Source: Acinetobacter sp. MB5 (GTDB lineage: Bacteria > Pseudomonadota > Gammaproteobacteria > Pseudomonadales > Moraxellaceae). Taken from it: 64,000 nt of DNA. Positions 1 to 64,000 of the stretch are shown here, piece after piece; the first letter of the stretch is position 1; each line of letters opens with the position of its first letter. A program made the position numbers and the translations under genes. A model generated the notes under the pieces. That model saw only the letters and a list, made by a program, of their open reading frames with translations. It searched no databases and was not told where the DNA came from. The DNA is taken from the NCBI RefSeq assembly GCF_003261585.1, contig NZ_POVU01000006.1:62001-126000 (forward strand), read 5' to 3'.

Positions 1-1200
1 GAGCATGAGGTCAATTTAGGAGAAGCAGATCAAGCTCCTGAACTGGATTTATCCGTTTATGAGCAAGAACCTCATGCACGTCAATTACTCAAAAAAGCAC
101 TCGGTGATGACTTAGGCGCTTTAACTTTAAAATTTGAAACCATTGTGCAACGTGCTTACCGCATTGTTCAACTCAATGATTCTAAAATTGAAGTTTGCCT
201 TGACCGTGGTGTTGTTCAGGACACCGATGAAAAACGTGAAATTTTTGAAATTGAATTCGAATTACAACAAGGAAAAGTTTCTGATCTGATTCAGCTGACA
301 CAGCAATGGGTTAAAAAATACCATATTTGGATTGATGTTCGCAGTAAGGCTGAACGTGGCAATTTACTGGCACAACACTTACTAGTCAGCCCTGCAACAA
401 CAGCATCCTCAGCAAAATATGACAAGAAAGCGCAACCTGAAGTCATTTTAAAATCACTGATTGCGGCGGGTTTACGACATGCCTTGCCAAATCTTGCTGC
501 AATTGCTGATCAGGTTGCCGAATCTGAACATTATTACCAAGCTTACTTAGCACTACGTCAACTCAACAGTAGCTTGCAATTATTTCAAGATTTCGCACCA
601 ACCAAACTCCTTGAACATATTGCACATTTTCAACAGATGCTAAAAACTGTTCATCAGGCCTACGTTGCAACAACGCTCTACCCTGCCATTTTATTGCTAA
701 CTGAACAAGCAGATCCTGTTCATTTAGATTTAAGCCATGCAAATCATTTATTTACCCAAACTGGCTCAACATTATTAATACTGGATCTTTTGGCATTTAG
801 TTTAGATGAAACTGAGACTGAACCTCAGTCCAAAGTCAAAAATAGCGTTAAAAAGCAATTTAAACAGCAAATTGCTCTATTTAACAAAGACCTTAAACAA
901 TTTGCCCAACTGAATTCTGGTGAGAAATGTCAGACTTTAAGCCATATTCAATCTTGGGGTGATGCACTGGCCTTGTGTACGCCATTTACCATGAAAAAAC
1001 ATTTGGCGCTCTATGTACAATTACAACCAGAGTTGAATGAAAGTTTCGATTTATGGATTGCTCAGCAATATGCGACCAGTTATTTAACTTCACCTGAACA
1101 ACAGTTTTTTGTTTTAGGCTGGCTGGCTAACCAAATTCCTCAGCAACAAGCCCAACTTGAAGTAACATTTAAGAAATTACAGAAAAAAATGGATGCTTAG
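1..1200 (+). CDS. CYTH-domain protein (inorganic triphosphatase-like), 5' end missing
   Basis: The reading frame is open from base 1 to a TAG at 1198-1200, so the true start lies upstream of the window and about 400 codons are visible. The first 125 visible residues fit the second half of a CYTH (triphosphate tunnel) domain: alternating charged beta strands such as KIEVCLDRG, EIFEIEFELQQG and the closing WIDVRSKAERG. The rest is helical and His/Gln-rich, as in the CHAD-type tail of YgiF-like inorganic triphosphatases. Those enzymes hydrolyse triphosphate using an ExExK motif that would lie in the missing N-terminus, so activity cannot be judged here. The next gene is convergent. The family call is from pattern recognition, and the CHAD part is degenerate. 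Confidence 0.6.
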   Translation, partial: EHEVNLGEADQAPELDLSVYEQEPHARQLLKKALGDDLGALTLKFETIVQRAYRIVQLNDSKIEVCLDRGVVQDTDEKREIFEIEFELQQGKVSDLIQLTQQWVKKYHIWIDVRSKAERGNLLAQHLLVSPATTASSAKYDKKAQPEVILKSLIAAGLRHALPNLAAIADQVAESEHYYQAYLALRQLNSSLQLFQDFAPTKLLEHIAHFQQMLKTVHQAYVATTLYPAILLLTEQADPVHLDLSHANHLFTQTGSTLLILDLLAFSLDETETEPQSKVKNSVKKQFKQQIALFNKDLKQFAQLNSGEKCQTLSHIQSWGDALALCTPFTMKKHLALYVQLQPELNESFDLWIAQQYATSYLTSPEQQFFVLGWLANQIPQQQAQLEVTFKKLQKKMDA

Positions 1201-1245
1201 GCCGCATTTATCAGTAAAACGGTCAGCATTCATCATCAGCAAATT

Positions 1246-1266
1246 CCTTCTCCCTTTGGGAGAAGG
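1246..1266. repeat. Short hairpin, degenerate member of dispersed repeat family
   Basis: A perfect 9-bp stem (CCTTCTCCC / GGGAGAAGG) with a TTT loop lies between two convergent genes. The core CTCCCTTTGGGAG recurs near 24705 and 30797, and the downstream CGATGAAATAAACC resembles the right end of the repeats at 24702 and 18239. It probably also ends transcription from both sides. No intact left terminal repeat is visible. Confidence 0.55.
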
Positions 1267-1325
1267 TATCAGAGATTAAAAAACCACGATGAAATAAACC
1301 GAATGTGGAGCAACTCAGCTAAATT

Positions 1326-1958
1326 TTAGCGGTATTTTCCAAAAACTTTCCAAACCCCATTATCCGCAAGTGGATCACTATAACTATCACTGCGCTGTTT
1401 ACGTGGTTTTTCCCGAGCATCAACGACTTTAAAATGTTTTTCCCCACCCAAAACAATGCCGTTGTTATAAAACCGTGTGCGGGTATATTCACTTTGTCCA
1501 TGTTGAAACACATAGGTTCTTAAGTCGATAAATTCACGATGTGCAACCAAAGCAGCCGTGTCATCGCTTTCGAGCCAAGCTTTCATGGCTAACATGTGAT
1601 CTGGTTCAAATTGCCCGCATTTTTCTACCAGACTCAGTACCCCACGAAAGGTTTTGGATTCTTTTGCGCGGGTTTTATTAATGCGAATACGATCTACATG
1701 AAAGAAAAATAATGGTAAATTCAAATGACTCGGTAAATGAATCGCATCAATCACTTCATCTTCTAAAAAAGGCTGACAAAGTTGCTGTGCGCGCTCGATC
1801 AGTTCTTGCCACTGACTAAAATACTGTTCCGCCTCTGCTTGAGGAGCATAATAAATTGGCAAACCTTCAACATGCTCTAGTTGTTCTGGCGGCCAAATTT
1901 GCTGACGTAATAATTGAATATCTTGTTTTAAATTCTGAATCGCAATGGAATCTTGCAT
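1326..1958 (-). CDS. Conserved hypothetical protein, 210 aa
   Basis: I do not recognise a family. The protein is soluble, with no signal peptide or membrane segment. It starts with a helical, Gln-rich stretch, has an aromatic middle (LFFFHVDRIRIN) and ends in a basic segment (REKPRKQRSD) followed by GVWKVFGKYR. The frame is uninterrupted and fills the gap between two convergent neighbours. No clear Shine-Dalgarno sequence precedes the ATG at 1958. Gene identity is likely; function is unknown. Confidence 0.6.
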   Translation of the reverse strand: MQDSIAIQNLKQDIQLLRQQIWPPEQLEHVEGLPIYYAPQAEAEQYFSQWQELIERAQQLCQPFLEDEVIDAIHLPSHLNLPLFFFHVDRIRINKTRAKESKTFRGVLSLVEKCGQFEPDHMLAMKAWLESDDTAALVAHREFIDLRTYVFQHGQSEYTRTRFYNNGIVLGGEKHFKVVDAREKPRKQRSDSYSDPLADNGVWKVFGKYR

Positions 1959-2027
1959 GCATTTGACTCGTTATGCTTAGGCTATTTAAAGATTAAGTCA
2001 ACTGTTTAGTTTCTGCAAGGCTTTGCC

Positions 2028-2033
2028 TATAAT
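2028..2033 (+). promoter_or_regulatory. Putative -10 box for the DUF3144 gene
   Basis: A consensus TATAAT lies 30 bases before the ATG at 2063, inside the small palindrome GCCTATAATAGGC. The -35 region is weak. Transcription would start near 2040, giving a leader of about 23 bases. Confidence 0.4.
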
Positions 2034-2062
2034 AGGCTGTCTTTTTGTGCTGGAACTTTCTT

Positions 2063-2458
2063 ATGACTCAAAAAATTCAAGCGACGGATATTACTGAAGA
2101 AGAAGCACAAAATGCGGTCTTTTTCGAACGTACCGATGAATTTATCAAACTGGCAAACGAGTTTTGTCGTCCTGAGAAAGGTGAAAAACCTCAACCTGCC
2201 GAGTTGCGTGGGCAAGTCAGTGCCGCAATGCTTTTTGCCACTGCCCGTTTCAATACGTGGGTCGCTGCCAATAATTTTAAAGATGGCAATGAAATGCGTG
2301 ATGCCAAAGAACAAGTCATGTCATATCTCATGCAGCAATTTCACATGATGCTTGAAGACAACTATGATGAATATTGCGAGCAGTTTGACAACTATTTACG
2401 TTTCCGTAAAAACGAAGATTTTCATACTCACAAGCATGATCATGACCACAATCACTAA
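2063..2458 (+). CDS. DUF3144 domain protein
   Basis: A small acidic soluble protein of 131 residues matching the DUF3144 family, whose role is unknown. Recognisable family segments are FFERTDEFIKLAN near residues 21-33, the AAMLFATARFN helix in the middle and MLEDNYDEYCEQFDNYLRFR near the end. The C-terminus is a His-rich tail (HTHKHDHDHNH) that could bind metal ions; that is inference. The ATG at 2063 is preferred over an upstream in-frame TTG at 2045 because the predicted -10 box leaves no room for the longer form. A terminator follows directly. Confidence 0.8.
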   Translation: MTQKIQATDITEEEAQNAVFFERTDEFIKLANEFCRPEKGEKPQPAELRGQVSAAMLFATARFNTWVAANNFKDGNEMRDAKEQVMSYLMQQFHMMLEDNYDEYCEQFDNYLRFRKNEDFHTHKHDHDHNH

Positions 2459-2479
2459 ATGATTGGTTGTGCCTGTAAT

Positions 2480-2511
2480 AAAAAATGAGCTGATATTCAG
2501 CTCATTTTTTT
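2480..2511. terminator. Bidirectional rho-independent terminator
   Basis: A perfect stem (AAAAAATGAGCTGA, loop TAT, TCAGCTCATTTTTT) lies between the convergent DUF3144 and M16 peptidase genes. The A/T runs on both sides allow it to serve both strands. Confidence 0.9.
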
Positions 2512-2526
2512 ATCTTCAGATCGAGT

Positions 2527-5319
2527 CTATTGTGCTTTTGCTTGCGCTTTCAAAGCTGTTTGAGCTTGACCGTATGGGTCAGCCATTACTTCAATATAAT
2601 GATCCAAGTGAATGTATTTTTTAATGACAGCATCAACATCTGCCTTGCTTAATCTGGCAATCGCCTGATCACGTTGCTCACGATCAAGCATAGTCTGATT
2701 GCGTTCAAGCTGACTATTCAACATTTGATGGATAATTCGACTATCTTCCAGACTGGTGACACGCTGTTTGAGAATATTGGCCTTCGCCGCAGCAAGCTCT
2801 TGTGGCGTAATTCCATGTTGCACTAAATCTTGCAGAACTTCATGAACAGCCTGTGAAGTTTGTGCCGCTTTATTGGCCGTATAATTTGCCTCAATGGTGA
2901 GTGCACCAACCGAGTCGTGTAAATCCAAGTTCAAATCACTGGAGAATCCATAGACCAAATGGTTCTTTTCACGCAGCGCCTGCCCTAAACGTGAAGATAG
3001 CTGAGAGTCGCCCAAAATATAACTCAGCACTTGCAACGCTGGCGCATCTGCATCATTCAAGCCAACAGGTAAAACCAGTAAACCTTGATAATTACCAAAC
3101 TCACGTTGCTCTGCCAAAGCATGCACTTTTTGGGCTGGATAAGCTTGATAGGTTGAAGATAAACGCTGATATTTTTGTGGAGATGACCAAGAACCAAACT
3201 GCTGTGTAATCAACTGACGCATTTGCGTTGGATCAAAGTTCCCCGTAATGGCTAACTGCGCATGATTAAAGCCCATGAACTGTTGATATAGCTGCTTAAC
3301 CTGAGATTGGGTTACTGCTTCAAGTTGCTGTTTAGCCAAGGGCGGCTCAAAGTGATAACGCAAATCCCCTGCCGAATACTGCTCAACCAAACGAGACAGG
3401 GTTAATGCTGCGACGGTTTCAGGTTCGGTATAGGGTCGATTCAAACTATCCAGACTTTGTGATTTGATCAGGTCAAACTGGCTTTGCTCAAAGCTCGGAT
3501 GCTGCATAATCCCAATGATATATTTAAAATATTCTGCAAAATGCTGCTTGTTTGCTCGAATCTGGATTTCGATACCATTGTCCTGACTGACCGCAGCCGC
3601 CTGACCATCTGCTGCAATAGATCGGTCAATGACTTGCTGTAAAGTTTGCTGATCTGACCCTCGCAATAATAAATAAGACATTAAATCCAGTACTTGCCCT
3701 TTATTAAATAAAGATTTGTCAGTTCCGAAATTGAGACTGATAGTGGCATAAACTTTATTGTCATAGGTTGCTGTTGGAAATAGCGCATAGTGCAAGCCAT
3801 TTTTTAAAGTGCCGCGCTGAATTTTCCGCTCGGTGCTTTGTAAATATTGTTTTGAATGTGCCAGATAATCCTGTGTTTCTCTCTGATATTGTTGAATATC
3901 TTTCACAGGCTCTTTGTCAGTCTCTTGCGGAAGTGTTGCCTTGCTATCTAAAGCTGATGCTTGTAGTTGCATCGCTTTTTTCTGTGAATCTGGCGTTGGC
4001 TTGATATCGCCCTCAAGACGATGCTGAGGCTGGAAGAACTGATTCAGCGTTTGATTGACTTGTTGTACCGTCAGTTTTTGCACCGCTTGTACATCTTTAA
4101 AATATTGTTCCCAATGCCCCTGTGATGACACCACATAATCACTTAAACGACCACCCAATGCGACTGAATTGGTTTCAATACTGTCAGTCTGATTTTTAAA
4201 TAAGCTTTTGACGCGATTGAGGTCAGCATCATCAAAATGTGCAGGTCTCTCAACGTCTTGAGTCAGATTTTTTTCAATCTGCTGCCCATGTTGAGTCGGT
4301 GCATACACCGCAGCCATAAACACGACATTAAAATCTTGATCGAGCCATGTGGTTGACTGCACTGTTGTGGTCATGCCTGTTTCCACCATAGCTTTGTACA
4401 ATTGACCGCTCGGTTGCAAGGTATATAAATAAGGGGCTAGCGCAAGCACAGGTTGAATCTGTACATTACGACCGTTCAAGTACATATTAACCTTAATCAG
4501 ATCACTGCCCTTTTGCACACTCAATTGGCGCTGCTGAATTTTTGCAGCATTGAGCACAGGCACTTTTGCCATCGCAGGTACAGCATGTGCCCGAATATTG
4601 CCAAAATCTTGCTCAATTTTTTGCAACACACGTGTCTGATCAAACTTTCCTGTCACGACCAACACCGCATTATTCGGTGCATACCATGTGTGATAAAACT
4701 GATTGAGTTCATTGACTTTAATCGATTTCAGCTCATCTAAATCACCAATAGCTAAACGCCCCAAATCTCGATTGCCATACGCTGCTTTCAACATCTGATC
4801 TATTAATACGGCAAATGGCTGATCAAGACGTAACTCTCGTTCACGGCGCACGGTTTGAATTTCTGTTGGTACAAATTTTTGCTGCAATACCAGTTTATCC
4901 ATACGTTGCGATTCAAGATAAAGTACCTGATCAATCGCATTTTGGTCTGGTCGGACAATATTGGTATATTTTGTGGAGTAATAATCAGTGCTGGCGTTGG
5001 TCGACAGGGTGTACTGATCTAGTCTGCGTTGGAACTCCTCACCTTGTACATCTTGTGTTCCTTTAAAGGCCAAATGTTCCAGCAAATGCGCTAAGCCCCC
5101 CTTACCTTTCGGGTCGTTCAAAGAACCTGTCAAATAAATGGTATTCATAAAAACTTTGTTTTCATTATTATTCGGGGCCAAAATTACCCTTAAACCATTA
5201 TCCAATTGATATTCAGTAATATTATTCTGATTATGAACCACAACCGTTTCGGCAAATACAGTTGTCGTTAATCCTATTAAACACAACGACCAAGTCAGTT
5301 GTTTCAAACGTATAAACAT
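2527..5319 (-). CDS. M16 family zinc metallopeptidase, periplasmic
   Basis: A two-lobed pitrilysin/insulinase-type peptidase of about 930 residues. An N-terminal signal peptide ends at TVFA/ET, placing it in the periplasm. The inverted zinc motif HLLEH is at residues 78-82, followed by the FKGT signature, with the downstream Glu-rich helix (RRERELRL) about 75 residues later supplying the third ligand. The second half begins near residue 500 (LKNGLHYAL) and repeats the fold without HxxEH, as usual for the inactive lobe of single-chain family members. The ATG at 5319 is chosen over an in-frame TTG four codons earlier; it has TTGGA eight bases upstream. The substrate is unknown, though family members degrade peptides or process exported proteins. 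Confidence 0.9.
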   Translation of the reverse strand: MFIRLKQLTWSLCLIGLTTTVFAETVVVHNQNNITEYQLDNGLRVILAPNNNENKVFMNTIYLTGSLNDPKGKGGLAHLLEHLAFKGTQDVQGEEFQRRLDQYTLSTNASTDYYSTKYTNIVRPDQNAIDQVLYLESQRMDKLVLQQKFVPTEIQTVRRERELRLDQPFAVLIDQMLKAAYGNRDLGRLAIGDLDELKSIKVNELNQFYHTWYAPNNAVLVVTGKFDQTRVLQKIEQDFGNIRAHAVPAMAKVPVLNAAKIQQRQLSVQKGSDLIKVNMYLNGRNVQIQPVLALAPYLYTLQPSGQLYKAMVETGMTTTVQSTTWLDQDFNVVFMAAVYAPTQHGQQIEKNLTQDVERPAHFDDADLNRVKSLFKNQTDSIETNSVALGGRLSDYVVSSQGHWEQYFKDVQAVQKLTVQQVNQTLNQFFQPQHRLEGDIKPTPDSQKKAMQLQASALDSKATLPQETDKEPVKDIQQYQRETQDYLAHSKQYLQSTERKIQRGTLKNGLHYALFPTATYDNKVYATISLNFGTDKSLFNKGQVLDLMSYLLLRGSDQQTLQQVIDRSIAADGQAAAVSQDNGIEIQIRANKQHFAEYFKYIIGIMQHPSFEQSQFDLIKSQSLDSLNRPYTEPETVAALTLSRLVEQYSAGDLRYHFEPPLAKQQLEAVTQSQVKQLYQQFMGFNHAQLAITGNFDPTQMRQLITQQFGSWSSPQKYQRLSSTYQAYPAQKVHALAEQREFGNYQGLLVLPVGLNDADAPALQVLSYILGDSQLSSRLGQALREKNHLVYGFSSDLNLDLHDSVGALTIEANYTANKAAQTSQAVHEVLQDLVQHGITPQELAAAKANILKQRVTSLEDSRIIHQMLNSQLERNQTMLDREQRDQAIARLSKADVDAVIKKYIHLDHYIEVMADPYGQAQTALKAQAKAQ

Positions 5320-5419
5320 AAAAAAGTCCAATCAGACAAAATGTGGCAACTCAAGTTGGCTATGGTAGGAAAAGCATGTAGAAAATTATAGTGAGATTTT
5401 GCAAAATCAAATTCTTATT

Positions 5420-5498
5420 CGACTTCTTTCTTCAATTCCTTTTCTTTTTCCCGTAGGAAGAAACATCAAGAGGGTGTAAACAATAATGAAAGAAGTCG
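5420..5498. repeat. MITE-like short repeat with 11-bp terminal inverted repeats
   Basis: Ends are CGACTTCTTTC (5420-5430) and GAAAGAAGTCG (5488-5498), an exact inverted match. The interior aligns without gaps over 53 bases to the element at 18239-18313. It has no coding capacity. It lies between the M16 peptidase promoter and the 3' end of pnuC. Confidence 0.75.
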
Positions 5499-5549
5499 AT
5501 GATTATAAAAACATTGGGCAATCTCATGACTGCCCAAGTGATACATTTA

Positions 5550-6137
5550 TTATTCTGTTGGCTGCGCTACGCCTTCATTTTGCTGATCTTGTACACGTAG
5601 CCACTGATACCAGCCATAAGCAGCCATCACCACAAAGGCCGCATATAAACCTGCGGTTAAGTACAAGTCTTTATAAATAAACATCCCGACATAGATAATA
5701 TCGACTACAACCCAAAGCACCCAAGTTGCAATATGTTTACGACTTGTCCAATAAGTAGCGAGCAAACTAAAAGCCGCTAACTGGGCATCCAGCATCGGAA
5801 CGGCCGCATTGGTGAAGTTTTTCAGAATCAAACCGAATGCCAGACCTGCGATTGCAGAACCAATCAATTGCACCACAATTTTAGATATTGCCAGCGGTTC
5901 AATTTTAATGTCATGATCGACCTGTTTGCCTTTCAGCCAAACATAAAAACCGTAAAAGTTCATCACAGAGAAGAAAATTTGCAGAATCACTTCACCATAC
6001 AACTGGTAAGTAAAAAACAAATAGCCATATAAAATGTAAGCCAGCATGTTAAATGGCCAGCACCACATATTACGAACGATAGTCAGTCCCACGCCAATCA
6101 GGCTAATAATGACCGCAAAAATTTCTAAATTTGACAT
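5550..6137 (-). CDS. pnuC: Nicotinamide riboside transporter PnuC
   Basis: An inner membrane protein of 195 residues with seven or eight hydrophobic segments, the usual PnuC size. Family landmarks include NMWCWPFNMLAYILYGYLF near residues 23-41, the QIFFSVMNFYGFYVWLKG segment near 53-70, and TYWTSRKHIATWVLWVVVD near 128-146. PnuC takes up nicotinamide riboside for NAD salvage by facilitated diffusion coupled to intracellular phosphorylation. No nadR or nadM kinase is adjacent. It is on the same strand as, and 65 bases downstream of, the acyltransferase gene, so co-transcription is possible. Confidence 0.92.
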   Translation of the reverse strand: MSNLEIFAVIISLIGVGLTIVRNMWCWPFNMLAYILYGYLFFTYQLYGEVILQIFFSVMNFYGFYVWLKGKQVDHDIKIEPLAISKIVVQLIGSAIAGLAFGLILKNFTNAAVPMLDAQLAAFSLLATYWTSRKHIATWVLWVVVDIIYVGMFIYKDLYLTAGLYAAFVVMAAYGWYQWLRVQDQQNEGVAQPTE

Positions 6138-6202
6138 GAAAAAATATCACTATAAACGTTGTGCTGACATGCAGTTCAATTCACTACATGTGAGTCAAAC
6201 TT

Positions 6203-7324
6203 TTAAGATCGCATTGCCCATTTGGCCAATGCATTACTCACTTTGATTGAAAGCGCATCTACATATTCACTATACAGTGCAGATGCCAAAAGTACGCTCC
6301 CCAAACATGCGATCACCGCCAACAATACGGACAGATCGTAATTCAGCCCCATGCCCATGAACCAGTTAAATGCAGGAATACAGACGAGGTAAATGAGCAT
6401 CAGATGTAATAGATAAATGGAGAACGAGAGCTTACCTAAATAAACCAATGGTTTTTTATCAAAAATATCCGATAACTGGTTGCAGAGCATAATACTAGAG
6501 ACAATCAGAACCCCTGAGAAGAAGTTGCTATAGTCATAAGTTCTCCAGCCCAAAATGCGATACAGCCAGTGATAGGCATGACTATTGTTATGCGCCCCAG
6601 CAAAATACAGACCTGCAATAAACAATCCCCATGCCAAGATTGGTTTCATCTGTTTTCCATATAAATAGAAATAACAACCAATCACAAAGCTCAGCATTCC
6701 CAAGAAAAACCGTTCATCATCCCACAAGCCGCATAAGGGCAAAAGGACTGAGGCGATATAGAACAATGGCTTTTTGTAATAATACATCAGCAATAATACA
6801 AACAGCATAATTGAGCCGAACAGCTCAATTTGCATCGTCCAGAGCACCCAGTTACTGCCACTATCTGCAAATAAAAATGCGCCGATACTTCCCTCATAAG
6901 CAGCCTGCTGCAAGCTAACATCCTGAGTCGCATAAGCTTGTAGCCAGCCATTGACGAGGTCACTGTTAATATCCGTATAGCTCAGCGCCAGCCATGCCAA
7001 AATACAGGAAAAAAATGCAGGAATCGCTAAACGCGGGTAACGTTTGATCGCCATTTCTGCCACTTTTTTAGGGACATTTTGGTGTCTTAAAATGGCATAA
7101 CTTAAAACAAAGCCACTCAATACAAAAAACACAAAAACGGCTGCTGTACCCGAGTACCAAAATGCAAACGGCGAATGATGGATAAAATAATCCCATTGGC
7201 CATGTGCTCGGTCATCTGGACTAAAATGATGCAGATAAGGATAGAAGCTTAAAGACAGGTGTGAGAACACCACAGCGAGACATGCCAAGCCACGAATACT
7301 TTCCGCTGCGTTTAATTTTGCCAT
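6203..7324 (-). CDS. Acyltransferase family 3 (OafA/YrhL type) membrane protein
   Basis: A polytopic inner membrane protein with about ten hydrophobic helices. The N-terminal signature SIRGLACLAVVFSHLSL holds the catalytic His at residue 22 and matches the R-x10-H pattern of membrane O-acyltransferases. These transfer acetyl or other acyl groups to surface or periplasmic polysaccharides. The ATG at 7324 is preferred to a TTG 18 codons upstream because it puts the RG...H motif at the usual distance from the N-terminus; neither has a good ribosome binding site. It lies just downstream of pgaD but behind a terminator, so a link to PNAG modification is only speculative. Confidence 0.85.
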   Translation of the reverse strand: MAKLNAAESIRGLACLAVVFSHLSLSFYPYLHHFSPDDRAHGQWDYFIHHSPFAFWYSGTAAVFVFFVLSGFVLSYAILRHQNVPKKVAEMAIKRYPRLAIPAFFSCILAWLALSYTDINSDLVNGWLQAYATQDVSLQQAAYEGSIGAFLFADSGSNWVLWTMQIELFGSIMLFVLLLMYYYKKPLFYIASVLLPLCGLWDDERFFLGMLSFVIGCYFYLYGKQMKPILAWGLFIAGLYFAGAHNNSHAYHWLYRILGWRTYDYSNFFSGVLIVSSIMLCNQLSDIFDKKPLVYLGKLSFSIYLLHLMLIYLVCIPAFNWFMGMGLNYDLSVLLAVIACLGSVLLASALYSEYVDALSIKVSNALAKWAMRS

Positions 7325-7400
7325 AGTGGGGAGCAATGAAATAAGTGAGAAAACGTGCAAAGAATAGGACTGAATCAATACGCATGCAAGAATAAATCAC

Positions 7401-7425
7401 AAAAGCCCCAGCATTAGGGGCTTTT
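7401..7425 (-). terminator. Terminator of the pgaBCD operon
   Basis: The hairpin AAAAGCCCC / GGGGCTTTT with a 7-base loop lies 18 bases beyond the pgaD stop. The A-run on the plus strand gives a U-run in the pga transcript. Confidence 0.85.
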
Positions 7426-7442
7426 GTCACACATTGATTGAA

Positions 7443-7856
7443 TTATTCAACACGAACAATTTCACCATTTTCATTATGGTGAACGACACATATTTTTTGC
7501 TGACGACCTTGTGCAAGTTCCTGTTCAGGCAAGTCGAAATAACGTGCATAGTCATTGATGGTTTTCTTTTTCGCATGTTTCACGCTATGTGCCGGAATCA
7601 GCTTACACCACAAACAAAGCACTGCTGCACACGCCAGCAAAGTCACCATGTCCATTTGTAAACCGAACCAGAATGCATTAAACAAACGGTGGAATCCATA
7701 AGGTTTGTTGGCGCTGATTAGTGTAAATAACACCACCATCGGGCGCCAAAGTAAAAACCAGACACCCCAAAGCATTGCTGTAGAAGTGGTTGACATATAA
7801 CGTCTATGCCAAGGTAACTGCGCGCGCAAGTCAATAATTAACGAATTTGTACTCAT
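7443..7856 (-). CDS. pgaD: Poly-beta-1,6-GlcNAc synthesis protein PgaD
   Basis: A small inner membrane protein of 137 residues with two hydrophobic helices (about residues 27-46 and 66-86) and a cytoplasmic C-terminal tail. PgaD partners with the glycosyltransferase PgaC and is needed for polymerisation of poly-N-acetylglucosamine; in E. coli the pair responds to cyclic-di-GMP. The call rests on size, the two-helix layout and position as last gene after pgaC, with a 17-base gap. Confidence 0.88.
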   Translation of the reverse strand: MSTNSLIIDLRAQLPWHRRYMSTTSTAMLWGVWFLLWRPMVVLFTLISANKPYGFHRLFNAFWFGLQMDMVTLLACAAVLCLWCKLIPAHSVKHAKKKTINDYARYFDLPEQELAQGRQQKICVVHHNENGEIVRVE

Positions 7857-7873
7857 GAAGCCTCTAACCTAAA

Positions 7874-9139
7874 TTATGGATTTGAACGGATGCCGCGATC
7901 TGGGCTTACCCAGCGCGCACGTTTACCATCCCCTCTCATCAACACTTTTGGGAAGGCAAGAATGCTAGCCGTAACAGTAATCAGCCAAAATACGAATGGA
8001 TACCAAATCATCCAGTAATAGTTTTTAAGTAGACCTGGTTCATAACGACTATCCATCCATTTACTGATCATGAATTGGAATAAGCAGGTCGCACCTAACA
8101 AGATACCTGTGCCATATGGGAGAAATGGTGAGCTCATGACAGGTAAGAAATGGTTAGGAATAATAAGATTCACTAACCAGATACAAGCCACCAATAACAT
8201 TAAATATGACCAGACCAATGTGAGTAATAACTCAATCATCAATGGCCACAAGAAGTTCAAACCCGGTCTAAACATGACATCAAAATTCTTAATCAGAACT
8301 TGCGCACCGCCCATCGCCCAGCGTAGACGTTGTTTATACAAACCTTTGAGTGTTTCAGGCATCAAAATCCAAACCAAAGCATTTGGTTCAAACTCGACAT
8401 CCCAGCCTGCACGTTGCAATTTCCAAGTAATATCAATATCTTCAGTCAGCATATTTGGAGACCAATAGCCAACTTCATGAACCGCACTTTTACGAAATGC
8501 AGTCACAACCCCAGAAACCGTAAATAGACGTCCAAACACGCGCTGAGCACGTTTAATCATGCCAACAATCGATGAAAACTCACCTACCTGAATACGTCCA
8601 AGCAGGGTTGAACGGGTACGAATACGAGGATTCCCCGTAACCGCTGCAACTTTTTCATCGGCAAGGAAATGACGAACCATCCACTTTGCAGCGTGCGGAT
8701 CAAGCAAGGCATCACCATCGATTCCGATCAGGAATTCTGCATCTGTGAGCAGACTTCCTGCTTGAAGACCCATCGCTTTACCTTGGTTTTGTGCCAAATG
8801 GACTACACGCAATTTTTCATAACGCTCTGCCAAGCGATCCAGCACTTCGCCCGTGTTATCTGAACTACCATCATTAATTGCAATCACTTCAAAATCTGGA
8901 TAATCCAGCTTCAAGGCATGGCTAATGGTTTCTTCAGCATTATCACCTTCATTAAAACAAGGGATAAGCACCGCGACCTTCGGGTAAGAAGGCAAATCCT
9001 TAGGTTGAGTATAAACAGGTTCTTTGCGCTCTTTCATGTAGAACACAATTGCCCCGATCATCCATAAATAGGACATAAACAACGGATAATAAAACACGAA
9101 CTCTAAGGCAGAATGCCAAAAGTGCTGTAACGCAGACAT
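7874..9139 (-). CDS. pgaC: Poly-beta-1,6-N-acetylglucosamine synthase PgaC
   Basis: A processive family 2 glycosyltransferase of 421 residues in the inner membrane that polymerises UDP-GlcNAc into PNAG. An N-terminal membrane helix is followed by a cytoplasmic GT-A domain with NDGSSDN (89-95), the DxD-type DGD (141-143), TED (232-234) as catalytic base region and QRLRW (270-274) for product binding. Several C-terminal membrane helices follow. All processive synthase motifs are intact. The start has AAAGGA just upstream and lies 13 bases after the pgaB stop. Confidence 0.96.
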   Translation of the reverse strand: MSALQHFWHSALEFVFYYPLFMSYLWMIGAIVFYMKERKEPVYTQPKDLPSYPKVAVLIPCFNEGDNAEETISHALKLDYPDFEVIAINDGSSDNTGEVLDRLAERYEKLRVVHLAQNQGKAMGLQAGSLLTDAEFLIGIDGDALLDPHAAKWMVRHFLADEKVAAVTGNPRIRTRSTLLGRIQVGEFSSIVGMIKRAQRVFGRLFTVSGVVTAFRKSAVHEVGYWSPNMLTEDIDITWKLQRAGWDVEFEPNALVWILMPETLKGLYKQRLRWAMGGAQVLIKNFDVMFRPGLNFLWPLMIELLLTLVWSYLMLLVACIWLVNLIIPNHFLPVMSSPFLPYGTGILLGATCLFQFMISKWMDSRYEPGLLKNYYWMIWYPFVFWLITVTASILAFPKVLMRGDGKRARWVSPDRGIRSNP

Positions 9140-9152
9140 ATTCCTTTAGCTC

Positions 9153-11147
9153 CTAAGGGACAATTCGGTCAGGTTTGGAATCAAACACCTGACGCATAAT
9201 TTCAACATCTGGATGCCCTTTGATTGGATCATCAGGATAATATGCAATATGTAATGCACCTTGTTTGTACAACGACTTGATCGTATCCGCCATTTCCTCA
9301 GATGGGACAGGCTGATTGGTACGCCAGTTCTCTGCTTGCAACTCAAACACAGTTTTATACAATCCATTTGGATAAGATTTCACGCGATTAACAATATCTT
9401 GGTAGAACTTGTCTTTATCTTCCGCCTGTTCCATGTATGGCATTGCCATAATTGCTGTGAAATCATAACGTTTTAATGACTGTTCGAGTGACTGTGAGTA
9501 CCAGTTCTCTGCGTAAGGATTCAGCGCAACTTGAGCATAAAGATTACGCGCAGTCATTAAAAATGGCTGATACTGACGAACTTCACCAGCCAACTGCAAT
9601 GCAAAGTTATCGATATAATTGGTTTTGAACTGCGTCCATTTCTGTAACTCTGCATCATTGTGACGAACTTCTTCTAAGTCTGTCGGTAATCCTGCAGCAG
9701 CATATGCGGTGAGTGCCTCTGGACTTGCATCTTCATAATCAGACAACGTGGTATCATCATGGAATAAAATGCCGTTAAACGTCGATGATTTCCCTAAATC
9801 CTGATACAAGCCTTCAATCACACGACGAGCAGGTGCAGAGAACGGACTTAAACGGATATAACCCATGTTTAAGTGATCACTGTTTTTGGGCTGCTGTGTA
9901 ACAACCAAATCTTTCGATACAGGATTTTCTTTTGGCAATTCCCAAGCAAGAAGCGGCATCCACGCATATAAACGAGTCACTTGTGTACGACTTTGAATTT
10001 GCCAAGAAACACGGTTAAATAGGTCTGCACGCATTGGAACATAGCGATTCGGGAAATACACCATATCGGCAGAACCGTTGGCATCTGGATCAGAGAATGC
10101 TTGTAAATACACTGTAGTGATGTGCATTTTCTGAATACGGTCAAGCAAGTCGCCCAAGTTACGTTCTTGCTGTGCAGGATCTGGATCGTAAATATCGTCT
10201 AAATCGACATGCATGATTTTTTGTGGACGATGGTTATCTCCCAAATTCTGATCACGAACCTCAATTTCCCGTGCCAAGCTATCCAGAGTCATATCATGTT
10301 CAACCAAAATACGGTTGATCGCGCCTAATGACTTTTTCAGATAGACAGGACCGTCATCTAAACTTACTGTAATTGGCATGCCCAATTCTTTGGCAATACG
10401 TACAGTTTCCAAGTTGTAACGACCATACGGCCAAACCATAACACGTGGTGCAGGAATACCATGTGCTTTAATTAGGTCACTATTTTTCTTTAAATCGTCA
10501 TAAATACGTTTAGCATATGCACCATCACCTTCATATGTTTTGGTTTCTGGGTCATACAAACGTGTTGTTGCAGCAGGTTCTGAGTTACCTTGTGGGTTAC
10601 CCAAAATACCGCGGTGCAGATTGTAACTATGGCTTGCGATTTCAACATAGCCACTTTTGCTCATCTCTTTAAGTTGAGCCCAAGTTAAAATTTTATCGCG
10701 AGAGATTTCTTCATCACCAAAACTCACCATCTGATCTGCTGCTGGTTCAAGCCATGAACCCACTACAGCCAAGACCACAGGAATTTTATTGGCTTTTACA
10801 AATGGGTAAACATTTTGATAAAAGTTTTCATAACCGTCATCAACAGTTAATAATACAGGCTTTTCTGGCAAAACCATTTTACCTGCATGTGCTTTTAAAA
10901 GCTGGTCTACACTAATAAAGTGGAAACCATTTTGTTGTAAATAGCGAACTTGCTCTTCAAAATGAGCAGTCGTTACCGAATATTCTGGAATTAGTGCATC
11001 TTTATCATCGGTAACTTCATGATAACCAATTACTGTGAGTGTCGTTGGATTGATTTTTGGTTGCTTCGCTGAAGCAATTTGAGTCACACCAAAAGCTGCC
11101 ATGCCAACACAAGTTGCAAGCATCGAACTTAAAAAGCGATTAAACAT
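9153..11147 (-). CDS. pgaB: Poly-beta-1,6-N-acetylglucosamine N-deacetylase PgaB
   Basis: A two-domain exported enzyme of 664 residues that partially deacetylates PNAG in the periplasm, which is needed for export. The deacetylase domain has VIGYHEV, TVDDGY (metal and base Asp) and the zinc motif SHSYNLH. The C-terminal glycoside-hydrolase-like domain has HVDLDDIYD and FHDDTTLSDYED. The leader ends at IASA/KQ with no acceptable lipobox, so it appears to be cleaved by signal peptidase I, unlike the lipoprotein form in E. coli. The ATG at 11147 has AGG at proper spacing. No pgaA lies upstream. Confidence 0.96.
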   Translation of the reverse strand: MFNRFLSSMLATCVGMAAFGVTQIASAKQPKINPTTLTVIGYHEVTDDKDALIPEYSVTTAHFEEQVRYLQQNGFHFISVDQLLKAHAGKMVLPEKPVLLTVDDGYENFYQNVYPFVKANKIPVVLAVVGSWLEPAADQMVSFGDEEISRDKILTWAQLKEMSKSGYVEIASHSYNLHRGILGNPQGNSEPAATTRLYDPETKTYEGDGAYAKRIYDDLKKNSDLIKAHGIPAPRVMVWPYGRYNLETVRIAKELGMPITVSLDDGPVYLKKSLGAINRILVEHDMTLDSLAREIEVRDQNLGDNHRPQKIMHVDLDDIYDPDPAQQERNLGDLLDRIQKMHITTVYLQAFSDPDANGSADMVYFPNRYVPMRADLFNRVSWQIQSRTQVTRLYAWMPLLAWELPKENPVSKDLVVTQQPKNSDHLNMGYIRLSPFSAPARRVIEGLYQDLGKSSTFNGILFHDDTTLSDYEDASPEALTAYAAAGLPTDLEEVRHNDAELQKWTQFKTNYIDNFALQLAGEVRQYQPFLMTARNLYAQVALNPYAENWYSQSLEQSLKRYDFTAIMAMPYMEQAEDKDKFYQDIVNRVKSYPNGLYKTVFELQAENWRTNQPVPSEEMADTIKSLYKQGALHIAYYPDDPIKGHPDVEIMRQVFDSKPDRIVP

Positions 11148-11596
11148 AATATGCCTGTTTAAAAAACGTGATTTGACCAATCTGACATTACACTTCAAAC
11201 ACTCAAGTCGCTGGAGCAATCTCTTATATATTGCATGACTATTCAGATTAGTTAGTGTGGCGTATTTTCAAAAATTAAACTGAAAACTAGCTTAAAATTT
11301 TGGCACTCCACACCATATGTTCAGACACTTTCTACATGATTATATCAAGACTGATAAACCATGAAAAAAGACAAAATTGAATGATAAAATTTAAACAATT
11401 CATATGCCTATTTTGACACATAAATATTTCAAAAAATTAAAATCGGCAAAAGTATAGAAGAATCTGAGAACCAACTTCATATTCAATAAACAATCGTACA
11501 ATTTAAAATATTTTTGCAACATACATTAACACTTAAATATTTACCTTTTTACCATCAAGTCACCTAGTTCAAACCAAGTGACTTGTGTGCAATGAG
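11148..11596. other. AT-rich intergenic region upstream of pgaB
   Basis: About 450 bases without a convincing gene. It should contain the pga promoter (leftward) and the end of the FKBP gene. I see no pgaA remnant, repeat, tRNA or clear terminator. The stretch is unusually AT-rich, with long A and T tracts, which could favour binding of H-NS-like or other regulatory proteins; that is inference. Confidence 0.5.
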
Positions 11597-11935
11597 TTAC
11601 TCATCACGTGTTTTGACATCAAATAACTCTATCTCAAAAATCAGATTTGAATTGGCTGGAATAATTTTTCCAATCTTACGATCGCCATATGCCAAATGCG
11701 CTGGAACAAGCAATTTACGTTTGCCACCAACACGCATTCCCATAATACCCTGATCCCAACCTTTAATGACACGACCAGTGCCAATCACACACTCAAAGTA
11801 TTGACCACGATCAATTGATGAATCGAATTGCGTGCCGTCTTCCAACCAGCCTGTGTAGTGGGTCGTAATCAATGCACCTTTAACTGCCTCTTTACCTTCA
11901 CCGACTTTTAAATCAATAATTTCTAATTCTTGCAT
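11597..11935 (-). CDS. FKBP-type peptidyl-prolyl cis-trans isomerase
   Basis: A single-domain FKBP of 112 residues without a signal peptide, so cytoplasmic. The family core is complete: HYTGWLEDGTQFDSS, the VIKGWDQG loop, GGKRKLLVPAHLAYG and the closing NLIFEIELF. It catalyses prolyl isomerisation in protein folding. The ATG at 11935 is preferred over the ATG two codons earlier because GGA then sits eight bases upstream. It stands alone, after a terminator for the thioesterase gene. Confidence 0.93.
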   Translation of the reverse strand: MQELEIIDLKVGEGKEAVKGALITTHYTGWLEDGTQFDSSIDRGQYFECVIGTGRVIKGWDQGIMGMRVGGKRKLLVPAHLAYGDRKIGKIIPANSNLIFEIELFDVKTRDE

Positions 11936-12040
11936 AACCATTCCAATTCAAAATAAAACGAAAAATTATTCTAATATATAGGCTGCGCAATTTTATAAAA
12001 AATCAAATATTGCCCTGCCAATTCTTAGACATCTTCAAAT

Positions 12041-12076
12041 AAAAAAGGCTGAGGGTATAATGACCAACAGCCTTCT
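12041..12076 (-). terminator. Terminator of the thioesterase gene
   Basis: The stem AAGGCTG / CAGCCTT with an inner GGT/ACC pairing lies just past the stop at 12095. AAAAAA on the left becomes the U-run on the minus strand. Confidence 0.75.
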
Positions 12077-12094
12077 ACTTGCATATTTCAAGAC

Positions 12095-12619
12095 TTAGCC
12101 TTGTTTTACGCTCTCTTTATAAATACTACAAGATTGATGATGATTCTCTTGCAAGCGTAATTTCTTACGTTGTTCAGCAGCTTCAAAACGACAACGCTTC
12201 CAGTCGTTATCCAATTTTAAAGGTGGTACTGCTTGTGGCTGACCATGTTCATCTACTGCAACCATGGTAAAGAAGCAGCTATTGGTATGACGCATGCTAC
12301 GGCTACGAATATTTTGTGCTTCTACACGAATCCCGATTTCCATTGAAGTACGACCCACATGGTTCACACTTGCAAGGAACGTGACCAATTCACCTACATA
12401 AATCGGTTCTTTAAACGTTACTTTATCGACAGACAAAGTCACAACATAACTACCTGAATAACGGCTTGCACATGCATACGCCACTTGGTCAAGTAATTTT
12501 AAGACGGCTCCACCATGTACATTCCCTGAGAAATTTGCCATATCAGGTGTCATAAGAACCGTCATGGTTAATTCAGATTGGTCATCCGCTGACTGTAGAA
12601 CTTGATCTAAAGGTGACAT
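12095..12619 (-). CDS. Acyl-CoA thioesterase, hotdog fold
   Basis: A cytosolic enzyme of 174 residues in the BFIT/BACH group of hotdog thioesterases, which hydrolyse acyl-CoA to free acid and CoA. The signature MANFSGNVHGGAVLKLLDQ near residues 26-44 carries the catalytic Asn/His/Asp region, and VDKVTFKEPIYVGELV follows as the second strand pair. The last 40 residues form a charged tail that is more variable. Substrate chain length cannot be told from sequence. Confidence 0.9.
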   Translation of the reverse strand: MSPLDQVLQSADDQSELTMTVLMTPDMANFSGNVHGGAVLKLLDQVAYACASRYSGSYVVTLSVDKVTFKEPIYVGELVTFLASVNHVGRTSMEIGIRVEAQNIRSRSMRHTNSCFFTMVAVDEHGQPQAVPPLKLDNDWKRCRFEAAEQRKKLRLQENHHQSCSIYKESVKQG

Positions 12620-12727
12620 TAAAACACTCTTCGACTAAAGAATAATTGACAGTTAGCAATTATAGCCGATTTTTAGAATGATAAGTCCGATTATTTATCA
12701 CTATTTCAGATAGAAACGGTCAGAATT

Positions 12728-12758
12728 ATACAGCATATCTTATCAAAATATGCTGTAT
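12728..12758. repeat. 11-bp perfect inverted repeat upstream of the thioesterase gene
   Basis: ATACAGCATAT (12728-12738) is the exact inverse of ATATGCTGTAT (12748-12758), with a 9-base loop. No U-run follows on either strand, so an ordinary terminator for the patatin gene is not well supported. It may be an operator or an mRNA end stabiliser. Confidence 0.5.
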
Positions 12759-12796
12759 TTATGATATTTTTATAGAATCAATGCCTTAATTTTAAT

Positions 12797-13780
12797 CTAT
12801 TGCATTCGAGAGGTTGCAAGTAACTGTTCTTCCTTATCATGAATTGCCTGCTCGATGTCCTGAATTTTGGCTTGTGTCGCATAAACCCCTGCCAAACGCG
12901 TGTGATCCCGTTCAGTCACATCAAAAATATGCGCCTTTTCACGTAGGTCTGGCTGTATGACAACATCGGCATGTTTAAGTTCAATTCTGGATAATTGTTG
13001 CTGCATAATATTAATGTTCTGATTGAACAATCCCCACATATTGGCAGTTTCGGTATATTGCGGTTGCGCCAAAATATCCACCGCAATCACCACATCTGCA
13101 CCCAACTGTCGCGCAACATCGACAGGGACAGGACTGACCAGCCCTCCATCGACATATTCTTTATTTCCAATCATGGCTGGTACAAACATACTAGGAATGG
13201 CTGAAGATGCGCGTACTGCCTGACCTGTATTGCCATAATTAAAGACGACTTTTTTACCATCTTTCAGTTCAGTCGCAACCACAAACAATGGGATTTTCAT
13301 TTTTTCTAAAGGCGTATTATCAATCTGATCATTGATAAAGTCTTCAACCTTGGCTCCATCTAAAAATCCATTTTTACGCAGTGTGATTTCACGGACATCT
13401 TTTGCTTTCATGTTCAGCGCAATGTCTTTAATTTGCTCAGGCGTTTTACCACTTGCATAAAGTGCACCAACGATACTCCCTGCACTGGTTCCCACAATAA
13501 AATCAGGACGAATTCCATGTTCTTCCAAAACCTGAATCGCCCCGATATGCGCATAACCACGCGCGCCACCACTCCCAAGTACTAAAGCGACAATTGGTCG
13601 ATGCTGTTGCTGTTTAATTTTCTCAAAATTAATTAAATTTGGACGTGCCTGCGCTTGTTCTGCTATAGCTTCATTGACAATATCCGTGGTCAATGGTGCA
13701 GGTTGTGCAACGCTATATGGCATGCTTTGACATGCTGAGAGCATGGCTAAACAAGTCGCAGAAAGAATCAGGTGTTTCAT
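12797..13780 (-). CDS. Patatin-like phospholipase, lipoprotein
   Basis: A predicted lipid-anchored serine hydrolase of 327 residues. The signal sequence ends in the lipobox LSAC. The patatin domain follows: oxyanion glycine loop GSGGARGYAHIGA, nucleophile elbow GTSAG and catalytic Asp in the DGG motif (YVDGGLVSPVP), as in RssA and related phospholipases. All catalytic residues are present. The ATG at 13780 is preferred because GGTGA lies eight bases upstream and it starts the signal peptide; longer in-frame forms would bury it. The physiological lipid substrate is unknown. Confidence 0.9.
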   Translation of the reverse strand: MKHLILSATCLAMLSACQSMPYSVAQPAPLTTDIVNEAIAEQAQARPNLINFEKIKQQQHRPIVALVLGSGGARGYAHIGAIQVLEEHGIRPDFIVGTSAGSIVGALYASGKTPEQIKDIALNMKAKDVREITLRKNGFLDGAKVEDFINDQIDNTPLEKMKIPLFVVATELKDGKKVVFNYGNTGQAVRASSAIPSMFVPAMIGNKEYVDGGLVSPVPVDVARQLGADVVIAVDILAQPQYTETANMWGLFNQNINIMQQQLSRIELKHADVVIQPDLREKAHIFDVTERDHTRLAGVYATQAKIQDIEQAIHDKEEQLLATSRMQ

Positions 13781-13922
13781 AGTCAACATCACCGAAATTA
13801 CAACAAAAAAGGCAATCGCAGGCATTCTACTGTGAAAGAATAATCCGATTTAAACTGTTTCTTTACAGTATTGTTTCCATATAATTAATTGTTGCTTTTT
13901 GCAAAAAAACAACTGGATTTCT

Positions 13923-14714
13923 ATGCACGTTTTTCTAATAGATTGTTTTAGAATTATTTTATTTTTGATTGCGGGTCTTTTAATCGCAGACAGCTTATAT
14001 TTATTGTTACAGGGGAAAATTCATATTGGAATTGTACTGCCCCTTTTGATTGGTGTGGGTTTTCTAGCTATTGCGCTAGCATGGATTCAGATTCACCATT
14101 ATTTAAATCAGCACCCAAAAATTGAGTATGTGTATTTTCTGCTTTGGGGACTGTTTGTCATCTGGCTCATAACTTTGGCAATTTTTGCCTATCAACTAAA
14201 AACGCACATTCAAAACCAAACCATCAACCAACCTGTCAAAGCCATTATTGTCTTGGGTAGTGGCACCTTTCAGGGACAACCTAGCCCAACTTTGGCTCGT
14301 CGTCTTGATCGTGCTGCCCAACTGGCCCAACAGCAGCCTCAAGCATGGCTCGTCCTTTCAGGTGGTCTGGATTTTAGCGAAAAAGATCCCGAAGCACAGA
14401 TCATGGCAACTTATTTACAGCAAAAATACGGATTATCGGCACAGCGCATGCTACTGGATAAACAAAGCACCAGCACCGAATTAAATCTCAAAAATAGTGC
14501 AATTTTATTAGCACAGCATCAGATTACGAAAGATATGCCAATTGCAATTGTCACCAGTGATTTCCATACCATTCGTGCACAAGCGATTGCCAAAAAACAG
14601 GACTACATTCATAGCATTATGCTGGCAGCAGAGACCCCGTTAGAAACGCGTTATAACGCATGGCTTCGAGAATATTTTGCGTTTATTAGTGGAAAAATTT
14701 TGCAGGAATATTAA
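13923..14714 (+). CDS. YdcF/SanA family (DUF218) membrane protein
   Basis: A protein of 263 residues with three N-terminal hydrophobic helices and a DUF218 domain starting near residue 105 (KAIIVLGSGTFQGQPSPTLARRLDRA). Further family signatures are LVLSGG, the EAQIMATYL helix, STSTELNLKNS and IVTSDFHTIRA. This family includes ElyC and SanA, linked to envelope integrity and peptidoglycan precursor metabolism. The ATG at 13923 follows CTGGA and is preferred to an upstream TTG. Specific role unknown. Confidence 0.88.
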   Translation: MHVFLIDCFRIILFLIAGLLIADSLYLLLQGKIHIGIVLPLLIGVGFLAIALAWIQIHHYLNQHPKIEYVYFLLWGLFVIWLITLAIFAYQLKTHIQNQTINQPVKAIIVLGSGTFQGQPSPTLARRLDRAAQLAQQQPQAWLVLSGGLDFSEKDPEAQIMATYLQQKYGLSAQRMLLDKQSTSTELNLKNSAILLAQHQITKDMPIAIVTSDFHTIRAQAIAKKQDYIHSIMLAAETPLETRYNAWLREYFAFISGKILQEY

Positions 14715-14737
14715 TCCTTTTTCTCATTTAAATGTTT

Positions 14738-14804
14738 GACTTCTTTCACAAGTCCCTTTTATTTTCATTTAAGATAAAAAGAAAATAGATCCATGAAAGA
14801 AGTC
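14738..14804. repeat. MITE-like short repeat with 11-bp terminal inverted repeats
   Basis: GACTTCTTTCA (14738-14748) is exactly inverted at TGAAAGAAGTC (14794-14804). Same ends as the elements at 5420 and 18239, with a shorter, AT-rich interior. It sits between the convergent YdcF and DUF4303 genes. Confidence 0.72.
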
Positions 14805-14813
14805 GAATATTTT

Positions 14814-15401
14814 TTAATTTAAATAACCCAGTTTCTGCATCTGCTGACGCAAATGCCCAGTCAAATTGTCCTGCTCAGAATTAAACCGCTGAATAAATAA
14901 TTCAGTCAGTTCAGGACTATTGAGATGAGCAAAGCTAATGTCATCAAAATTCTCATCAGAAGCATCGGCATATTGTACCCAGACCAACAGTTCCTCACCT
15001 TGAGCATTACGCAGTTGACCTTGTGCCCGTAAATCTGCCAATACCGCCAAGATATGGTTTTGATAAGCTTGGCGTAGGCAGAAGTCTTCCGCGTCGTGAT
15101 CGGTATTTTTCGCAATATGGGTTACAACATCGTGGACTAAGTTGGGTAAGCCTTCGAATTCATTGCTACACCACTCCGAAATATACCAATATTGGTAAGC
15201 TTCATCTTCTTCTGAGCAGCCATTTGCCAGTTGCTCCAACGTATTTCCAACGATAAAGAAACCGCAAATATCCTCAACCATGCCCAAAGCAAGGGCATAA
15301 AATTTTTGATCTTGATACTGCTCAAGATAATGTTGCGTTGCAGCCTGAACATAACGACGAATAGCGGCATCCAGTTCAGGATAAAATGGGGATAAAGTCA
15401 T
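14814..15401 (-). CDS. DUF4303 domain protein
   Basis: An acidic soluble protein of 195 residues. Segments typical of DUF4303 are FYALALGMVEDICGFF near residues 34-49 and the Trp/Tyr-rich YQYWYISEWCSNEF near 69-82. The function of the family is not established; some members occur near toxin/immunity loci, but nothing nearby supports that here. The gene is monocistronic. Confidence 0.7.
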   Translation of the reverse strand: MTLSPFYPELDAAIRRYVQAATQHYLEQYQDQKFYALALGMVEDICGFFIVGNTLEQLANGCSEEDEAYQYWYISEWCSNEFEGLPNLVHDVVTHIAKNTDHDAEDFCLRQAYQNHILAVLADLRAQGQLRNAQGEELLVWVQYADASDENFDDISFAHLNSPELTELFIQRFNSEQDNLTGHLRQQMQKLGYLN

Positions 15402-15524
15402 CTTTCTTCTCTTCTATATAAAAAATTATCATTCATTTTGATCTTTTTTTGCGGTGCTTATATTAGACTCGTTTCATCTTTGTTTACACCCTCTTTTTTA
15501 TTTGGCATGCATATCAGCATCACA

Positions 15525-15553
15525 TAAAAAAGCCCGAGAAACTCGGGCTTTTG
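15525..15553 (-). terminator. Terminator of the ethanolamine permease gene
   Basis: Stem AGCCCGAG / CTCGGGCT with a 3-base loop and A/T runs on both sides. It lies 31 bases past the permease stop. Confidence 0.88.
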
Positions 15554-15583
15554 CGCTCACTCAACGCTCAACATCATCATATT

Positions 15584-16978
15584 TTATGAATGTTCAGGAA
15601 GTTGTTGTACATTCGCTTCATTCAAAAGTTGTTGATTTTCCTCACTCAGTTCGCGCTGTTTTTTGGTTGCCAAGAAATACACATAACCCACAACCAAGAA
15701 CCCGACAAAAATCTCACCAATCGTGCCGTTGTAATAGAACATCGCCACAAAACACACCACAGCAATGACTAACGCAATCCCAGGAATAATTGGATAACCT
15801 GGTGCCATAAATGAACGATTTAGGTTTGGCTCAGAACGGCGAAGCTTGAACAAACTGAGCATACTCATGATGTACATGAGCAATGCACCGAAACACGCCA
15901 TGGTAACAATCGCAGCCGTTAAGCTCATCCCTTGAATATTGATGATGTTATCACTAAAGATTGCAGCGATTCCGACCACACCACCCGCAATAATCGCACG
16001 ATGCGGTGTATTGAATCGAGAAAGTTTTGCCAAGTTTTTTGGTAAAAACCCTGCACGACCCAAGGCAAAGATTTGACGTGAATATCCTAAAATAATGCCG
16101 TGGAAACTTGCCACCAAACCAAATAAACCAATCCACACCAACATATGCATCCAAGATGAATTGTTGCCGACAACTGCTTTCATGGCTTGTGGTAATGGAT
16201 CATTAATATTAGACAGTTTGCTCCAGTCACCAACACCGCCTGCAAAAACCATCACCAAGAATGCCAATACCACCAGTGTCAAAATACCTGTGATATAGGC
16301 ACGTGGAATGGTACGTTTCGGATCTTTGGCTTCTTCGGCTGCCATCGCTGCGCCTTCAATTGCCAAGAAGAACCAGATCGCAAATGGAATAGCTGCAAAA
16401 ATACCTGACATTGCAGTCCCGCTAAAATGATTTGAACCCGCCCAACCATTCAGCACAAAATTTGAAAAACTAAAGCCTGGTTGTACCACCCCAATAAACA
16501 CCAGTAGCTCAATCACCGCTAAAACAGTCACGATGAGTTCAAAAGTTGCAGCGATCTGTACCCCCACAATATTGAGTCCCATAAAGACAACATAGGCACC
16601 AAGTGCAATCATTTTGGGATTAATATCTGGAAATTGCACATTCAGATAAGCCCCGATGGCCATCGCAATTGCAGGTGGTGCAAAGACAAATTCGATTAAT
16701 GTGGCAATTCCTGCAAGGAATCCCCCTGTTTCGCCAAAGGCTTTGCGACTATAAGCAAAAGGCCCGCCTGCATGTGGAATCGCAGTGGTTAACTCAGTAA
16801 AACTAAAAATAAAACAGGTATACATGGTCGCAACGATGAGCGTTGTGACTAAAAAGCCCAGTGTACCCGCGACTCCCCAACCGTAACTCCAGCCGAAATA
16901 CTCACCTGAAATCACGAGACCAACGGCAATCCCCCACAAATGAAAGGTTCCTAGTGTCGGTTTTAGCTGATGACTCAT
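15584..16978 (-). CDS. eat: Ethanolamine permease (APC superfamily)
   Basis: A 464-residue transporter with about twelve membrane helices. The APC consensus is clear: GIAVGLVISGEYFGWSYGWG in helix 1, GGPFAYSRKAFGETGGFLAG in helix 3 and FAIWFFLAIEGAAMAAEEAKDP around helix 6. It matches the Eat-type ethanolamine uptake permease found outside microcompartment operons. A strong GAGGAG precedes the ATG at 16978; an upstream frame extension lacks such a site. It is divergent from a kinase-like gene, suggesting uptake and phosphorylation of the same amino alcohol. Precise substrate is inferred. Confidence 0.85.
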   Translation of the reverse strand: MSHQLKPTLGTFHLWGIAVGLVISGEYFGWSYGWGVAGTLGFLVTTLIVATMYTCFIFSFTELTTAIPHAGGPFAYSRKAFGETGGFLAGIATLIEFVFAPPAIAMAIGAYLNVQFPDINPKMIALGAYVVFMGLNIVGVQIAATFELIVTVLAVIELLVFIGVVQPGFSFSNFVLNGWAGSNHFSGTAMSGIFAAIPFAIWFFLAIEGAAMAAEEAKDPKRTIPRAYITGILTLVVLAFLVMVFAGGVGDWSKLSNINDPLPQAMKAVVGNNSSWMHMLVWIGLFGLVASFHGIILGYSRQIFALGRAGFLPKNLAKLSRFNTPHRAIIAGGVVGIAAIFSDNIINIQGMSLTAAIVTMACFGALLMYIMSMLSLFKLRRSEPNLNRSFMAPGYPIIPGIALVIAVVCFVAMFYYNGTIGEIFVGFLVVGYVYFLATKKQRELSEENQQLLNEANVQQLPEHS

Positions 16979-17074
16979 TGCAGCACTCCTCTCAACAGAA
17001 GAATAGAAATTGTTTGATGCAACACCCCTGTTGCACATCCTTGTCTAGATAATGCGTCGAGCAACAATCAGAAA

Positions 17075-17116
17075 ACTTGACTTTAAATGACGAGTTTTAT
17101 CGGTTTATTGTCAAGT
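17075..17116. promoter_or_regulatory. Inverted half-sites in the permease/kinase divergent promoter
   Basis: ACTTGAC (17075-17081) is the exact inverse of GTCAAGT (17110-17116), 35 bases apart start to start. The position between divergent promoters suggests a regulator site. Neighbouring TTGTC/GACAA at 17108-17122 adds a second small dyad. Confidence 0.4.
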
Positions 17117-17213
17117 CGACAAAAATCAATCTCGCATACGCTGTATACAAATCATGGAAATCTTCCCATGCCCAAATCAACGCGACATGGTGAACAGACG
17201 AGGTCAGCACAGT

Positions 17214-18224
17214 ATGAATCACGTAGAACAAAACGAATATTTAGATGCAAATACGCTCCTAATGCTTGCTGAACAAGCAATTTTGCAATATCCAAAAGCC
17301 TACCAAGGACAGGTCAAACTGCTTTGCCAATCTGAAAATGCGACATTTTTAGTGCGGACCGATAAAGCCCGCTATGCTTTACGCATTCATCGCCCGAACT
17401 ATCACAGCAAACAAGATATTGAGAGCGAGCTACACTGGCTTGATGCACTCACTGAAAGCGGAATTGCTGTACCTCAAGCCATTTTGAATGAGCAAGGCGA
17501 ACGAGTGCTGACACTGGCGTTAAACGATGGAACAACCCGTTATGCAGCCCTGTTTAACTGGGTTGAAGGCGACATGCCAACCACAGAAGTTGACCCGACT
17601 GCATTTCAGCAACTTGGACAAATCACGGCGAAACTGCACCGCCACAGCAAAACTTGGCAAATGCCTGACAATTTCCAGCGCATTATCTGGAATCACGACA
17701 CCATGCTCAGTGCAGAGGGTCATTGGGGCGACTGGCGCAATGCACCGTATTTGAAAAAATCGGATCATGAGATTATTGAAGAGGCAGTGGCACGTATTGG
17801 CAGTGACTTAAGTACGTTTGGGCAATCTGCCGATCGTTATGGTCTGATTCATGCCGACTTACGCCTGACCAACCTACTGCTGCAAAATGACCGTATTGGT
17901 GTGATTGATTTTGATGACTGTGGCATGAGCTGGTTTATGCACGACTTGGCAGCGGCGATTAGTTTTAATGAACATCATGCTGCTGCACCAGAATGGGTAG
18001 ACAACTGGATTGAAGGTTATGAGCGTGAAGCCCATATCAGCAATGAAGAATATGCACTGATTCCAACATTCATTATGCAACGACGTATTCAGATGATGGC
18101 GTGGGTTGGCTCACATGCACAAACCGAAATGGCGCTCAGTTTAGGCACTGATTGGGCAGATCACACCGTTCGCCTGTGCAAAAAATATATGAACCATCAA
18201 CAACTGCCTGTTGGTGCTGCATAA
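17214..18224 (+). CDS. Aminoglycoside phosphotransferase-fold kinase, candidate amino-alcohol kinase
   Basis: A 336-residue kinase of the APH/choline-kinase fold. Catalytic loop HADLRLTN is at residues 213-220 and the metal-binding DFDD at 232-235; the ATP-site Lys/Arg strand YALRIHR is near 54-60. Members phosphorylate small amine or alcohol substrates such as choline, ethanolamine, homoserine or thiamine. Its divergent partner is an ethanolamine-type permease, and a phospholyase-like enzyme is encoded about 7 kb away, so phosphorylation of ethanolamine or 1-amino-2-propanol is the best guess. The ATG at 17214 is chosen for the GAGG upstream; an in-frame ATG at 17154 is possible. Confidence 0.75.
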   Translation: MNHVEQNEYLDANTLLMLAEQAILQYPKAYQGQVKLLCQSENATFLVRTDKARYALRIHRPNYHSKQDIESELHWLDALTESGIAVPQAILNEQGERVLTLALNDGTTRYAALFNWVEGDMPTTEVDPTAFQQLGQITAKLHRHSKTWQMPDNFQRIIWNHDTMLSAEGHWGDWRNAPYLKKSDHEIIEEAVARIGSDLSTFGQSADRYGLIHADLRLTNLLLQNDRIGVIDFDDCGMSWFMHDLAAAISFNEHHAAAPEWVDNWIEGYEREAHISNEEYALIPTFIMQRRIQMMAWVGSHAQTEMALSLGTDWADHTVRLCKKYMNHQQLPVGAA

Positions 18225-18238
18225 ATCTTGTTTGATGA

Positions 18239-18313
18239 AACTTCTGTCATCAAGCCTTGATTTTTCCTTGTGGGAGAAATGTAAAGCAGGTGTCAACAAG
18301 GATGAAAGAAGTC
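18239..18313. repeat. MITE-like short repeat with imperfect 13-bp terminal inverted repeats
   Basis: Left end AACTTCTGTCATC and right end GATGAAAGAAGTC (18301-18313) match inverted with two mismatches. The right 53 bases align without gaps to the element at 5420-5498, and the inner TGGGAGAAA links it to the copies at 1246 and 24702. Confidence 0.72.
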
Positions 18314-18338
18314 TGTTATATTTTCATATTGAATATTT

Positions 18339-18423
18339 AATCACCACGGACAGGTGATTCCCCTTTTAAGCAAATGCATACCACTGCCATTTCAGGATTC
18401 CTCAGTTGGTATGCATTTTGCTT
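18339..18423. other. Two tandem hairpins upstream of the AraC regulator
   Basis: Hairpin 1: AATCACC (18339-18345) with GGTGATT (18353-18359), 7-base loop. Hairpin 2: the arm at 18368-18386 pairs with 18403-18423 over 19 base pairs with two single-base bulges (core ATGCATACC / GGTATGCAT). Neither is followed by a U-run. They could form a structured leader RNA, a DNA operator, or a terminal structure for the kinase mRNA. Confidence 0.55.
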
Positions 18424-18457
18424 AATCTAATGAATATGTGATATATGGAGATTTCAT

Positions 18458-19504
18458 ATGATTCAGATGCGTCACATCGCCAGTTCTTCGCAACTTTTTC
18501 AGTCTAATATGGGTAATCAAGGCGTGCTGTCGGCTGCGGCATCAGGTTTGAGCGACTTTATTGTGCAAAAAGGTGCCGATGTCGACCGTGTCTTTGGCAT
18601 CAGCGGAATCAATCCTGAGTTACTCTCAAGCCCAACATTAAGCTTGCAACTTCCTAATTATTGTAAAGTTTTAGAACAAGCCGCTCACATTTCAGGCTGT
18701 GACAACTTTGGCTTGCACTATGGGCAACAGTTTCAACCCAAAGAACTTGGGTTAATTGGCTATATTGGTCTGTGCTCCGCGACCCTAGAAACTGCACTCC
18801 GCAATATGGTGAGCTATTTTCATCTGCATCAGAAAGACACATTAACCCGCCTGGTTGAACAGCAAGATTGCTGGCGACTGGACTACCAAGTCCAACATGG
18901 TGCAATTTTAACGCGCCGCCAAGATGCTGAATTGACCATTGGCATGTTTATGAATGTGATTCGTGGCGTATTGGGTTCACACTATTCTCCACGTGAAATT
19001 CACTTTGAGCATACCCGCCCAGAATACTGGCAAGAACACAGCAAGTTGTTTAATTCAGCCGTGTATTTTGATCAGCCATTTAACTCGATTGTAATTCCCA
19101 AAAAAGATTTAATGCGTGATATGCCAAGTAGCGACCCTCTGCTACTGACCATGATGCAAGATACCTTGCAACTCTTAAACCAGTCCAACACCACACAAGG
19201 TTTAAGCGATCAGGTTCGTTCACAGATTCAACTGGCGCTGAGCGAAGGTGAACCCAATTTGGAACATATTGCGGATGATTTGGGGATGTCGAGCTGTTCT
19301 CTGACCCGCCGCCTAAAATCGGAAGGCATGACCTTCACATCACTGGTCGATGGCGTACGCTGTGAGCTTGCTGAACATTATATGAAACAGAAAAATATCC
19401 CGATTTCTGAAATGGCATTTTTACTGGGTTATTCAGAAGTCAGTGCCTTTTCACGTGCCTTTAAACGCTGGTTTGGGATTAACCCAAGACAGTGGCGTAA
19501 TTAA
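18458..19504 (+). CDS. AraC family transcriptional regulator
   Basis: A 348-residue regulator of the type with a long N-terminal ligand domain (PF12625-like, as in OruR and ArgR-type members) and a C-terminal double helix-turn-helix near residues 255-348: LEHIADDLGMSSCSLTRRLKSEG and ISEMAFLLGYSEVSAFSRAFKRW. GGAG precedes the ATG at suitable spacing. It lies downstream of the kinase gene in the same direction and is the likely local regulator of permease and kinase. Its stop codon overlaps the convergent LysR stop by three bases. Confidence 0.9.
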   Translation: MIQMRHIASSSQLFQSNMGNQGVLSAAASGLSDFIVQKGADVDRVFGISGINPELLSSPTLSLQLPNYCKVLEQAAHISGCDNFGLHYGQQFQPKELGLIGYIGLCSATLETALRNMVSYFHLHQKDTLTRLVEQQDCWRLDYQVQHGAILTRRQDAELTIGMFMNVIRGVLGSHYSPREIHFEHTRPEYWQEHSKLFNSAVYFDQPFNSIVIPKKDLMRDMPSSDPLLLTMMQDTLQLLNQSNTTQGLSDQVRSQIQLALSEGEPNLEHIADDLGMSSCSLTRRLKSEGMTFTSLVDGVRCELAEHYMKQKNIPISEMAFLLGYSEVSAFSRAFKRWFGINPRQWRN

Positions 19505-20412
19505 AATTGATCTGATGAAGTACTCAGATTTTTAACCCATTCAATAAACACCCTAAGCGTCGTCGACATATATTTTTTACTGGAGTAATAAAGATAAAAT
19601 GGCTCTTTTGGGTAGTCATATTGCGTCAACACACGTTTTAATAAGCCTTGTTGTTCATAGTGTTGAACTAAATCTTCATAAACATAAATAATTCCCAAAT
19701 GTTGCAAACCCGCCTCAATCGCCATTTGGTCGGTATTCACCGTTAGATCGCCCATCACTTTCTTTTCAATACATTTTCCATCTACGATAAATTCCCACGC
19801 GTACAACGCTCCACTAGGAAATTTTCGCTGAATACAATTAAAGCGCGCTAAATCCTCAATATTTTCAGGTTCACCAAATTTTTCAATAAACTGAGGTGTG
19901 GCAAATGGATAAAGCCCAACAGCCTGACTAAAAGGCAAAGCAATCATGTCTTGCTGAACTTGTTCATTAAATCTGATGCCAAAGTCAATCCCCTCATCGA
20001 CAATATTCACCAATTGATCTGAGACCAATATTTCTAAGTGAATGTCAGGATATTGCTGTTTAAATGGCAAAAAAATCGATTTAAAAAACAGATCTTGCAC
20101 AATACGAGGAATCGTAATTCGAATTTGTCCCTGTGGTGTATCACGATAAAAGTTAAGCTGATCAATCGCTTCTAAATAATTGAGATAAATAGACTCAACA
20201 GCATTAAACAACACCTCACCTTCAGGCGTTAAAGACACACTTCGAGTAGAACGGTTGAGCAAGCGAATGCCTAAATTATCCTCCAAAGCATTCATGGTAT
20301 TGGTAATTGCTGGCGGACTTAGATTCAGTTCTTTTGCTGCTTTGATAAAGCTCGCATTCTTCACAATATGAATGAACACCTGTATGTGCTGAATATCGGG
20401 AAGCTTCTTCAT
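19501..20412 (-). CDS. LysR family transcriptional regulator
   Basis: A 303-residue LysR regulator. The N-terminal winged helix (residues 1-60) has FIHIVKNASFIKAAKELNLSPPAITNTMNALEDNLGIRLLNRSTRSVSLT, diverging little from the consensus, and the effector domain starts near residue 90. It is divergent from the aldo/keto reductase gene, which it probably controls. Substrate or signal unknown. Confidence 0.92.
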   Translation of the reverse strand: MKKLPDIQHIQVFIHIVKNASFIKAAKELNLSPPAITNTMNALEDNLGIRLLNRSTRSVSLTPEGEVLFNAVESIYLNYLEAIDQLNFYRDTPQGQIRITIPRIVQDLFFKSIFLPFKQQYPDIHLEILVSDQLVNIVDEGIDFGIRFNEQVQQDMIALPFSQAVGLYPFATPQFIEKFGEPENIEDLARFNCIQRKFPSGALYAWEFIVDGKCIEKKVMGDLTVNTDQMAIEAGLQHLGIIYVYEDLVQHYEQQGLLKRVLTQYDYPKEPFYLYYSSKKYMSTTLRVFIEWVKNLSTSSDQF

Positions 20413-20436
20413 TATTCAATAAACCTAAACTCTGTA

Positions 20437-20451
20437 TTTATTTTTAATAAA
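20437..20451. promoter_or_regulatory. Candidate LysR binding dyad
   Basis: The dyad TTTATT-TTT-AATAAA lies between the divergent LysR and aldo/keto reductase genes, in the place expected for a T-N11-A type box. Very AT-rich, so it could be chance. Confidence 0.3.
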
Positions 20452-20513
20452 TTGTAGAACATTTTTCTCTGGACTACCTTAACTAAACATCTCTCATGAA
20501 ACATGGAAAAGAA

Positions 20514-21509
20514 ATGAAAACACGCACACTCGGACAAGATAATTTTCAAGTCTCCGCCTTAGGTTTTGGTTGTATGGGCATGAGCTTTGCCTATGGTGGC
20601 ATGGAAGAACGACAAGCAATCCATACGATTCATCAAGCGATTGATTCGGGGATTACATTCTTTGATAGCGCAGAAGTTTATGGGCCTTTTGACAATGAAA
20701 AACTCTTGGCAAAAGCCATTAAAGGTCGTCGGGATCAACTGCAAATTGCCACAAAATTTGGTTTTTTAATTGATCCGACTCAACAAGGAGTTAATCAAAT
20801 TAACGGTGTAAACAGTCATCCTGACCATATTCGACAAGCGGTTGAAGGTAGCCTACAACGCTTAGAGATTGACACTATTGATTTACTCTATCAGCACCGT
20901 TTAGACCCAAATGTACCGATTGAAGATGTCGTTGGCACGATGTCAGATCTAGTCAAAGCAGGTAAAGTGAAACACCTCGGACTATGCGAAGTTTCAGAAA
21001 AAACCTTACGCAAAGCCCATGCAATTCACCCGATTACTGCCGTACAAAGTGAATATTCGTTGTGGACACGCGATGTTGAAACCACCATATTGCCTGTATG
21101 TAAGGAATTAAATATTGGCTTTGTACCTTATAGCCCACTCGGTCGAGGCTTCTTGACAGGTAAATTGGACACAAGCCAACTGGCTGAAGATGATTTCCGT
21201 AAAGGTTTACCACGTTTTCAATCTGAAGCTGCTCAGCATAACCAGCAACTTTTACAGCAGATGCAAGAAATTGCAACTCAATATCAATGTTCTCTGGCTC
21301 AACTGGCACTGGCATGGATGCTTAACAAACATGAACACCTTGTTCCAATTCCAGGGATTCGAAAAATTGGGCATTTACAAGATAATGTACAGGCGGTTGA
21401 GCTCATCCTTTCCCTTGAAACACTACAGCAACTAGACGACATTTTTAAACCAAGCGCTATTTATGGTGAACGCTATTCAGAGAAAGAACTGGTTTTTCTC
21501 GATAATTAA
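20514..21509 (+). CDS. Aldo/keto reductase
   Basis: A cytosolic NADPH-dependent oxidoreductase of 331 residues with the TIM-barrel AKR signature. The catalytic tetrad is intact: Asp51 and Tyr56 in FFDSAEVYG, Lys81 in ATKFG and His128 in LLYQH. The C-terminal cofactor segment is IPGIRKIGHLQDNV. It resembles the group of AKRs that reduce aldehydes and some quinones. The ATG at 20514 has GGAAAAG upstream; an ATG six codons earlier lacks a site. It is divergent from a LysR gene. Confidence 0.9.
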   Translation: MKTRTLGQDNFQVSALGFGCMGMSFAYGGMEERQAIHTIHQAIDSGITFFDSAEVYGPFDNEKLLAKAIKGRRDQLQIATKFGFLIDPTQQGVNQINGVNSHPDHIRQAVEGSLQRLEIDTIDLLYQHRLDPNVPIEDVVGTMSDLVKAGKVKHLGLCEVSEKTLRKAHAIHPITAVQSEYSLWTRDVETTILPVCKELNIGFVPYSPLGRGFLTGKLDTSQLAEDDFRKGLPRFQSEAAQHNQQLLQQMQEIATQYQCSLAQLALAWMLNKHEHLVPIPGIRKIGHLQDNVQAVELILSLETLQQLDDIFKPSAIYGERYSEKELVFLDN

Positions 21510-21530
21510 TTCAATATCTTAATTCTAAGA

Positions 21531-21563
21531 ATCCGTATTGGTTTCTGCCGATACGGGTTTTAA
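21531..21563 (+). terminator. Terminator of the aldo/keto reductase gene
   Basis: CCGTAT / ATACGG stem with inner GG/CC pairing, followed by GGGTTTTAAA, 22 bases past the stop. Confidence 0.65.
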
Positions 21564-21601
21564 AGTACAACAACTCAGTTCAACTTTTAATTCTTGAGTA
21601 A

Positions 21602-22618
21602 CTAAAATCTCTTAATTGAATGAAGTATTTTTTCATATAACGACATCGCTTCTTTTTGACTTAAACTCGATGAGTCCGTTTCAATATTGCGAAATCCACT
21701 ATTCAACTCTAACTGAATTAATGGGTCTAAGGCATTTGCTGCAGTACCTGTATGCTCCCATTTTGCATCAATACCATCTCTTCCTTTCATATGTGCGGAA
21801 ATAATCCATTCATAACCAGACAAGGAGTGATCATTATCCTGATTCTTCTGCCCCTTTCGAATTGTCTGTATGCCTGTAAATACACTCGCAGCAAATGATG
21901 TCTTTTTGATATTATTTGTTGTTCTATCTACGAGATTTTCCAATACTTCTTTTGTCGATTCTGACTCCATAACAACATGTAAACTTGGAGCTGATTTAAA
22001 CTCAAATCCAATGCTTTGATTGCTATGTCTGAAAGGTTGCCCTGAATCCTTAATAAAACCATTAATAATACATATACCTGCTTGATTTGGCATTTCAGCA
22101 TTATCTCGACCAACTAAATTTTTAACTAAGTGATTAATAGCTGCAATACTTTCTTCTTCATATTTTTTTGAATAACCACCAGTAATTTTAAAAAACGTCT
22201 GTGTTGATTGATCATAGACAAATGCGTAAACATCTACGGGTAAGGTACCTCTTGCAAAAGTTGAATGTCCCCAAATAATTTTTGTGAGAGTCCTCCCCTG
22301 TTTTTCAATAGGAGTTTGATTCTTAATAAAATCCTCCTTGGTGCTATATTTTTTTTGAATTTCTTGTATTTCACTCTCAAAATCAGATTTCTTTGCATTG
22401 AGCTGGCTCTTGATCATAAATGAATCATATTTATCATTACCTCCAATTAAAGAAGCTTCTTTAGGCAACTGAAACGTGTACCGTCCAATACACCAATTTT
22501 GCATTTCATTCAAATTATTCGTTCTATCTGCTACAGGGTCATTTCGACTCTCTGCATAAGAACAGCTAGAAAGCGTAAAAATATTTGTGATGAATAGCGC
22601 AAATAAAATTTTATTCAT
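21602..22618 (-). CDS. T6SS immunity protein Tli4 family lipoprotein
   Basis: A predicted periplasmic lipoprotein of 338 residues; the signal ends in the lipobox LSSC at residues 17-20. The body fits the Tli4 family: NWCIGRYTFQLPKEA near residues 41-55, GICIINGFI near 180-188, and GYEWIISAHMKGRDG with KWEHTGT and LDPLIQLELNSG towards the end. Tli4 proteins neutralise Tle4-type phospholipase effectors delivered by type VI secretion into the periplasm. No effector, VgrG or PAAR gene adjoins it, so it looks like an orphan immunity gene. It is more AT-rich than its neighbours, suggesting transfer. Confidence 0.7.
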   Translation of the reverse strand: MNKILFALFITNIFTLSSCSYAESRNDPVADRTNNLNEMQNWCIGRYTFQLPKEASLIGGNDKYDSFMIKSQLNAKKSDFESEIQEIQKKYSTKEDFIKNQTPIEKQGRTLTKIIWGHSTFARGTLPVDVYAFVYDQSTQTFFKITGGYSKKYEEESIAAINHLVKNLVGRDNAEMPNQAGICIINGFIKDSGQPFRHSNQSIGFEFKSAPSLHVVMESESTKEVLENLVDRTTNNIKKTSFAASVFTGIQTIRKGQKNQDNDHSLSGYEWIISAHMKGRDGIDAKWEHTGTAANALDPLIQLELNSGFRNIETDSSSLSQKEAMSLYEKILHSIKRF

Positions 22619-22816
22619 TATGATTGCTCAAAATTTTAGAGGAATTCCAAATTCACTTATAAAATAAGAATATGTATATGAATCTATATATCTTTTAATA
22701 AAATATTTTACTTATTGATATAAATAAAACGAAGCCAGTATAAAATATTATGTAATTAAACCAATAAATTTCTGATGATTTATTTAATATCAAACCTAGA
22801 ATCACACTCAAAGACA

Positions 22817-23149
22817 ATGACTTCAACGCAGCTATCCCTCACCTATTTACAACCTATCGACATCTATCTGCACATTCCACTACACGATTTCACTGCGTAT
22901 TGTTCACTCAGCAATCTGGATATTTTCTGGGATGAACAGCTTGCTGAAGCGTTGAAAGCTTCTTTACATCAGCAGCATTTTCAAATTTTGGCACAATCTG
23001 TCGACATCCAGTCTTCTCCTGAACGATTTATTGCCTATTTAAAAGTCTTGCCCGCTCAGCTTGAAGTCGACTTATCTATAATTACAGAGGCTTTGCAGCA
23101 GCATGCACCTTTACTCAATTACCAAATGCACTACTACTGCCCAACTTGA
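22817..23149 (+). CDS. Hypothetical protein, 110 aa
   Basis: A small soluble protein with no recognised domain. It begins with beta-prone LSLTYLQPIDIYLHIPLHDF and ends in LLNYQMHYYCPT. The ATG at 22817 is preferred over one 14 codons upstream, though no strong ribosome binding site is visible for either. It converges on the zinc-less alcohol dehydrogenase gene with an 8-base gap, and sits beside the Tli4-type gene in the accessory block. Confidence 0.5.
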   Translation: MTSTQLSLTYLQPIDIYLHIPLHDFTAYCSLSNLDIFWDEQLAEALKASLHQQHFQILAQSVDIQSSPERFIAYLKVLPAQLEVDLSIITEALQQHAPLLNYQMHYYCPT

Positions 23150-23157
23150 TCGAAAGC

Positions 23158-24171
23158 TTAAAAGCCCTCTAAAACAATTTTGCCTTTTACAACACCCTGC
23201 TCAAGCAAGGCATGGATTTGTTTCAAATTTTCCGCATTAATCCTGCCAAAGACTTCGGTCAATGTAGTACTGATTTTGCCTGCATCAACCAATGCCGCCA
23301 CTTCATTCAGCAGTTCAGACTGCTTGCTGATATCAGCCGTTTGAAAAGTCGAACGGGTAAACATCGACTCCCAATGAATCGATACCGATTTGCGCTTAAA
23401 TGGCATGATATTTAAATGTTCAGGATCATCAATCAGACCAAAGCGGCCTTGCGGTGCAATCAGTTCCGCAATTTGTGCCACATAATCATGGCTATGCTGA
23501 ATCGAAAATACAAAACTTGGGGCAAGTAGCCCAAGTTGTTCAAATTGTGGCTTTAAGGGTTGATGATGATTCAGTACCACATCTGCACCGAGCTGTTTGA
23601 CCCATGCTTGAGTTTCAGGGCGCGAAGCTGTGGCAATAATCTGTAAATCAGTTTTAGCTTTCAGCAATTGCAAGGTGACTGAACCAACCCCACCCGCCGC
23701 ACCAATGACCAAAATACTCGGTGCAGCCCCTGCCACAGCGTCTTGAACCCGTAAACGGTCAAAGAGCATTTCCCATGCAGTAATGGCGGTGAGTGGTAAG
23801 GCAGCCGCTTCGGCAAACGATAAAGATTGCGGTTTATGCCCGACAATTCGCTCATCGACCACATGATATTCGGCATTGGTGCCTGCACGGGTAAAATCTC
23901 CCGCATACCAAACCTCATCGCCTACCTTAAAATTACCCACTTTATCTCCAACGGCAACCACCGTACCTGTTGCATCCCAACCGAGTACTTTCCATTGCCC
24001 TGCCTCGGCAGACAGATTACGGCGCACTTTGGTATCGACAGGATTGACTGAAATCGCTGCAACTTTGACGAGCAGGTCATAGCCTTGAGCTTCAGGGATT
24101 GGAAGCTCAACATCGACCAAGGCATCGGCACGATCAATCGCCCCTTGTTGCTGATACGCGACTACTTTCAT
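23158..24171 (-). CDS. Zinc-binding-type alcohol dehydrogenase family (quinone oxidoreductase-like)
   Basis: A 337-residue medium-chain dehydrogenase/reductase. The nucleotide-binding motif GAAGGVGS is at residues 157-164 and the GroES-like N-terminal domain includes SVNPVDTKVR and GWDATGTV. The catalytic and structural zinc Cys clusters are absent, so it belongs with NADPH-dependent quinone/enone reductases rather than true zinc alcohol dehydrogenases. It is divergent from an HxlR regulator with conserved cysteines, a pairing typical of electrophile or quinone detoxification. Confidence 0.88.
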   Translation of the reverse strand: MKVVAYQQQGAIDRADALVDVELPIPEAQGYDLLVKVAAISVNPVDTKVRRNLSAEAGQWKVLGWDATGTVVAVGDKVGNFKVGDEVWYAGDFTRAGTNAEYHVVDERIVGHKPQSLSFAEAAALPLTAITAWEMLFDRLRVQDAVAGAAPSILVIGAAGGVGSVTLQLLKAKTDLQIIATASRPETQAWVKQLGADVVLNHHQPLKPQFEQLGLLAPSFVFSIQHSHDYVAQIAELIAPQGRFGLIDDPEHLNIMPFKRKSVSIHWESMFTRSTFQTADISKQSELLNEVAALVDAGKISTTLTEVFGRINAENLKQIHALLEQGVVKGKIVLEGF

Positions 24172-24268
24172 TTTTTGATCTCCACTTGCGAAAGACTACA
24201 GCATACCCTAAGCTCATTTTTTGGTTATACAGACAAATTTCATACATAGTGTCAAAAAGGATACTGTC

Positions 24269-24661
24269 ATGAGCAAGGTAAAACATTCTCGCTTTAATTG
24301 TAGTCCAGGCTGTTCGGTGGAAGCAGCAATCGGGTTGTTAGATGGTAAATGGAAATGTATTGTGCTATGGCATTTACTCAAATTGAAAGTCATGCGATTT
24401 AATGAAATTCGTAAAAGTATTCCAAATGTCACTCCACGTATGCTGACCAATCAATTGCGTGAACTTGAAGAAGATGGCTTGATTATTCGCACGGTTTACC
24501 CGCAAGTTCCACCCAAAGTGGAATATCAACTGTCAGAATTGGGACAAAGTTTAGAACCTATTTTAGTTGCTTTAAAAGAATGGGGAGAAACCCATATCGG
24601 TTTATATGGTAAACCGAATCCGCAAGATACTCCTGAAAATGTCAAACTAGAAACATCCTAA
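24269..24661 (+). CDS. HxlR family transcriptional regulator
   Basis: A 130-residue winged-helix regulator. Family features are CSVEAAIGLLDGKWKCIVLW, FNEIRKSIPNVTPRMLTNQLRELEEDGLI and the wing YPQVPPKVEYQLSELGQSL. Cys11, Cys15 and one in the first helix match positions used for thiol sensing in YodB/HypR-type members. AAGGA lies seven bases before the ATG at 24269, which excludes the longer frame. It probably represses the divergent oxidoreductase gene until electrophiles modify it. Confidence 0.9.
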   Translation: MSKVKHSRFNCSPGCSVEAAIGLLDGKWKCIVLWHLLKLKVMRFNEIRKSIPNVTPRMLTNQLRELEEDGLIIRTVYPQVPPKVEYQLSELGQSLEPILVALKEWGETHIGLYGKPNPQDTPENVKLETS

Positions 24662-24701
24662 ATTTCTCTCACCGAGCCTTTTATTTTTCTTGCACTGTAC
24701 A

Positions 24702-24755
24702 TTTCTTCTTCCTTTGGGAGAAAGCTAGGATGAGGCTATATAGTGATGAAAGAAC
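24702..24755. repeat. Degenerate copy of the dispersed short repeat
   Basis: Contains CTTCCTTTGGGAGAAAG (24708-24724), AGGATGAGG and GTGATGAAAGAA, matching the element at 18239 in order; the right terminus has decayed (CCC in place of GTC) and the left terminus is not recognisable. Confidence 0.55.
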
Positions 24756-24761
24756 CCGCAT

Positions 24762-24795
24762 AAAAAAAGCCCCATCTACTGATCGGGCTTTTTTT
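24762..24795 (-). terminator. Terminator of the class-III PLP enzyme gene
   Basis: AAAAAAAGCCC and GGGCTTTTTTT flank an inner ATC/GAT pairing with one mismatch, 21 bases past the stop. Confidence 0.8.
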
Positions 24796-24815
24796 GCAAT
24801 GAAATGCTTTAGAGC

Positions 24816-26159
24816 TTAGCCTTTGAGTTTGGTAATCGCTTGATCCAGCGCATTCACCAACCAGTCAATGTCATGTGCTTGGAACGCTAGTGGTGGACGA
24901 AGTTTCAAGACATTGCCGTAAGGGCCTGCCACTGAAGTCAATACACGATGCGTATTACGCAATTCCTCAATCAAATCGAGTGCTAACGCTTTATCAGGTG
25001 TTTTGCTGTCACGGTCTTTGACCAATTCAAAACCAATAAACAGACCCGCACCACGCACATCACCCACACATTCGTGTTTATCCATCAGTTTTGCCAGTTC
25101 AGCCTGTAACAATGCACCGACTTTTTGGCTATGCGCTTGCAATTCTTCTTCCTGAATCACTTTCAATACCGCTTGTGCCGCAGCCATGGACACAGGGTTA
25201 CCACCAAAGGTATTGAAATATGGAATCTGGTCGCTAAATGCCGCCAAAACATCACCTTTTGCCAGCAAACCAGACACAGGAATACCATTCCCCATTGGTT
25301 TACCTGTCGTAATCACATCAGGAACAATACCGTGGCGAGCAAAGCCCCAGAACGCATCACCTGTGCGCGCAAAGCCAGGTTGCACTTCGTCGGCAATAAA
25401 AATCCCGCCATTGGCATGCACAACATCTACTGCTTTTTTCAAGAAACCGACTGGGTTTGGCATTACACCATCGGATGAGAAAATCGAATCGGCAAGGAAG
25501 CCCGCAAATTTAATGCCATGGGCTTTCATATCATCAATTTGTTGTTGGATTTGAGCAGCAAACCAATCGCCTAAATCTTCAGTTTGAATACGGTAATAAT
25601 CAGGTGCAGGCACTAAACGCGTGGTTGCATCCAAAGCTTGACCTGTACCCAACGCAGGTGAACAGCCAGACGTTAAACTGCTGGTGCCATGATAGGCTTC
25701 TTGCGACACAATAATCCCTGTACCGCCACTGTATTCACGCGCAATACGAATCGCCAAGTCATTGGCTTCTGAACCTGTACACATATACATGGCACGATCG
25801 ACTTCACTTGGCACTGTTTTGAGTAATTCTTCCGTGTAATCCAAAATATTTTCATGCAAATAACGTGTGTGTGTATTGAGCATTTTCATTTGGGCATTGA
25901 CTGCTTCGATCACCGCAGGGTGACAGTGCCCAATGCTTGCCACATTGTTATACACATCCAAATACTGGTTGCCCGCAGCATCCCACAAATACTGCCCTTC
26001 ACCGCGAACCAAATGCACAGGGTTACGGTAAAACAGACGATATGAATCACCCAGAATTTTGCTGCGTTTATCCGTGAGTTTACGTGTTTCTGTATCGAGA
26101 GCATCCGCATGTTCAGCACGGAAGCTGTTGGTATCCATAATCGTTGAGCGTGTATTCAT
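24816..26159 (-). CDS. Class-III PLP enzyme, probable ethanolamine-phosphate phospholyase-like
   Basis: A 447-residue fold-type I PLP enzyme of the class-III aminotransferase family. PLP Lys287 lies in TTGKPMGNG, Asp257 in IADEVQPGF, and GSEAND at 129-134. The stretches YNNVASIGHCHPAV, LNTHTRYLHENI and FNTFGGNPVS closely resemble human ETNPPL/AGXT2L1, which eliminates phosphate from phosphoethanolamine to give acetaldehyde and ammonia. A plain omega-amino acid transaminase is the alternative. AGGAG precedes the ATG at 26159. With the permease and kinase at 15.6-18.2 kb, it would complete a route from ethanolamine to acetaldehyde. It is divergent from a DeoR regulator. Confidence 0.75.
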   Translation of the reverse strand: MNTRSTIMDTNSFRAEHADALDTETRKLTDKRSKILGDSYRLFYRNPVHLVRGEGQYLWDAAGNQYLDVYNNVASIGHCHPAVIEAVNAQMKMLNTHTRYLHENILDYTEELLKTVPSEVDRAMYMCTGSEANDLAIRIAREYSGGTGIIVSQEAYHGTSSLTSGCSPALGTGQALDATTRLVPAPDYYRIQTEDLGDWFAAQIQQQIDDMKAHGIKFAGFLADSIFSSDGVMPNPVGFLKKAVDVVHANGGIFIADEVQPGFARTGDAFWGFARHGIVPDVITTGKPMGNGIPVSGLLAKGDVLAAFSDQIPYFNTFGGNPVSMAAAQAVLKVIQEEELQAHSQKVGALLQAELAKLMDKHECVGDVRGAGLFIGFELVKDRDSKTPDKALALDLIEELRNTHRVLTSVAGPYGNVLKLRPPLAFQAHDIDWLVNALDQAITKLKG

Positions 26160-26344
26160 GCGTATTCTCCTGAAACCTGTTTCATACTGACTGAGGTTAA
26201 TTTTTCTGCATGTTTTGATCATAATCCGCTTTTTTTAAAAATGCAATAAAATACACAAATACTTTTTTATACACATTTCGACTCGATTTTCTCCCCAATA
26301 CTCAGTAAGATGAACCCTAGAAAAAATCATGATTGAGAACAGGC

Positions 26345-27121
26345 ATGTTGCAGCAAGAACGCTTACACCGAATTCAGGCACTCCTGAAAAAAATACAACG
26401 CATCAGCACGGAACGCGTGATGCAAGAACTGGATATTTCTCGGGAAACTGCACGACGTGACATTATTGAACTGGAAGCTCTAGGGGTTGCCAAACGTGTG
26501 CATGGCGGAATTGTGGCAGTGGATAGTGTTGCCGTTGAAGCCCCACTCAATGTGCGCCATACCCAAATGGCAAAAGAAAAACGCGCCATTGCCCGAGCTG
26601 CACTGCAACATTTACACACAGGACAAACCATATTTTTAGATGCTGGCAGCACCACTTCAATTTTGGCGGAAGAATTACGAACATTGTCAGGGCTGACCAT
26701 CATCACCAACAGTCTACAAGCAGTTTTCAATCTCACGATTGGTTATGAACATGAAGCCCCCCCCCATGAAATTATTTTACTTGGCGGACGGGTACTGCAG
26801 CGCCCACAAACCCAAGGCGATTTGGTGATTTCAGAGATTTATCGTTATCAGGCAGATGTAGCTCTACTCTCACCCGTTGGCATTGATCCGCAATACGGCG
26901 CAAGCAGTTTTTATAGTGAAGAAGCCAATATTGCTCAAGCCATGGTCAAACAAGCAAAGCAAACCTTTATTTTGGCAGATCAAAGCAAATTAGGCATTGT
27001 CAGTCGCGTACGCTATGCACAAAGTCATGAAGTTTCGATGCTAATTAGCAATCAGGAAGCCAAATCAGAGATTGATCTTGCAGCTTATCAGCAACATTTT
27101 CAACAACTGCTTTTTGTCTAA
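26345..27121 (+). CDS. DeoR/GlpR family transcriptional regulator
   Basis: A 258-residue regulator with an N-terminal helix-turn-helix (RISTERVMQELDISRETARRDI) and a C-terminal DeoRC sugar-phosphate sensor fold (FLDAGSTTSILAEEL, ITNSLQAV, ILLGGRV and FILADQSKLG). Such sensors bind phosphorylated metabolites, which would suit a pathway with a phosphorylated amino alcohol. It is divergent from the phospholyase-like gene and probably controls it. A run of nine C at 26757-26765 lies in frame near residue 140. Its stop overlaps the convergent GGDEF gene by four bases. Confidence 0.9.
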   Translation: MLQQERLHRIQALLKKIQRISTERVMQELDISRETARRDIIELEALGVAKRVHGGIVAVDSVAVEAPLNVRHTQMAKEKRAIARAALQHLHTGQTIFLDAGSTTSILAEELRTLSGLTIITNSLQAVFNLTIGYEHEAPPHEIILLGGRVLQRPQTQGDLVISEIYRYQADVALLSPVGIDPQYGASSFYSEEANIAQAMVKQAKQTFILADQSKLGIVSRVRYAQSHEVSMLISNQEAKSEIDLAAYQQHFQQLLFV

Positions 27122-28575
27122 AGTTGAGAAACTACACGTTGATTTGAATAGTAGTTTTTCTTATCCAGATACATTTGATGATCCGCACGCTTGAGCAGTT
27201 CTTCCAGACTTTCATAAGGTTCACTGGTTGCCATGCCAATTGCAACACTCATCTTTAAACTGGCATGAAACTGGTTGTCTAAACGAAATAATTCTTTCAA
27301 TGTCACCACCAGTTTTTCGGCAGTTTGTTGATCTGCACGTGGCAACAACACCACAAATTCATCTCCTCCTATACGTGAACCCGAATAAGGTGGACTAATC
27401 GCCTGTTGTAGAATTTCACCCGTCCGTCTTAAAACATCATCACCTGCATCGTGTCCAAACTCATCATTGACGTTCTTTAATGCATTCAGATCTAAATAAA
27501 TAAGTGACACAGGAAATATTTTTTGGCGGGTGAGACGCTTAAGTTCTTCATGGAAAAATGCCCGATTGTAGAGCTTGGTCAATACATCATGTTTGCCCAA
27601 ATACTCCAAATAAGATTCTGCTTTTTTACGTGCCGTAATATCGGTCATGGCCAATTGAACCAGTGACCAGTCATGTTCATAACTTGGGAAAATGGAAAAT
27701 TGCAGTAACACATGCCGCTCTGAACCATCGAGTGCATAATTCACCACTTCGCGTTGATGAAACAGATTTCCTTCCCAAAGCTCCATCAGTTGCTCACGAA
27801 ACGAATTGAGCATTTCTGGGCCACCTAAAATTTTATCCACATTTTCCATCAAAGTATGGCGATTAGGTGCAAGAAACAAATCTAAAGTTTTCTGATTAAT
27901 ATCAAGTACCCGAATACTCGCTATACTGTCTCGGATAAATTCAGGATGCACATCCAAAAAAGTGCGCAAGTCTTCAATGCCGATTCTTCTAAGCTGATCG
28001 AGTTTTAATTTAATTTCACTAAAATCTTCGACCCAGAGCGCTGCTGGAGAATAAATAAAACGCGCTTCTGCCAAAGACCGATTTTTAAACTCCTGCCGAC
28101 GTGCATTTTGATAAGCAGTGATATCTTCTGTTGTGACTAAGATCAAACTTAAGTCATGTTCTGCATCAGGTAAAATCTGCCCGCGTAGCTGGATATCAAT
28201 CCGCTTTCCCGTAATGGAATAATTCACCTGTTCACTGGCAAATTGTAATTCTCCATTCCACACTGCAACCAGCCCATCAATTTGCAAGTTATACATTTCA
28301 TCCCTAAAAATTTCAGGCAAATGTGCCGATAAATGCGCCAAATCTCGAGCCTCAAATAAAGTTAGCGTCGCCTGATTAACATCCAGAATTCGGATTTTTT
28401 CCACACATTGACGTACATGCTCTAAATCTTCTAACAAAAACTCTCGCAAATCGGTAATACCTTGTGTTCTCCACTGATCAAACAGATGACCAATCTCACT
28501 CCAGTCTTCAATCCACATGGCAATTGGAGCAAGCTGAAAAATATGAAATGAATTGATAGCATCAAGTTGTGGCAT
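27118..28575 (-). CDS. Diguanylate cyclase with two PAS-like sensor domains
   Basis: A cytosolic protein of 485 residues. Two homologous PAS-like units (about residues 12-155 and 170-312) repeat the elements W(I/V)EDxSEI, GI.DLR.FL, I(R)(I/V)LD(V/I)NQ.TL.LF and a closing .DITA. A GGDEF domain follows, with the exact signature GGDEF at 403-407 and LIYLDLNALKNVND as the Mg/GTP segment. No RxxD inhibitory site is seen five residues before GGDEF, so product feedback by that site is not expected. No membrane helices. It would make cyclic-di-GMP, a known activator of PNAG synthesis in other bacteria. Confidence 0.92.
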   Translation of the reverse strand: MPQLDAINSFHIFQLAPIAMWIEDWSEIGHLFDQWRTQGITDLREFLLEDLEHVRQCVEKIRILDVNQATLTLFEARDLAHLSAHLPEIFRDEMYNLQIDGLVAVWNGELQFASEQVNYSITGKRIDIQLRGQILPDAEHDLSLILVTTEDITAYQNARRQEFKNRSLAEARFIYSPAALWVEDFSEIKLKLDQLRRIGIEDLRTFLDVHPEFIRDSIASIRVLDINQKTLDLFLAPNRHTLMENVDKILGGPEMLNSFREQLMELWEGNLFHQREVVNYALDGSERHVLLQFSIFPSYEHDWSLVQLAMTDITARKKAESYLEYLGKHDVLTKLYNRAFFHEELKRLTRQKIFPVSLIYLDLNALKNVNDEFGHDAGDDVLRRTGEILQQAISPPYSGSRIGGDEFVVLLPRADQQTAEKLVVTLKELFRLDNQFHASLKMSVAIGMATSEPYESLEELLKRADHQMYLDKKNYYSNQRVVSQL

Positions 28576-28683
28576 GCTTTGTCCTTATTGTTATAAATGT
28601 GAAATGTGTAGGGTTATTCTTTGTAATACCATACTCACAAGATCAAGAAAAATCAAAACTTAGGTTTAAATGTAAAAAATTTC

Positions 28684-28712
28684 AAAAAAAAATCACGCAG
28701 GAGCGTGATTTA
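28684..28712 (-). terminator. Terminator downstream of tRNA-Met
   Basis: AAATCACGC / GCGTGATTT with a 4-base loop AGGA; the A-run on the left gives the U-run on the minus strand. Confidence 0.85.
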
Positions 28713-28717
28713 TAAAA

Positions 28718-28794
28718 TGGTGGCTATGACGAGACTTGAACTTGTGACCCCCGCATTATGAGTGCGGTGCTCTAACCAACTGAGCTACATAGCC
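28718..28794 (-). tRNA. tRNA-Met (CAT), elongator type
   Basis: A complete 77-nt cloverleaf on the minus strand: acceptor GGCTATG pairing with CATAGCC, D arm GCTC..GAGC, anticodon arm with loop CTCATAA, variable loop, T arm with GTTCAAGTC and encoded CCA. The paired first acceptor base suggests elongator rather than initiator tRNA. It has its own promoter and terminator. Confidence 0.95.
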
Positions 28795-28809
28795 GAAAAC
28801 TGTGCGCGC

Positions 28810-28838
28810 ATTATCTTTACTTTTTGTAACAGCGTCAA
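28810..28838 (-). promoter_or_regulatory. Sigma-70 promoter of tRNA-Met
   Basis: On the minus strand TTGACG (28838-28833), 17-base spacer and GATAAT (28815-28810). Transcription would start near 28803, about eight bases before the mature tRNA. The -35 box sits next to the U-run that ends rnpB. Confidence 0.75.
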
Positions 28839-28859
28839 GCTTTTTTTCAAAAAAAATTG

Positions 28860-29237
<378 letters not shown>

Positions 29238-29243
29238 TAGTAG
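29238..29243 (-). promoter_or_regulatory. Putative extended -10 element of rnpB
   Basis: Minus-strand TGCTACTAT just downstream of the ferredoxin stop codon gives an extended -10 (TG-n-TACTAT) about six bases before the expected RNA start. The -35 is not clear. Confidence 0.4.
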
Positions 29244-29249
29244 CAAATC

Positions 29250-29519
29250 TTATTCAGAATTGCTTGCGTTTTTTTGAGCAGTTAGTCGTTCATACTTTTC
29301 CATGAGCTGTTCTTGCGTTTCTGCATGATTCGGATCGAGTGGAATACAATCGACTGGGCAGAACAACTGACACTGTGGTTTGTCATGATGCCCCACGCAC
29401 TCAGTGCATAAGTCGGGGTTAATTTCATAAATCAGTTCCCCGAAGTAAATCGCTTCATTGGGGCAGACAGGCTCACAAACATCACAGTTAATGCATTCTT
29501 CGGTAATATATAAAGACAC
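29250..29519 (-). CDS. YfhL family 4Fe-4S dicluster ferredoxin
   Basis: An 89-residue ferredoxin. The first cluster motif is CINCDVCEPVCPNEA; the second is CTECVGHHDKPQCQLFCPVDCI with the inserted loop typical of YfhL/Alvin-type ferredoxins. It transfers electrons in the cytoplasm; partners are unknown. The GTG at 29519 is chosen because it yields the canonical start (V/M)SLYITEEC and has AAGG upstream; it begins one base after the coaD stop, so the two genes are translationally linked. Confidence 0.93.
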   Translation of the reverse strand: MSLYITEECINCDVCEPVCPNEAIYFGELIYEINPDLCTECVGHHDKPQCQLFCPVDCIPLDPNHAETQEQLMEKYERLTAQKNASNSE

Positions 29520-29520
29520 T

Positions 29521-30634
<1,114 letters not shown>

Positions 30635-30654
30635 ATCACAACTGATATGATTAA

Positions 30655-30679
30655 AGCGAGATTTGATATCTCGTTTTTT
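30655..30679 (+). terminator. Terminator of smpB
   Basis: CGAGAT / ATCTCG stem with a 5-base loop followed by TTTTTT. Confidence 0.85.
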
Positions 30680-30795
30680 ATGCAAGCTCTTTTTTTAAAC
30701 TTATTCTATTTACAATCACTCTTTTAATACCGATTCAAACTATAGGTGGTCAACTCGATAAACGAAAATTGTGATTGGCAATTAATACTGAAAGT

Positions 30796-30845
30796 TCATT
30801 CTCCCTTTGGGATGAGGAACACTGTTCCGCAAGAGGATGAAAATG
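30796..30845. repeat. Degenerate copy of the dispersed short repeat
   Basis: CATTCTCCCTTTGGGATGAGG, then a small GGAAC/GTTCC hairpin and AGGATGAAAATG. This keeps the CTCCCTTTGGGA core and the GATGAAA right part, without intact termini. Confidence 0.5.
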
Positions 30846-30910
30846 CCCTCATTGTGATTTTTTGTTCAAAAAATGACTTATGAAAGTGCCCAATACTGTG
30901 AGAAGCAAAT

Positions 30911-31471
30911 TTAGGCAGAATGATTGATCCGATTCAACATCAAAGCTACATATTCACCAAACCACATTGCAGTATCTAAATCACCTTGTGGTGGGGTAAT
31001 TTCTATAGGTGCATTATTAGATTGGGTCATGAGTCCCAAATGGCTGGCTAAACGGTTTAAATCGGTATCTTTTTGCCCTGTTGACAATAACGGTAAACCT
31101 GTCCACAACATGCCATGCTGCATGGAAAACAGATTAATTTGTTGTAAAACAGATAGTTTATCTCCACTTAAGCCACCCGAATTGGTAAAGCCTGCGGCAA
31201 GTTTGCCCTGCCATAAACGGTTAATCCAGCGCTTCGAAGTCGAGTCCATAAACATTTTAAATGGGCCTGTGACACTTCCCATATAGGTTGGACAACCTAA
31301 AATAATGCCATGTGCCTGATCCAGCTTGTCCCAATCAATATGTTCAATCGACATGACATGCACAGTCACACCAATTTGCATTGCACCTTTAGCAATATAT
31401 TGCGCAACTTTTGCGGTATGCCCATAAGGGCTGTGGTAAACAATCGCAAGGGATTTCGGCAGTGTTGTCAT
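30911..31471 (-). CDS. Flavodoxin/WrbA-like NAD(P)H-dependent oxidoreductase
   Basis: A 186-residue flavodoxin-fold protein. The FMN phosphate loop is YHSPYGHTAKVA, followed by CPTYMGSVTGPFKMFMD and GFTNSGGLSGDK, as in the NADPH-dependent FMN reductase/WrbA group that reduces quinones by two electrons. It is a clear paralogue of the protein at 56294-56848 (shared PTYMG, GFTNS and LPLL/LGLL blocks). No regulator is adjacent. Confidence 0.85.
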   Translation of the reverse strand: MTTLPKSLAIVYHSPYGHTAKVAQYIAKGAMQIGVTVHVMSIEHIDWDKLDQAHGIILGCPTYMGSVTGPFKMFMDSTSKRWINRLWQGKLAAGFTNSGGLSGDKLSVLQQINLFSMQHGMLWTGLPLLSTGQKDTDLNRLASHLGLMTQSNNAPIEITPPQGDLDTAMWFGEYVALMLNRINHSA

Positions 31472-31515
31472 TATTGAGAATCAATAGCAAAAAATCCCGA
31501 GCAGTTTAGCATGAA

Positions 31516-32256
31516 TTAATCTTGCATAAATACGAATGTCGCCATGCGCCCTGTTTTTGCATGACGGCGATAAGAAAAATAATCTTCAGTTTGAGTATAA
31601 GTACACTGATCACCGCCTGACACCAAAGTCACGCCATGCTGCTCTAAGATATAACGCGCAATTGCATACAGATCAGCATAGTATTTCCCTGCTTGCTCGC
31701 CTGCTTTAAAAGCAAACTCCAACGGATATTTTTCACAAAATGCCTGTTTAACTTCTGCACCAATCTCAAAGCAAGGCTGACTAATACAGGCTCCGAGCCA
31801 TGCCCAAGTTGGCTGAGTTTGCATACTGGTAATGGTGTTTTCAATGATGCCACCTGCCAGACCACGCCAGCCCGCATGTAGATTAGCGACTTCAGTGCCA
31901 TCGGCATTCCCAAGCACCACAGGCAAACAGTCTGCTGTCATCATCAAAATTGCATGACCTTTTTGCTGTGTGACCAAACCATCACCCACCAATGGTTCAA
32001 AATACACTTGCTCATTCACCGTATGGCAAATCGTGCTATGGGTTTGAGTCATCCACGTCAGTTTATTTACTCCGTGCTGCGCAAACTCATTGAGTAATGC
32101 CATACGATGTTGCTGAACGCGCACTGGATCATCCTGCACATGCAATGCCAAATTAAACCCTGACAGTTCAGCTCGTTCACTCGACAAACTTTTAGGATGT
32201 TGCACATGGGTTTGTCCCACATAAACACCTTGGGGTAAACCTTGAACAAATTGCAT
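31516..32256 (-). CDS. pgeF: Peptidoglycan editing factor PgeF (YfiH, laccase domain)
   Basis: A 246-residue cytosolic protein of the YfiH/PgeF family. Metal and catalytic residues lie in MTQTHSTICH, MTADCLPVVL and HAGWRGLAGGI; the end has QCTYTQTEDYFSYRR. PgeF removes wrongly incorporated UDP-MurNAc-L-Ser in cell-wall synthesis; older names call it polyphenol oxidase. It follows rluD by 39 bases, the usual order in Gammaproteobacteria. Confidence 0.93.
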   Translation of the reverse strand: MQFVQGLPQGVYVGQTHVQHPKSLSSERAELSGFNLALHVQDDPVRVQQHRMALLNEFAQHGVNKLTWMTQTHSTICHTVNEQVYFEPLVGDGLVTQQKGHAILMMTADCLPVVLGNADGTEVANLHAGWRGLAGGIIENTITSMQTQPTWAWLGACISQPCFEIGAEVKQAFCEKYPLEFAFKAGEQAGKYYADLYAIARYILEQHGVTLVSGGDQCTYTQTEDYFSYRRHAKTGRMATFVFMQD

Positions 32257-32288
32257 GCTTAAATTCTCCAGTTACGAGGTCAATGATA

Positions 32289-32306
32289 CAGCTTATTAAT
32301 AAGCTG
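32289..32306. repeat. 18-bp perfect palindrome at the rluD stop codon
   Basis: CAGCTTATTAATAAGCTG is self-inverse, and the rluD stop (32296-32298) lies at its centre. It could form a small hairpin between rluD and pgeF. Confidence 0.6.
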
Positions 32307-33357
32307 CATTTTCTTCACGAAGGACTTGGACTAAATGTTTGAAGTCTTCTGGCCACGGTGCTTCAAATAGCATTTCCTCTTGAGTACGAGGATGCACCAG
32401 ACCCAGTTTAGCTGCATGTAAGGCTTGACGGCGGAAAGCGCGCAAAGTACTCGCGAGAAGTTCTGAAGCACCTGCTGGCACACGCACACGATTGACATAG
32501 ACGGTATCGCCCACTAAACCATGTCCAATATAAGTAAAATGCACACGAATCTGATGGGTACGACCTGTTTCAAGTTGTGCTTGTACACGGGTAAAGTGCT
32601 GGAAACGCTCTTTGACATTGTAATGAGTTACTGCATCACGACCACCAGGCAATACCGTCATTTTGACACGATCAACAGGGTGGCGCTTAATCGGCTCATC
32701 AATCGTGCCGCCTGCAATAATATTGCCATACACCACAAGATCATAAACTCGGTAAACCGATTTATCACCCAGCTGTTTGGTCAATGAAAATTGTGCTTCA
32801 AGATTTTTCGCAACAACCAACAAACCACTGGTGTCTTTATCAATACGATGCACCAGTCCTGCACGCGACAATTCTGCCGATTTTGGATAATGATACAGCA
32901 AGGCATTCACCAGTGTGCCTGAGCCATTGCCCGCACCTGGATGCACCACCATACCCACAGGCTTGTTAATGACTAAAATATCATCATCTTCATAGACAAT
33001 ATCGAGTGGGATATTTTCAGGCTGGTTATGGGTTTGTGGCTCAAGTTCAACCTCAAGTGTGAGCAGCTCACGCCCTTCACAGCGATATTTCGGTTTAATT
33101 TTGTTACCATCGACAAGCAGATGCCCATCTTTCATCCATTGTTTGAGTTTTTCTCGTGAAAAATCAGACCAAACGGTGGCTGCGACCTGATCAATTCGCA
33201 GTCCAAGGTATTGTTCATCCAACTGAAATTGCAACGATAAATGTGTTGCAGTTACGCCCGAAGTATGATTATCTGCATCCTCAGCATCTTCAAGTAAATT
33301 GAAATCTGTTTCAGTGAAATTAGAATGAGAAGATTGTGTTGAAGTCATTTGGCTCAT
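32296..33357 (-). CDS. rluD: 23S rRNA pseudouridine synthase RluD
   Basis: A 353-residue enzyme that makes pseudouridines in helix 69 of 23S rRNA (positions 1911, 1915 and 1917 in E. coli). An acidic N-terminal extension of about 45 residues precedes an S4 RNA-binding domain (residues 50-110, DQVAATVWSDFSREKLKQWMKDG). The catalytic domain has VHRIDKDTSGLLVVAK with the essential Asp, and TGRTHQIRVH. It is divergent from bamD, as in many Gammaproteobacteria. Confidence 0.95.
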   Translation of the reverse strand: MSQMTSTQSSHSNFTETDFNLLEDAEDADNHTSGVTATHLSLQFQLDEQYLGLRIDQVAATVWSDFSREKLKQWMKDGHLLVDGNKIKPKYRCEGRELLTLEVELEPQTHNQPENIPLDIVYEDDDILVINKPVGMVVHPGAGNGSGTLVNALLYHYPKSAELSRAGLVHRIDKDTSGLLVVAKNLEAQFSLTKQLGDKSVYRVYDLVVYGNIIAGGTIDEPIKRHPVDRVKMTVLPGGRDAVTHYNVKERFQHFTRVQAQLETGRTHQIRVHFTYIGHGLVGDTVYVNRVRVPAGASELLASTLRAFRRQALHAAKLGLVHPRTQEEMLFEAPWPEDFKHLVQVLREENAAY

Positions 33358-33420
33358 TAAGACAATAATGGTTTAATAATGCCATTGTAGCTCATTGCCC
33401 GTATTAACTGAGGAATTTTT

Positions 33421-34515
33421 ATGTCGCTACCACGTTATAAAGTTACTATGCTTGTGCTTTGTTTAGGCATTGCAGGTACATTTGTGGGCTGTAGCAGCAA
33501 TCCATCAAAAAAAGAAGTTGTCGATCTTGGACCACAAAGCAGCGAACAAGCCTATTTTGATTCAGCTGAACAAGCGCTGAATAAAGGTCAATATAATGAA
33601 GCGGCAAAAAATCTCCAAGCGATTGATACTTATTTTCCAACTGGGACACATGCCCAAAAAGCACAGTTGGATTTAATTTATGTGAAGTTCCAACAAAAAG
33701 ATTATCCAGGTGTTGTAACTGCCGCGGACCGTTTTATTCGTTTGAATCCAGACCATCCGAATGTTGCTTATGCTTACTATGCACGTGGCGTTGCCAACAT
33801 GGAACAAAACTATGATGGTATCGCTCGTTATACATCGCTCAAACAATCTCATCGCGATGTGAACTATTTAAAACTGGCTTATCAAAACTTTGTTGATCTC
33901 ATTCGTCGTTTCCCTTCAAGCCAATACTCTGTCGATGCAGCACAGCGTATGAAGTATATTGGCGAGGAACTTGCAGAACATGAAATGACGGCTGCACGTT
34001 TTAATGTTGAGCGTCAAGCATGGGTTGCTGCAATTGAACGCGGTCAGTGGGTTGTCGAACATTACCCAAATACGCCACAAATTCCTGAAGCATTGGCAAC
34101 GATTGCTTATGGTTACAACCAATTGGGCGACCAACAAAGTGCACAGCAATATATCAATCTTCTTAAGTTGAACTATCCAAATCTAGTGAAAGCCAATGGT
34201 ACGGTTGACCTTGCTGCCGCTCGTAAAGAAGGTAGCTGGTGGAATAAAGCCACTTTAGGTATTTTTGGTCGTAGCTCTGAAAGCAATATAAATCATAGTC
34301 AAGAAGCTGCTCAAGAGAGCACCGAAAAACGTAGCTGGACCAACCGCTTAAGCTTCGGCATGCTCGACAAGCCTGAGCAGGAACAAACTGCCGCACCTGC
34401 TGCTGTTACATCTGAACCAGTTGCTGCGCCAGTTACAACTTCTGAAGAGAAGCCAAAACGTAGCTGGATCAATCGTCTTAGCTTTGGTTTACTCGACAAA
34501 CCTGAAAGCAACTGA
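33421..34515 (+). CDS. bamD: Outer membrane assembly lipoprotein BamD
   Basis: A lipoprotein of 364 residues in the BAM complex, which inserts beta-barrel proteins into the outer membrane. The lipobox Cys is residue 24 (FVGC). TPR-like repeats fill residues 40-245 and match the BamD/ComL core. The C-terminus is extended by about 110 residues beyond the E. coli protein (245 aa) and carries related units RSWTNRLSFGMLDKPE (about 304-319) and RSWINRLSFGLLDKPE (about 347-362), with a weaker GSWWNKATLGIFG near 271. Confidence 0.95.
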   Translation: MSLPRYKVTMLVLCLGIAGTFVGCSSNPSKKEVVDLGPQSSEQAYFDSAEQALNKGQYNEAAKNLQAIDTYFPTGTHAQKAQLDLIYVKFQQKDYPGVVTAADRFIRLNPDHPNVAYAYYARGVANMEQNYDGIARYTSLKQSHRDVNYLKLAYQNFVDLIRRFPSSQYSVDAAQRMKYIGEELAEHEMTAARFNVERQAWVAAIERGQWVVEHYPNTPQIPEALATIAYGYNQLGDQQSAQQYINLLKLNYPNLVKANGTVDLAAARKEGSWWNKATLGIFGRSSESNINHSQEAAQESTEKRSWTNRLSFGMLDKPEQEQTAAPAAVTSEPVAAPVTTSEEKPKRSWINRLSFGLLDKPESN

Positions 34516-34534
34516 TTTCAGATGTCTGATTCAT

Positions 34535-34561
34535 AAAAGGCGGGCCATGTGCTCGCCTTTT
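34535..34561 (+). terminator. Terminator of bamD
   Basis: AAAAGGCG / CGCCTTTT hairpin 20 bases past the stop, with T-rich end. Confidence 0.8.
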
Positions 34562-34627
34562 ATATGTTGTGTAACTGGAAAATTTGCTACACTGATCAAC
34601 CTGCATTGTATTTTTACATCCCTGATT

Positions 34628-36484
34628 ATGGCGATTCCACAACAAACGATTGACCAAATTCTTGACCGTACAGATCTGGTTGATCTGATTGGGCAACGTG
34701 TCAAACTTAAAAAAACTGGACGTACATATTCAGGTTGCTGCCCATTTCATCAGGAAAAAAGCCCGTCTTTCCACGTCTATCGTGACAAGCAGTACTATCA
34801 CTGCTTTGGTTGTCAAGCCAATGGCAATGCCATTAAATTTTTAATGGACATCGACAATCGTAGTTTTATCGAGGTGATGAAAGACCTCGCCAGCCAAACT
34901 GGCATAGAACTTCCAAAAGACAATCAGGACAGTAAAAAACTCATCTATAAAAAAACAGCGACTCCAGCACCTCAAACCAGCCCTGCACCGAGTCTGCCTG
35001 TATCTCCCCCAGATGCCATGCAGGAGTTTGAGCCGTATCCATTTCCACAGGATGATCCCTTTTTCTTTGCCGACCAGCAGTTTTCCGAAATTACCCAAGA
35101 AGGTAACCTATATGACTTACTGGAAAATATTGCTCAGTTTTATCAGCAACAGTTACCCAAAAGTGCTTCTGCACAGCGTTATTTCAAACAGCGTGGTTTA
35201 AGTCCTACAACCATCCAAGATTGGCGTTTAGGTTATGCGCCTGAAGACTGGCAGCATCTAGAACATGCTTTCCCGCAAGATATTGATGGTTTAAAACAGC
35301 TCGGTTTGATTCGTACCAGTGACAGCGGACGTGATTTTGACCTGTTACGTGATCGGGTCATTTTCCCGATTCGTGACGCTAAAGGTCGTGTTGTCGGTTT
35401 TGGTGGTCGTGCACTGAATGATGAAATCAAGCCCAAATACATTAACTCGCCTGACTCGGAAGTCTTTCATAAAAACCAGTTGCTCTATGGGCTATATGAA
35501 GGCACGAAATTTAAAGCCCAAGACTGGCTTTTGGTCGAAGGTTATATGGATGTGATTGCATTGCATCAGGCAGGCATTCATGGTGGTGTTGCAACACTTG
35601 GAACTGCCAGTAATACCGAACACTTAAATATTTTATTTAAACGTAATCATCGGATTACCATCGCTTTTGATGGAGATAGCGCAGGGCAAAAAGCAGCTCG
35701 TCGCACATTAGAAATTGCATTACCTTTACTGAATGATGGTCGTGAGCTGAAATTTTTTATTTTGCCCAATGACCATGACCCTGACTCGTTAATCCGTCAG
35801 GAAGGCGTGGAAAGATTCCAACAACTCTGGCAACAAGCCCCTCTGCTATCTGACTTCTTATTCGCTTTACTGACACAGCAACACGATGTCAGCACGCCTG
35901 AAGGTAAAAGTCAGGTGATGGGTGAACTCAAAAATCTGACTCAATTGCTGCCACCACAAGGCTCTTATCGTTATTTGCTCAGTCAGGCATTTCGAGAGAA
36001 ACTCGGACTCGGCAAACGCTTTACGCCTAAGGTCAGTCATGATGCGTCGTTATCATTTAACATCCGTACCCGAGATGAAGACTTTGCAGTCGCCTTGCTG
36101 ATGAGCAACCCATTTCTCTATACACATTTTGAGCAACTGCGCGCTTATATTCAGCAAGATGATTTATTGGCCGAGATTTTAGCCGTGCTTGATCAGGTTT
36201 TTGACAAACTGCCTGATGATCAGGAACGTGCGATTTATTATGTGCTAGGTGCATGCTATGCCTATCGTGGAGAAATCGCTGAATTACTGCAACGCACCAA
36301 TGTACTTGAGATTTTAAATTCGCCAGAACGAACATTTAATTTTGCTAAAGAAAATGCATTGGCATTACAAGAAAAGTTACTCAAACAACGAATGAAACGT
36401 CCTGCTTCTTTACAGGAATCACAAAACTTACGCATGCAGCTCAATGAGCTGACCAAACAAATTAGCCTTAGACTCTTACATTAA
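34628..36484 (+). CDS. dnaG: DNA primase DnaG
   Basis: A 618-residue primase that makes RNA primers at the replication fork. The N-terminal zinc ribbon is Cys38, His41, Cys59 and Cys62. The RNA-polymerase/Toprim core includes GYMDVIALHQAG and FDGDSAGQKAA, preceded by YGLYEG. A C-terminal DnaB-binding domain follows from about residue 470. Between them, residues 95-140 are a Pro-rich linker. The ATG at 34628 is chosen because the longer frame would run back into bamD. Confidence 0.97.
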   Translation: MAIPQQTIDQILDRTDLVDLIGQRVKLKKTGRTYSGCCPFHQEKSPSFHVYRDKQYYHCFGCQANGNAIKFLMDIDNRSFIEVMKDLASQTGIELPKDNQDSKKLIYKKTATPAPQTSPAPSLPVSPPDAMQEFEPYPFPQDDPFFFADQQFSEITQEGNLYDLLENIAQFYQQQLPKSASAQRYFKQRGLSPTTIQDWRLGYAPEDWQHLEHAFPQDIDGLKQLGLIRTSDSGRDFDLLRDRVIFPIRDAKGRVVGFGGRALNDEIKPKYINSPDSEVFHKNQLLYGLYEGTKFKAQDWLLVEGYMDVIALHQAGIHGGVATLGTASNTEHLNILFKRNHRITIAFDGDSAGQKAARRTLEIALPLLNDGRELKFFILPNDHDPDSLIRQEGVERFQQLWQQAPLLSDFLFALLTQQHDVSTPEGKSQVMGELKNLTQLLPPQGSYRYLLSQAFREKLGLGKRFTPKVSHDASLSFNIRTRDEDFAVALLMSNPFLYTHFEQLRAYIQQDDLLAEILAVLDQVFDKLPDDQERAIYYVLGACYAYRGEIAELLQRTNVLEILNSPERTFNFAKENALALQEKLLKQRMKRPASLQESQNLRMQLNELTKQISLRLLH

Positions 36485-36523
36485 GCAGATACATGATGCA
36501 TCTGCTTGATTAAAATGTGTTAT

Positions 36524-36757
36524 TTAATAAAAGAATAAACGCTGATATGTCGACTGAAAACACTTGTGTACACCAAGCCGTTGCACTTGCTGCCGACGAG
36601 TTTGGGCATCTTCAAATTCTCCATCAAAAATGCCGATTGAAACACTTCGTAAATCAGGTAAATACTGTGCCATTTGCATTTTGCTAAAATGCAACGGATG
36701 CAAACAAGCCTGTTGGAATCGTGTATATGAGGATGCAGAACTGGTGCGATATTTCAT
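36524..36757 (-). CDS. Small hypothetical protein, 77 aa
   Basis: Not recognised. A Tyr/Phe/Arg/Gln-rich soluble protein starting MKYRTSSASSYTRFQQACLH and ending FQSTYQRLFFY. It has a strong TAGGAG seven bases before its ATG, which argues that it is translated. No signal peptide or membrane segment. It is convergent with dnaG and upstream of hemA in the same direction. The middle (YLPDLRSVSIGIFDGEFEDA) looks like a beta-alpha unit. Confidence 0.6.
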   Translation of the reverse strand: MKYRTSSASSYTRFQQACLHPLHFSKMQMAQYLPDLRSVSIGIFDGEFEDAQTRRQQVQRLGVHKCFQSTYQRLFFY

Positions 36758-37014
36758 GTCAATCTCCTACCGCTAAAAATCGAATGCGAGCAGTGAAAAT
36801 CAACCAATATCCCTTTCGGAGATTTTACAGCGGACATAGTATAAAACCGAAATTCAGACAGATAAAAATCTCAAATGACTATAAATGCAGATCAAAAGAC
36901 GCTGACTTGACAAGATTTTTCTACTTATTCTATTGAATTATAACTCTTATTTTTTTATAAATTTGCTCCATCATGAGAAATGACTATGTCGTCACCTCTC
37001 ACCATGTAGAAGCT

Positions 37015-38298
37015 TTAGCTTTTGGGTTTACGACGATGTTCCAATACTCGTTGCAAGTGATCCTGAATCCATTCCAAATATTCAGGATCTTCCGTTTGTG
37101 CAGCTTCCCGCAACAACATTGAAGTCGGATGTAATAACTTATGTGTGAGACGATGGGCGAGTTCCTGAATCACTTTTTCTGGTGACTCACCTTCATGCAA
37201 GCACTGTAAAGCATGATCCACTTCTTCTTGTTGCATTTGCTGCCCTGCTTCGCGATAGGCGCAAATGGAGTGCCCTGCTTCTTTAACCTTTTCTTGGGTT
37301 AAAAGCTGCGTTGCAAGTTGATTAACCATCACTTCAGCTTCAACCGCCGCTTGACGACGTTGTGCCAAATTCTCATCAATCACGCTTTGCAGATCATCGA
37401 CACCATATAAATAGACACCATCGAGACTTTCCACTTTGGAGTCAATGTCACGTGGAACAGCCAAATCAACCATCAGCATTTGCTGATAGCGGCGCTTCTT
37501 TAAGGCTGTTTTGACATCTTGGTAAGCAATCACCTGATGCAAGCTGCCTGTACAACTTGAAATGACATCAGCACGATACAAATGCTCTGACAGCTCATTA
37601 AATGGAATAATTTCAACATCCACAAATGCGGTAATTTCACTGGCCAGTTTTTCTGCACGTTCACGACCACGGTTACAAATCAGGATTTTTGCAACCCCTA
37701 AATCCGCCATGTGCTTGGCAACCAAGCTATTCATTTCACCTGCGGCAACCATCAACACCACCAGTTTTTCAGGGTGGCTAAAGACTTGTTGAGCAAGCTG
37801 GGCAACTGCATAACCCATCGAAACTGCATGACTGCCTACAGCTGTTTCAGAACGAACTCGCTTTGCTGCATAAAACGCATATTCAAAGACACGGTTTAAA
37901 TGTCCAGAAACCGTACCAGACTCTTTTGCTAGAGCCAAAGCCGATTTCACTTGCCCTAAAATTTGTGGTTCGCCAAGCATCAGTGAATCTAGGCCACTGG
38001 CGACGCGCATAAGGTGGGATACCGCCTGAATATCTTCATAACGATATACATGATTAAACAATTGGTTAACATCAATGCCATTTGATTGAGCCAGCCAATT
38101 TAATAGCATGTCTGCTTCGTCGGTGATGGCATAGACTTCTGTACGGTTACAGGTCGACACCACCACTAAATCATTTAAATGACTCTGATGACTTTGATCA
38201 GCCAATAATGCACGCAAACGTTCCGCATTAAACGCAACACGTTCGCGCAATTCAACTGAAGCTGTTTGATGGTTGACACCTAAGGCAAAGAACGTCAT
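37015..38298 (-). CDS. hemA: Glutamyl-tRNA reductase HemA
   Basis: A 427-residue enzyme that reduces glutamyl-tRNA to glutamate-1-semialdehyde, the first committed step of tetrapyrrole synthesis. Cys50 in STCNRTE is the catalytic thiol; [17 protein letters not shown] is the substrate region, and [17 protein letters not shown] starts the NADPH domain (Ala replacing a usual Gly in GAGEM). A helical dimerisation tail follows. It is divergent from the TPR gene and lolB. Confidence 0.96.
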
Positions 38299-38415
38299 GT
38301 CAGATCATCATTTCACTAAAACTATGCATGTGTTATTGTGCATCATCGGTGTCATAATAAGCATAAATATTTGGATAAAGAAACTTTGCAGCAAGTAATT
38401 CGCCAACAATCATGT

Positions 38416-40122
38416 ATGTTAATACGACGGTATTCTAGCACAGTCTTATTGCTAGGTAGCATCACCTTATCTGCTTATAGTTACACATATGCGCAAAATC
38501 CAGTGATTCGCTACAACCCACTACCGTTACAACAAACCATGATTGCAGAATTTGCATTGCAATATCAGCAAACCGCTACAGCATTACACAACTATACGGC
38601 TCTCGCAATTCATAGTGACTCAACAGCCATAAAACAACGGGCCCTCGACATTGCACTTGATGAAAATGACACTTTAGCTGCACTCGACATCGCAACACAC
38701 TGGGTCAATCAAGATCCAAGTGATGTCCCTGCTTTGTTCTATTTAGCACACATTGCACTAAAAGCACACAAGTATGAATTGACAGCTCAAACACTTGATA
38801 AAATTTTAAACATTGATCCCGATGCAGATCTTGCCAAAATTGTTGCGGGAATTGCCCCTGATTCAACAGAAGACCGCACAACACTGATCAAAGCTCTGCG
38901 TAGCAGTAAAGCCAGAAGTAATCCTTCAGTTTTAGTCATGATTGCTAGTCTTGAGGCTCAAGATAATCAGCTTGAACAAGCTTTAAAAGATATACAACGT
39001 GCACTGCGTAAACGTCCAAATGTCACCAGTTTCATCTTACTAAAAGCCAATCTGCTTGAGGCTTCAGGCGATCAGGATGCCACAATAAAATGGTATGCAA
39101 AATCAAGTCGGCAACATCGCTTTAATCTTGAAGTGCGTCTTGCCGAAGCCAAGTACCTGATTAAAATTGGCCAAACTGAACTTGGGTTAAAGAAGCTCGA
39201 AAGTATTATTCGTAGCTGGCCTTCGGCCGATGAAGCAATTTTTATTGCAGGTTTAACCAGTATCGACTTAAAGCGTTACGACCAAGCAGAAGGCTTCTTA
39301 TTGCAACTTAAAGATTCTTCGCAATATCAAAATGATGCATATTACTATTTGGCAATTAATGCCGAACGTAAACAGCACTATGAAACTGCAAAAGCCTACT
39401 ATCGTTTGGTCGATGGCAGTCTGTATACGGTGTCCCGTCGTAGTCTCGTTACAATCTACGATAAAGAAGGAAAGCTCAGTGATGCCTTGCGTTTCCTGAC
39501 ACAAGAACGTGTCAACTATCCACAACATGCCAGTTTTTTATATCAGTTACAGGCTGAAATTCTCAAAAAACTGAATCATAAACTTGCTGCGATTGAATTG
39601 CTTGATGAGGCGATTCACAACCTACCTGATGACCCTGATCTCATTTATGCACAAGTCTTGTTGCTGGATCCTTATCAAGATCGAGATCGTTTAGAACAGG
39701 ATTTAGATAAATTACTCAGTATTGAGCCCAACAGTCCAACCTATCTCAATGCTTATGCTTACACCTTGGCATTACAGAATCGTCGTTTAGAAGATGCTCG
39801 AAAATATGTTGAGCATGCACTTGAATATGCACCAGACCAAGCTTCGATTTTAGATACCTACGGTTTAATTGCATTTTTACAGAATGACTTCGCAACAGCC
39901 ATTCCTGTATTACAAAAGGCTTACATGTTGAATGACAATCCCAGCACAGGTATACGCCTAGCAAAAGCGCTTTATCTACAAGGGAATACTGAAAAATTTA
40001 CATCAGTGTTACAACAACTCAAACAAAAGTATCCGAACAATCCACAGGTAATTCAATTAAATTCTTTGTTATTACCACAACAGCAAAAAATGAGTTTAGT
40101 TCATCATGCATCTGTTCACTAA
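38416..40122 (+). CDS. Periplasmic TPR repeat protein
   Basis: A 568-residue protein with a signal peptide (MLIRRYSSTVLLLG... cleaved at TYA/QN) and about ten tetratricopeptide repeats, such as ALKDIQRALRKRPN and LEDARKYVEHALEYAPDQASILDTYGLI. Such proteins scaffold envelope complexes. The start is uncertain: GTG at 38338 and TTG at 38371 are in frame; the ATG at 38416 is chosen because it begins the signal peptide. Its end overlaps lolB by 17 bases, and the pairing hemA / TPR-lolB-ispE is common in Gammaproteobacteria. Confidence 0.85.
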   Translation: MLIRRYSSTVLLLGSITLSAYSYTYAQNPVIRYNPLPLQQTMIAEFALQYQQTATALHNYTALAIHSDSTAIKQRALDIALDENDTLAALDIATHWVNQDPSDVPALFYLAHIALKAHKYELTAQTLDKILNIDPDADLAKIVAGIAPDSTEDRTTLIKALRSSKARSNPSVLVMIASLEAQDNQLEQALKDIQRALRKRPNVTSFILLKANLLEASGDQDATIKWYAKSSRQHRFNLEVRLAEAKYLIKIGQTELGLKKLESIIRSWPSADEAIFIAGLTSIDLKRYDQAEGFLLQLKDSSQYQNDAYYYLAINAERKQHYETAKAYYRLVDGSLYTVSRRSLVTIYDKEGKLSDALRFLTQERVNYPQHASFLYQLQAEILKKLNHKLAAIELLDEAIHNLPDDPDLIYAQVLLLDPYQDRDRLEQDLDKLLSIEPNSPTYLNAYAYTLALQNRRLEDARKYVEHALEYAPDQASILDTYGLIAFLQNDFATAIPVLQKAYMLNDNPSTGIRLAKALYLQGNTEKFTSVLQQLKQKYPNNPQVIQLNSLLLPQQQKMSLVHHASVH

Positions 40123-40705
40123 AATTGGTCTAGGCGTATTGACCAGCAGTAGCCTCATTCTCACGGGTTGCCAGCAATACCGCAAACCTCAGCAAATGGT
40201 AACGACTGTTCCAGAGCAATCTGCAGCACAACCCAGCCAAGAAACCAATTTTGCCCTGCAAGGTAAACTTGGTGTTCGCACCCCAAAACAATCTGGGAGT
40301 GCCTTCTTCACTTGGGAACAACAACAAGATAATTTTGATATCGAACTGAGCGGCGCATTAGGAATTGGCAAAACCCATATTCAAGGCACACCAGGTCAAG
40401 TCACACTTAACAGCGCAAAAACAGGTCTCATTCACGCAGAAACACCTGAAGAATTGTTAGAAAAAGCAACAGGTTGGCAAGCACCAATCACAGATTTAGT
40501 CCATTGGGTTCTCGCACAACCTGCAACAACACAAGCACAGATTGAGAAAGATCAGGAACAACGTCCAACTCAATTTATTGAAGATGGCTGGACAGTTAAC
40601 CTCAGCTATAATGATGCTGCACGTTTACCCAATAAACTAATTTTAAAACAGCAACTTGATGATGGTCAGGAAAATCGTATTACAATGGTCATTCAAGACC
40701 GCTAG
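40106..40705 (+). CDS. lolB: Outer membrane lipoprotein receptor LolB
   Basis: A 199-residue lipoprotein that accepts lipoproteins from LolA and inserts them into the outer membrane. Lipobox LTGC with Cys22. The fold is LolB-like: FALQGKLGVRTPKQSGSAFFTW, the conserved IELSGALGIGKT and the LVHWVLAQP segment. lolA is at 61.6-62.3 kb, so both ends of the pathway are in this window. Translation is coupled to the TPR gene by a 17-base overlap. Confidence 0.94.
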   Translation: MHLFTKIGLGVLTSSSLILTGCQQYRKPQQMVTTVPEQSAAQPSQETNFALQGKLGVRTPKQSGSAFFTWEQQQDNFDIELSGALGIGKTHIQGTPGQVTLNSAKTGLIHAETPEELLEKATGWQAPITDLVHWVLAQPATTQAQIEKDQEQRPTQFIEDGWTVNLSYNDAARLPNKLILKQQLDDGQENRITMVIQDR

Positions 40706-40719
40706 CCAAAATTCTACTT

Positions 40720-41550
40720 ATGATTCGTATCCCTTCTCCCGCAAAACTTAACCTTTTTTTGCACATTACTGGTCAACGAACGGATGGCTATCATGAGTTG
40801 CAAACCATTTTTCAACTCATTGATTTATATGACTGGCTAGAGTTTGAACCGAATGGAACTAATGAGATTATTCTTGATGGTTTATCAAGTGTCAAACAAA
40901 AAGACAATCTGATTTATAAGGCTGCGGAAAAACTCAAGCCTTATGCTCAAAAATTTTGTGGAATAAATATCCATTTAGAAAAGCACATTCCAATGGGTGC
41001 AGGTTTAGGCGGTGGCTCATCCAATGCAGCAAGTACCTTAATCGCACTTAATCAAATTTGGCAATGTAGCTTAAACATTAAGCAACTTGCCGATATTGGG
41101 CAAAGTTTAGGAGCGGATGTTCCTGTGTTTGTTCACGGACATAATGCATGGGCTGAGGGTATTGGCGAACACTTAACATTCATAGACTTAGATCAAAAAC
41201 AATACATCGTGCTTAAACCTGACTGTTTTATCAGCACTCAACTACTTTTTTCACAAAAAACATTGACAAGAAACTCGAAGCCATCTAAATTCTGCGCCTA
41301 TCAGATAAAGCCATCTGACTTTGGAAATAATTTTGAGCCTTTGGCAAGAAACTTATATCCTGAAGTCGATGAAGCGATGCAATATTTAGATCAGTTCGGT
41401 GTTGCAAAACTTACAGGTACAGGTGCTTGTGTTTTTACTGAAGTAACTACTGAAATGCACGTTAATGAAATTCTTAAACATGCACCATGTAAAGCTTACT
41501 TGGTCAACAGTTTAAACGAATCTCCATTACGACATTTTAAAGTTCGATAG
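40720..41550 (+). CDS. ispE: 4-diphosphocytidyl-2-C-methyl-D-erythritol kinase IspE
   Basis: A 276-residue GHMP kinase of the MEP isoprenoid pathway. PAKLNLFLHITGQRTDGYH binds substrate, PMGAGLGGGSSNAAS is the ATP loop and KLTGTGACVF the third GHMP motif. It follows lolB by 14 bases. The stop codon TAG overlaps the first two bases of tRNA-Gln, so the tRNA must be cut from the same transcript or have a promoter inside ispE. Confidence 0.96.
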   Translation: MIRIPSPAKLNLFLHITGQRTDGYHELQTIFQLIDLYDWLEFEPNGTNEIILDGLSSVKQKDNLIYKAAEKLKPYAQKFCGINIHLEKHIPMGAGLGGGSSNAASTLIALNQIWQCSLNIKQLADIGQSLGADVPVFVHGHNAWAEGIGEHLTFIDLDQKQYIVLKPDCFISTQLLFSQKTLTRNSKPSKFCAYQIKPSDFGNNFEPLARNLYPEVDEAMQYLDQFGVAKLTGTGACVFTEVTTEMHVNEILKHAPCKAYLVNSLNESPLRHFKVR

Positions 41551-41623
41551 GGGCGTCGCCAAGTGGTAAGGCAGCGGGTTTTGATCTCGCCATCCGTTGG
41601 TTCGAATCCAGCCGCCCCTGCCA
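41549..41623 (+). tRNA. tRNA-Gln (TTG)
   Basis: A 75-nt cloverleaf. Acceptor AGGGGCG pairs with CGCCCCT, discriminator G, CCA encoded. The anticodon loop carries TTG. D arm GCC..GGC and T arm with GGTTCGAATCC are present. It lies between ispE and prs, with no separate promoter evident. Confidence 0.95.
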
Positions 41624-41662
41624 TATTCTTCCAAACACCATACCAACCGCCAAGGGTGCTTC

Positions 41663-42616
41663 ATGCCCAATCTTGTCGTTTTTAGTGGAACTGCTCATCC
41701 ACAATTCGCTCAAAAAGTCGTAAGCCATTTGCACATTCCTTTAGGTGCAGCCTCAGTTTCTACCTTCTCTGATGGTGAAATTGCTGTTGAAATCACTGAA
41801 AATGTCCGTGGTAAAGACGTATTTATCGTACAACCTACTTGTGCCCCAACCAATGATAACCTGATGGAAATCTTGGTGATGGCTGACGCATTACGTCGCG
41901 CAAGTGCTGGTCGTATTACTGCTGTCATTCCTTACTTCGGTTATGCACGTCAAGACCGTCGTCCACGTTCATCTCGTGTTCCAATCACTGCAAAAGTTGT
42001 CGCAGACATGCTGACTACTGTAGGGATTGACCGTGTTGTGATGATCGACCTACATGCAGACCAAATCCAAGGTTTCTTCGATATCCCTGTAGACAACATC
42101 TATGGTACGCCAGCATTACTTGCTGACTTACGCCAACAGTCTCATGACAACCTAATGGTTGTTTCACCAGACGTGGGTGGTGTTGTTCGTGCACGCGCTG
42201 TTGCAAAACAAATGGGTGATATTGATCTTGCGATCATCGATAAACGTCGTCAAAAAGCGAATGAATCACAAGTGATGCATTTGATTGGTGATGTAAAAGG
42301 TCGTGACTGCGTCATTGTTGACGATATGGTCGATACAGCAGGTACTTTATGTAAAGCTGCTGATGCACTTAAAACTTTTGGTGCGCGCCGTGTTGTTGCC
42401 TATGCAACTCACCCAGTACTTTCAGGCAAAGCAATCGAGAATTTGAAAAACTCTGTGATCGACGAACTCGTTGTAACAGATACAATTCCGCTTTCTGAAG
42501 AAGCACAACAGCTTGGTAAAATTCGTCAAGTTTCTGTTGCAAGCATGGTTGCTGAAACTATTCGTCGTATTAACAACGAAGAATCAATCAGCGCAATGTT
42601 TGACAGCTATTTATAA
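41663..42616 (+). CDS. prs: Ribose-phosphate pyrophosphokinase (PRPP synthetase)
   Basis: A 317-residue enzyme that makes PRPP from ribose 5-phosphate and ATP for nucleotide, NAD and amino acid synthesis. Motifs: [24 protein letters not shown] (ATP loop), [11 protein letters not shown] (flexible loop) and [13 protein letters not shown] (PRPP-binding). The ATG at 41663 has AAGG at good spacing; the longer frame would enter the tRNA. Confidence 0.97.
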
Positions 42617-42636
42617 TAAATAGCCGCGCAATTTTC

Positions 42637-42664
42637 TAAAAGCCCTGCTATAATGCGGGGCTTT
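42637..42664 (+). terminator. Terminator of prs
   Basis: AAAGCCC / GGGCTTT arms with inner GC/GC pairing around TATAAT. The loop also looks like a -10 box, so it might double as part of an rplY promoter. Confidence 0.7.
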
Positions 42665-42720
42665 CTATTGGTCAGATTGGTCGTAAATCTGGCTATTTCG
42701 TAACTTAATGAGGATATCTC

Positions 42721-43017
42721 ATGGCTAATTTCGTATTAAATGCTCAAGCACGTGCTGAAGAGAAACAAGGGAAAGGTTCGAGCCGCCGCCTTCGTCGTGA
42801 AGCACTAGTTCCTGCAATCATCTACGGTGGTGAAGCAGAACCTGTAGCTGTAACTTTAGAACTTCGTGAGCTTGTTAAAGCTTTAGAAAACAACGCTTTC
42901 TTTGCTGAAGTTATTGAAATCAAAGTTGGCGACAAAACTGAAAGCGTTAAAATCCAAGCGCTTCAACGCCACCCTGCTAAAAACACTCCAATGCACGCTG
43001 ACTTCAAACGCGCGTAA
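42721..43017 (+). CDS. rplY: 50S ribosomal protein L25
   Basis: A 98-residue 5S rRNA-binding ribosomal protein in the short form without the CTC extension. [25 protein letters not shown] is the RNA-binding start and [21 protein letters not shown] the conserved end. It is followed by pth after 22 bases. Confidence 0.96.
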
Positions 43018-43039
43018 TTGTAAGTGAGAGCGTAGTTTC

Positions 43040-43618
43040 GTGACTAAAATTTCGCTCATTGTCGGTTTGGGCAATCCGGGTAAGGAATATGCCCAAACCC
43101 GACATAATGCTGGTTTCTGGTTTGTTGAGCAACTCGCAGACCGTTATGGAATCAGTTTAAAAGCAGACCCTAAATTCCATGGAATCAGTGGTCGTGGCAA
43201 CATCGAAGGTCATGATGTTCGCCTGTTACTTCCTAGCACATTTATGAACCGTTCTGGGCAAAGTGTTGTGCCTTTTGCCAAATTCTATCAAATTCAACCT
43301 GAAGCAATCTTAGTTGCGCATGATGAACTCGATATGAATCCTGGTGTGATTCGCCTCAAAACTGGAGGTGGTCATGGTGGTCACAATGGTCTACGCGACA
43401 TTGTTCCACATATTGGCTCAAACTTTCATCGCCTACGTATTGGAATCGGTCATCCTGGTTCTAAAGAGCGTGTTTCAGGTCATGTTTTAGGTAAAGCACC
43501 TAAAAGTGAACAAGACCTCATGGATGCTGCGATTCATCATGCACTATCGAAAACTTCTCTTCTTGTTGAAGGTCAAGTTTCTCAAGCGATGAATCAAATC
43601 AACGCCTACAAACCGTAA
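43040..43618 (+). CDS. pth: Peptidyl-tRNA hydrolase
   Basis: A 192-residue enzyme that recycles peptidyl-tRNA. Catalytic His22 lies in RHNAGF, with Asn12 in GLGNPG, AHDELDMNPG (catalytic Asp) and GGHGGHNGLRD. The start is GTG at 43040, which gives the family N-terminus TKISLIVGLGNPG. It is the last gene of the block from lolB. Confidence 0.97.
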   Translation: MTKISLIVGLGNPGKEYAQTRHNAGFWFVEQLADRYGISLKADPKFHGISGRGNIEGHDVRLLLPSTFMNRSGQSVVPFAKFYQIQPEAILVAHDELDMNPGVIRLKTGGGHGGHNGLRDIVPHIGSNFHRLRIGIGHPGSKERVSGHVLGKAPKSEQDLMDAAIHHALSKTSLLVEGQVSQAMNQINAYKP

Positions 43619-43717
43619 AGTAAGTAAATTCAATCTCTGATGGCATCTTTGTGCACATCTCTTAAGTCTTTGAATGCCTTTTTTCTAGCAAACTGAGCAA
43701 ATTAAGGAGATATTTGC

Positions 43718-44098
43718 ATGTTATCCCGTTTATTAAAATGCAAAATCCATCGTGCAATAGTGACCCATGCAGAACTTCATTATGAAGGTTCTTGTGCGAT
43801 TGATGGTGTTTTAATGGATTTGGCAGGTATTCGTGAATATGAAGAAATTCATGTTTGGAATGTCACCAATGGCAAACGTTTTACAACCTATGCCATCCGT
43901 GGTGAAGATCAATCAGGCATTATTTCTGTCAATGGTGGCGCAGCACATCAGGCTGAAGTCGGTGATATTGTCATTATTGCCACATTTGCTGACTTTAATG
44001 AACAAGAAGCCAATGCACATAAGCCTCGTCTTGTCTATGCCAACCCAGACAATACGGTCAACCACACCTCTAACTGCATTCCAGTCCAAGTTGCTTAA
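43718..44098 (+). CDS. panD: Aspartate 1-decarboxylase PanD
   Basis: A 126-residue pyruvoyl enzyme making beta-alanine for pantothenate and coenzyme A. The self-cleavage site Gly24-Ser25 is in YEGSCAID; the fold is completed by [19 protein letters not shown]. The family start [13 protein letters not shown] and size match. It is preceded by AAGGAG. It complements coaD in the same window. Confidence 0.97.
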
Positions 44099-44110
44099 AT
44101 TTCTCAATCA

Positions 44111-44132
44111 TGAGCATATTTCGATATGCTCA
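44111..44132 (+). other. TTCG-loop hairpin after panD
   Basis: TGAGCATAT (44111-44119) pairs perfectly with ATATGCTCA (44124-44132) around TTCG. No U-run follows, so it may protect the panD mRNA 3' end rather than terminate. Confidence 0.55.
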
Positions 44133-44174
44133 GATTATCTCTGCTATAGCAAATAAACTGCTATTTATAGTACG

Positions 44175-44201
44175 AATCATTCTATAGAAAGGATGATTTT
44201 T
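44175..44201 (+). terminator. Probable panD terminator
   Basis: AATCATTC pairs with GGATGATT (one G-T pair) and is followed by TTTT. It lies just upstream of the ribB promoter. Confidence 0.6.
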
Positions 44202-44216
44202 CACAAAAAATGACGC

Positions 44217-44222
44217 TATAAT
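44217..44222 (+). promoter_or_regulatory. -10 box of the FMN riboswitch transcript
   Basis: Consensus TATAAT sits 13 bases before the riboswitch P1 helix. The -35 is weak (TGATTT at 17-base spacing). Confidence 0.55.
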
Positions 44223-44234
44223 TTTGGCACATCG

Positions 44235-44365
44235 CTTCAGGGCGGGGCGCAATTCCCCACCGGCGGTAAGCTCAACTCTTTGAGTAAGCCCGCGAGCCAA
44301 TGACCTGTGTCATTTGCAGATTTGGTGCAAATCCAAAGCCGACGGTATAGTCCGGATGAAAGAAG
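44235..44365 (+). promoter_or_regulatory. FMN riboswitch (RFN element)
   Basis: All RFN landmarks are present: GGGCGGGGCGCAATTCCCCACCGGCGG, AAGCCCGCGAGCC, GATTTGGTGCAAATCCAAAGCCGACGG and TAGTCCGGATGAAAGAAG. P1 closes by CTTC/GAAG. It controls ribB by sensing FMN; no terminator is obvious between aptamer and start codon, so translational control is more likely. Confidence 0.96.
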
Positions 44366-44467
44366 TCGACGTTTCAGAAGATTCATTTTTTCAAACTTTT
44401 GTCACGACCCCATTTTTTCGATCAGTCCTGAAATGTTCCTGTATCTAAATTACGTGAGCGTTTCATT

Positions 44468-45127
44468 ATGTCTATTCTAATTCAACCCGAATTATTCTTT
44501 TCTAGCCTATCCCCTGCTGAACAACGCATTCAACAAGCCTTAGAAGATATCCGCCAAGGCAAACCTGTTTTGGTGATGGATGATTTTGACCGTGAAAATG
44601 AAGCCGATTTGGTGATTGCAGCAGAAACGCTGAATGTCGAAACTATGGCACGGATGATTCGTGATGGCTCAGGCATTGTATGTTTATGCTTAACTGAACA
44701 ATTGGCAGATCATCTAGAACTTCCACCGATGGTGAGCAACAATTCAAGCCATTTTCATACTGCATTTACCGTGACCATCGAAGCGGCTGAAGATGTAACC
44801 ACTGGCGTTTCCGCAAAAGACCGTGTAACGACTATTCGCGCTGCAACCAAAGATGGTGCTGTCGCGAGCGACCTCAATCGCCCTGGGCATGTTTTCCCCT
44901 TACGTGCGCGTGAAGGTGGTGTGTTGACTCGTCGTGGTCATACAGAAGCAACCATTGACTTAGCCCGTTTAGCTGGTTTAAAAGCTGCGGGTGTACTGTG
45001 TGAAGTGACCAACCCAGATGGAACCATGGCATCAGGGATTCAAGTCTTGTCTTATGCACAAACCCATCACCTCACCGTCATTACCATTGAAGAACTGGTT
45101 CAATACCGCTTAGCCAATAACATCTAA
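44468..45127 (+). CDS. ribB: 3,4-dihydroxy-2-butanone-4-phosphate synthase RibB
   Basis: A 219-residue single-domain enzyme converting ribulose 5-phosphate to the four-carbon riboflavin precursor. Active-site features are [35 protein letters not shown] and [11 protein letters not shown]; the protein ends without a RibA domain. The region upstream from 44366 to 44467 is the riboswitch expression platform. The next gene is convergent. Confidence 0.97.
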
Positions 45128-45145
45128 TACTTTTCAGCATCATCA

Positions 45146-45655
45146 TTACAACGATGGTGATGCATCTTTCTCTTGCACCCAATATTTGATGCATTGCTGT
45201 TGCAAGATATGAATCAAACGCGCAATTACCACCAAAAGTACAGCACCTGTGAATACTGGAAAAATCAAAAAACTCCAAGTGTAATGCATAGAGGATGCAC
45301 TCAATAAAATCAACAATGGATTCGCCCCTGCAGGTGGATGCACACATCCCAAAAGTTGCATGAGTACAATCGCCAAAGCAACCGCCAGCGCGATAGTGAT
45401 CATATTAATTGGTAAGTAATGCGCAAAGACCAAACCTATCGCAGCAGACACTATATGTCCCACAATCACATTTTTCGGTTGAGCCAAAGGTGACTGAGCG
45501 GCTGCATACAACAGCACACAGGTCGCACCAAACGGCGCCATAATCCATAATTGATGCGAAAGCTGGGTCAAATACAGTAAAACCATAATACTCAAACTTG
45601 CACCAAACAATGTCTTGATTAAATCAGAAATTGAATACGGAGAGGACTTTAACAT
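45146..45655 (-). CDS. HPP family integral membrane protein
   Basis: A 169-residue protein with four or five hydrophobic helices. The name-giving motif is HPPAGANPLL near residues 100-109, with APFGATCVLLYA and SPLAQPKNVIVGHI before it. The family's function is largely unknown; plant and cyanobacterial relatives have been linked to nitrite transport. AAGGAG precedes the ATG at 45655. It is divergent from a TetR gene across a perfect palindrome and is very likely repressed by that regulator. Confidence 0.88.
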   Translation of the reverse strand: MLKSSPYSISDLIKTLFGASLSIMVLLYLTQLSHQLWIMAPFGATCVLLYAAAQSPLAQPKNVIVGHIVSAAIGLVFAHYLPINMITIALAVALAIVLMQLLGCVHPPAGANPLLILLSASSMHYTWSFLIFPVFTGAVLLVVIARLIHILQQQCIKYWVQEKDASPSL

Positions 45656-45701
45656 CACTCTACTCCTTGAATTGATTTTTGTTGATGTGCGCGCTAAAAT
45701 C

Positions 45702-45727
45702 AAAATAGTACAGATCTGTACTATTTT
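45702..45727. promoter_or_regulatory. 26-bp perfect palindrome, probable TetR operator
   Basis: Half AAAATAGTACAGA (45702-45714) is exactly inverted in TCTGTACTATTTT (45715-45727). It lies 14 bases before the TetR ATG and 46 bases before the HPP ATG, so one repressor dimer pair could block both. Confidence 0.8.
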
Positions 45728-45741
45728 CAAGAGAAAAAAGT

Positions 45742-46293
45742 ATGTCTAAATCCGCAGCCAAAATTCTAAGCACCGCAGAACAGTTATTTAATCAGCATAG
45801 TTTTAATGCGGTCGGTGTCGATTTAATTCGGGATGAATCAGGCTGTTCTAAAACCACGCTCTACACCTATTTTAAGAATAAACAGCAATTGGTGGCTGCT
45901 GTTTTACAAAAACGCGATGCGCAGTTCAGACAAAGTCTGTCCGATTTTGTTGGAGATACTCAGGACTTGGCTGCGCTTGAGCGAATATTTGATTGGCATG
46001 TGCTGTGGTTTCAGCAAGATCATTTCAAAGGCTGTTTATTTGTCCGTGCAGCGGGAGAGTCTTCACAGCAAGACCATGAAATTCTTGATCTTTCTCAACA
46101 GCATAAACGCTGGTTATATGGATTTATTGCACAATACACACACAACTTTAAACAGCCTAAAGCAGTCACCGAATTATGTTACAACTTTTTAGAAGGATTG
46201 ATTAGCCGATTTTTAATCGATGGCTTTCAAGCAGAAATTGCCGAGCAAAATAAGCAACTAATGTTGAACCTGATCAAAAGTTTACAGGCTTAA
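45742..46293 (+). CDS. TetR family transcriptional regulator
   Basis: A 183-residue regulator with the TetR helix-turn-helix (ILSTAEQLFNQHSFNAVGVDLIRDESGCSKTTLYTYFKNKQQL, residues 8-50, discontinuous motif as usual) and a helical ligand domain. It is divergent from the HPP gene and probably autoregulated at the palindrome. Effector unknown. The stop overlaps the convergent DUF1289 gene by four bases. Confidence 0.93.
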   Translation: MSKSAAKILSTAEQLFNQHSFNAVGVDLIRDESGCSKTTLYTYFKNKQQLVAAVLQKRDAQFRQSLSDFVGDTQDLAALERIFDWHVLWFQQDHFKGCLFVRAAGESSQQDHEILDLSQQHKRWLYGFIAQYTHNFKQPKAVTELCYNFLEGLISRFLIDGFQAEIAEQNKQLMLNLIKSLQA

Positions 46294-46772
46294 TCATCTG
46301 CCAACTGCAACAGGCTATGATGAATACCATCGGCACGTAACCACGCAAATTCATAGCTTGCTTTAGCCAGTGCGAGTACACGACGCTCAAATTCATCCCA
46401 CAAAGGTTTGACTTGAGCCTGTTGAATACCTAGACCACTGTCTTCAGCAAACTGGCGGTGTTTCTCACAAATTTTGAGTGCTTGATACAACTTACGACCG
46501 ACCGACGCATCAGGTAGCAGCTTTGTACGTTTTGATACAATAAAGCCCTCCACATGCCTTAAATTTGCATGGGGTAACATCGGCACTAAAATTTGGTCTA
46601 ATTGTGCATCCAAACGCTTCCAAACCGCATGTTGTTGTTCCGCAGTGTAAGTATTCCATTGAATCACTTCATGATTAAAACGTCGGCAACCTCGACAGAC
46701 ATGATCACCAAATACAGTCGAGCAACGCCCTGCACATGGGGTGAGTGTCGCAATGCGACGATCTTTACTCAA
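46290..46772 (-). CDS. DUF1289 domain protein
   Basis: A 160-residue protein. The N-terminal DUF1289 unit has the cysteine pattern CAGRCSTVFGDHVCRGCRR followed by the Glu/Trp pair of the family; it may bind metal. The remaining 110 residues are helical and not recognised, making it longer than minimal DUF1289 proteins. Function unknown. Confidence 0.8.
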   Translation of the reverse strand: MSKDRRIATLTPCAGRCSTVFGDHVCRGCRRFNHEVIQWNTYTAEQQHAVWKRLDAQLDQILVPMLPHANLRHVEGFIVSKRTKLLPDASVGRKLYQALKICEKHRQFAEDSGLGIQQAQVKPLWDEFERRVLALAKASYEFAWLRADGIHHSLLQLADD

Positions 46773-46870
46773 ACCAATCTCTCCTTAGCAAGAGCTATTC
46801 TCGCTTAATTTCTAAAATCACGCTAAAATACGCGCCTTAATTTTATATCTTAATACATTTGGAGTCTCGC

Positions 46871-47803
46871 ATGAACGCTACTGTAGAACAGCTTGCACCT
46901 GTAGAACAGCAAGCGACCACAGATTGGGTTGTTGCCGCACTATATCAATTTAAAGAAGTTCAAGATGCTGCTGATTTACAGCAACGTCTGCTTGATTTAG
47001 TGAAAACAATCAATCTATGCGGAACTCTGATTGTTGCGGGTGAAGGCATCAACGGTACGGTTGCTGGTGACCGACAAGCCATTGATAAAATTCATCAATT
47101 CCTATTGAATGAAGGTTTTTCTGCAATGGAATACAAAGAGTCTCTCAGCTCTGACAAACCATTCCGTAAAATGAAAATCAAACTCAAAAATGAAATTGTC
47201 ACTTTGGGTGTTGAAGTTAAGCCACGTGATTTAGTGGGTCATTATTTAGACCCAAAAGAATGGAATGAGCTGATCGCACGTGATGACGTGATCCTAATCG
47301 ATACACGTAACGATTACGAATACAAAGCAGGAACGTTCAAAGGCGCGATTGATCCAAAAACTGAAACTTTCCGCGAATTCCCTGAATACGTAAAAAAAGA
47401 ACTTGAACAACACAAAGACAAGAAAATTGCCATGTTCTGTACAGGCGGTATTCGCTGTGAAAAATCAACATCATTGTTGCTTCAAGAAGGCTTTGACGAA
47501 GTTTATCACCTCAAAGGCGGTATCTTAAAATACCTCGAAGAAACCCCTGCTGAAGAAAGCATGTGGGAAGGTGAATGTTTCGTGTTTGATGGCCGTACAG
47601 CCGTGACTCACGGTGTTGAAGAAGGTCAAAACATCAAGTGTCACGCTTGTGGCTGGCCACTGACGCCTGCTGAATCAGTACTACCAAGCTATGAACATGG
47701 TGTTTCTTGTGTGTACTGCATTGACAAAACCAGCGAAAAACAAAAATCTGGTTTCCGTATGCGCCAATCTCAAATTGCTGCGGCAAAACGCAAGCGTTTG
47801 TAA
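46871..47803 (+). CDS. trhO: tRNA uridine(34) hydroxylase TrhO (YceA, rhodanese-like)
   Basis: A 310-residue enzyme that hydroxylates U34 of certain tRNAs using oxygen, on the way to 5-carboxymethoxyuridine. An N-terminal acylphosphatase-like part (residues 20-120, GEGINGTVAGDR) is followed by a rhodanese domain with the reactive Cys190 in MFCTGGIRCEKS. The C-terminus has a Cys-rich unit (CHACGWPL, CVYC). GGAG lies before the ATG at 46871, which is preferred over a start 4 codons earlier. Confidence 0.94.
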   Translation: MNATVEQLAPVEQQATTDWVVAALYQFKEVQDAADLQQRLLDLVKTINLCGTLIVAGEGINGTVAGDRQAIDKIHQFLLNEGFSAMEYKESLSSDKPFRKMKIKLKNEIVTLGVEVKPRDLVGHYLDPKEWNELIARDDVILIDTRNDYEYKAGTFKGAIDPKTETFREFPEYVKKELEQHKDKKIAMFCTGGIRCEKSTSLLLQEGFDEVYHLKGGILKYLEETPAEESMWEGECFVFDGRTAVTHGVEEGQNIKCHACGWPLTPAESVLPSYEHGVSCVYCIDKTSEKQKSGFRMRQSQIAAAKRKRL

Positions 47804-47811
47804 TTGATTGA

Positions 47812-47847
47812 AGATTTTTCATCGCGCATTATGTGAATGAAAAATCT
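47812..47847. repeat. 11-bp inverted repeat after trhO
   Basis: AGATTTTTCAT (47812-47822) and ATGAAAAATCT (47837-47847) are exact inverses with a 14-base loop. It precedes the main terminator by 33 bases and has no U-run. Confidence 0.5.
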
Positions 47848-47879
47848 CAATACGCAAAGTACTCAAAAGTTCTAAATTC

Positions 47880-47916
47880 AATAAAGCGATGGAAATTTCA
47901 TCGCTTTATTTTTTTG
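47880..47916 (+). terminator. Terminator of trhO
   Basis: AATAAAGCGATG / CATCGCTTTATT stem, 7-base loop, then TTTTTT. Confidence 0.88.
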
Positions 47917-47983
47917 GGAGATTTACTATAAGAATCTGACAATCCCCAATTCATCGTTTAAATCATCTACAAATGGAATTCTC

Positions 47984-48625
47984 ATGCAAGAAGAGTTTTG
48001 GCATAAACGCTGGGAAAACAATCAAATTGGCTTTCATCAAATAAAGCCTAATCCCTTTCTAATTGAATATTTTTCAGCATTAAACGTAAAACCTCATGCC
48101 CGTATTTTTGTTCCTTTAAGTGGAAAAACTTTGGACATTAGTTGGTTACTTGCACAAGGTTGTCGGGTCGTCGCAATAGAATTGAGCCAAATTGCAGTGG
48201 ATGCATTAATTGAACAGCTTGGGCTTCAATTTGAGATCTCAACTTCAGGAACCCTTACCCATTATTATCATCCCCAAATTGAAATTTTTTCAGGTGATTT
48301 TTTTCAACTCAGCGAAGCTCAACTTGGGTCAGTAAATGCTATTTATGATCGGGCTGCACTGGTGGCTTTACCTGAGAACATGCGCAGTCAGTATGCACAA
48401 CATCTGATTAAAATTACCCACACAGCACCCCAGTTTTTAATTAGCTATGAATACGACCAGACGCTCTTTGAAGGCCCACCCTTTTGTGTGAATCGTGCAG
48501 AAGTTGAACGCTTATATGCAAAGGATTACTGCCTAAAAATTTTATTTTCATCATCTTCTGCACAACACTTCAACAACATTGAAGTACAAGATACTGTTTG
48601 GTCTTTATCTCCTCACACAAAATAA
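47984..48625 (+). CDS. tpm: Thiopurine S-methyltransferase
   Basis: A 213-residue SAM-dependent methyltransferase. The TPMT family start FWHKRWENNQIGFHQIKPNPFL, the SAM loop IFVPLSGKTLDISWLLAQG and the YDRAALVALPENMR segment are all present. Bacterial Tpm methylates selenium and tellurium oxyanions and thiopurines. It is monocistronic with its own terminator. Confidence 0.94.
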   Translation: MQEEFWHKRWENNQIGFHQIKPNPFLIEYFSALNVKPHARIFVPLSGKTLDISWLLAQGCRVVAIELSQIAVDALIEQLGLQFEISTSGTLTHYYHPQIEIFSGDFFQLSEAQLGSVNAIYDRAALVALPENMRSQYAQHLIKITHTAPQFLISYEYDQTLFEGPPFCVNRAEVERLYAKDYCLKILFSSSSAQHFNNIEVQDTVWSLSPHTK

Positions 48626-48652
48626 AAAAGCACCCATTGAGGTGCTTTTTTA
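48624..48652. terminator. Bidirectional terminator between tpm and UPF0149 gene
   Basis: AAAAAAGCACC / GGTGCTTTTTT with a 6-base loop; serves both convergent genes. Confidence 0.88.
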
Positions 48653-48666
48653 TCACTGAAGTGAAC

Positions 48667-49191
48667 TTAGTTTGGTGTGTGATACATCAAATAAAGTTCA
48701 TTCAAGTTTTCTGGAATTTCTTCTGCGAGTTCATCCATCAACTGACCATTACGACGGAAAGACTCCATTTGTGGATCTTCTTCATCAATGCCGCTAAACA
48801 CCATCACTGGCAAAGTCAGATCAACCAACTGTTCTTCGAATTCTGGGGTAAACCATGCTTCTTCATTTAAAAACATAGCATCCACAAAACCAACGCTCCA
48901 GTCACCAAGACTTGAATCCACATCCGCTTCTTCAATTTCAAAAGGAAACTCAATTCCTTCTTCATTTGCAAGGTTTTGGCGCAATTGCTCAAGCCACAAT
49001 TTGACTTGTGCAATAATTTCACTCGGAACTTTATTTGGACTTCCATCAAACAATGCATCTAGCCAAGTATCAAATTTTGGCCCAACAGCAATGGCACATA
49101 AAAATCCATGAGTTGCCGCAAAATCTAGACCATATTCGTTTTGGTCACCATCTAAATAATCACTTAACTGATCTAAATTTAAAGAACTCAT
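48667..49191 (-). CDS. UPF0149 family (YgfB/YecA) protein
   Basis: A strongly acidic 174-residue helical protein. Family blocks: SLNLDQLSDYLDG, GLDFAATHGFLCAIAVGP, the SLGDWSVGFVDAMFL segment and LPVMVFSGID. YgfB-type proteins have been tied to gene regulation in Pseudomonas but the role here is unknown. It is followed (upstream in the window, same strand) by a small acidic gene. Confidence 0.9.
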   Translation of the reverse strand: MSSLNLDQLSDYLDGDQNEYGLDFAATHGFLCAIAVGPKFDTWLDALFDGSPNKVPSEIIAQVKLWLEQLRQNLANEEGIEFPFEIEEADVDSSLGDWSVGFVDAMFLNEEAWFTPEFEEQLVDLTLPVMVFSGIDEEDPQMESFRRNGQLMDELAEEIPENLNELYLMYHTPN

Positions 49192-49260
49192 TCTGATTCC
49201 ATTATTGGTTACTACTGATATGCGAGCATAGCATTGATCGCGATGATATCCTAAATGCTT

Positions 49261-49464
49261 TTACGCATCATCATCGTCTGAATCATCATCGTCAAAGTCG
49301 TAATCAAAGTCTTTTAACTCGCGCTCCAAACGGCGTTGCGCAAGCAAGTCATCAATTAAACGACGTTTTTCTAATGACTCTTTGGCACTGATTTTATTCG
49401 ATGCCTCATCAAAGCTTACGTCATCATCGTAGTTATCATCTAGTTCAAAATCTGTAGAAGACAC
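49261..49464 (-). CDS. PA3496 family small acidic protein
   Basis: A 67-residue protein with the pattern of PA3496-like proteins: a KESLEKRRLIDDLLAQRRLERELKDF helix followed by an acidic tail (DDDDSDDDDA). The family has been proposed to affect envelope integrity; evidence for a role here is lacking. No signal peptide. It is 69 bases upstream of the UPF0149 gene on the same strand. Confidence 0.7.
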   Translation of the reverse strand: MSSTDFELDDNYDDDVSFDEASNKISAKESLEKRRLIDDLLAQRRLERELKDFDYDFDDDDSDDDDA

Positions 49465-49803
49465 TCAAACTACCTCAACATAAAAATATAAATGTTTTAC
49501 GCGCTATTTATCTCGACTACAGTTTTTTGTCAAGCTTTTTATGCATTTATATTTTTAACATTCTCACTAAAATCGACTTTTTTTCTGCGTTTTTTTTGTG
49601 TATTTATTAATAATCAGGACTTTTTCATCGCAAAATAGCATGGACTTGAAAAAATTAAAAAAGACACAATATTCATTCTACTTTAACTAAAAAAGATTTC
49701 AGGAATTGAGAGCATGTTCCATGATTTCTGAAATTTTTGAGCAAATTGTGCTATCATGCACGGTTTTTCACTGCCACCAGATTCAACAAAGAGTAAGCAA
49801 AAG
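49465..49803. other. rpoD leader and promoter region
   Basis: About 340 bases without a gene. An extended -10 (TGTGCTATCAT) lies at about 49746-49756, close to rpoD. Just upstream ATTTCAG (49696-49702) and CTGAAAT (49728-49734) pair, with inner CATG/CATG, followed by TTTTT; this looks like an attenuator or a terminator for an upstream transcript. Long T-runs at 49570-49600 could also end rightward transcripts. Confidence 0.45.
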
Positions 49804-51693
49804 ATGAGCGATATGCATTCCCCTACTTCTCAAGTAGCGGCTCTGATTAGCCGAGGCAAAGAGCAAGGTTACTTAACTTACGCTGAGGTTAACGATCATC
49901 TCCCGGACTCAATCACAGAAAGCGAACAGATTGAAGACATTATTCAAATGCTTCAAGACGTGGGCATTCCTGTTCATGAACGTGCGCCTGAATCTGACGA
50001 TACCATGTTTGGCGAATCAACCGAAGCTGCCGATGAAGTTGCTGAGGAAGAAGCCGCTGCGGTACTGGCGTCAGTTGAAAATGAACCAGGTCGTACCACT
50101 GACCCAGTTCGTATGTACATGCGTGAAATGGGAACTGTTGAACTCCTTACCCGCGAAGGTGAAATTAGCATTGCAAAACGAATCGAAGAAGGGATTCGTG
50201 ATGTTTTAAATGCGATTGCTTACTGGCCAAATGCAGTTGAAGTTGTTCTCCAAGAATATGAAGACTTTAATACTGGTGAACGCCGTTTAGCCGATATTTT
50301 ATCAGGCTATCTTGACCCTGAAACCGACGATGACATTCCAGAAGTCCTCGAAGAAGAAGAATCTGAGTTGGACGATGAAGAAGAAGATTCATCGAAACCA
50401 ACCAAAGATGTCAAACTAGACGATGATGACGAAGAAGAAGAGTCTGAAGGTGATGATGACTCTGAAGGCGATTCAGGTCCAGATCCTGAAGTTGCAAAAG
50501 TTCGTTTTGCCGAGTTAGAACAAGCTTGGAACAAAACTAAAGTTGCAATTCAGCAACATGGTCGCAACTCGAAAGAAGCGAATGAAGCATTATCGACACT
50601 TGCAACAGTGTTCATGATGTTCAAATTTACCCCTCGCTTGTTCGATCTCATTTCTGAAATGATTCGTGGGACACACGACCGTATTCGTACTGCTGAACGT
50701 GAAATCATGCGTTATGCTGTACGTCGTGGTCGTATGGATCGTACGCAATTCCGTACCACATTCCCGAAACAAGAATCAAACCCTACTTGGCTCGATGCAC
50801 AACTTGCTAAAGCTTCTCCAGACGTGAAACCTCACCTTGAGAAAGTACGTCCAGACATTTTGGCTTTCCAGCAAAAAATTGCAGATATCGAAACTGAGTT
50901 GGGTTTAAACGTTCAAGAAATTAAAGATATTTCTAAGCGTATGGCCATTGGTGAAGCAAAAGCTCGCCGTGCGAAAAAGGAAATGGTTGAAGCCAACTTA
51001 CGTTTGGTAATCTCAATTGCGAAAAAATATACCAACCGTGGTTTGCAATTCCTCGACTTGATTCAAGAAGGTAACATCGGCTTGATGAAAGCGGTTGATA
51101 AATTTGAATACCGCCGTGGTTACAAGTTCTCAACTTATGCAACATGGTGGATTCGTCAGGCGATTACCCGTTCGATTGCCGATCAGGCGCGTACTATTCG
51201 TATTCCTGTGCATATGATTGAGACCATCAACAAGATCAACCGTGTATCTCGCCAGTTACTCCAAGAAATGGGACGTGAGCCAACACCTGAAGAACTCGGT
51301 GAACGTCTAGAAATGGACGAAGTGAAAGTTCGTAAAGTGCTGAAAATTGCCAAAGAACCGATTTCTATGGAAACGCCAATTGGTGATGATGAAGATTCGC
51401 ATCTTGGCGATTTCATTGAAGATCAAAACATCACTTCTCCAGTAGATGCTGCGACTTCAGAAGGCTTAAAAGAAGCAACACGTGAAGTCCTTGAAAACTT
51501 AACTGAACGTGAAGCCAAAGTTTTGAAAATGCGTTTTGGTATTGATATGCCAACTGATCATACCCTTGAAGAAGTGGGTAAACAGTTTGACGTTACACGT
51601 GAACGTATCCGTCAGATTGAAGCAAAAGCATTACGTAAACTTCGTCATCCTTCACGCTCTGAACACTTGCGTTCATTCTTGGAAAATGACTAA
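49804..51693 (+). CDS. rpoD: RNA polymerase sigma factor RpoD (sigma-70)
   Basis: The 629-residue housekeeping sigma factor. Region 1.1 spans residues 1-80, region 1.2 begins [11 protein letters not shown], and a very acidic low-complexity insert lies in the non-conserved region at about residues 172-229. Region 2 has [17 protein letters not shown] (about 440-456), region 3 [19 protein letters not shown], and region 4.2 [34 protein letters not shown] is canonical. The ATG at 49804 is chosen over one 16 codons earlier because that one overlaps the -10 element. Confidence 0.98.
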
Positions 51694-51746
51694 TCGGGCT
51701 GCTTGATTTTTCAGTAAATTGCCCCATTTTATTCATTAAGCATAAA

Positions 51747-51773
51747 AAAACGCCTGCGCTTGCAGGCGTTTCA
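51747..51773 (+). terminator. Terminator of rpoD
   Basis: AACGCCTGC / GCAGGCGTT with loop GCTT, strong stem but only a short T-run rightward. Confidence 0.75.
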
Positions 51774-51788
51774 ACTCCTGAGGCACAT

Positions 51789-52079
51789 ATGTTAGAAGAC
51801 CGCACACCTTCTCGTGAACTTCGCGAAGATCTTTGGGTATTCCCAATGGACTATCCAATTAAACTCATTGGCAATGCAGGTGTAGAACTTCGTGTTGCAG
51901 TGGTGGAAATTTTAGTTAAACATTTCCCTGAGTTTGATGAAGCAACTCTGGCCGTTCAGCCATCACGTACTGGGAAATATCATTCCATTACTGCTCAACT
52001 ACGTTTTGAGGAACTTGAGCAAGTTCATGCGCTTTATGCAGACTTAGCAGCTTGCCCTCACATCCGAACTGCGCTTTAA
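51789..52079 (+). CDS. ybeD: YbeD/DUF493 family protein
   Basis: A 96-residue ACT-like alpha/beta protein. The family core is FPMDYPIKLIGNAGVELRVAVVEIL and YHSITAQLRFEELEQVHALYADL. DUF493 genes usually lie next to lipB, as here, and are thought to affect lipoate metabolism. A terminator-like hairpin separates it from lipB. Confidence 0.92.
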   Translation: MLEDRTPSRELREDLWVFPMDYPIKLIGNAGVELRVAVVEILVKHFPEFDEATLAVQPSRTGKYHSITAQLRFEELEQVHALYADLAACPHIRTAL

Positions 52080-52083
52080 TCCT

Positions 52084-52112
52084 AAACCAGATGCCAAGCA
52101 TCTGGTTTTTGT
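52084..52112 (+). terminator. Hairpin between ybeD and lipB
   Basis: AAACCAGATGC / GCATCTGGTTT with a CAA loop and TT following, 26 bases before lipB. It may terminate or attenuate. Confidence 0.75.
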
Positions 52113-52137
52113 TTTCTTACTTAAGGTTTCTCAACAC

Positions 52138-52806
52138 ATGGATGCTACCACCCTTCAACAATCGCCAAAACTCATTATTCGTATTTTCAAGAGCTTGCAA
52201 GATTATCAAACCAAGTTTAATGAAATGAAAACCTTTACCGAAAATCGAGAAACAACAAGCGATGATGAACTGTGGTTACTGCAACACAATGATGTCCTCA
52301 CACAAGGACAATCTGGAAAACCTGAACATATTTTAATCAGTAGTAATATTCCTGTCGTACAGTCTGATCGTGGTGGTCAAGTCACATGGCATGGCCCTGG
52401 ACAAATGATTGCTTACTTTCTATTTGATCTCAATCGCCTAAAATGGCATGTTCGCACCTTGGTCAGCTTTGCTGAACAACTCATGATTGATCTGCTTAAA
52501 ATTTATGACATTGAAGCCTATGCTAAACCTGATGCACCTGGAGTTTATGTCGATGGTCGTAAAATTGGTTCTTTAGGTTTTAAAATTCGTCGAGGTCGTA
52601 GCTATCATGGCCTATCATTGAATCTGGATTGTAATCTTCACGGTTTCCAGACCATCAACCCTTGTGGTTATCCTGGTTTAGAAATGGTGCGTATCCAAGA
52701 TCTTGTCGAAAATCATCCAAAATTTACACAACTCTGTGAAGACGTGATTGAATATTTAACACAAACTCAGTACTTTAAAGAAATTGAGGTTATTCTCGAA
52801 GAATAA
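52138..52806 (+). CDS. lipB: Lipoyl(octanoyl) transferase LipB
   Basis: A 222-residue enzyme that moves octanoate from acyl carrier protein to lipoyl domains, for later sulphur insertion by LipA. Motifs: DRGGQVTWHGPGQ, KIGSLGFKIRRGRSYHGLSLN (catalytic Lys) and NPCGYPGL (catalytic Cys). lipA is not in the window. Confidence 0.96.
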   Translation: MDATTLQQSPKLIIRIFKSLQDYQTKFNEMKTFTENRETTSDDELWLLQHNDVLTQGQSGKPEHILISSNIPVVQSDRGGQVTWHGPGQMIAYFLFDLNRLKWHVRTLVSFAEQLMIDLLKIYDIEAYAKPDAPGVYVDGRKIGSLGFKIRRGRSYHGLSLNLDCNLHGFQTINPCGYPGLEMVRIQDLVENHPKFTQLCEDVIEYLTQTQYFKEIEVILEE

Positions 52807-52854
52807 GTTTCTTCCTGACCTCGTTCTTATATAAATACAAAAAGGAAACTGAAC

Positions 52855-53385
52855 GTGTTCACCAAGCCATTAAAACCCGCAATGCAGCAAGCATATGTCA
52901 AGCTCATGATGAGCGTGATTGGCAAAGGCTTGGTGGTTGCAAGCCACGTCGATCCTGAAATTCAACAAGAGATTGCTAAATTTCCTGAAAATTTCACGCT
53001 TTCCATGAAAGTTTTTCCACATGGCCCTGCTTTTATTGCCAGAGTCAATCAGCAAAAACAACTCGAATTGGTGGATGAACTAGAAGGCAACCCCGATCTT
53101 TGTATTATTTTCAAACATCTTGAACATGCTTTTTTAGTGTTTTCATTTCAGGAAAGCACTGCACGGGCTTTTGCCAATGACCGCATGATTGCCGATGGTG
53201 ACTTGTCCTATGCCATCCGTTTAGTTCGATGTCTCAATAAAATGGAATCGCTGATTTTACCAAAGCTCATTGCATCTTTAGCAGTCAAAGAATACCCAGA
53301 ACAACTCGGCTTCAAAGAAAAAATATCGAATGCCAGCCTGATCTATTTAAAACTTGCACAATCCTTTCTAAAACGGAGCGCATAA
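52855..53385 (+). CDS. SCP2-like lipid-binding protein (tentative)
   Basis: A 176-residue soluble protein. It has an SCP2-like beta/alpha pattern: FTLSMKVFPHGPAFIARVNQ, then LVDELEGNPDLCIIFKHLEHAFLVFSF and a helix containing RLVRCLNKM. SCP2 domains bind lipids or sterols. Start is GTG at 52855 with AAGGA upstream. It ends four bases before the iron-type alcohol dehydrogenase gene, so they form an operon, suggesting a role in long-chain alcohol or aldehyde metabolism. The family call is moderate. Confidence 0.6.
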   Translation: MFTKPLKPAMQQAYVKLMMSVIGKGLVVASHVDPEIQQEIAKFPENFTLSMKVFPHGPAFIARVNQQKQLELVDELEGNPDLCIIFKHLEHAFLVFSFQESTARAFANDRMIADGDLSYAIRLVRCLNKMESLILPKLIASLAVKEYPEQLGFKEKISNASLIYLKLAQSFLKRSA

Positions 53386-53389
53386 GCAC

Positions 53390-54574
53390 ATGACAAAAGC
53401 ATATTATGAATTTTTCTGTCCAGTCAAAGTCATTGCAGGTCACGCTGCTTTAGAGCATATTCCTTTTGAACTCGCGACTTTAGGTGCAAAGCGCCCACTG
53501 ATTATTACCGATAAAGGCGTTCGTACCAATGGTTTACTTGAGCCAATTGAAACTGCATTTAGCTCAACCGATGCTGAAATCGGTTTTGTTTTTGATGAAG
53601 TCCCCCCTGACTCTAGCCTGGAAACGGTAAAAAAAGCCGCAGCCTATTATCGTGAACATCAATGTGATGCTCTGATTGCTGTGGGTGGTGGTTCTGTAAT
53701 TGATACTGCCAAAGCGACAAATATTTTGGTGACTGAAGGTGGTGATGACTTACTCAAATATTCAGGTGCACATAACTTACCAAAACCGCTTAAACCATTT
53801 TTTGTGATACCAACAACATCAGGTACGGGTTCTGAAGTAACTATGGTAGCTGTGGTTTCCGATCCTGTTAAAAATGTCAAAATGGCGTTTGCCTCATATT
53901 ACTTAATGCCTCATGCCGCGATTCTTGATCCTCGCATGACGCAGACCTTGCCTGCACATTTAACAGCAATGACCGCAATGGATGCCATGACCCATGCGAT
54001 AGAAGCCTATACGTGTATGGCGGCTAATCCTCTGAGTGATGCCTATGCAACAGGCGCTATCAAAAAAATTAGCCAAAACCTGTTTAAAGTCCTAGAAAAT
54101 CCAAAAGATGCCGAAGCCCGCTTAGAACTCGCACAAGCATCGACTATGGCAGGCATTGCATTCTCTAACTCGATGGTTGGATTAGTACATTCTCTTGGAC
54201 ACGCGCTTGGGGCAGTGGCCCACTTACCCCATGGTTTATGTATGAACCTGTTCTTGCCTTATGTGCTTGAATACAATAAATCGGTCAATGGTGACAAAAT
54301 TGCTGAATTGCTGCTACCACTAGCAGGCCCTGATATTTACTCACAAACGCCTGCTGATCAGCGCACTGATAAAACCATTGAAACGCTTTTCAGTATCCGT
54401 GACCATCTCTTCGAATTAACCAAATTACCGCGTACATTACGTGAAACAAGCAAAGTCAGCGAAGCTCAGCTTGATGAAGTTGCTGAAAAAGCACTCAATG
54501 ATGGCTCTATTATTTATAACCCTAAAGAAGCTTCCTTGACGCAATTACGTGAGATTTTACAAAAGGCTTGGTAA
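53390..54574 (+). CDS. Iron-containing alcohol dehydrogenase
   Basis: A 394-residue group III dehydrogenase. NAD-binding VGGGSVIDTAK near 100-110, metal ligands in DAMTHAIEAY and in HSLGHALGAVAHLPHG near 264-279, and TTSGTGSEVT between them are intact. These enzymes interconvert alcohols and aldehydes with NAD(P). The start is 4 bases past the SCP2-like gene. Substrate unknown. Confidence 0.93.
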   Translation: MTKAYYEFFCPVKVIAGHAALEHIPFELATLGAKRPLIITDKGVRTNGLLEPIETAFSSTDAEIGFVFDEVPPDSSLETVKKAAAYYREHQCDALIAVGGGSVIDTAKATNILVTEGGDDLLKYSGAHNLPKPLKPFFVIPTTSGTGSEVTMVAVVSDPVKNVKMAFASYYLMPHAAILDPRMTQTLPAHLTAMTAMDAMTHAIEAYTCMAANPLSDAYATGAIKKISQNLFKVLENPKDAEARLELAQASTMAGIAFSNSMVGLVHSLGHALGAVAHLPHGLCMNLFLPYVLEYNKSVNGDKIAELLLPLAGPDIYSQTPADQRTDKTIETLFSIRDHLFELTKLPRTLRETSKVSEAQLDEVAEKALNDGSIIYNPKEASLTQLREILQKAW

Positions 54575-54594
54575 TTCAAAAAACTGTTTGCTAG

Positions 54595-54635
54595 AAAAAA
54601 CGTCCACTGTTATTTTTGCTTTGGACGTTTTTTTT
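54595..54635 (+). terminator. Terminator of the iron alcohol dehydrogenase operon
   Basis: AAAAAACGTCCA pairs with TGGACGTTTTTTT around a 15-base loop. Confidence 0.82.
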
Positions 54636-54724
54636 AATTTAACCAATCAGTCAAAATCAAAAATCGTAAAATTGGCAGAGAAATTGCTAAAGTAATACTG
54701 AATTAATTGCTGACAACATACATC

Positions 54725-54786
54725 ACTTTACGATAAAGTTGCGCTCTTTATTAAAAAATGGGGGGATCGTTCGTCCTAAACGATCC
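54725..54786. promoter_or_regulatory. Two inverted repeats upstream of the permease
   Basis: ACTTTA-CGA-TAAAGT (54725-54739) and GGATCGTT-CGTCCTA-AACGATCC (54764-54786). The second is 8 bp with a 7-base spacer and lies 33-48 bases before the start codon, in the untranslated leader or promoter. Confidence 0.45.
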
Positions 54787-54833
54787 TAAAAATGATAGCT
54801 GATCCTTGATCAACGATAATGAGGATAACGCCG

Positions 54834-56225
54834 TTGACAAATTCTTCTGGGACTCCATCGGCAGCGAAACTGCAAAAATCTCTTTTATTGGGCCATGTCA
54901 TTGTTATAGGTCTTGCCTATATCCAGCCAATGACCTTATTCGATACTTTCGGAATGGTATCTGAAGCAAGTGCTCAACATGTACCCACTTCTTATTTTGT
55001 TGCCTTGTTAGCAGTGCTATTCACAGCACTTAGCTATGGTTATATGATTAAACGCTATCCATCTTCTGGATCAGCATATACTTATGTACAGCGTGCGGTG
55101 CATCCGAATGCAGGTTTTATGGTGGGTTGGTCATCCCTGCTCGACTATATTCTCAGTCCAATGGTCAATATTTTATTGGCAGTCATTTATTTGACCGACA
55201 TGTTCCCAAGTGTCAATCACTGGGTTTGGGTCATTGGACTGACTGCATTTATGACATGGGTCAACTTGCGTGGTATTAAGTTTGTCGCCAACTTTAATGG
55301 TTTGATTGTCTTCTTCCAAATGTTGGTTATTGGGATCTTTGTATTTTTGATTGTCAAAGACTTATCCCTCGGTCATACCGCACAAACTGCAATGGGCTTA
55401 TCAACAGCAAATAATGGTACCTTGGCTTCAACATCGCCTTTTTGGAGCGATAACGCAAAACTGGGTGCATTAATTTCTGGTGCTACCATTTTATGCTTCT
55501 CATTCACTGGCTTTGATGCTTTAAGCTCTTTGGCTGAAGAAACCCATGAAACAGATAAAGTATTGCCTAAAGCGATTTTCCTAACTGCACTCATTGCAGG
55601 AGTTGTGTTTATAGTCGCGACTTACTTTATGCAGTTATATTTCCCTGGCAATCCAGCACAGTACTTCTCAGACGTCAATGCAACCCAGCCTGACATCTTA
55701 CGGATTGTCGGTGGTGAAATGTTCAAATCTGTAATTCTGTCATTTGCAATTGTGACCGTCATGGCATCAGGGATTTCTGCACATGCAGGTGTTTCACGCT
55801 TAATGTATGTTATGGGTCGTGATGGTATTTTTAACAAAAAATATTTTGGCCACCTGAGTTCAAAAAGCCATGCTCCTACATTCAACATTATTCTAGTGGG
55901 TGTGATTGCACTTTCTGCGGGTTTTACAGATCTTGACCATGTCATCAACTTGATTAGCTTTGGTGCACTCACTGCATTTAGTTTTGTAAACCTCTGCGTG
56001 GTTTCACAGTATGTATTACGTGAAGGCCGCACCAAAACACCAGCTGATATTTTCCGCTACTTGGTCATTCCAATGCTTGGTTTTATCTCGATTGGTGCTT
56101 TGTGGATTCAGATCAATCACACTGCATTGCAATGGGGTCTTGTTTGGGCTGTGATTGGTATCTTATTCCTTGGCTATAAAACCAAAGGCTTTAAAATTCC
56201 ACCACCGCAGTATAAACACGACTAA
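54834..56225 (+). CDS. APC family permease, putrescine importer (PuuP)-like
   Basis: A transporter of about 463 residues with twelve membrane helices. The N-terminal LLLGHVIVIGLAYIQPMTLFDTFGM and GFMVGWSSLLDYILSPMVN closely resemble E. coli PuuP, so putrescine or a related amine is the likely substrate. FSFTGFDALSSLAEE is helix 6. A TTG at 54834 has AGGAT seven bases upstream and is preferred; an ATG at 54819 in the same frame has no such site. It stands alone, with a terminator after. Confidence 0.85.
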   Translation: MTNSSGTPSAAKLQKSLLLGHVIVIGLAYIQPMTLFDTFGMVSEASAQHVPTSYFVALLAVLFTALSYGYMIKRYPSSGSAYTYVQRAVHPNAGFMVGWSSLLDYILSPMVNILLAVIYLTDMFPSVNHWVWVIGLTAFMTWVNLRGIKFVANFNGLIVFFQMLVIGIFVFLIVKDLSLGHTAQTAMGLSTANNGTLASTSPFWSDNAKLGALISGATILCFSFTGFDALSSLAEETHETDKVLPKAIFLTALIAGVVFIVATYFMQLYFPGNPAQYFSDVNATQPDILRIVGGEMFKSVILSFAIVTVMASGISAHAGVSRLMYVMGRDGIFNKKYFGHLSSKSHAPTFNIILVGVIALSAGFTDLDHVINLISFGALTAFSFVNLCVVSQYVLREGRTKTPADIFRYLVIPMLGFISIGALWIQINHTALQWGLVWAVIGILFLGYKTKGFKIPPPQYKHD

Positions 56226-56235
56226 ACCATTCAAT

Positions 56236-56262
56236 AAAAAACCAGCACTAGGCTGGTTTTTT
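56236..56262. terminator. Terminator after the permease
   Basis: AAAAAACCAGC / GCTGGTTTTTT, loop ACTAG; A/T runs on both sides serve the convergent flavodoxin-like gene too. Confidence 0.85.
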
Positions 56263-56293
56263 ATTGCTTTCATTTTTAAGCCTGAGCTTTGAA

Positions 56294-56848
56294 TTAGCCC
56301 ACTAACTTTTCAGTAATCGCTAAAACACGTTTTGCATATGCTTTTGCAGTGTCTAAATCCCCCGATGGAATTTCATCAACGCTTGCATCTGCTGGAGACT
56401 GTACTAAAAGACCAACTGAACCACCTAGGTTATTGATATCTTGACGCGTTGCAGCTTTAGTATTGGAAGGTAGCAAGCCTAAACTTACCCAAAGGCCACC
56501 ATGCTGTGATGCCAAAGTTTGTAATTGAATGAGTGTAACTTGCTTATCCCCACCAAGACTTGCGCTATTGGTAAAACCTGCAAATACTTTATCTTTCCAA
56601 GCTTGAGTGAACCATGCTTTTGAAGTCGCATCAGCAAATTTCTTAAACTGCCAAGGTGCTGTTCCCATATACGTTGGTGCACCAAATACAATCGCATCTG
56701 CCTGATTTAGTGTTTCCCAATCTGCTTCCTGAATATCTCCATTTGCATCGATTGCGATCAATTGTGCTGCAATTTCATTTGCGAAAGTTTCTGCAACCAC
56801 TTTCGTATGACCATAACCAGAAAAATAAACCACTGCCACTTTTGCCAT
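56294..56848 (-). CDS. WrbA/flavodoxin-like NAD(P)H:quinone oxidoreductase
   Basis: A 184-residue flavodoxin-fold enzyme: FSGYGHTKVVAE binds FMN phosphate, and APTYMGTAPWQFKKFADATSK and GFTNSASLGGDK match the WrbA/FMN-reductase group. A paralogue lies at 30911-31471. It is divergent from an HxlR regulator with two cysteines, a typical quinone-response arrangement. Ordinary start ATG at 56848. Confidence 0.87.
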   Translation of the reverse strand: MAKVAVVYFSGYGHTKVVAETFANEIAAQLIAIDANGDIQEADWETLNQADAIVFGAPTYMGTAPWQFKKFADATSKAWFTQAWKDKVFAGFTNSASLGGDKQVTLIQLQTLASQHGGLWVSLGLLPSNTKAATRQDINNLGGSVGLLVQSPADASVDEIPSGDLDTAKAYAKRVLAITEKLVG

Positions 56849-56900
56849 GAGTATGAACCTATGTTTTTATCAAAGAATCGTTATATAATATATTTTAGAA

Positions 56901-56934
56901 ACTAGGTGTCAATTAGTTACCTAGTAGTAACTAG
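56901..56934. promoter_or_regulatory. Nested inverted repeats, probable HxlR operator
   Basis: ACTAGGT (56901-56907) is inverse to ACCTAGT (56919-56925), and TAGTTAC (56914-56920) is inverse to GTAACTA (56927-56933). The interleaved dyads lie midway between divergent genes. Confidence 0.7.
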
Positions 56935-56966
56935 ATACTTCTAAAACATACGAGAGGTTAAAGCGT

Positions 56967-57347
56967 ATGAATCAAGCGCTCTGTTATAATGTATATCAGC
57001 AAAATTGCCCTGCTCGGTTATTTTTTGAAACTTTGGCAGATAAATGGGTATTACTCATTATGAATGGCTTAGAGAAAGGACCTAAGCATTTCAATTTATT
57101 AAAGAAAAATATTGAGGGCATTTCCCCCAAAGTCTTGTCACAAAAACTCAAAAAGCTAGAACGAGATGGATTTATTCAGCGTAAAGTAATCGAAACATCG
57201 ACTTTACGAGTTGAGTATTCGCTCACTGAATTTGGTTTAGATTTCGCAAGGACAGCGTATCAGATGAAGGAATGGGCTGAGTCAAATATTGAGCATGTAC
57301 TACAAGCCCAACAACGTTACGATGTACTCAATCAAGCCGAAGCCTGA
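56967..57347 (+). CDS. HxlR family transcriptional regulator
   Basis: A 126-residue winged-helix regulator: CPARLFFETLADKWVLLIMNGLEKGPKHFNLLKK with Cys6 and Cys14 near the N-terminus, then GISPKVLSQKLKKLERDGFIQRKV. It likely represses the divergent flavodoxin-like gene and itself through the nested dyads; cysteines suggest redox or electrophile sensing. Confidence 0.92.
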   Translation: MNQALCYNVYQQNCPARLFFETLADKWVLLIMNGLEKGPKHFNLLKKNIEGISPKVLSQKLKKLERDGFIQRKVIETSTLRVEYSLTEFGLDFARTAYQMKEWAESNIEHVLQAQQRYDVLNQAEA

Positions 57348-57363
57348 TTGAGAAATCAATCTA

Positions 57364-57834
57364 TTAGAGCGGTTTAAAGCCTTGTTGGCGCCAAGCTTCG
57401 TATACAATGACTGCTGTCGCGTTAGACAAATTCAAGCTGCGAGAATTTTCTGCCATAGGTAAACGAATCCACTGTTCTTGTGGAAACATCAAACGGACAT
57501 GCTCAGGCAAACCACGTGTTTCAGGCCCCATCAACAAAGCTACAGGACGATTCAAATCGACTGTATGTGGTGTTGCTGAACCCTTAGTGGTCAGTGGGAA
57601 AATATGCTCTATGCCCTGACTGTGCAAGTTCTCAAGGCATTGCTCAAAATTATCCCAAATTTTCATACGAGCATATTCGTGATAGTCCAAACCAGCGCGC
57701 TTTAATTTTTTATCATCGAGCTCAAAACCTAATGGTTTGACCAGATGTAACTGCGCACCTGTATTGGCACATAAACGAATAATATTTCCTGTATTACTTG
57801 GAATTTCAGGCTCGTACAAAACCACATGAATCAC
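57364..57834 (-). CDS. trmL: tRNA (cytidine(34)-2'-O)-methyltransferase TrmL
   Basis: A 156-residue SPOUT enzyme that methylates the ribose of the wobble base in tRNA-Leu. Family motifs: [32 protein letters not shown] (knot) and [20 protein letters not shown]. Size is as expected. It is convergent with the HxlR gene and 35 bases downstream of cysG, on the same strand. Confidence 0.95.
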
Positions 57835-57869
57835 AACATTTCTCGACTTTATCTAGAGCGTTACAGCCA

Positions 57870-59243
57870 TTATTGCCACTGTAACTGTTCACGTAAACGC
57901 ACCACTTCCCCAATAATCGTCAGGGTTGGTGCATGAATTTCATATTCGGCAACTTTACTGGCAATATCAGCCAGTGTTCCGACCAATACTTTTTGCTCTG
58001 GCGTTGTACCTTTGGAAATCAGCGCCACAGGCATATCTGGACGTTGCCCATGTGCAATTAACTCTTGGCTAATTTTCTCTAAACCCACCAAACCCATATA
58101 AAGCACTAACGTTTGGTTTTCATAAACCAGTTCATTCCAAGGTAGTTCTGGTGAACCTTCCTTTAAATGACCTGTCAGAAAACGTACACTTTGCGCATAG
58201 TCACGATGTGTAAGCGGAATCCCTGCATACGCAGAACAACCAGAAGCGGCTGTAATTCCTGGTACCACTTGGAATGGCACACCTGCTGCAAATAGTTCCT
58301 GAATTTCTTCGCCACCTCGCCCAAAAATAAAGGGATCTCCACCTTTTAAGCGACAGACACGTTTACCTTGCTGAGCATATTGCACCAAGAGTGCATTAAT
58401 TCCATCCTGCGGCACACTATGGTTAGAGCGCGCTTTACCCACATAGACTTTTTCAGCATCGCGGCGACACAGTTCTAAGATCGGTTTAGACACCAGACGA
58501 TCGTAAATCACCACATCCGCTTGCTGCATAAGACGTAATGCTTTAAGGGTTAGCAGCTCTGGATCACCAGGCCCTGCACCAACCAAATACACTTCACCTT
58601 TGGGTGCAGTCCACTCAGCCAATGCCTGTTGCAGCATGTGATCTGCAACATCTAAATTATCATTAAAGACTTGCTCTTTGAGTGGGCTTGCATACAAATC
58701 TTCCCAAAACACGCGGCGCTGGTCAGGGTTCGGAATTTTTTCTTTGACCTGTTTACGCCAATGCCCTGAGAATTGGGCAAGCTTACCTAAAGCATGTGGC
58801 AACAATGCTTCAATTTGTGTACGTAGCTGACGAGAGAGTACAGGAGATGCACCATTTGAAGCGACAGAAACCACCAAAGGCGAACGGTCAATAATTGCGG
58901 GCATCATGAAACGACAATGCGGAATATCATCCACACTATTGACCAGCAAATTGTGCTGTTCACCTAAAGTAAATACACGGTGATTGACATCTGGAACATT
59001 GGTGGCTGCGATCACCAAGCGATAAGGATGCAAAAGGTCATTTTCAGTAAATGCATGCTGCAAAAACTGTCCTGAAGATTGCTCAACAATCTCAAGCAAA
59101 TTGGCATCGATCTCAGGTGCAACCACATCAATGATTGCCCCTGCCTTGTGTAACAAAACCGCTTTACGGTAGGCAATTCGCCCACCGCCCACGATCAAAC
59201 AGCGTTGCTGCTGCAACTTAAGTGAAATTGGGAAAATTTCCAC
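57870..59243 (-). CDS. cysG: Siroheme synthase CysG
   Basis: A 457-residue fusion. The N-terminal precorrin-2 dehydrogenase/ferrochelatase has VGGGRIAYRKA for NAD and VDDIPHCRFMMPAIIDRSPLVVSVASNG. The C-terminal uroporphyrinogen III methyltransferase starts at GAGPGDPELLTLKALR and includes RLKGGDPFIFGRGGEE. It makes siroheme for sulphite and nitrite reductases. It lies 55 bases downstream of serS. Confidence 0.96.
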   Translation of the reverse strand: MEIFPISLKLQQQRCLIVGGGRIAYRKAVLLHKAGAIIDVVAPEIDANLLEIVEQSSGQFLQHAFTENDLLHPYRLVIAATNVPDVNHRVFTLGEQHNLLVNSVDDIPHCRFMMPAIIDRSPLVVSVASNGASPVLSRQLRTQIEALLPHALGKLAQFSGHWRKQVKEKIPNPDQRRVFWEDLYASPLKEQVFNDNLDVADHMLQQALAEWTAPKGEVYLVGAGPGDPELLTLKALRLMQQADVVIYDRLVSKPILELCRRDAEKVYVGKARSNHSVPQDGINALLVQYAQQGKRVCRLKGGDPFIFGRGGEEIQELFAAGVPFQVVPGITAASGCSAYAGIPLTHRDYAQSVRFLTGHLKEGSPELPWNELVYENQTLVLYMGLVGLEKISQELIAHGQRPDMPVALISKGTTPEQKVLVGTLADIASKVAEYEIHAPTLTIIGEVVRLREQLQWQ

Positions 59244-59298
59244 AGCAAACCTCTAGTCCTTTAATCTGATCGTTTTCAAGCAAGAATCGTGCACGAAA

Positions 59299-60576
<1,278 letters not shown>

Positions 60577-60675
60577 TCAAATTGCATAAAATAGACTGGG
60601 TATAGTGTAAGCGGTTCATTCTAAAAAATACAGTCACCTGTGATGAATCATGCAGCAGCACGTGATGCGCTCAGA

Positions 60676-61446
60676 TCATTTTGGTAAGTATTCGGAATCA
60701 ATCAAACCTTTCGCCTGTGAATATGGCAGTGTTAACTCGGTCATTCCTTCTGAATAAGGTGCCAATTCATACAATGGATAAACAAAGACAATTCCATGCA
60801 CACCAAAATAGAAGTTATCGGTAATTTCTAACTTATTTTTGGCAAGATGATGCTGGGCAAACCAGTTTTGATTGGCTTCGTATAAAGCATTGAGAAGTTT
60901 CTGCTGCACCTGAGTTTGTAACAGATCATCAACCATAATTCGCTTTTTGGTTTTTAAATCAAAAATCACATATTCCTTGTGATACATGCCGTGGGCTGCA
61001 CCTTGATTATAAGTTTCAGACTCAATCACAAATGATGCAATATTGGCATTTTGCCCCAAATAACGCACAGTATAAGTATTCGAACTTTGCGTTAAATGTG
61101 CAGCTTGACTCACCGTTGGTTCAGAAGCTGGTGGGTTAAATGCCATAGGCAAGTCTTTTTGCAATCGTTTCAAAAAGAACTGATCAATCCAGTCTACATT
61201 GGTTTTTATGGTTGCCAATTGATAAGCGGTACATTCGTCTTTTTCACACACTTCAACTTTAGGTAAAACAATCGGCTGAGTTTTTGCTTGAATCAGAGGA
61301 ATATCTTGTTCTTTGGATTGAGTCTGAACACTAGCAGCATCCGACTTTGCCCCAGAGCTATGACTAGACTCATGGCAAGCACTCAATAAGCTCACAAATA
61401 TTAGCCCTGCACAGCAGCTTAGTATCTTATGCTTATGATTCAACAT
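60676..61446 (-). CDS. DUF3298 domain lipoprotein
   Basis: A 256-residue predicted lipoprotein (lipobox LLSAC). The mature N-terminus is Ser-rich. The C-terminal part fits DUF3298/RsiV-like proteins: YNQGAAHGMYHKEYVIFDLKTKKRIMVDDLL and FYFGVHGIVFVYPLYELAPYSEG. The family domain may bind lysozyme-like or peptidoglycan ligands in some bacteria; not proven here. Confidence 0.82.
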   Translation of the reverse strand: MLNHKHKILSCCAGLIFVSLLSACHESSHSSGAKSDAASVQTQSKEQDIPLIQAKTQPIVLPKVEVCEKDECTAYQLATIKTNVDWIDQFFLKRLQKDLPMAFNPPASEPTVSQAAHLTQSSNTYTVRYLGQNANIASFVIESETYNQGAAHGMYHKEYVIFDLKTKKRIMVDDLLQTQVQQKLLNALYEANQNWFAQHHLAKNKLEITDNFYFGVHGIVFVYPLYELAPYSEGMTELTLPYSQAKGLIDSEYLPK

Positions 61447-61521
61447 ACAATTCTCACAAATTCAGCAGTTCTGTCACTATAAGTGATTTCAGCAGACAAC
61501 TATGTTGCATTCTTGCTAAAC

Positions 61522-61550
61522 AAAAAAACCTGCACTTGGCAGGTTTTTCT
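61522..61550 (-). terminator. Terminator of lolA
   Basis: AACCTGC / GCAGGTT stem; the AAAAAAA run at left is the U-run on the minus strand. Confidence 0.82.
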
Positions 61551-61565
61551 AATTTAAAAACAACA

Positions 61566-62255
61566 TTATTGATCAATAATGTCGGTTCCTTTAGGCGGTG
61601 TAAAGTTAAAGGTCGATGCTGGAATACTGACATTCTTCGCCGCATTCGTGAAGCGGATGGTTGTTGTTTGACCTAAAGAATCATTCAATACCATATAGGC
61701 TGGTGTGCCATTGCCCGCGAAGCTAATACTTAAATTCTGAAATGCGCTGTCTTTTGCTTTAGGTGTCAGTGTGTAATACGTTTTATTATGATCAGGCTGG
61801 GTTACACGGTAAGATTTCATAATCTGACTGGTATTACCAGATAAAAGCAATGCAGGTGTATTGGCAACCTGATCGCTCAAGCTTTGACGAACAGCTTGCT
61901 GTAAATCTGGATCATAAATCCAAACGGTTTTACCTGTTGTCACAATGGTCTGTTTCGATGGAACCGTTGTTTCCCAGAAGAATTTACCTGGACGAGAAAC
62001 TTTCATAACACCACGAAAGGTCTGATTTAGATGCTGAGCAGTCAAACCTTTTTTCTGAACCGTTTTTTTACCACTGCTTTTGGTCGTTTGTTCGAAATTG
62101 GCAGTCATACTATGCAAGCTACTGAGCTGTTTTACCAAGTTCTGAGTTGCCTGTTGTTCTGAAGCTGGTGCTGCGAAAACCGTTGTACTTACTACTGGAG
62201 CTAAAGTGACAGCACCAAGTGCCACAGCACAAAATGTTTTACGAAGCATATTCAT
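61566..62255 (-). CDS. lolA: Periplasmic lipoprotein carrier LolA
   Basis: A 229-residue periplasmic chaperone that carries lipoproteins from LolCDE to LolB. A signal peptide ends at VFA/AP. Mature blocks are LHSMTANFEQTTKSS, FRGVMKVSRPGKFFWET, VWIYDPDLQQAVRQ and the terminal STFNFTPPKGTDIIDQ. AAGGTGA precedes the ATG. A Lys-rich insertion (KKTVQKKG) follows the first strand. Confidence 0.95.
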   Translation of the reverse strand: MNMLRKTFCAVALGAVTLAPVVSTTVFAAPASEQQATQNLVKQLSSLHSMTANFEQTTKSSGKKTVQKKGLTAQHLNQTFRGVMKVSRPGKFFWETTVPSKQTIVTTGKTVWIYDPDLQQAVRQSLSDQVANTPALLLSGNTSQIMKSYRVTQPDHNKTYYTLTPKAKDSAFQNLSISFAGNGTPAYMVLNDSLGQTTTIRFTNAAKNVSIPASTFNFTPPKGTDIIDQ

Positions 62256-62415
62256 TGATTCACCTTTTTCTTTATAAATGCAGTTGCATTGGGTGTCATA
62301 CTAACCCAGTTCAGAAGATCTAAGAACACAGAATATAAGCAATTTTGTATTTGTTATAGCGCCTGTTTGTGAGCATTTTATCTACTTATGAATAAAATAT
62401 GAAAAATTAAGACAT

Positions 62416-62444
62416 AAAAAAAGCCTGCAAAAGCAGGCTTTTTT
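62416..62444 (-). terminator. Terminator of rplU-rpmA
   Basis: AAAAAAAGCCTGC / GCAGGCTTTTTT with an AAAA loop, 11 bases past the rpmA stop. Confidence 0.92.
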
Positions 62445-62454
62445 CAATCAAAGC

Positions 62455-62712
62455 TTATACAGCTTCAATTTTTACGTAGCGACGGCCAAACTGACCTTTC
62501 ACTTCGAATTTTACTACGCCGTCAGCAGTAGCAAATAAAGTATGGTCGCGGCCCATACCAACATTTGCACCAGCGTGGAATTCTGTACCACGTTGACGAA
62601 CGATGATGCTTCCAGCAGTTACAGTTTGACCACCGTAAGCTTTAACACCTAGCATTTTTGGGTTTGAATCACGACCGTTACGTGTCGAACCACCGGCTTT
62701 CTTGTGAGCCAT
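62455..62712 (-). CDS. rpmA: 50S ribosomal protein L27
   Basis: An 85-residue basic protein of the ribosomal peptidyl-transferase region. It begins [15 protein letters not shown] as in all L27 and continues [21 protein letters not shown]. It follows rplU by 18 bases. Confidence 0.98.
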
Positions 62713-62730
62713 GTCTCTTACTCCTCGTGA

Positions 62731-63042
62731 TTAGCCTGAAATACCAGTAATTTTCAACTCGGTAAACCATTGACGGTGACCTTGTTGTTTACGGTAGTGT
62801 TTACGACGACGCATTTTTACGATGCGGATTTTGTCGTGACGACCATGACCAACCACTTCTGCAGTTACTTTAGCGCCAGCAACAACTGGAGCACCGATTT
62901 GAATGCTTTCGCCGTTTACAACCATAAGTACATCGTCAAATGTAACAGTTGAACCAGTTTCAGCTTTTAACAATTCTACTTTAAGGGTTTCACCCTCAAC
63001 CACACGGTGCTGTTTACCACCGCTTTGGATTACTGCGTACAT
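62731..63042 (-). CDS. rplU: 50S ribosomal protein L21
   Basis: A 103-residue ribosomal protein: [20 protein letters not shown] at the start and [16 protein letters not shown] near the end. GGAG precedes the ATG at 63042, which excludes the longer frame. First gene of rplU-rpmA, divergent from ispB. Confidence 0.98.
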
Positions 63043-63365
63043 AACGTACTCCAACCTAGCCCGTGTCGTCGTGTCAATAAAGGGATATATTGATCTTAAA
63101 ACGAACGCCACTGGGGATATAAAGGGCTAGTATTTTAAGTAAAAAACATACAAACAACAAGTAGGCATATTTATTTTTATAAAGAAAAACTTAAAATAAC
63201 CTAAATACATGTTTTTTATATTTTTTTAATTATTATTTTTAAATAAAAAACCAAGAGCTAAGAAAAACATCTATTTTATGGTATAAATCATGCTTTCAGT
63301 CACAACGTACTTGCTTGTGACAAGCAGTATAAAAACGTTTTAAATAGATTTCAGGTTTTATGTTT
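63043..63365. other. Divergent promoter region of rplU and ispB
   Basis: About 320 bases, very AT-rich in 63160-63290. A 7-bp inverted repeat GTCACAA (63299-63305) / TTGTGAC (63315-63321) and the overlapping GCTTG-TGA-CAAGC (63313-63325) lie before ispB. No gene or terminator is seen. Confidence 0.5.
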
Positions 63366-64000
63366 ATGGCCATCGATTTTAAGCAAGATATTCTCGCCCC
63401 TGTTGCTGCTGACTTTGCTGCAATGGATACATTCATCAATGAAGGAATTAGCTCAAAAGTCGCTTTGGTCATGTCCGTAAGCAAACATGTTGTGGAAGCT
63501 GGTGGTAAACGCATGCGTCCTATTATGTGTTTACTTGCTGCCCAAGCCTGCGGTGAAACTGATTTAACACGCACTCAACGCCTCGCTGCAGTCATTGAAA
63601 TGTTACATACGGCGACTTTAGTGCATGATGATGTGGTCGATGAATCCAACTTGCGTCGTGGTCGCCCAACAGCCAATGCGACATGGAACAATCAAACCGC
63701 GGTATTAGTTGGTGACTTCCTGATCGCACGCTCTTTTGACTTATTGGTCGATCTCAACAATATGACCTTATTGAAAGACTTTTCTACAGGCACATGCGAA
63801 ATTGCCGAGGGTGAAGTCCTTCAGCTGCAAGCTCAACACCAACCTGACACGACTGAAGAAACCTATCTCAGCATTATTCATGGTAAAACTTCGCGTTTAT
63901 TCCAATTGGCTACCGAAGGCGCAGCGATTTTGGCGGGTAAATCAGAATACCGTCAGGCACTTCAAGCTTATGCAGGACATTTTGGAAATGCTTTCCAAAT
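63366..64000 (+). CDS. ispB: Polyprenyl diphosphate synthase (IspB-like), 3' end missing
   Basis: About 211 codons of a trans-prenyltransferase that elongates farnesyl diphosphate to the octaprenyl or nonaprenyl side chain of ubiquinone. Visible motifs: GGKRMRPIMCLLAA, the first Asp-rich motif LVHDDVVDESNLRRGRPTAN, and GDFLIARSFDLL. The second Asp-rich motif lies beyond the window. ATG at 63366 (MAIDF) is preferred over one two codons earlier for spacing to AGG. Confidence 0.95.
   Translation, partial: MAIDFKQDILAPVAADFAAMDTFINEGISSKVALVMSVSKHVVEAGGKRMRPIMCLLAAQACGETDLTRTQRLAAVIEMLHTATLVHDDVVDESNLRRGRPTANATWNNQTAVLVGDFLIARSFDLLVDLNNMTLLKDFSTGTCEIAEGEVLQLQAQHQPDTTEETYLSIIHGKTSRLFQLATEGAAILAGKSEYRQALQAYAGHFGNAFQ

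Follow-up and report, generated by a model that had tools for sequence, protein, structure and literature searches.

The 26-bp perfect palindrome AAAATAGTACAGATCTGTACTATTTT, at positions 45702-45727 of the 64-kb stretch of Acinetobacter DNA analysed here (the window), is with a probability of about 0.87 the single operator of the adjacent TetR-type gene. One bound repressor would shut both tetR and the divergent gene for a short HPP membrane protein, and a compound would release it. Docking of the neighbouring TetR repressor at the palindrome is very probable, since every close relative of this repressor examined has the same core beside its gene. TetR binding, HPP repression and induction are what we infer from the comparison of sequences.

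The 18-bp core TAGTACAGATCTGTACTA would be occupied by one TetR dimer or by two. Bound there, the protein would cover the transcript start of tetR on one strand, while on the opposite strand it would fill the spacer between the -35 and -10 elements of a probable HPP promoter. Since the core overlaps both the predicted tetR start and this spacer, one bound repressor would be expected to shut both genes. A small molecule or a reactive compound would then release TetR, leading to synthesis of the short HPP protein and of more repressor. The elements of the locus are the following.

45146 to 45655, minus strand: short HPP membrane protein, 169 aa, TM_HPP (PF04982), ATG at 45655
45672 to 45700, plus strand: tetR promoter TTGATT-17-TAAAAT, from a promoter scan and conservation in 76 loci
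45702 to 45727, no strand: 26-bp perfect palindrome, predicted TetR operator, with the conserved core at 45706-45723
45702 to 45730, minus strand: probable HPP promoter, TTGAAA (45730-45725)-17-TATTTT (45707-45702), bracketing the operator core
45748 to 45720, minus strand: second HPP-strand promoter candidate, TAGACA-17-AATAGT, from the promoter scan
45742 to 46293, plus strand: TetR/AcrR-type repressor, 183 aa, TetR_N (PF00440)

The palindrome and its setting

The two arms of the palindrome, 45702-45714 and 45715-45727, are 13 nt each and 100% complementary, with a spacer of 0, exactly as the original prediction had described them. The same prediction held a chance origin to be very unlikely, and the statistics agree. 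No spacerless palindrome in the window is longer, the runners-up measuring 20, 18 and 16 bp; base composition leads one to expect 0.0014 palindromes of 26 bp per 64 kb and 0.08 per 3.67 Mb, the size of the genome; and the longest arm in 100 first-order Markov sequences of window length was 11. The placement between divergent genes is likewise confirmed, with HPP on the minus strand and TetR, starting at the ATG at 45742, on the plus strand. The second-longest spacerless palindrome of the window, the 20-bp ACATTATTGATCAATAATGT, is located at 61563-61582.

Both flanking genes are clear members of their families, at 156.5 bits against a cut-off of 27.2 for TM_HPP and 50.6 bits against a cut-off of 24 for TetR_N. 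The start that the mechanical list of open reading frames assigns to HPP is a TTG at 45730, which lies upstream of the palindrome. The ATG at 45655 is preferred because of its ribosome site, AAGGAG at 45668-45663, seven bases before the start codon as judged by eye. On the other side of HPP, an FMN riboswitch (44230-44371) precedes ribB (44468-45127), which runs convergently into HPP; ribB lies within the fetched stretch in 25/78 loci, many stretches being too short to tell.

Conservation and specificity of the site in Acinetobacter

A sample of 149 Acinetobacter genomes was searched for orthologues of the TetR protein at a threshold of E<1e-45. Such an orthologue is present in 76 of them, and the E-values then jump from 8.7e-48 to 2.9e-27, where weaker TetR matches begin. 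A divergent short HPP gene adjoins the orthologue in all 76 genomes (in G092 the HPP is in pieces), and a site related to the core lies upstream of tetR in all 76 loci, which do not amount to 76 independent events because many of the genomes are closely related. The case that had been named against the original prediction, a site absent from orthologous loci, was looked for and did not occur. The core is exact in 59/76 loci and has at most two mismatches in 72/76, the remainder consisting of three loci with three mismatches (G001, G020 and G148) and one with four (G070). All 18 Acinetobacter loci taken from named records also carry the site at two mismatches or fewer, although these overlap with the 149 genomes and do not form an independent set. 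The site persists although the identity of the TetR protein falls to 43% among the 76 orthologues.

The extent of the conserved unit is smaller than originally proposed. The 26-bp unit is exact in the window, but across orthologous loci it is the 18-bp core that is conserved: the palindromic length is at least 26 bp in 22/76 loci, at least 18 bp in 60/76 and at least 16 bp in 66/76. Columns and pairs were counted over 74 of the 76 sites, G070 and G130 being dropped because the 40-base window is short there. Dyad positions 3 to 7 (GTACA/TGTAC) are invariant in these 74 sites; outside this count, G130 retains them and G070 breaks position 7. Changes matched in both arms occur in two loci, TGGTACAGATCTGTACCA in G092 and TAGTACAAATTTGTACTT, at dyad position 2, in G020. 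Over the 76 loci, the codon that aligns with TetR residue 1 follows the centre of the site by 13-79 bp, the distances being approximate in G014, G020, G026, G099 and G148, where this codon is not ATG. Two genomes, G103 and G130, have two sites each, 48 bp apart, and in G113 the whole locus is present twice. At L015, the locus of G092, a genome closely related to the window species, the HPP gene is split in two and the match to TetR ends early; the operator there is still a perfect palindrome with its matched changes, and the same site is found in L074.

This pattern of variation bears on whether the palindrome could act as RNA or as a structure, namely as a terminator working in both directions or as a leader-transcript hairpin. 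The RNA fold of the stretch, at -10 kcal/mol with a z of -3.0 and only 3/200 shuffles as good, would suit such a role, but it is expected of any perfect palindrome, and neither a terminator-like site nor an Rfam match up to E 1 was found at the locus. The outer A/T arms vary between loci and drift, whereas the GTACA/TGTAC core hardly changes, which is the pattern of protein contacts and not that of a stem. An RNA function is therefore extremely unlikely.

A binding site for the neighbouring repressor is also what the distribution of the sequence points to, for the site is strictly tied to the TetR gene. When the 149 genomes were scanned with the 18-mer at up to two mismatches, 73 genomes gave a match, all of them among the 76 with a TetR orthologue; the 73 genomes devoid of the orthologue yielded no match at this stringency. 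Off the locus, a single two-mismatch site was found in the 149 genomes (in G020), against 10 matches for a reversed control pattern. In the genome of the window itself, no second site within two mismatches was found, and there are 7 places with three mismatches against 15 for the reversed control. The comparison (76/76 loci against 0/73 genomes, and a single copy) supports the one-operator circuit with HPP as partner that had been proposed. The suggestion that further copies of the site would reveal a regulon found no counterpart, either in this genome or, apart from the one off-locus match, in the 149 genomes.

Relatives outside the genus and the predicted reach of the repressor

The order was sampled twice, with 115 and 293 genomes. 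Nine genomes of other families carry a short HPP gene divergent from a related TetR gene (loci L134, L155, L156, L157, L211, L215, L216, L220 and L222; L158 and L216 are one locus). All nine loci contain two operators resembling GTAGACnnnnnnGTCTAC, several of them degenerate, as read by eye. In each of the nine, the 18 bases that follow a TTGACA on the HPP strand are taken up by one of the operators, which reaches with its last three bases into a TACnnT and thus overlaps an HPP promoter of the form TTGACA-18-TACnnT. A tenth TetR-HPP pair, in G154 (L223), is not among the nine counted for operators. The search of the order for TetR gave 46 of the 293 genomes, and HPP is present in 6 of the 29 newly fetched loci. 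In one of these six, L207, the TetR and HPP frames overlap and no operator is readable. Within the stretches fetched for L194 and L195, whose TetR proteins score highest among the relatives outside the genus, there is no HPP.

On the scale of the class, an HPP relative was detected in 105 of 369 genomes, and 30 loci were fetched. A related TetR gene occurs in three of these: the locus of the window, L167, where a gene lies between, and L173, where it is on the same strand as HPP. No such TetR is near 27 of the 29 other loci, and in the remaining two it is not an immediate divergent neighbour. The TetR-HPP pair is rare outside the order. Inspection by eye of fifteen HPP loci that lack a divergent related TetR revealed no regulator recurring consistently beside HPP, and the Acinetobacter operator was not matched there within three mismatches; the closest approach, at four mismatches, is in L166. 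In L167 (G282), the related TetR gene is about 0.9 kb from the short HPP gene, with another coding sequence between, and an operator-like GTATACAGACCTGTCTGTAT precedes it. The HPP relative of L138 (G220), from another genus of the same family, is placed by the tree inside the HPP clade of Acinetobacter. The fetched stretch of L138 contains neither a related TetR gene nor an operator, a pattern that suggests transfer, or loss of the regulator.

In a tree, the TetR proteins of the outside relatives stand apart from those of Acinetobacter, and the label of being adjacent to HPP changes four times, each change being forced by well-supported branches; the number is approximate, given the long branches of L207 and G098 and the HPP neighbours that contig ends may conceal. 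All TetR-paired HPP proteins are placed in a single clade, supported at 96/92, whose members are mostly shorter HPP proteins; this tree was built from a gammaproteobacterial set that contains no plant or cyanobacterial protein. The HPP of the Acinetobacter genome G098, which is outside the 76 with its TetR only 37% identical, branches beside the genus clade (82/91), but the TetR of this genome is elsewhere on a long branch, and the intergenic gap holds a different 20-bp palindrome, AGTATACCGATCGGTATACT. Operator and TetR lineage differ at the same place; thus the HPP gene has kept a divergent TetR despite these changes.

The recognition helix varies in a corresponding manner. Of the 75 distinct TetR sequences from Acinetobacter, 74 have the helix GCSKTT(L/M)Y and one has GSSKTTMY, and residue 38 is T in 75/75. 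At this position, L134, L155-L158 and G098 have K, whereas L167, L127 and L128 have M. As judged from these alignments, the change of residue 38 goes with a change of the operator wherever an operator was read. These observations weigh against the idea that some other DNA-binding protein, or a regulator of more global scope, recognizes the palindrome and that TetR lies beside it by coincidence. Long palindromes do serve many regulators, but here there is as a rule one copy per genome, none occurs within two mismatches where TetR is missing, and the operator changes with the lineage and the recognition helix of the neighbouring TetR. We can give such a regulator hardly any credence.

The remaining question is whether the predicted repressor would reach both promoters. 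That of tetR is conserved. A single base separates its TAAAAT from the palindrome; over the 76 loci the best-scoring -35 element is TTG(C/A/T)TT in 61 and the -10 element TAAAAT in 56, and a score of at least 8 of 12 is attained in 65/76 loci as against 136/1520 shuffled upstream stretches. Judged by the spacing of this promoter, transcription of tetR should begin within the operator. The -35/-10 pair that ranks highest around the operator on the HPP strand reaches 6 to 9 of 12 in the 76 loci, and its place varies. Of the two promoters, that of HPP is the less secure, because the pair is not uniform in the genus and the scan had no shuffled control. Of the original proposal that both promoters share the site, the tetR side stands, with a promoter conserved directly upstream, whereas on the HPP side no uniformly recognizable promoter exists in the genus.

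This asymmetry would be explained if the palindrome were the operator of tetR alone, serving autoregulation, with the HPP promoter beyond the reach of the repressor. The distances fit as well: the centre of the site lies 19-50 bp before tetR in 72/76 loci but 74-100 bp before the HPP start in 69/76. However, a purely autoregulatory site does not account for the divergent short HPP found beside all 76 TetR orthologues, nor for the locus of G052, where only an HPP fragment is left and both the orthologous TetR and the site are missing. It is also at odds with the relatives outside the genus, in 9/9 of which the HPP strand has an operator that fills the space from TTGACA to TACnnT and extends into the latter with its last bases. 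Autoregulation of tetR alone is for these reasons quite improbable, and control of both genes from the one operator is the preferred reading.

The two proteins and comparison with known systems

The model of the TetR protein (pLDDT 93.4) has nine helices, about the number in the all-helical TetR fold with its C-terminal ligand-binding part. Compared with solved structures, it matches TetR-type regulators best, with 3g7r at Z 20.3 (178 residues, rmsd 2.1), 8z6d at Z 19.2 (175 residues, rmsd 2.7) and NemR at Z 17.3 (179 residues, rmsd 2.6) among the matches listed. Among the NCBIfam models, 17 match the protein, all below their cut-offs, the best being DicD at 40.3 of 240 bits, and no NemR model is among them. 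The closest TetR found in named records is that of A. brisouii, with 97% identity, in a search from which records of the own genome may have been left out. A cysteine, Cys98, is invariant in 44 aligned TetR proteins (alignment A1, 44 of 45 picked, the shortened TetR of G092 being left out). Its GC motif is present in all 12 proteins of a further TetR alignment, paralogues included, and may be structural; Cys98 as a sensing cysteine is only a lead, because the motif also occurs in these other TetR proteins. G098 is included in alignments A1 and A2, and the TetR of G050, which has an in-frame TAG, was aligned up to that stop.

The short HPP protein is modelled with six helices at a pLDDT of 83; for the family, one report gives four transmembrane segments (PMC7438415). 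The HPPAGANP motif is invariant in 39/39 aligned HPP proteins (39 of 50 picked, without the fragmented HPP of G092). A relative of solved structure was not found by sequence search, and nothing is claimed from the fold comparison because its best match is weak (Z 5.7). The genome of the window encodes a second, longer HPP (L147, G000:C44:4309-4770), an open frame of 379 aa without a related TetR beside it; among the matches listed, similar long frames are found in many of the 149 genomes.

No named substrate for bacterial short HPP proteins was found in the open-access PMC literature. In an anammox bacterium, nitrite limitation is reported to raise two HPP genes (PMC7438415). A link with nitrite assimilation in Acinetobacter was considered and rejected: nirB above cut-off is missing in 12/76 genomes with the TetR-HPP pair and in 13/73 without it (Fisher p 0.83), so that the presence of nirB is not associated with the pair across the 149 genomes.

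It could be imagined that the short HPP proteins constitute a distinct clade of transporters or channels that are harmful unless tightly silenced, and that at least two separate TetR lineages, each with its own operator sequence, have been recruited beside them at the same divergent position. In Acinetobacter, the invariant Cys98 would sense a reactive electrophile or an oxidant, HPP would move this compound or its product, and the whole would act as a stress valve with one operator. As a complete scheme this is speculative and doubtful. A dedicated repressor with one operator offers a direct handle, for the ligand that releases it should point to what HPP handles, and one experiment would annotate many genomes, because operator and repressor are kept together in 76/149.

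As a type of circuit, this is a well-known, ordinary TetR repressor system. As far as the open-access literature shows, three things are new: that a short HPP is the partner, the sequence of the operator, and the presence of different TetR lineages at the same place. Searches of the open-access PMC literature found no paper related to the operator core (as a 16-mer or a 14-mer), no account of the HPP family with TetR in Acinetobacter, and no mention of PDB entries 8Z6D, 8Z6E and 9LLQ. In PMC3739934, operator terms led to a reference and nothing else.

On the side of the membrane protein, the nearest characterized systems are the HPP nitrite transporters of cyanobacteria and chloroplasts, such as AtNITR2;1. 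They belong to the same family by name, and the window protein has the TM_HPP domain and the HPPAGANP motif. For AtNITR2;1, a chloroplast protein, nitrite transport is reported in a review (PMC4137279). The TetR-paired proteins fall into a clade of shorter members within the gammaproteobacterial HPP set, and across the genus the pair is not associated with assimilatory nitrite reductase.

Among repressors of solved structure, the "TetR1" of 8z6d (E 1.4e-21 by sequence, 28% identity in the structural alignment) is a closer relative of the window protein than E. coli NemR (PDB 4yze), which ranks fifth in the PDB at E 8.3e-7 and, with 20% structural identity, is distant. The GTAGAC-type operators of the relatives outside the genus resemble the NemR box; the Acinetobacter operator core, GTACAGATCTGTAC, differs. 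Cys98 aligns with the cysteine of the NemR segment "isgCltv", which from the chain numbering would be Cys106. According to a review, Cys106 is the NemR residue that responds to reactive chlorine (PMC7464077).

The overall architecture, with its divergent pair, a palindromic operator among the promoters, a TetR_N domain and a TetR fold, is that of the TetR/tetA type. Classical circuits of this family are local, divergent repressors with one target. The locus described here departs from them in that its target would be a short HPP membrane protein, and it has one operator in Acinetobacter as compared with two in the relatives outside the genus.
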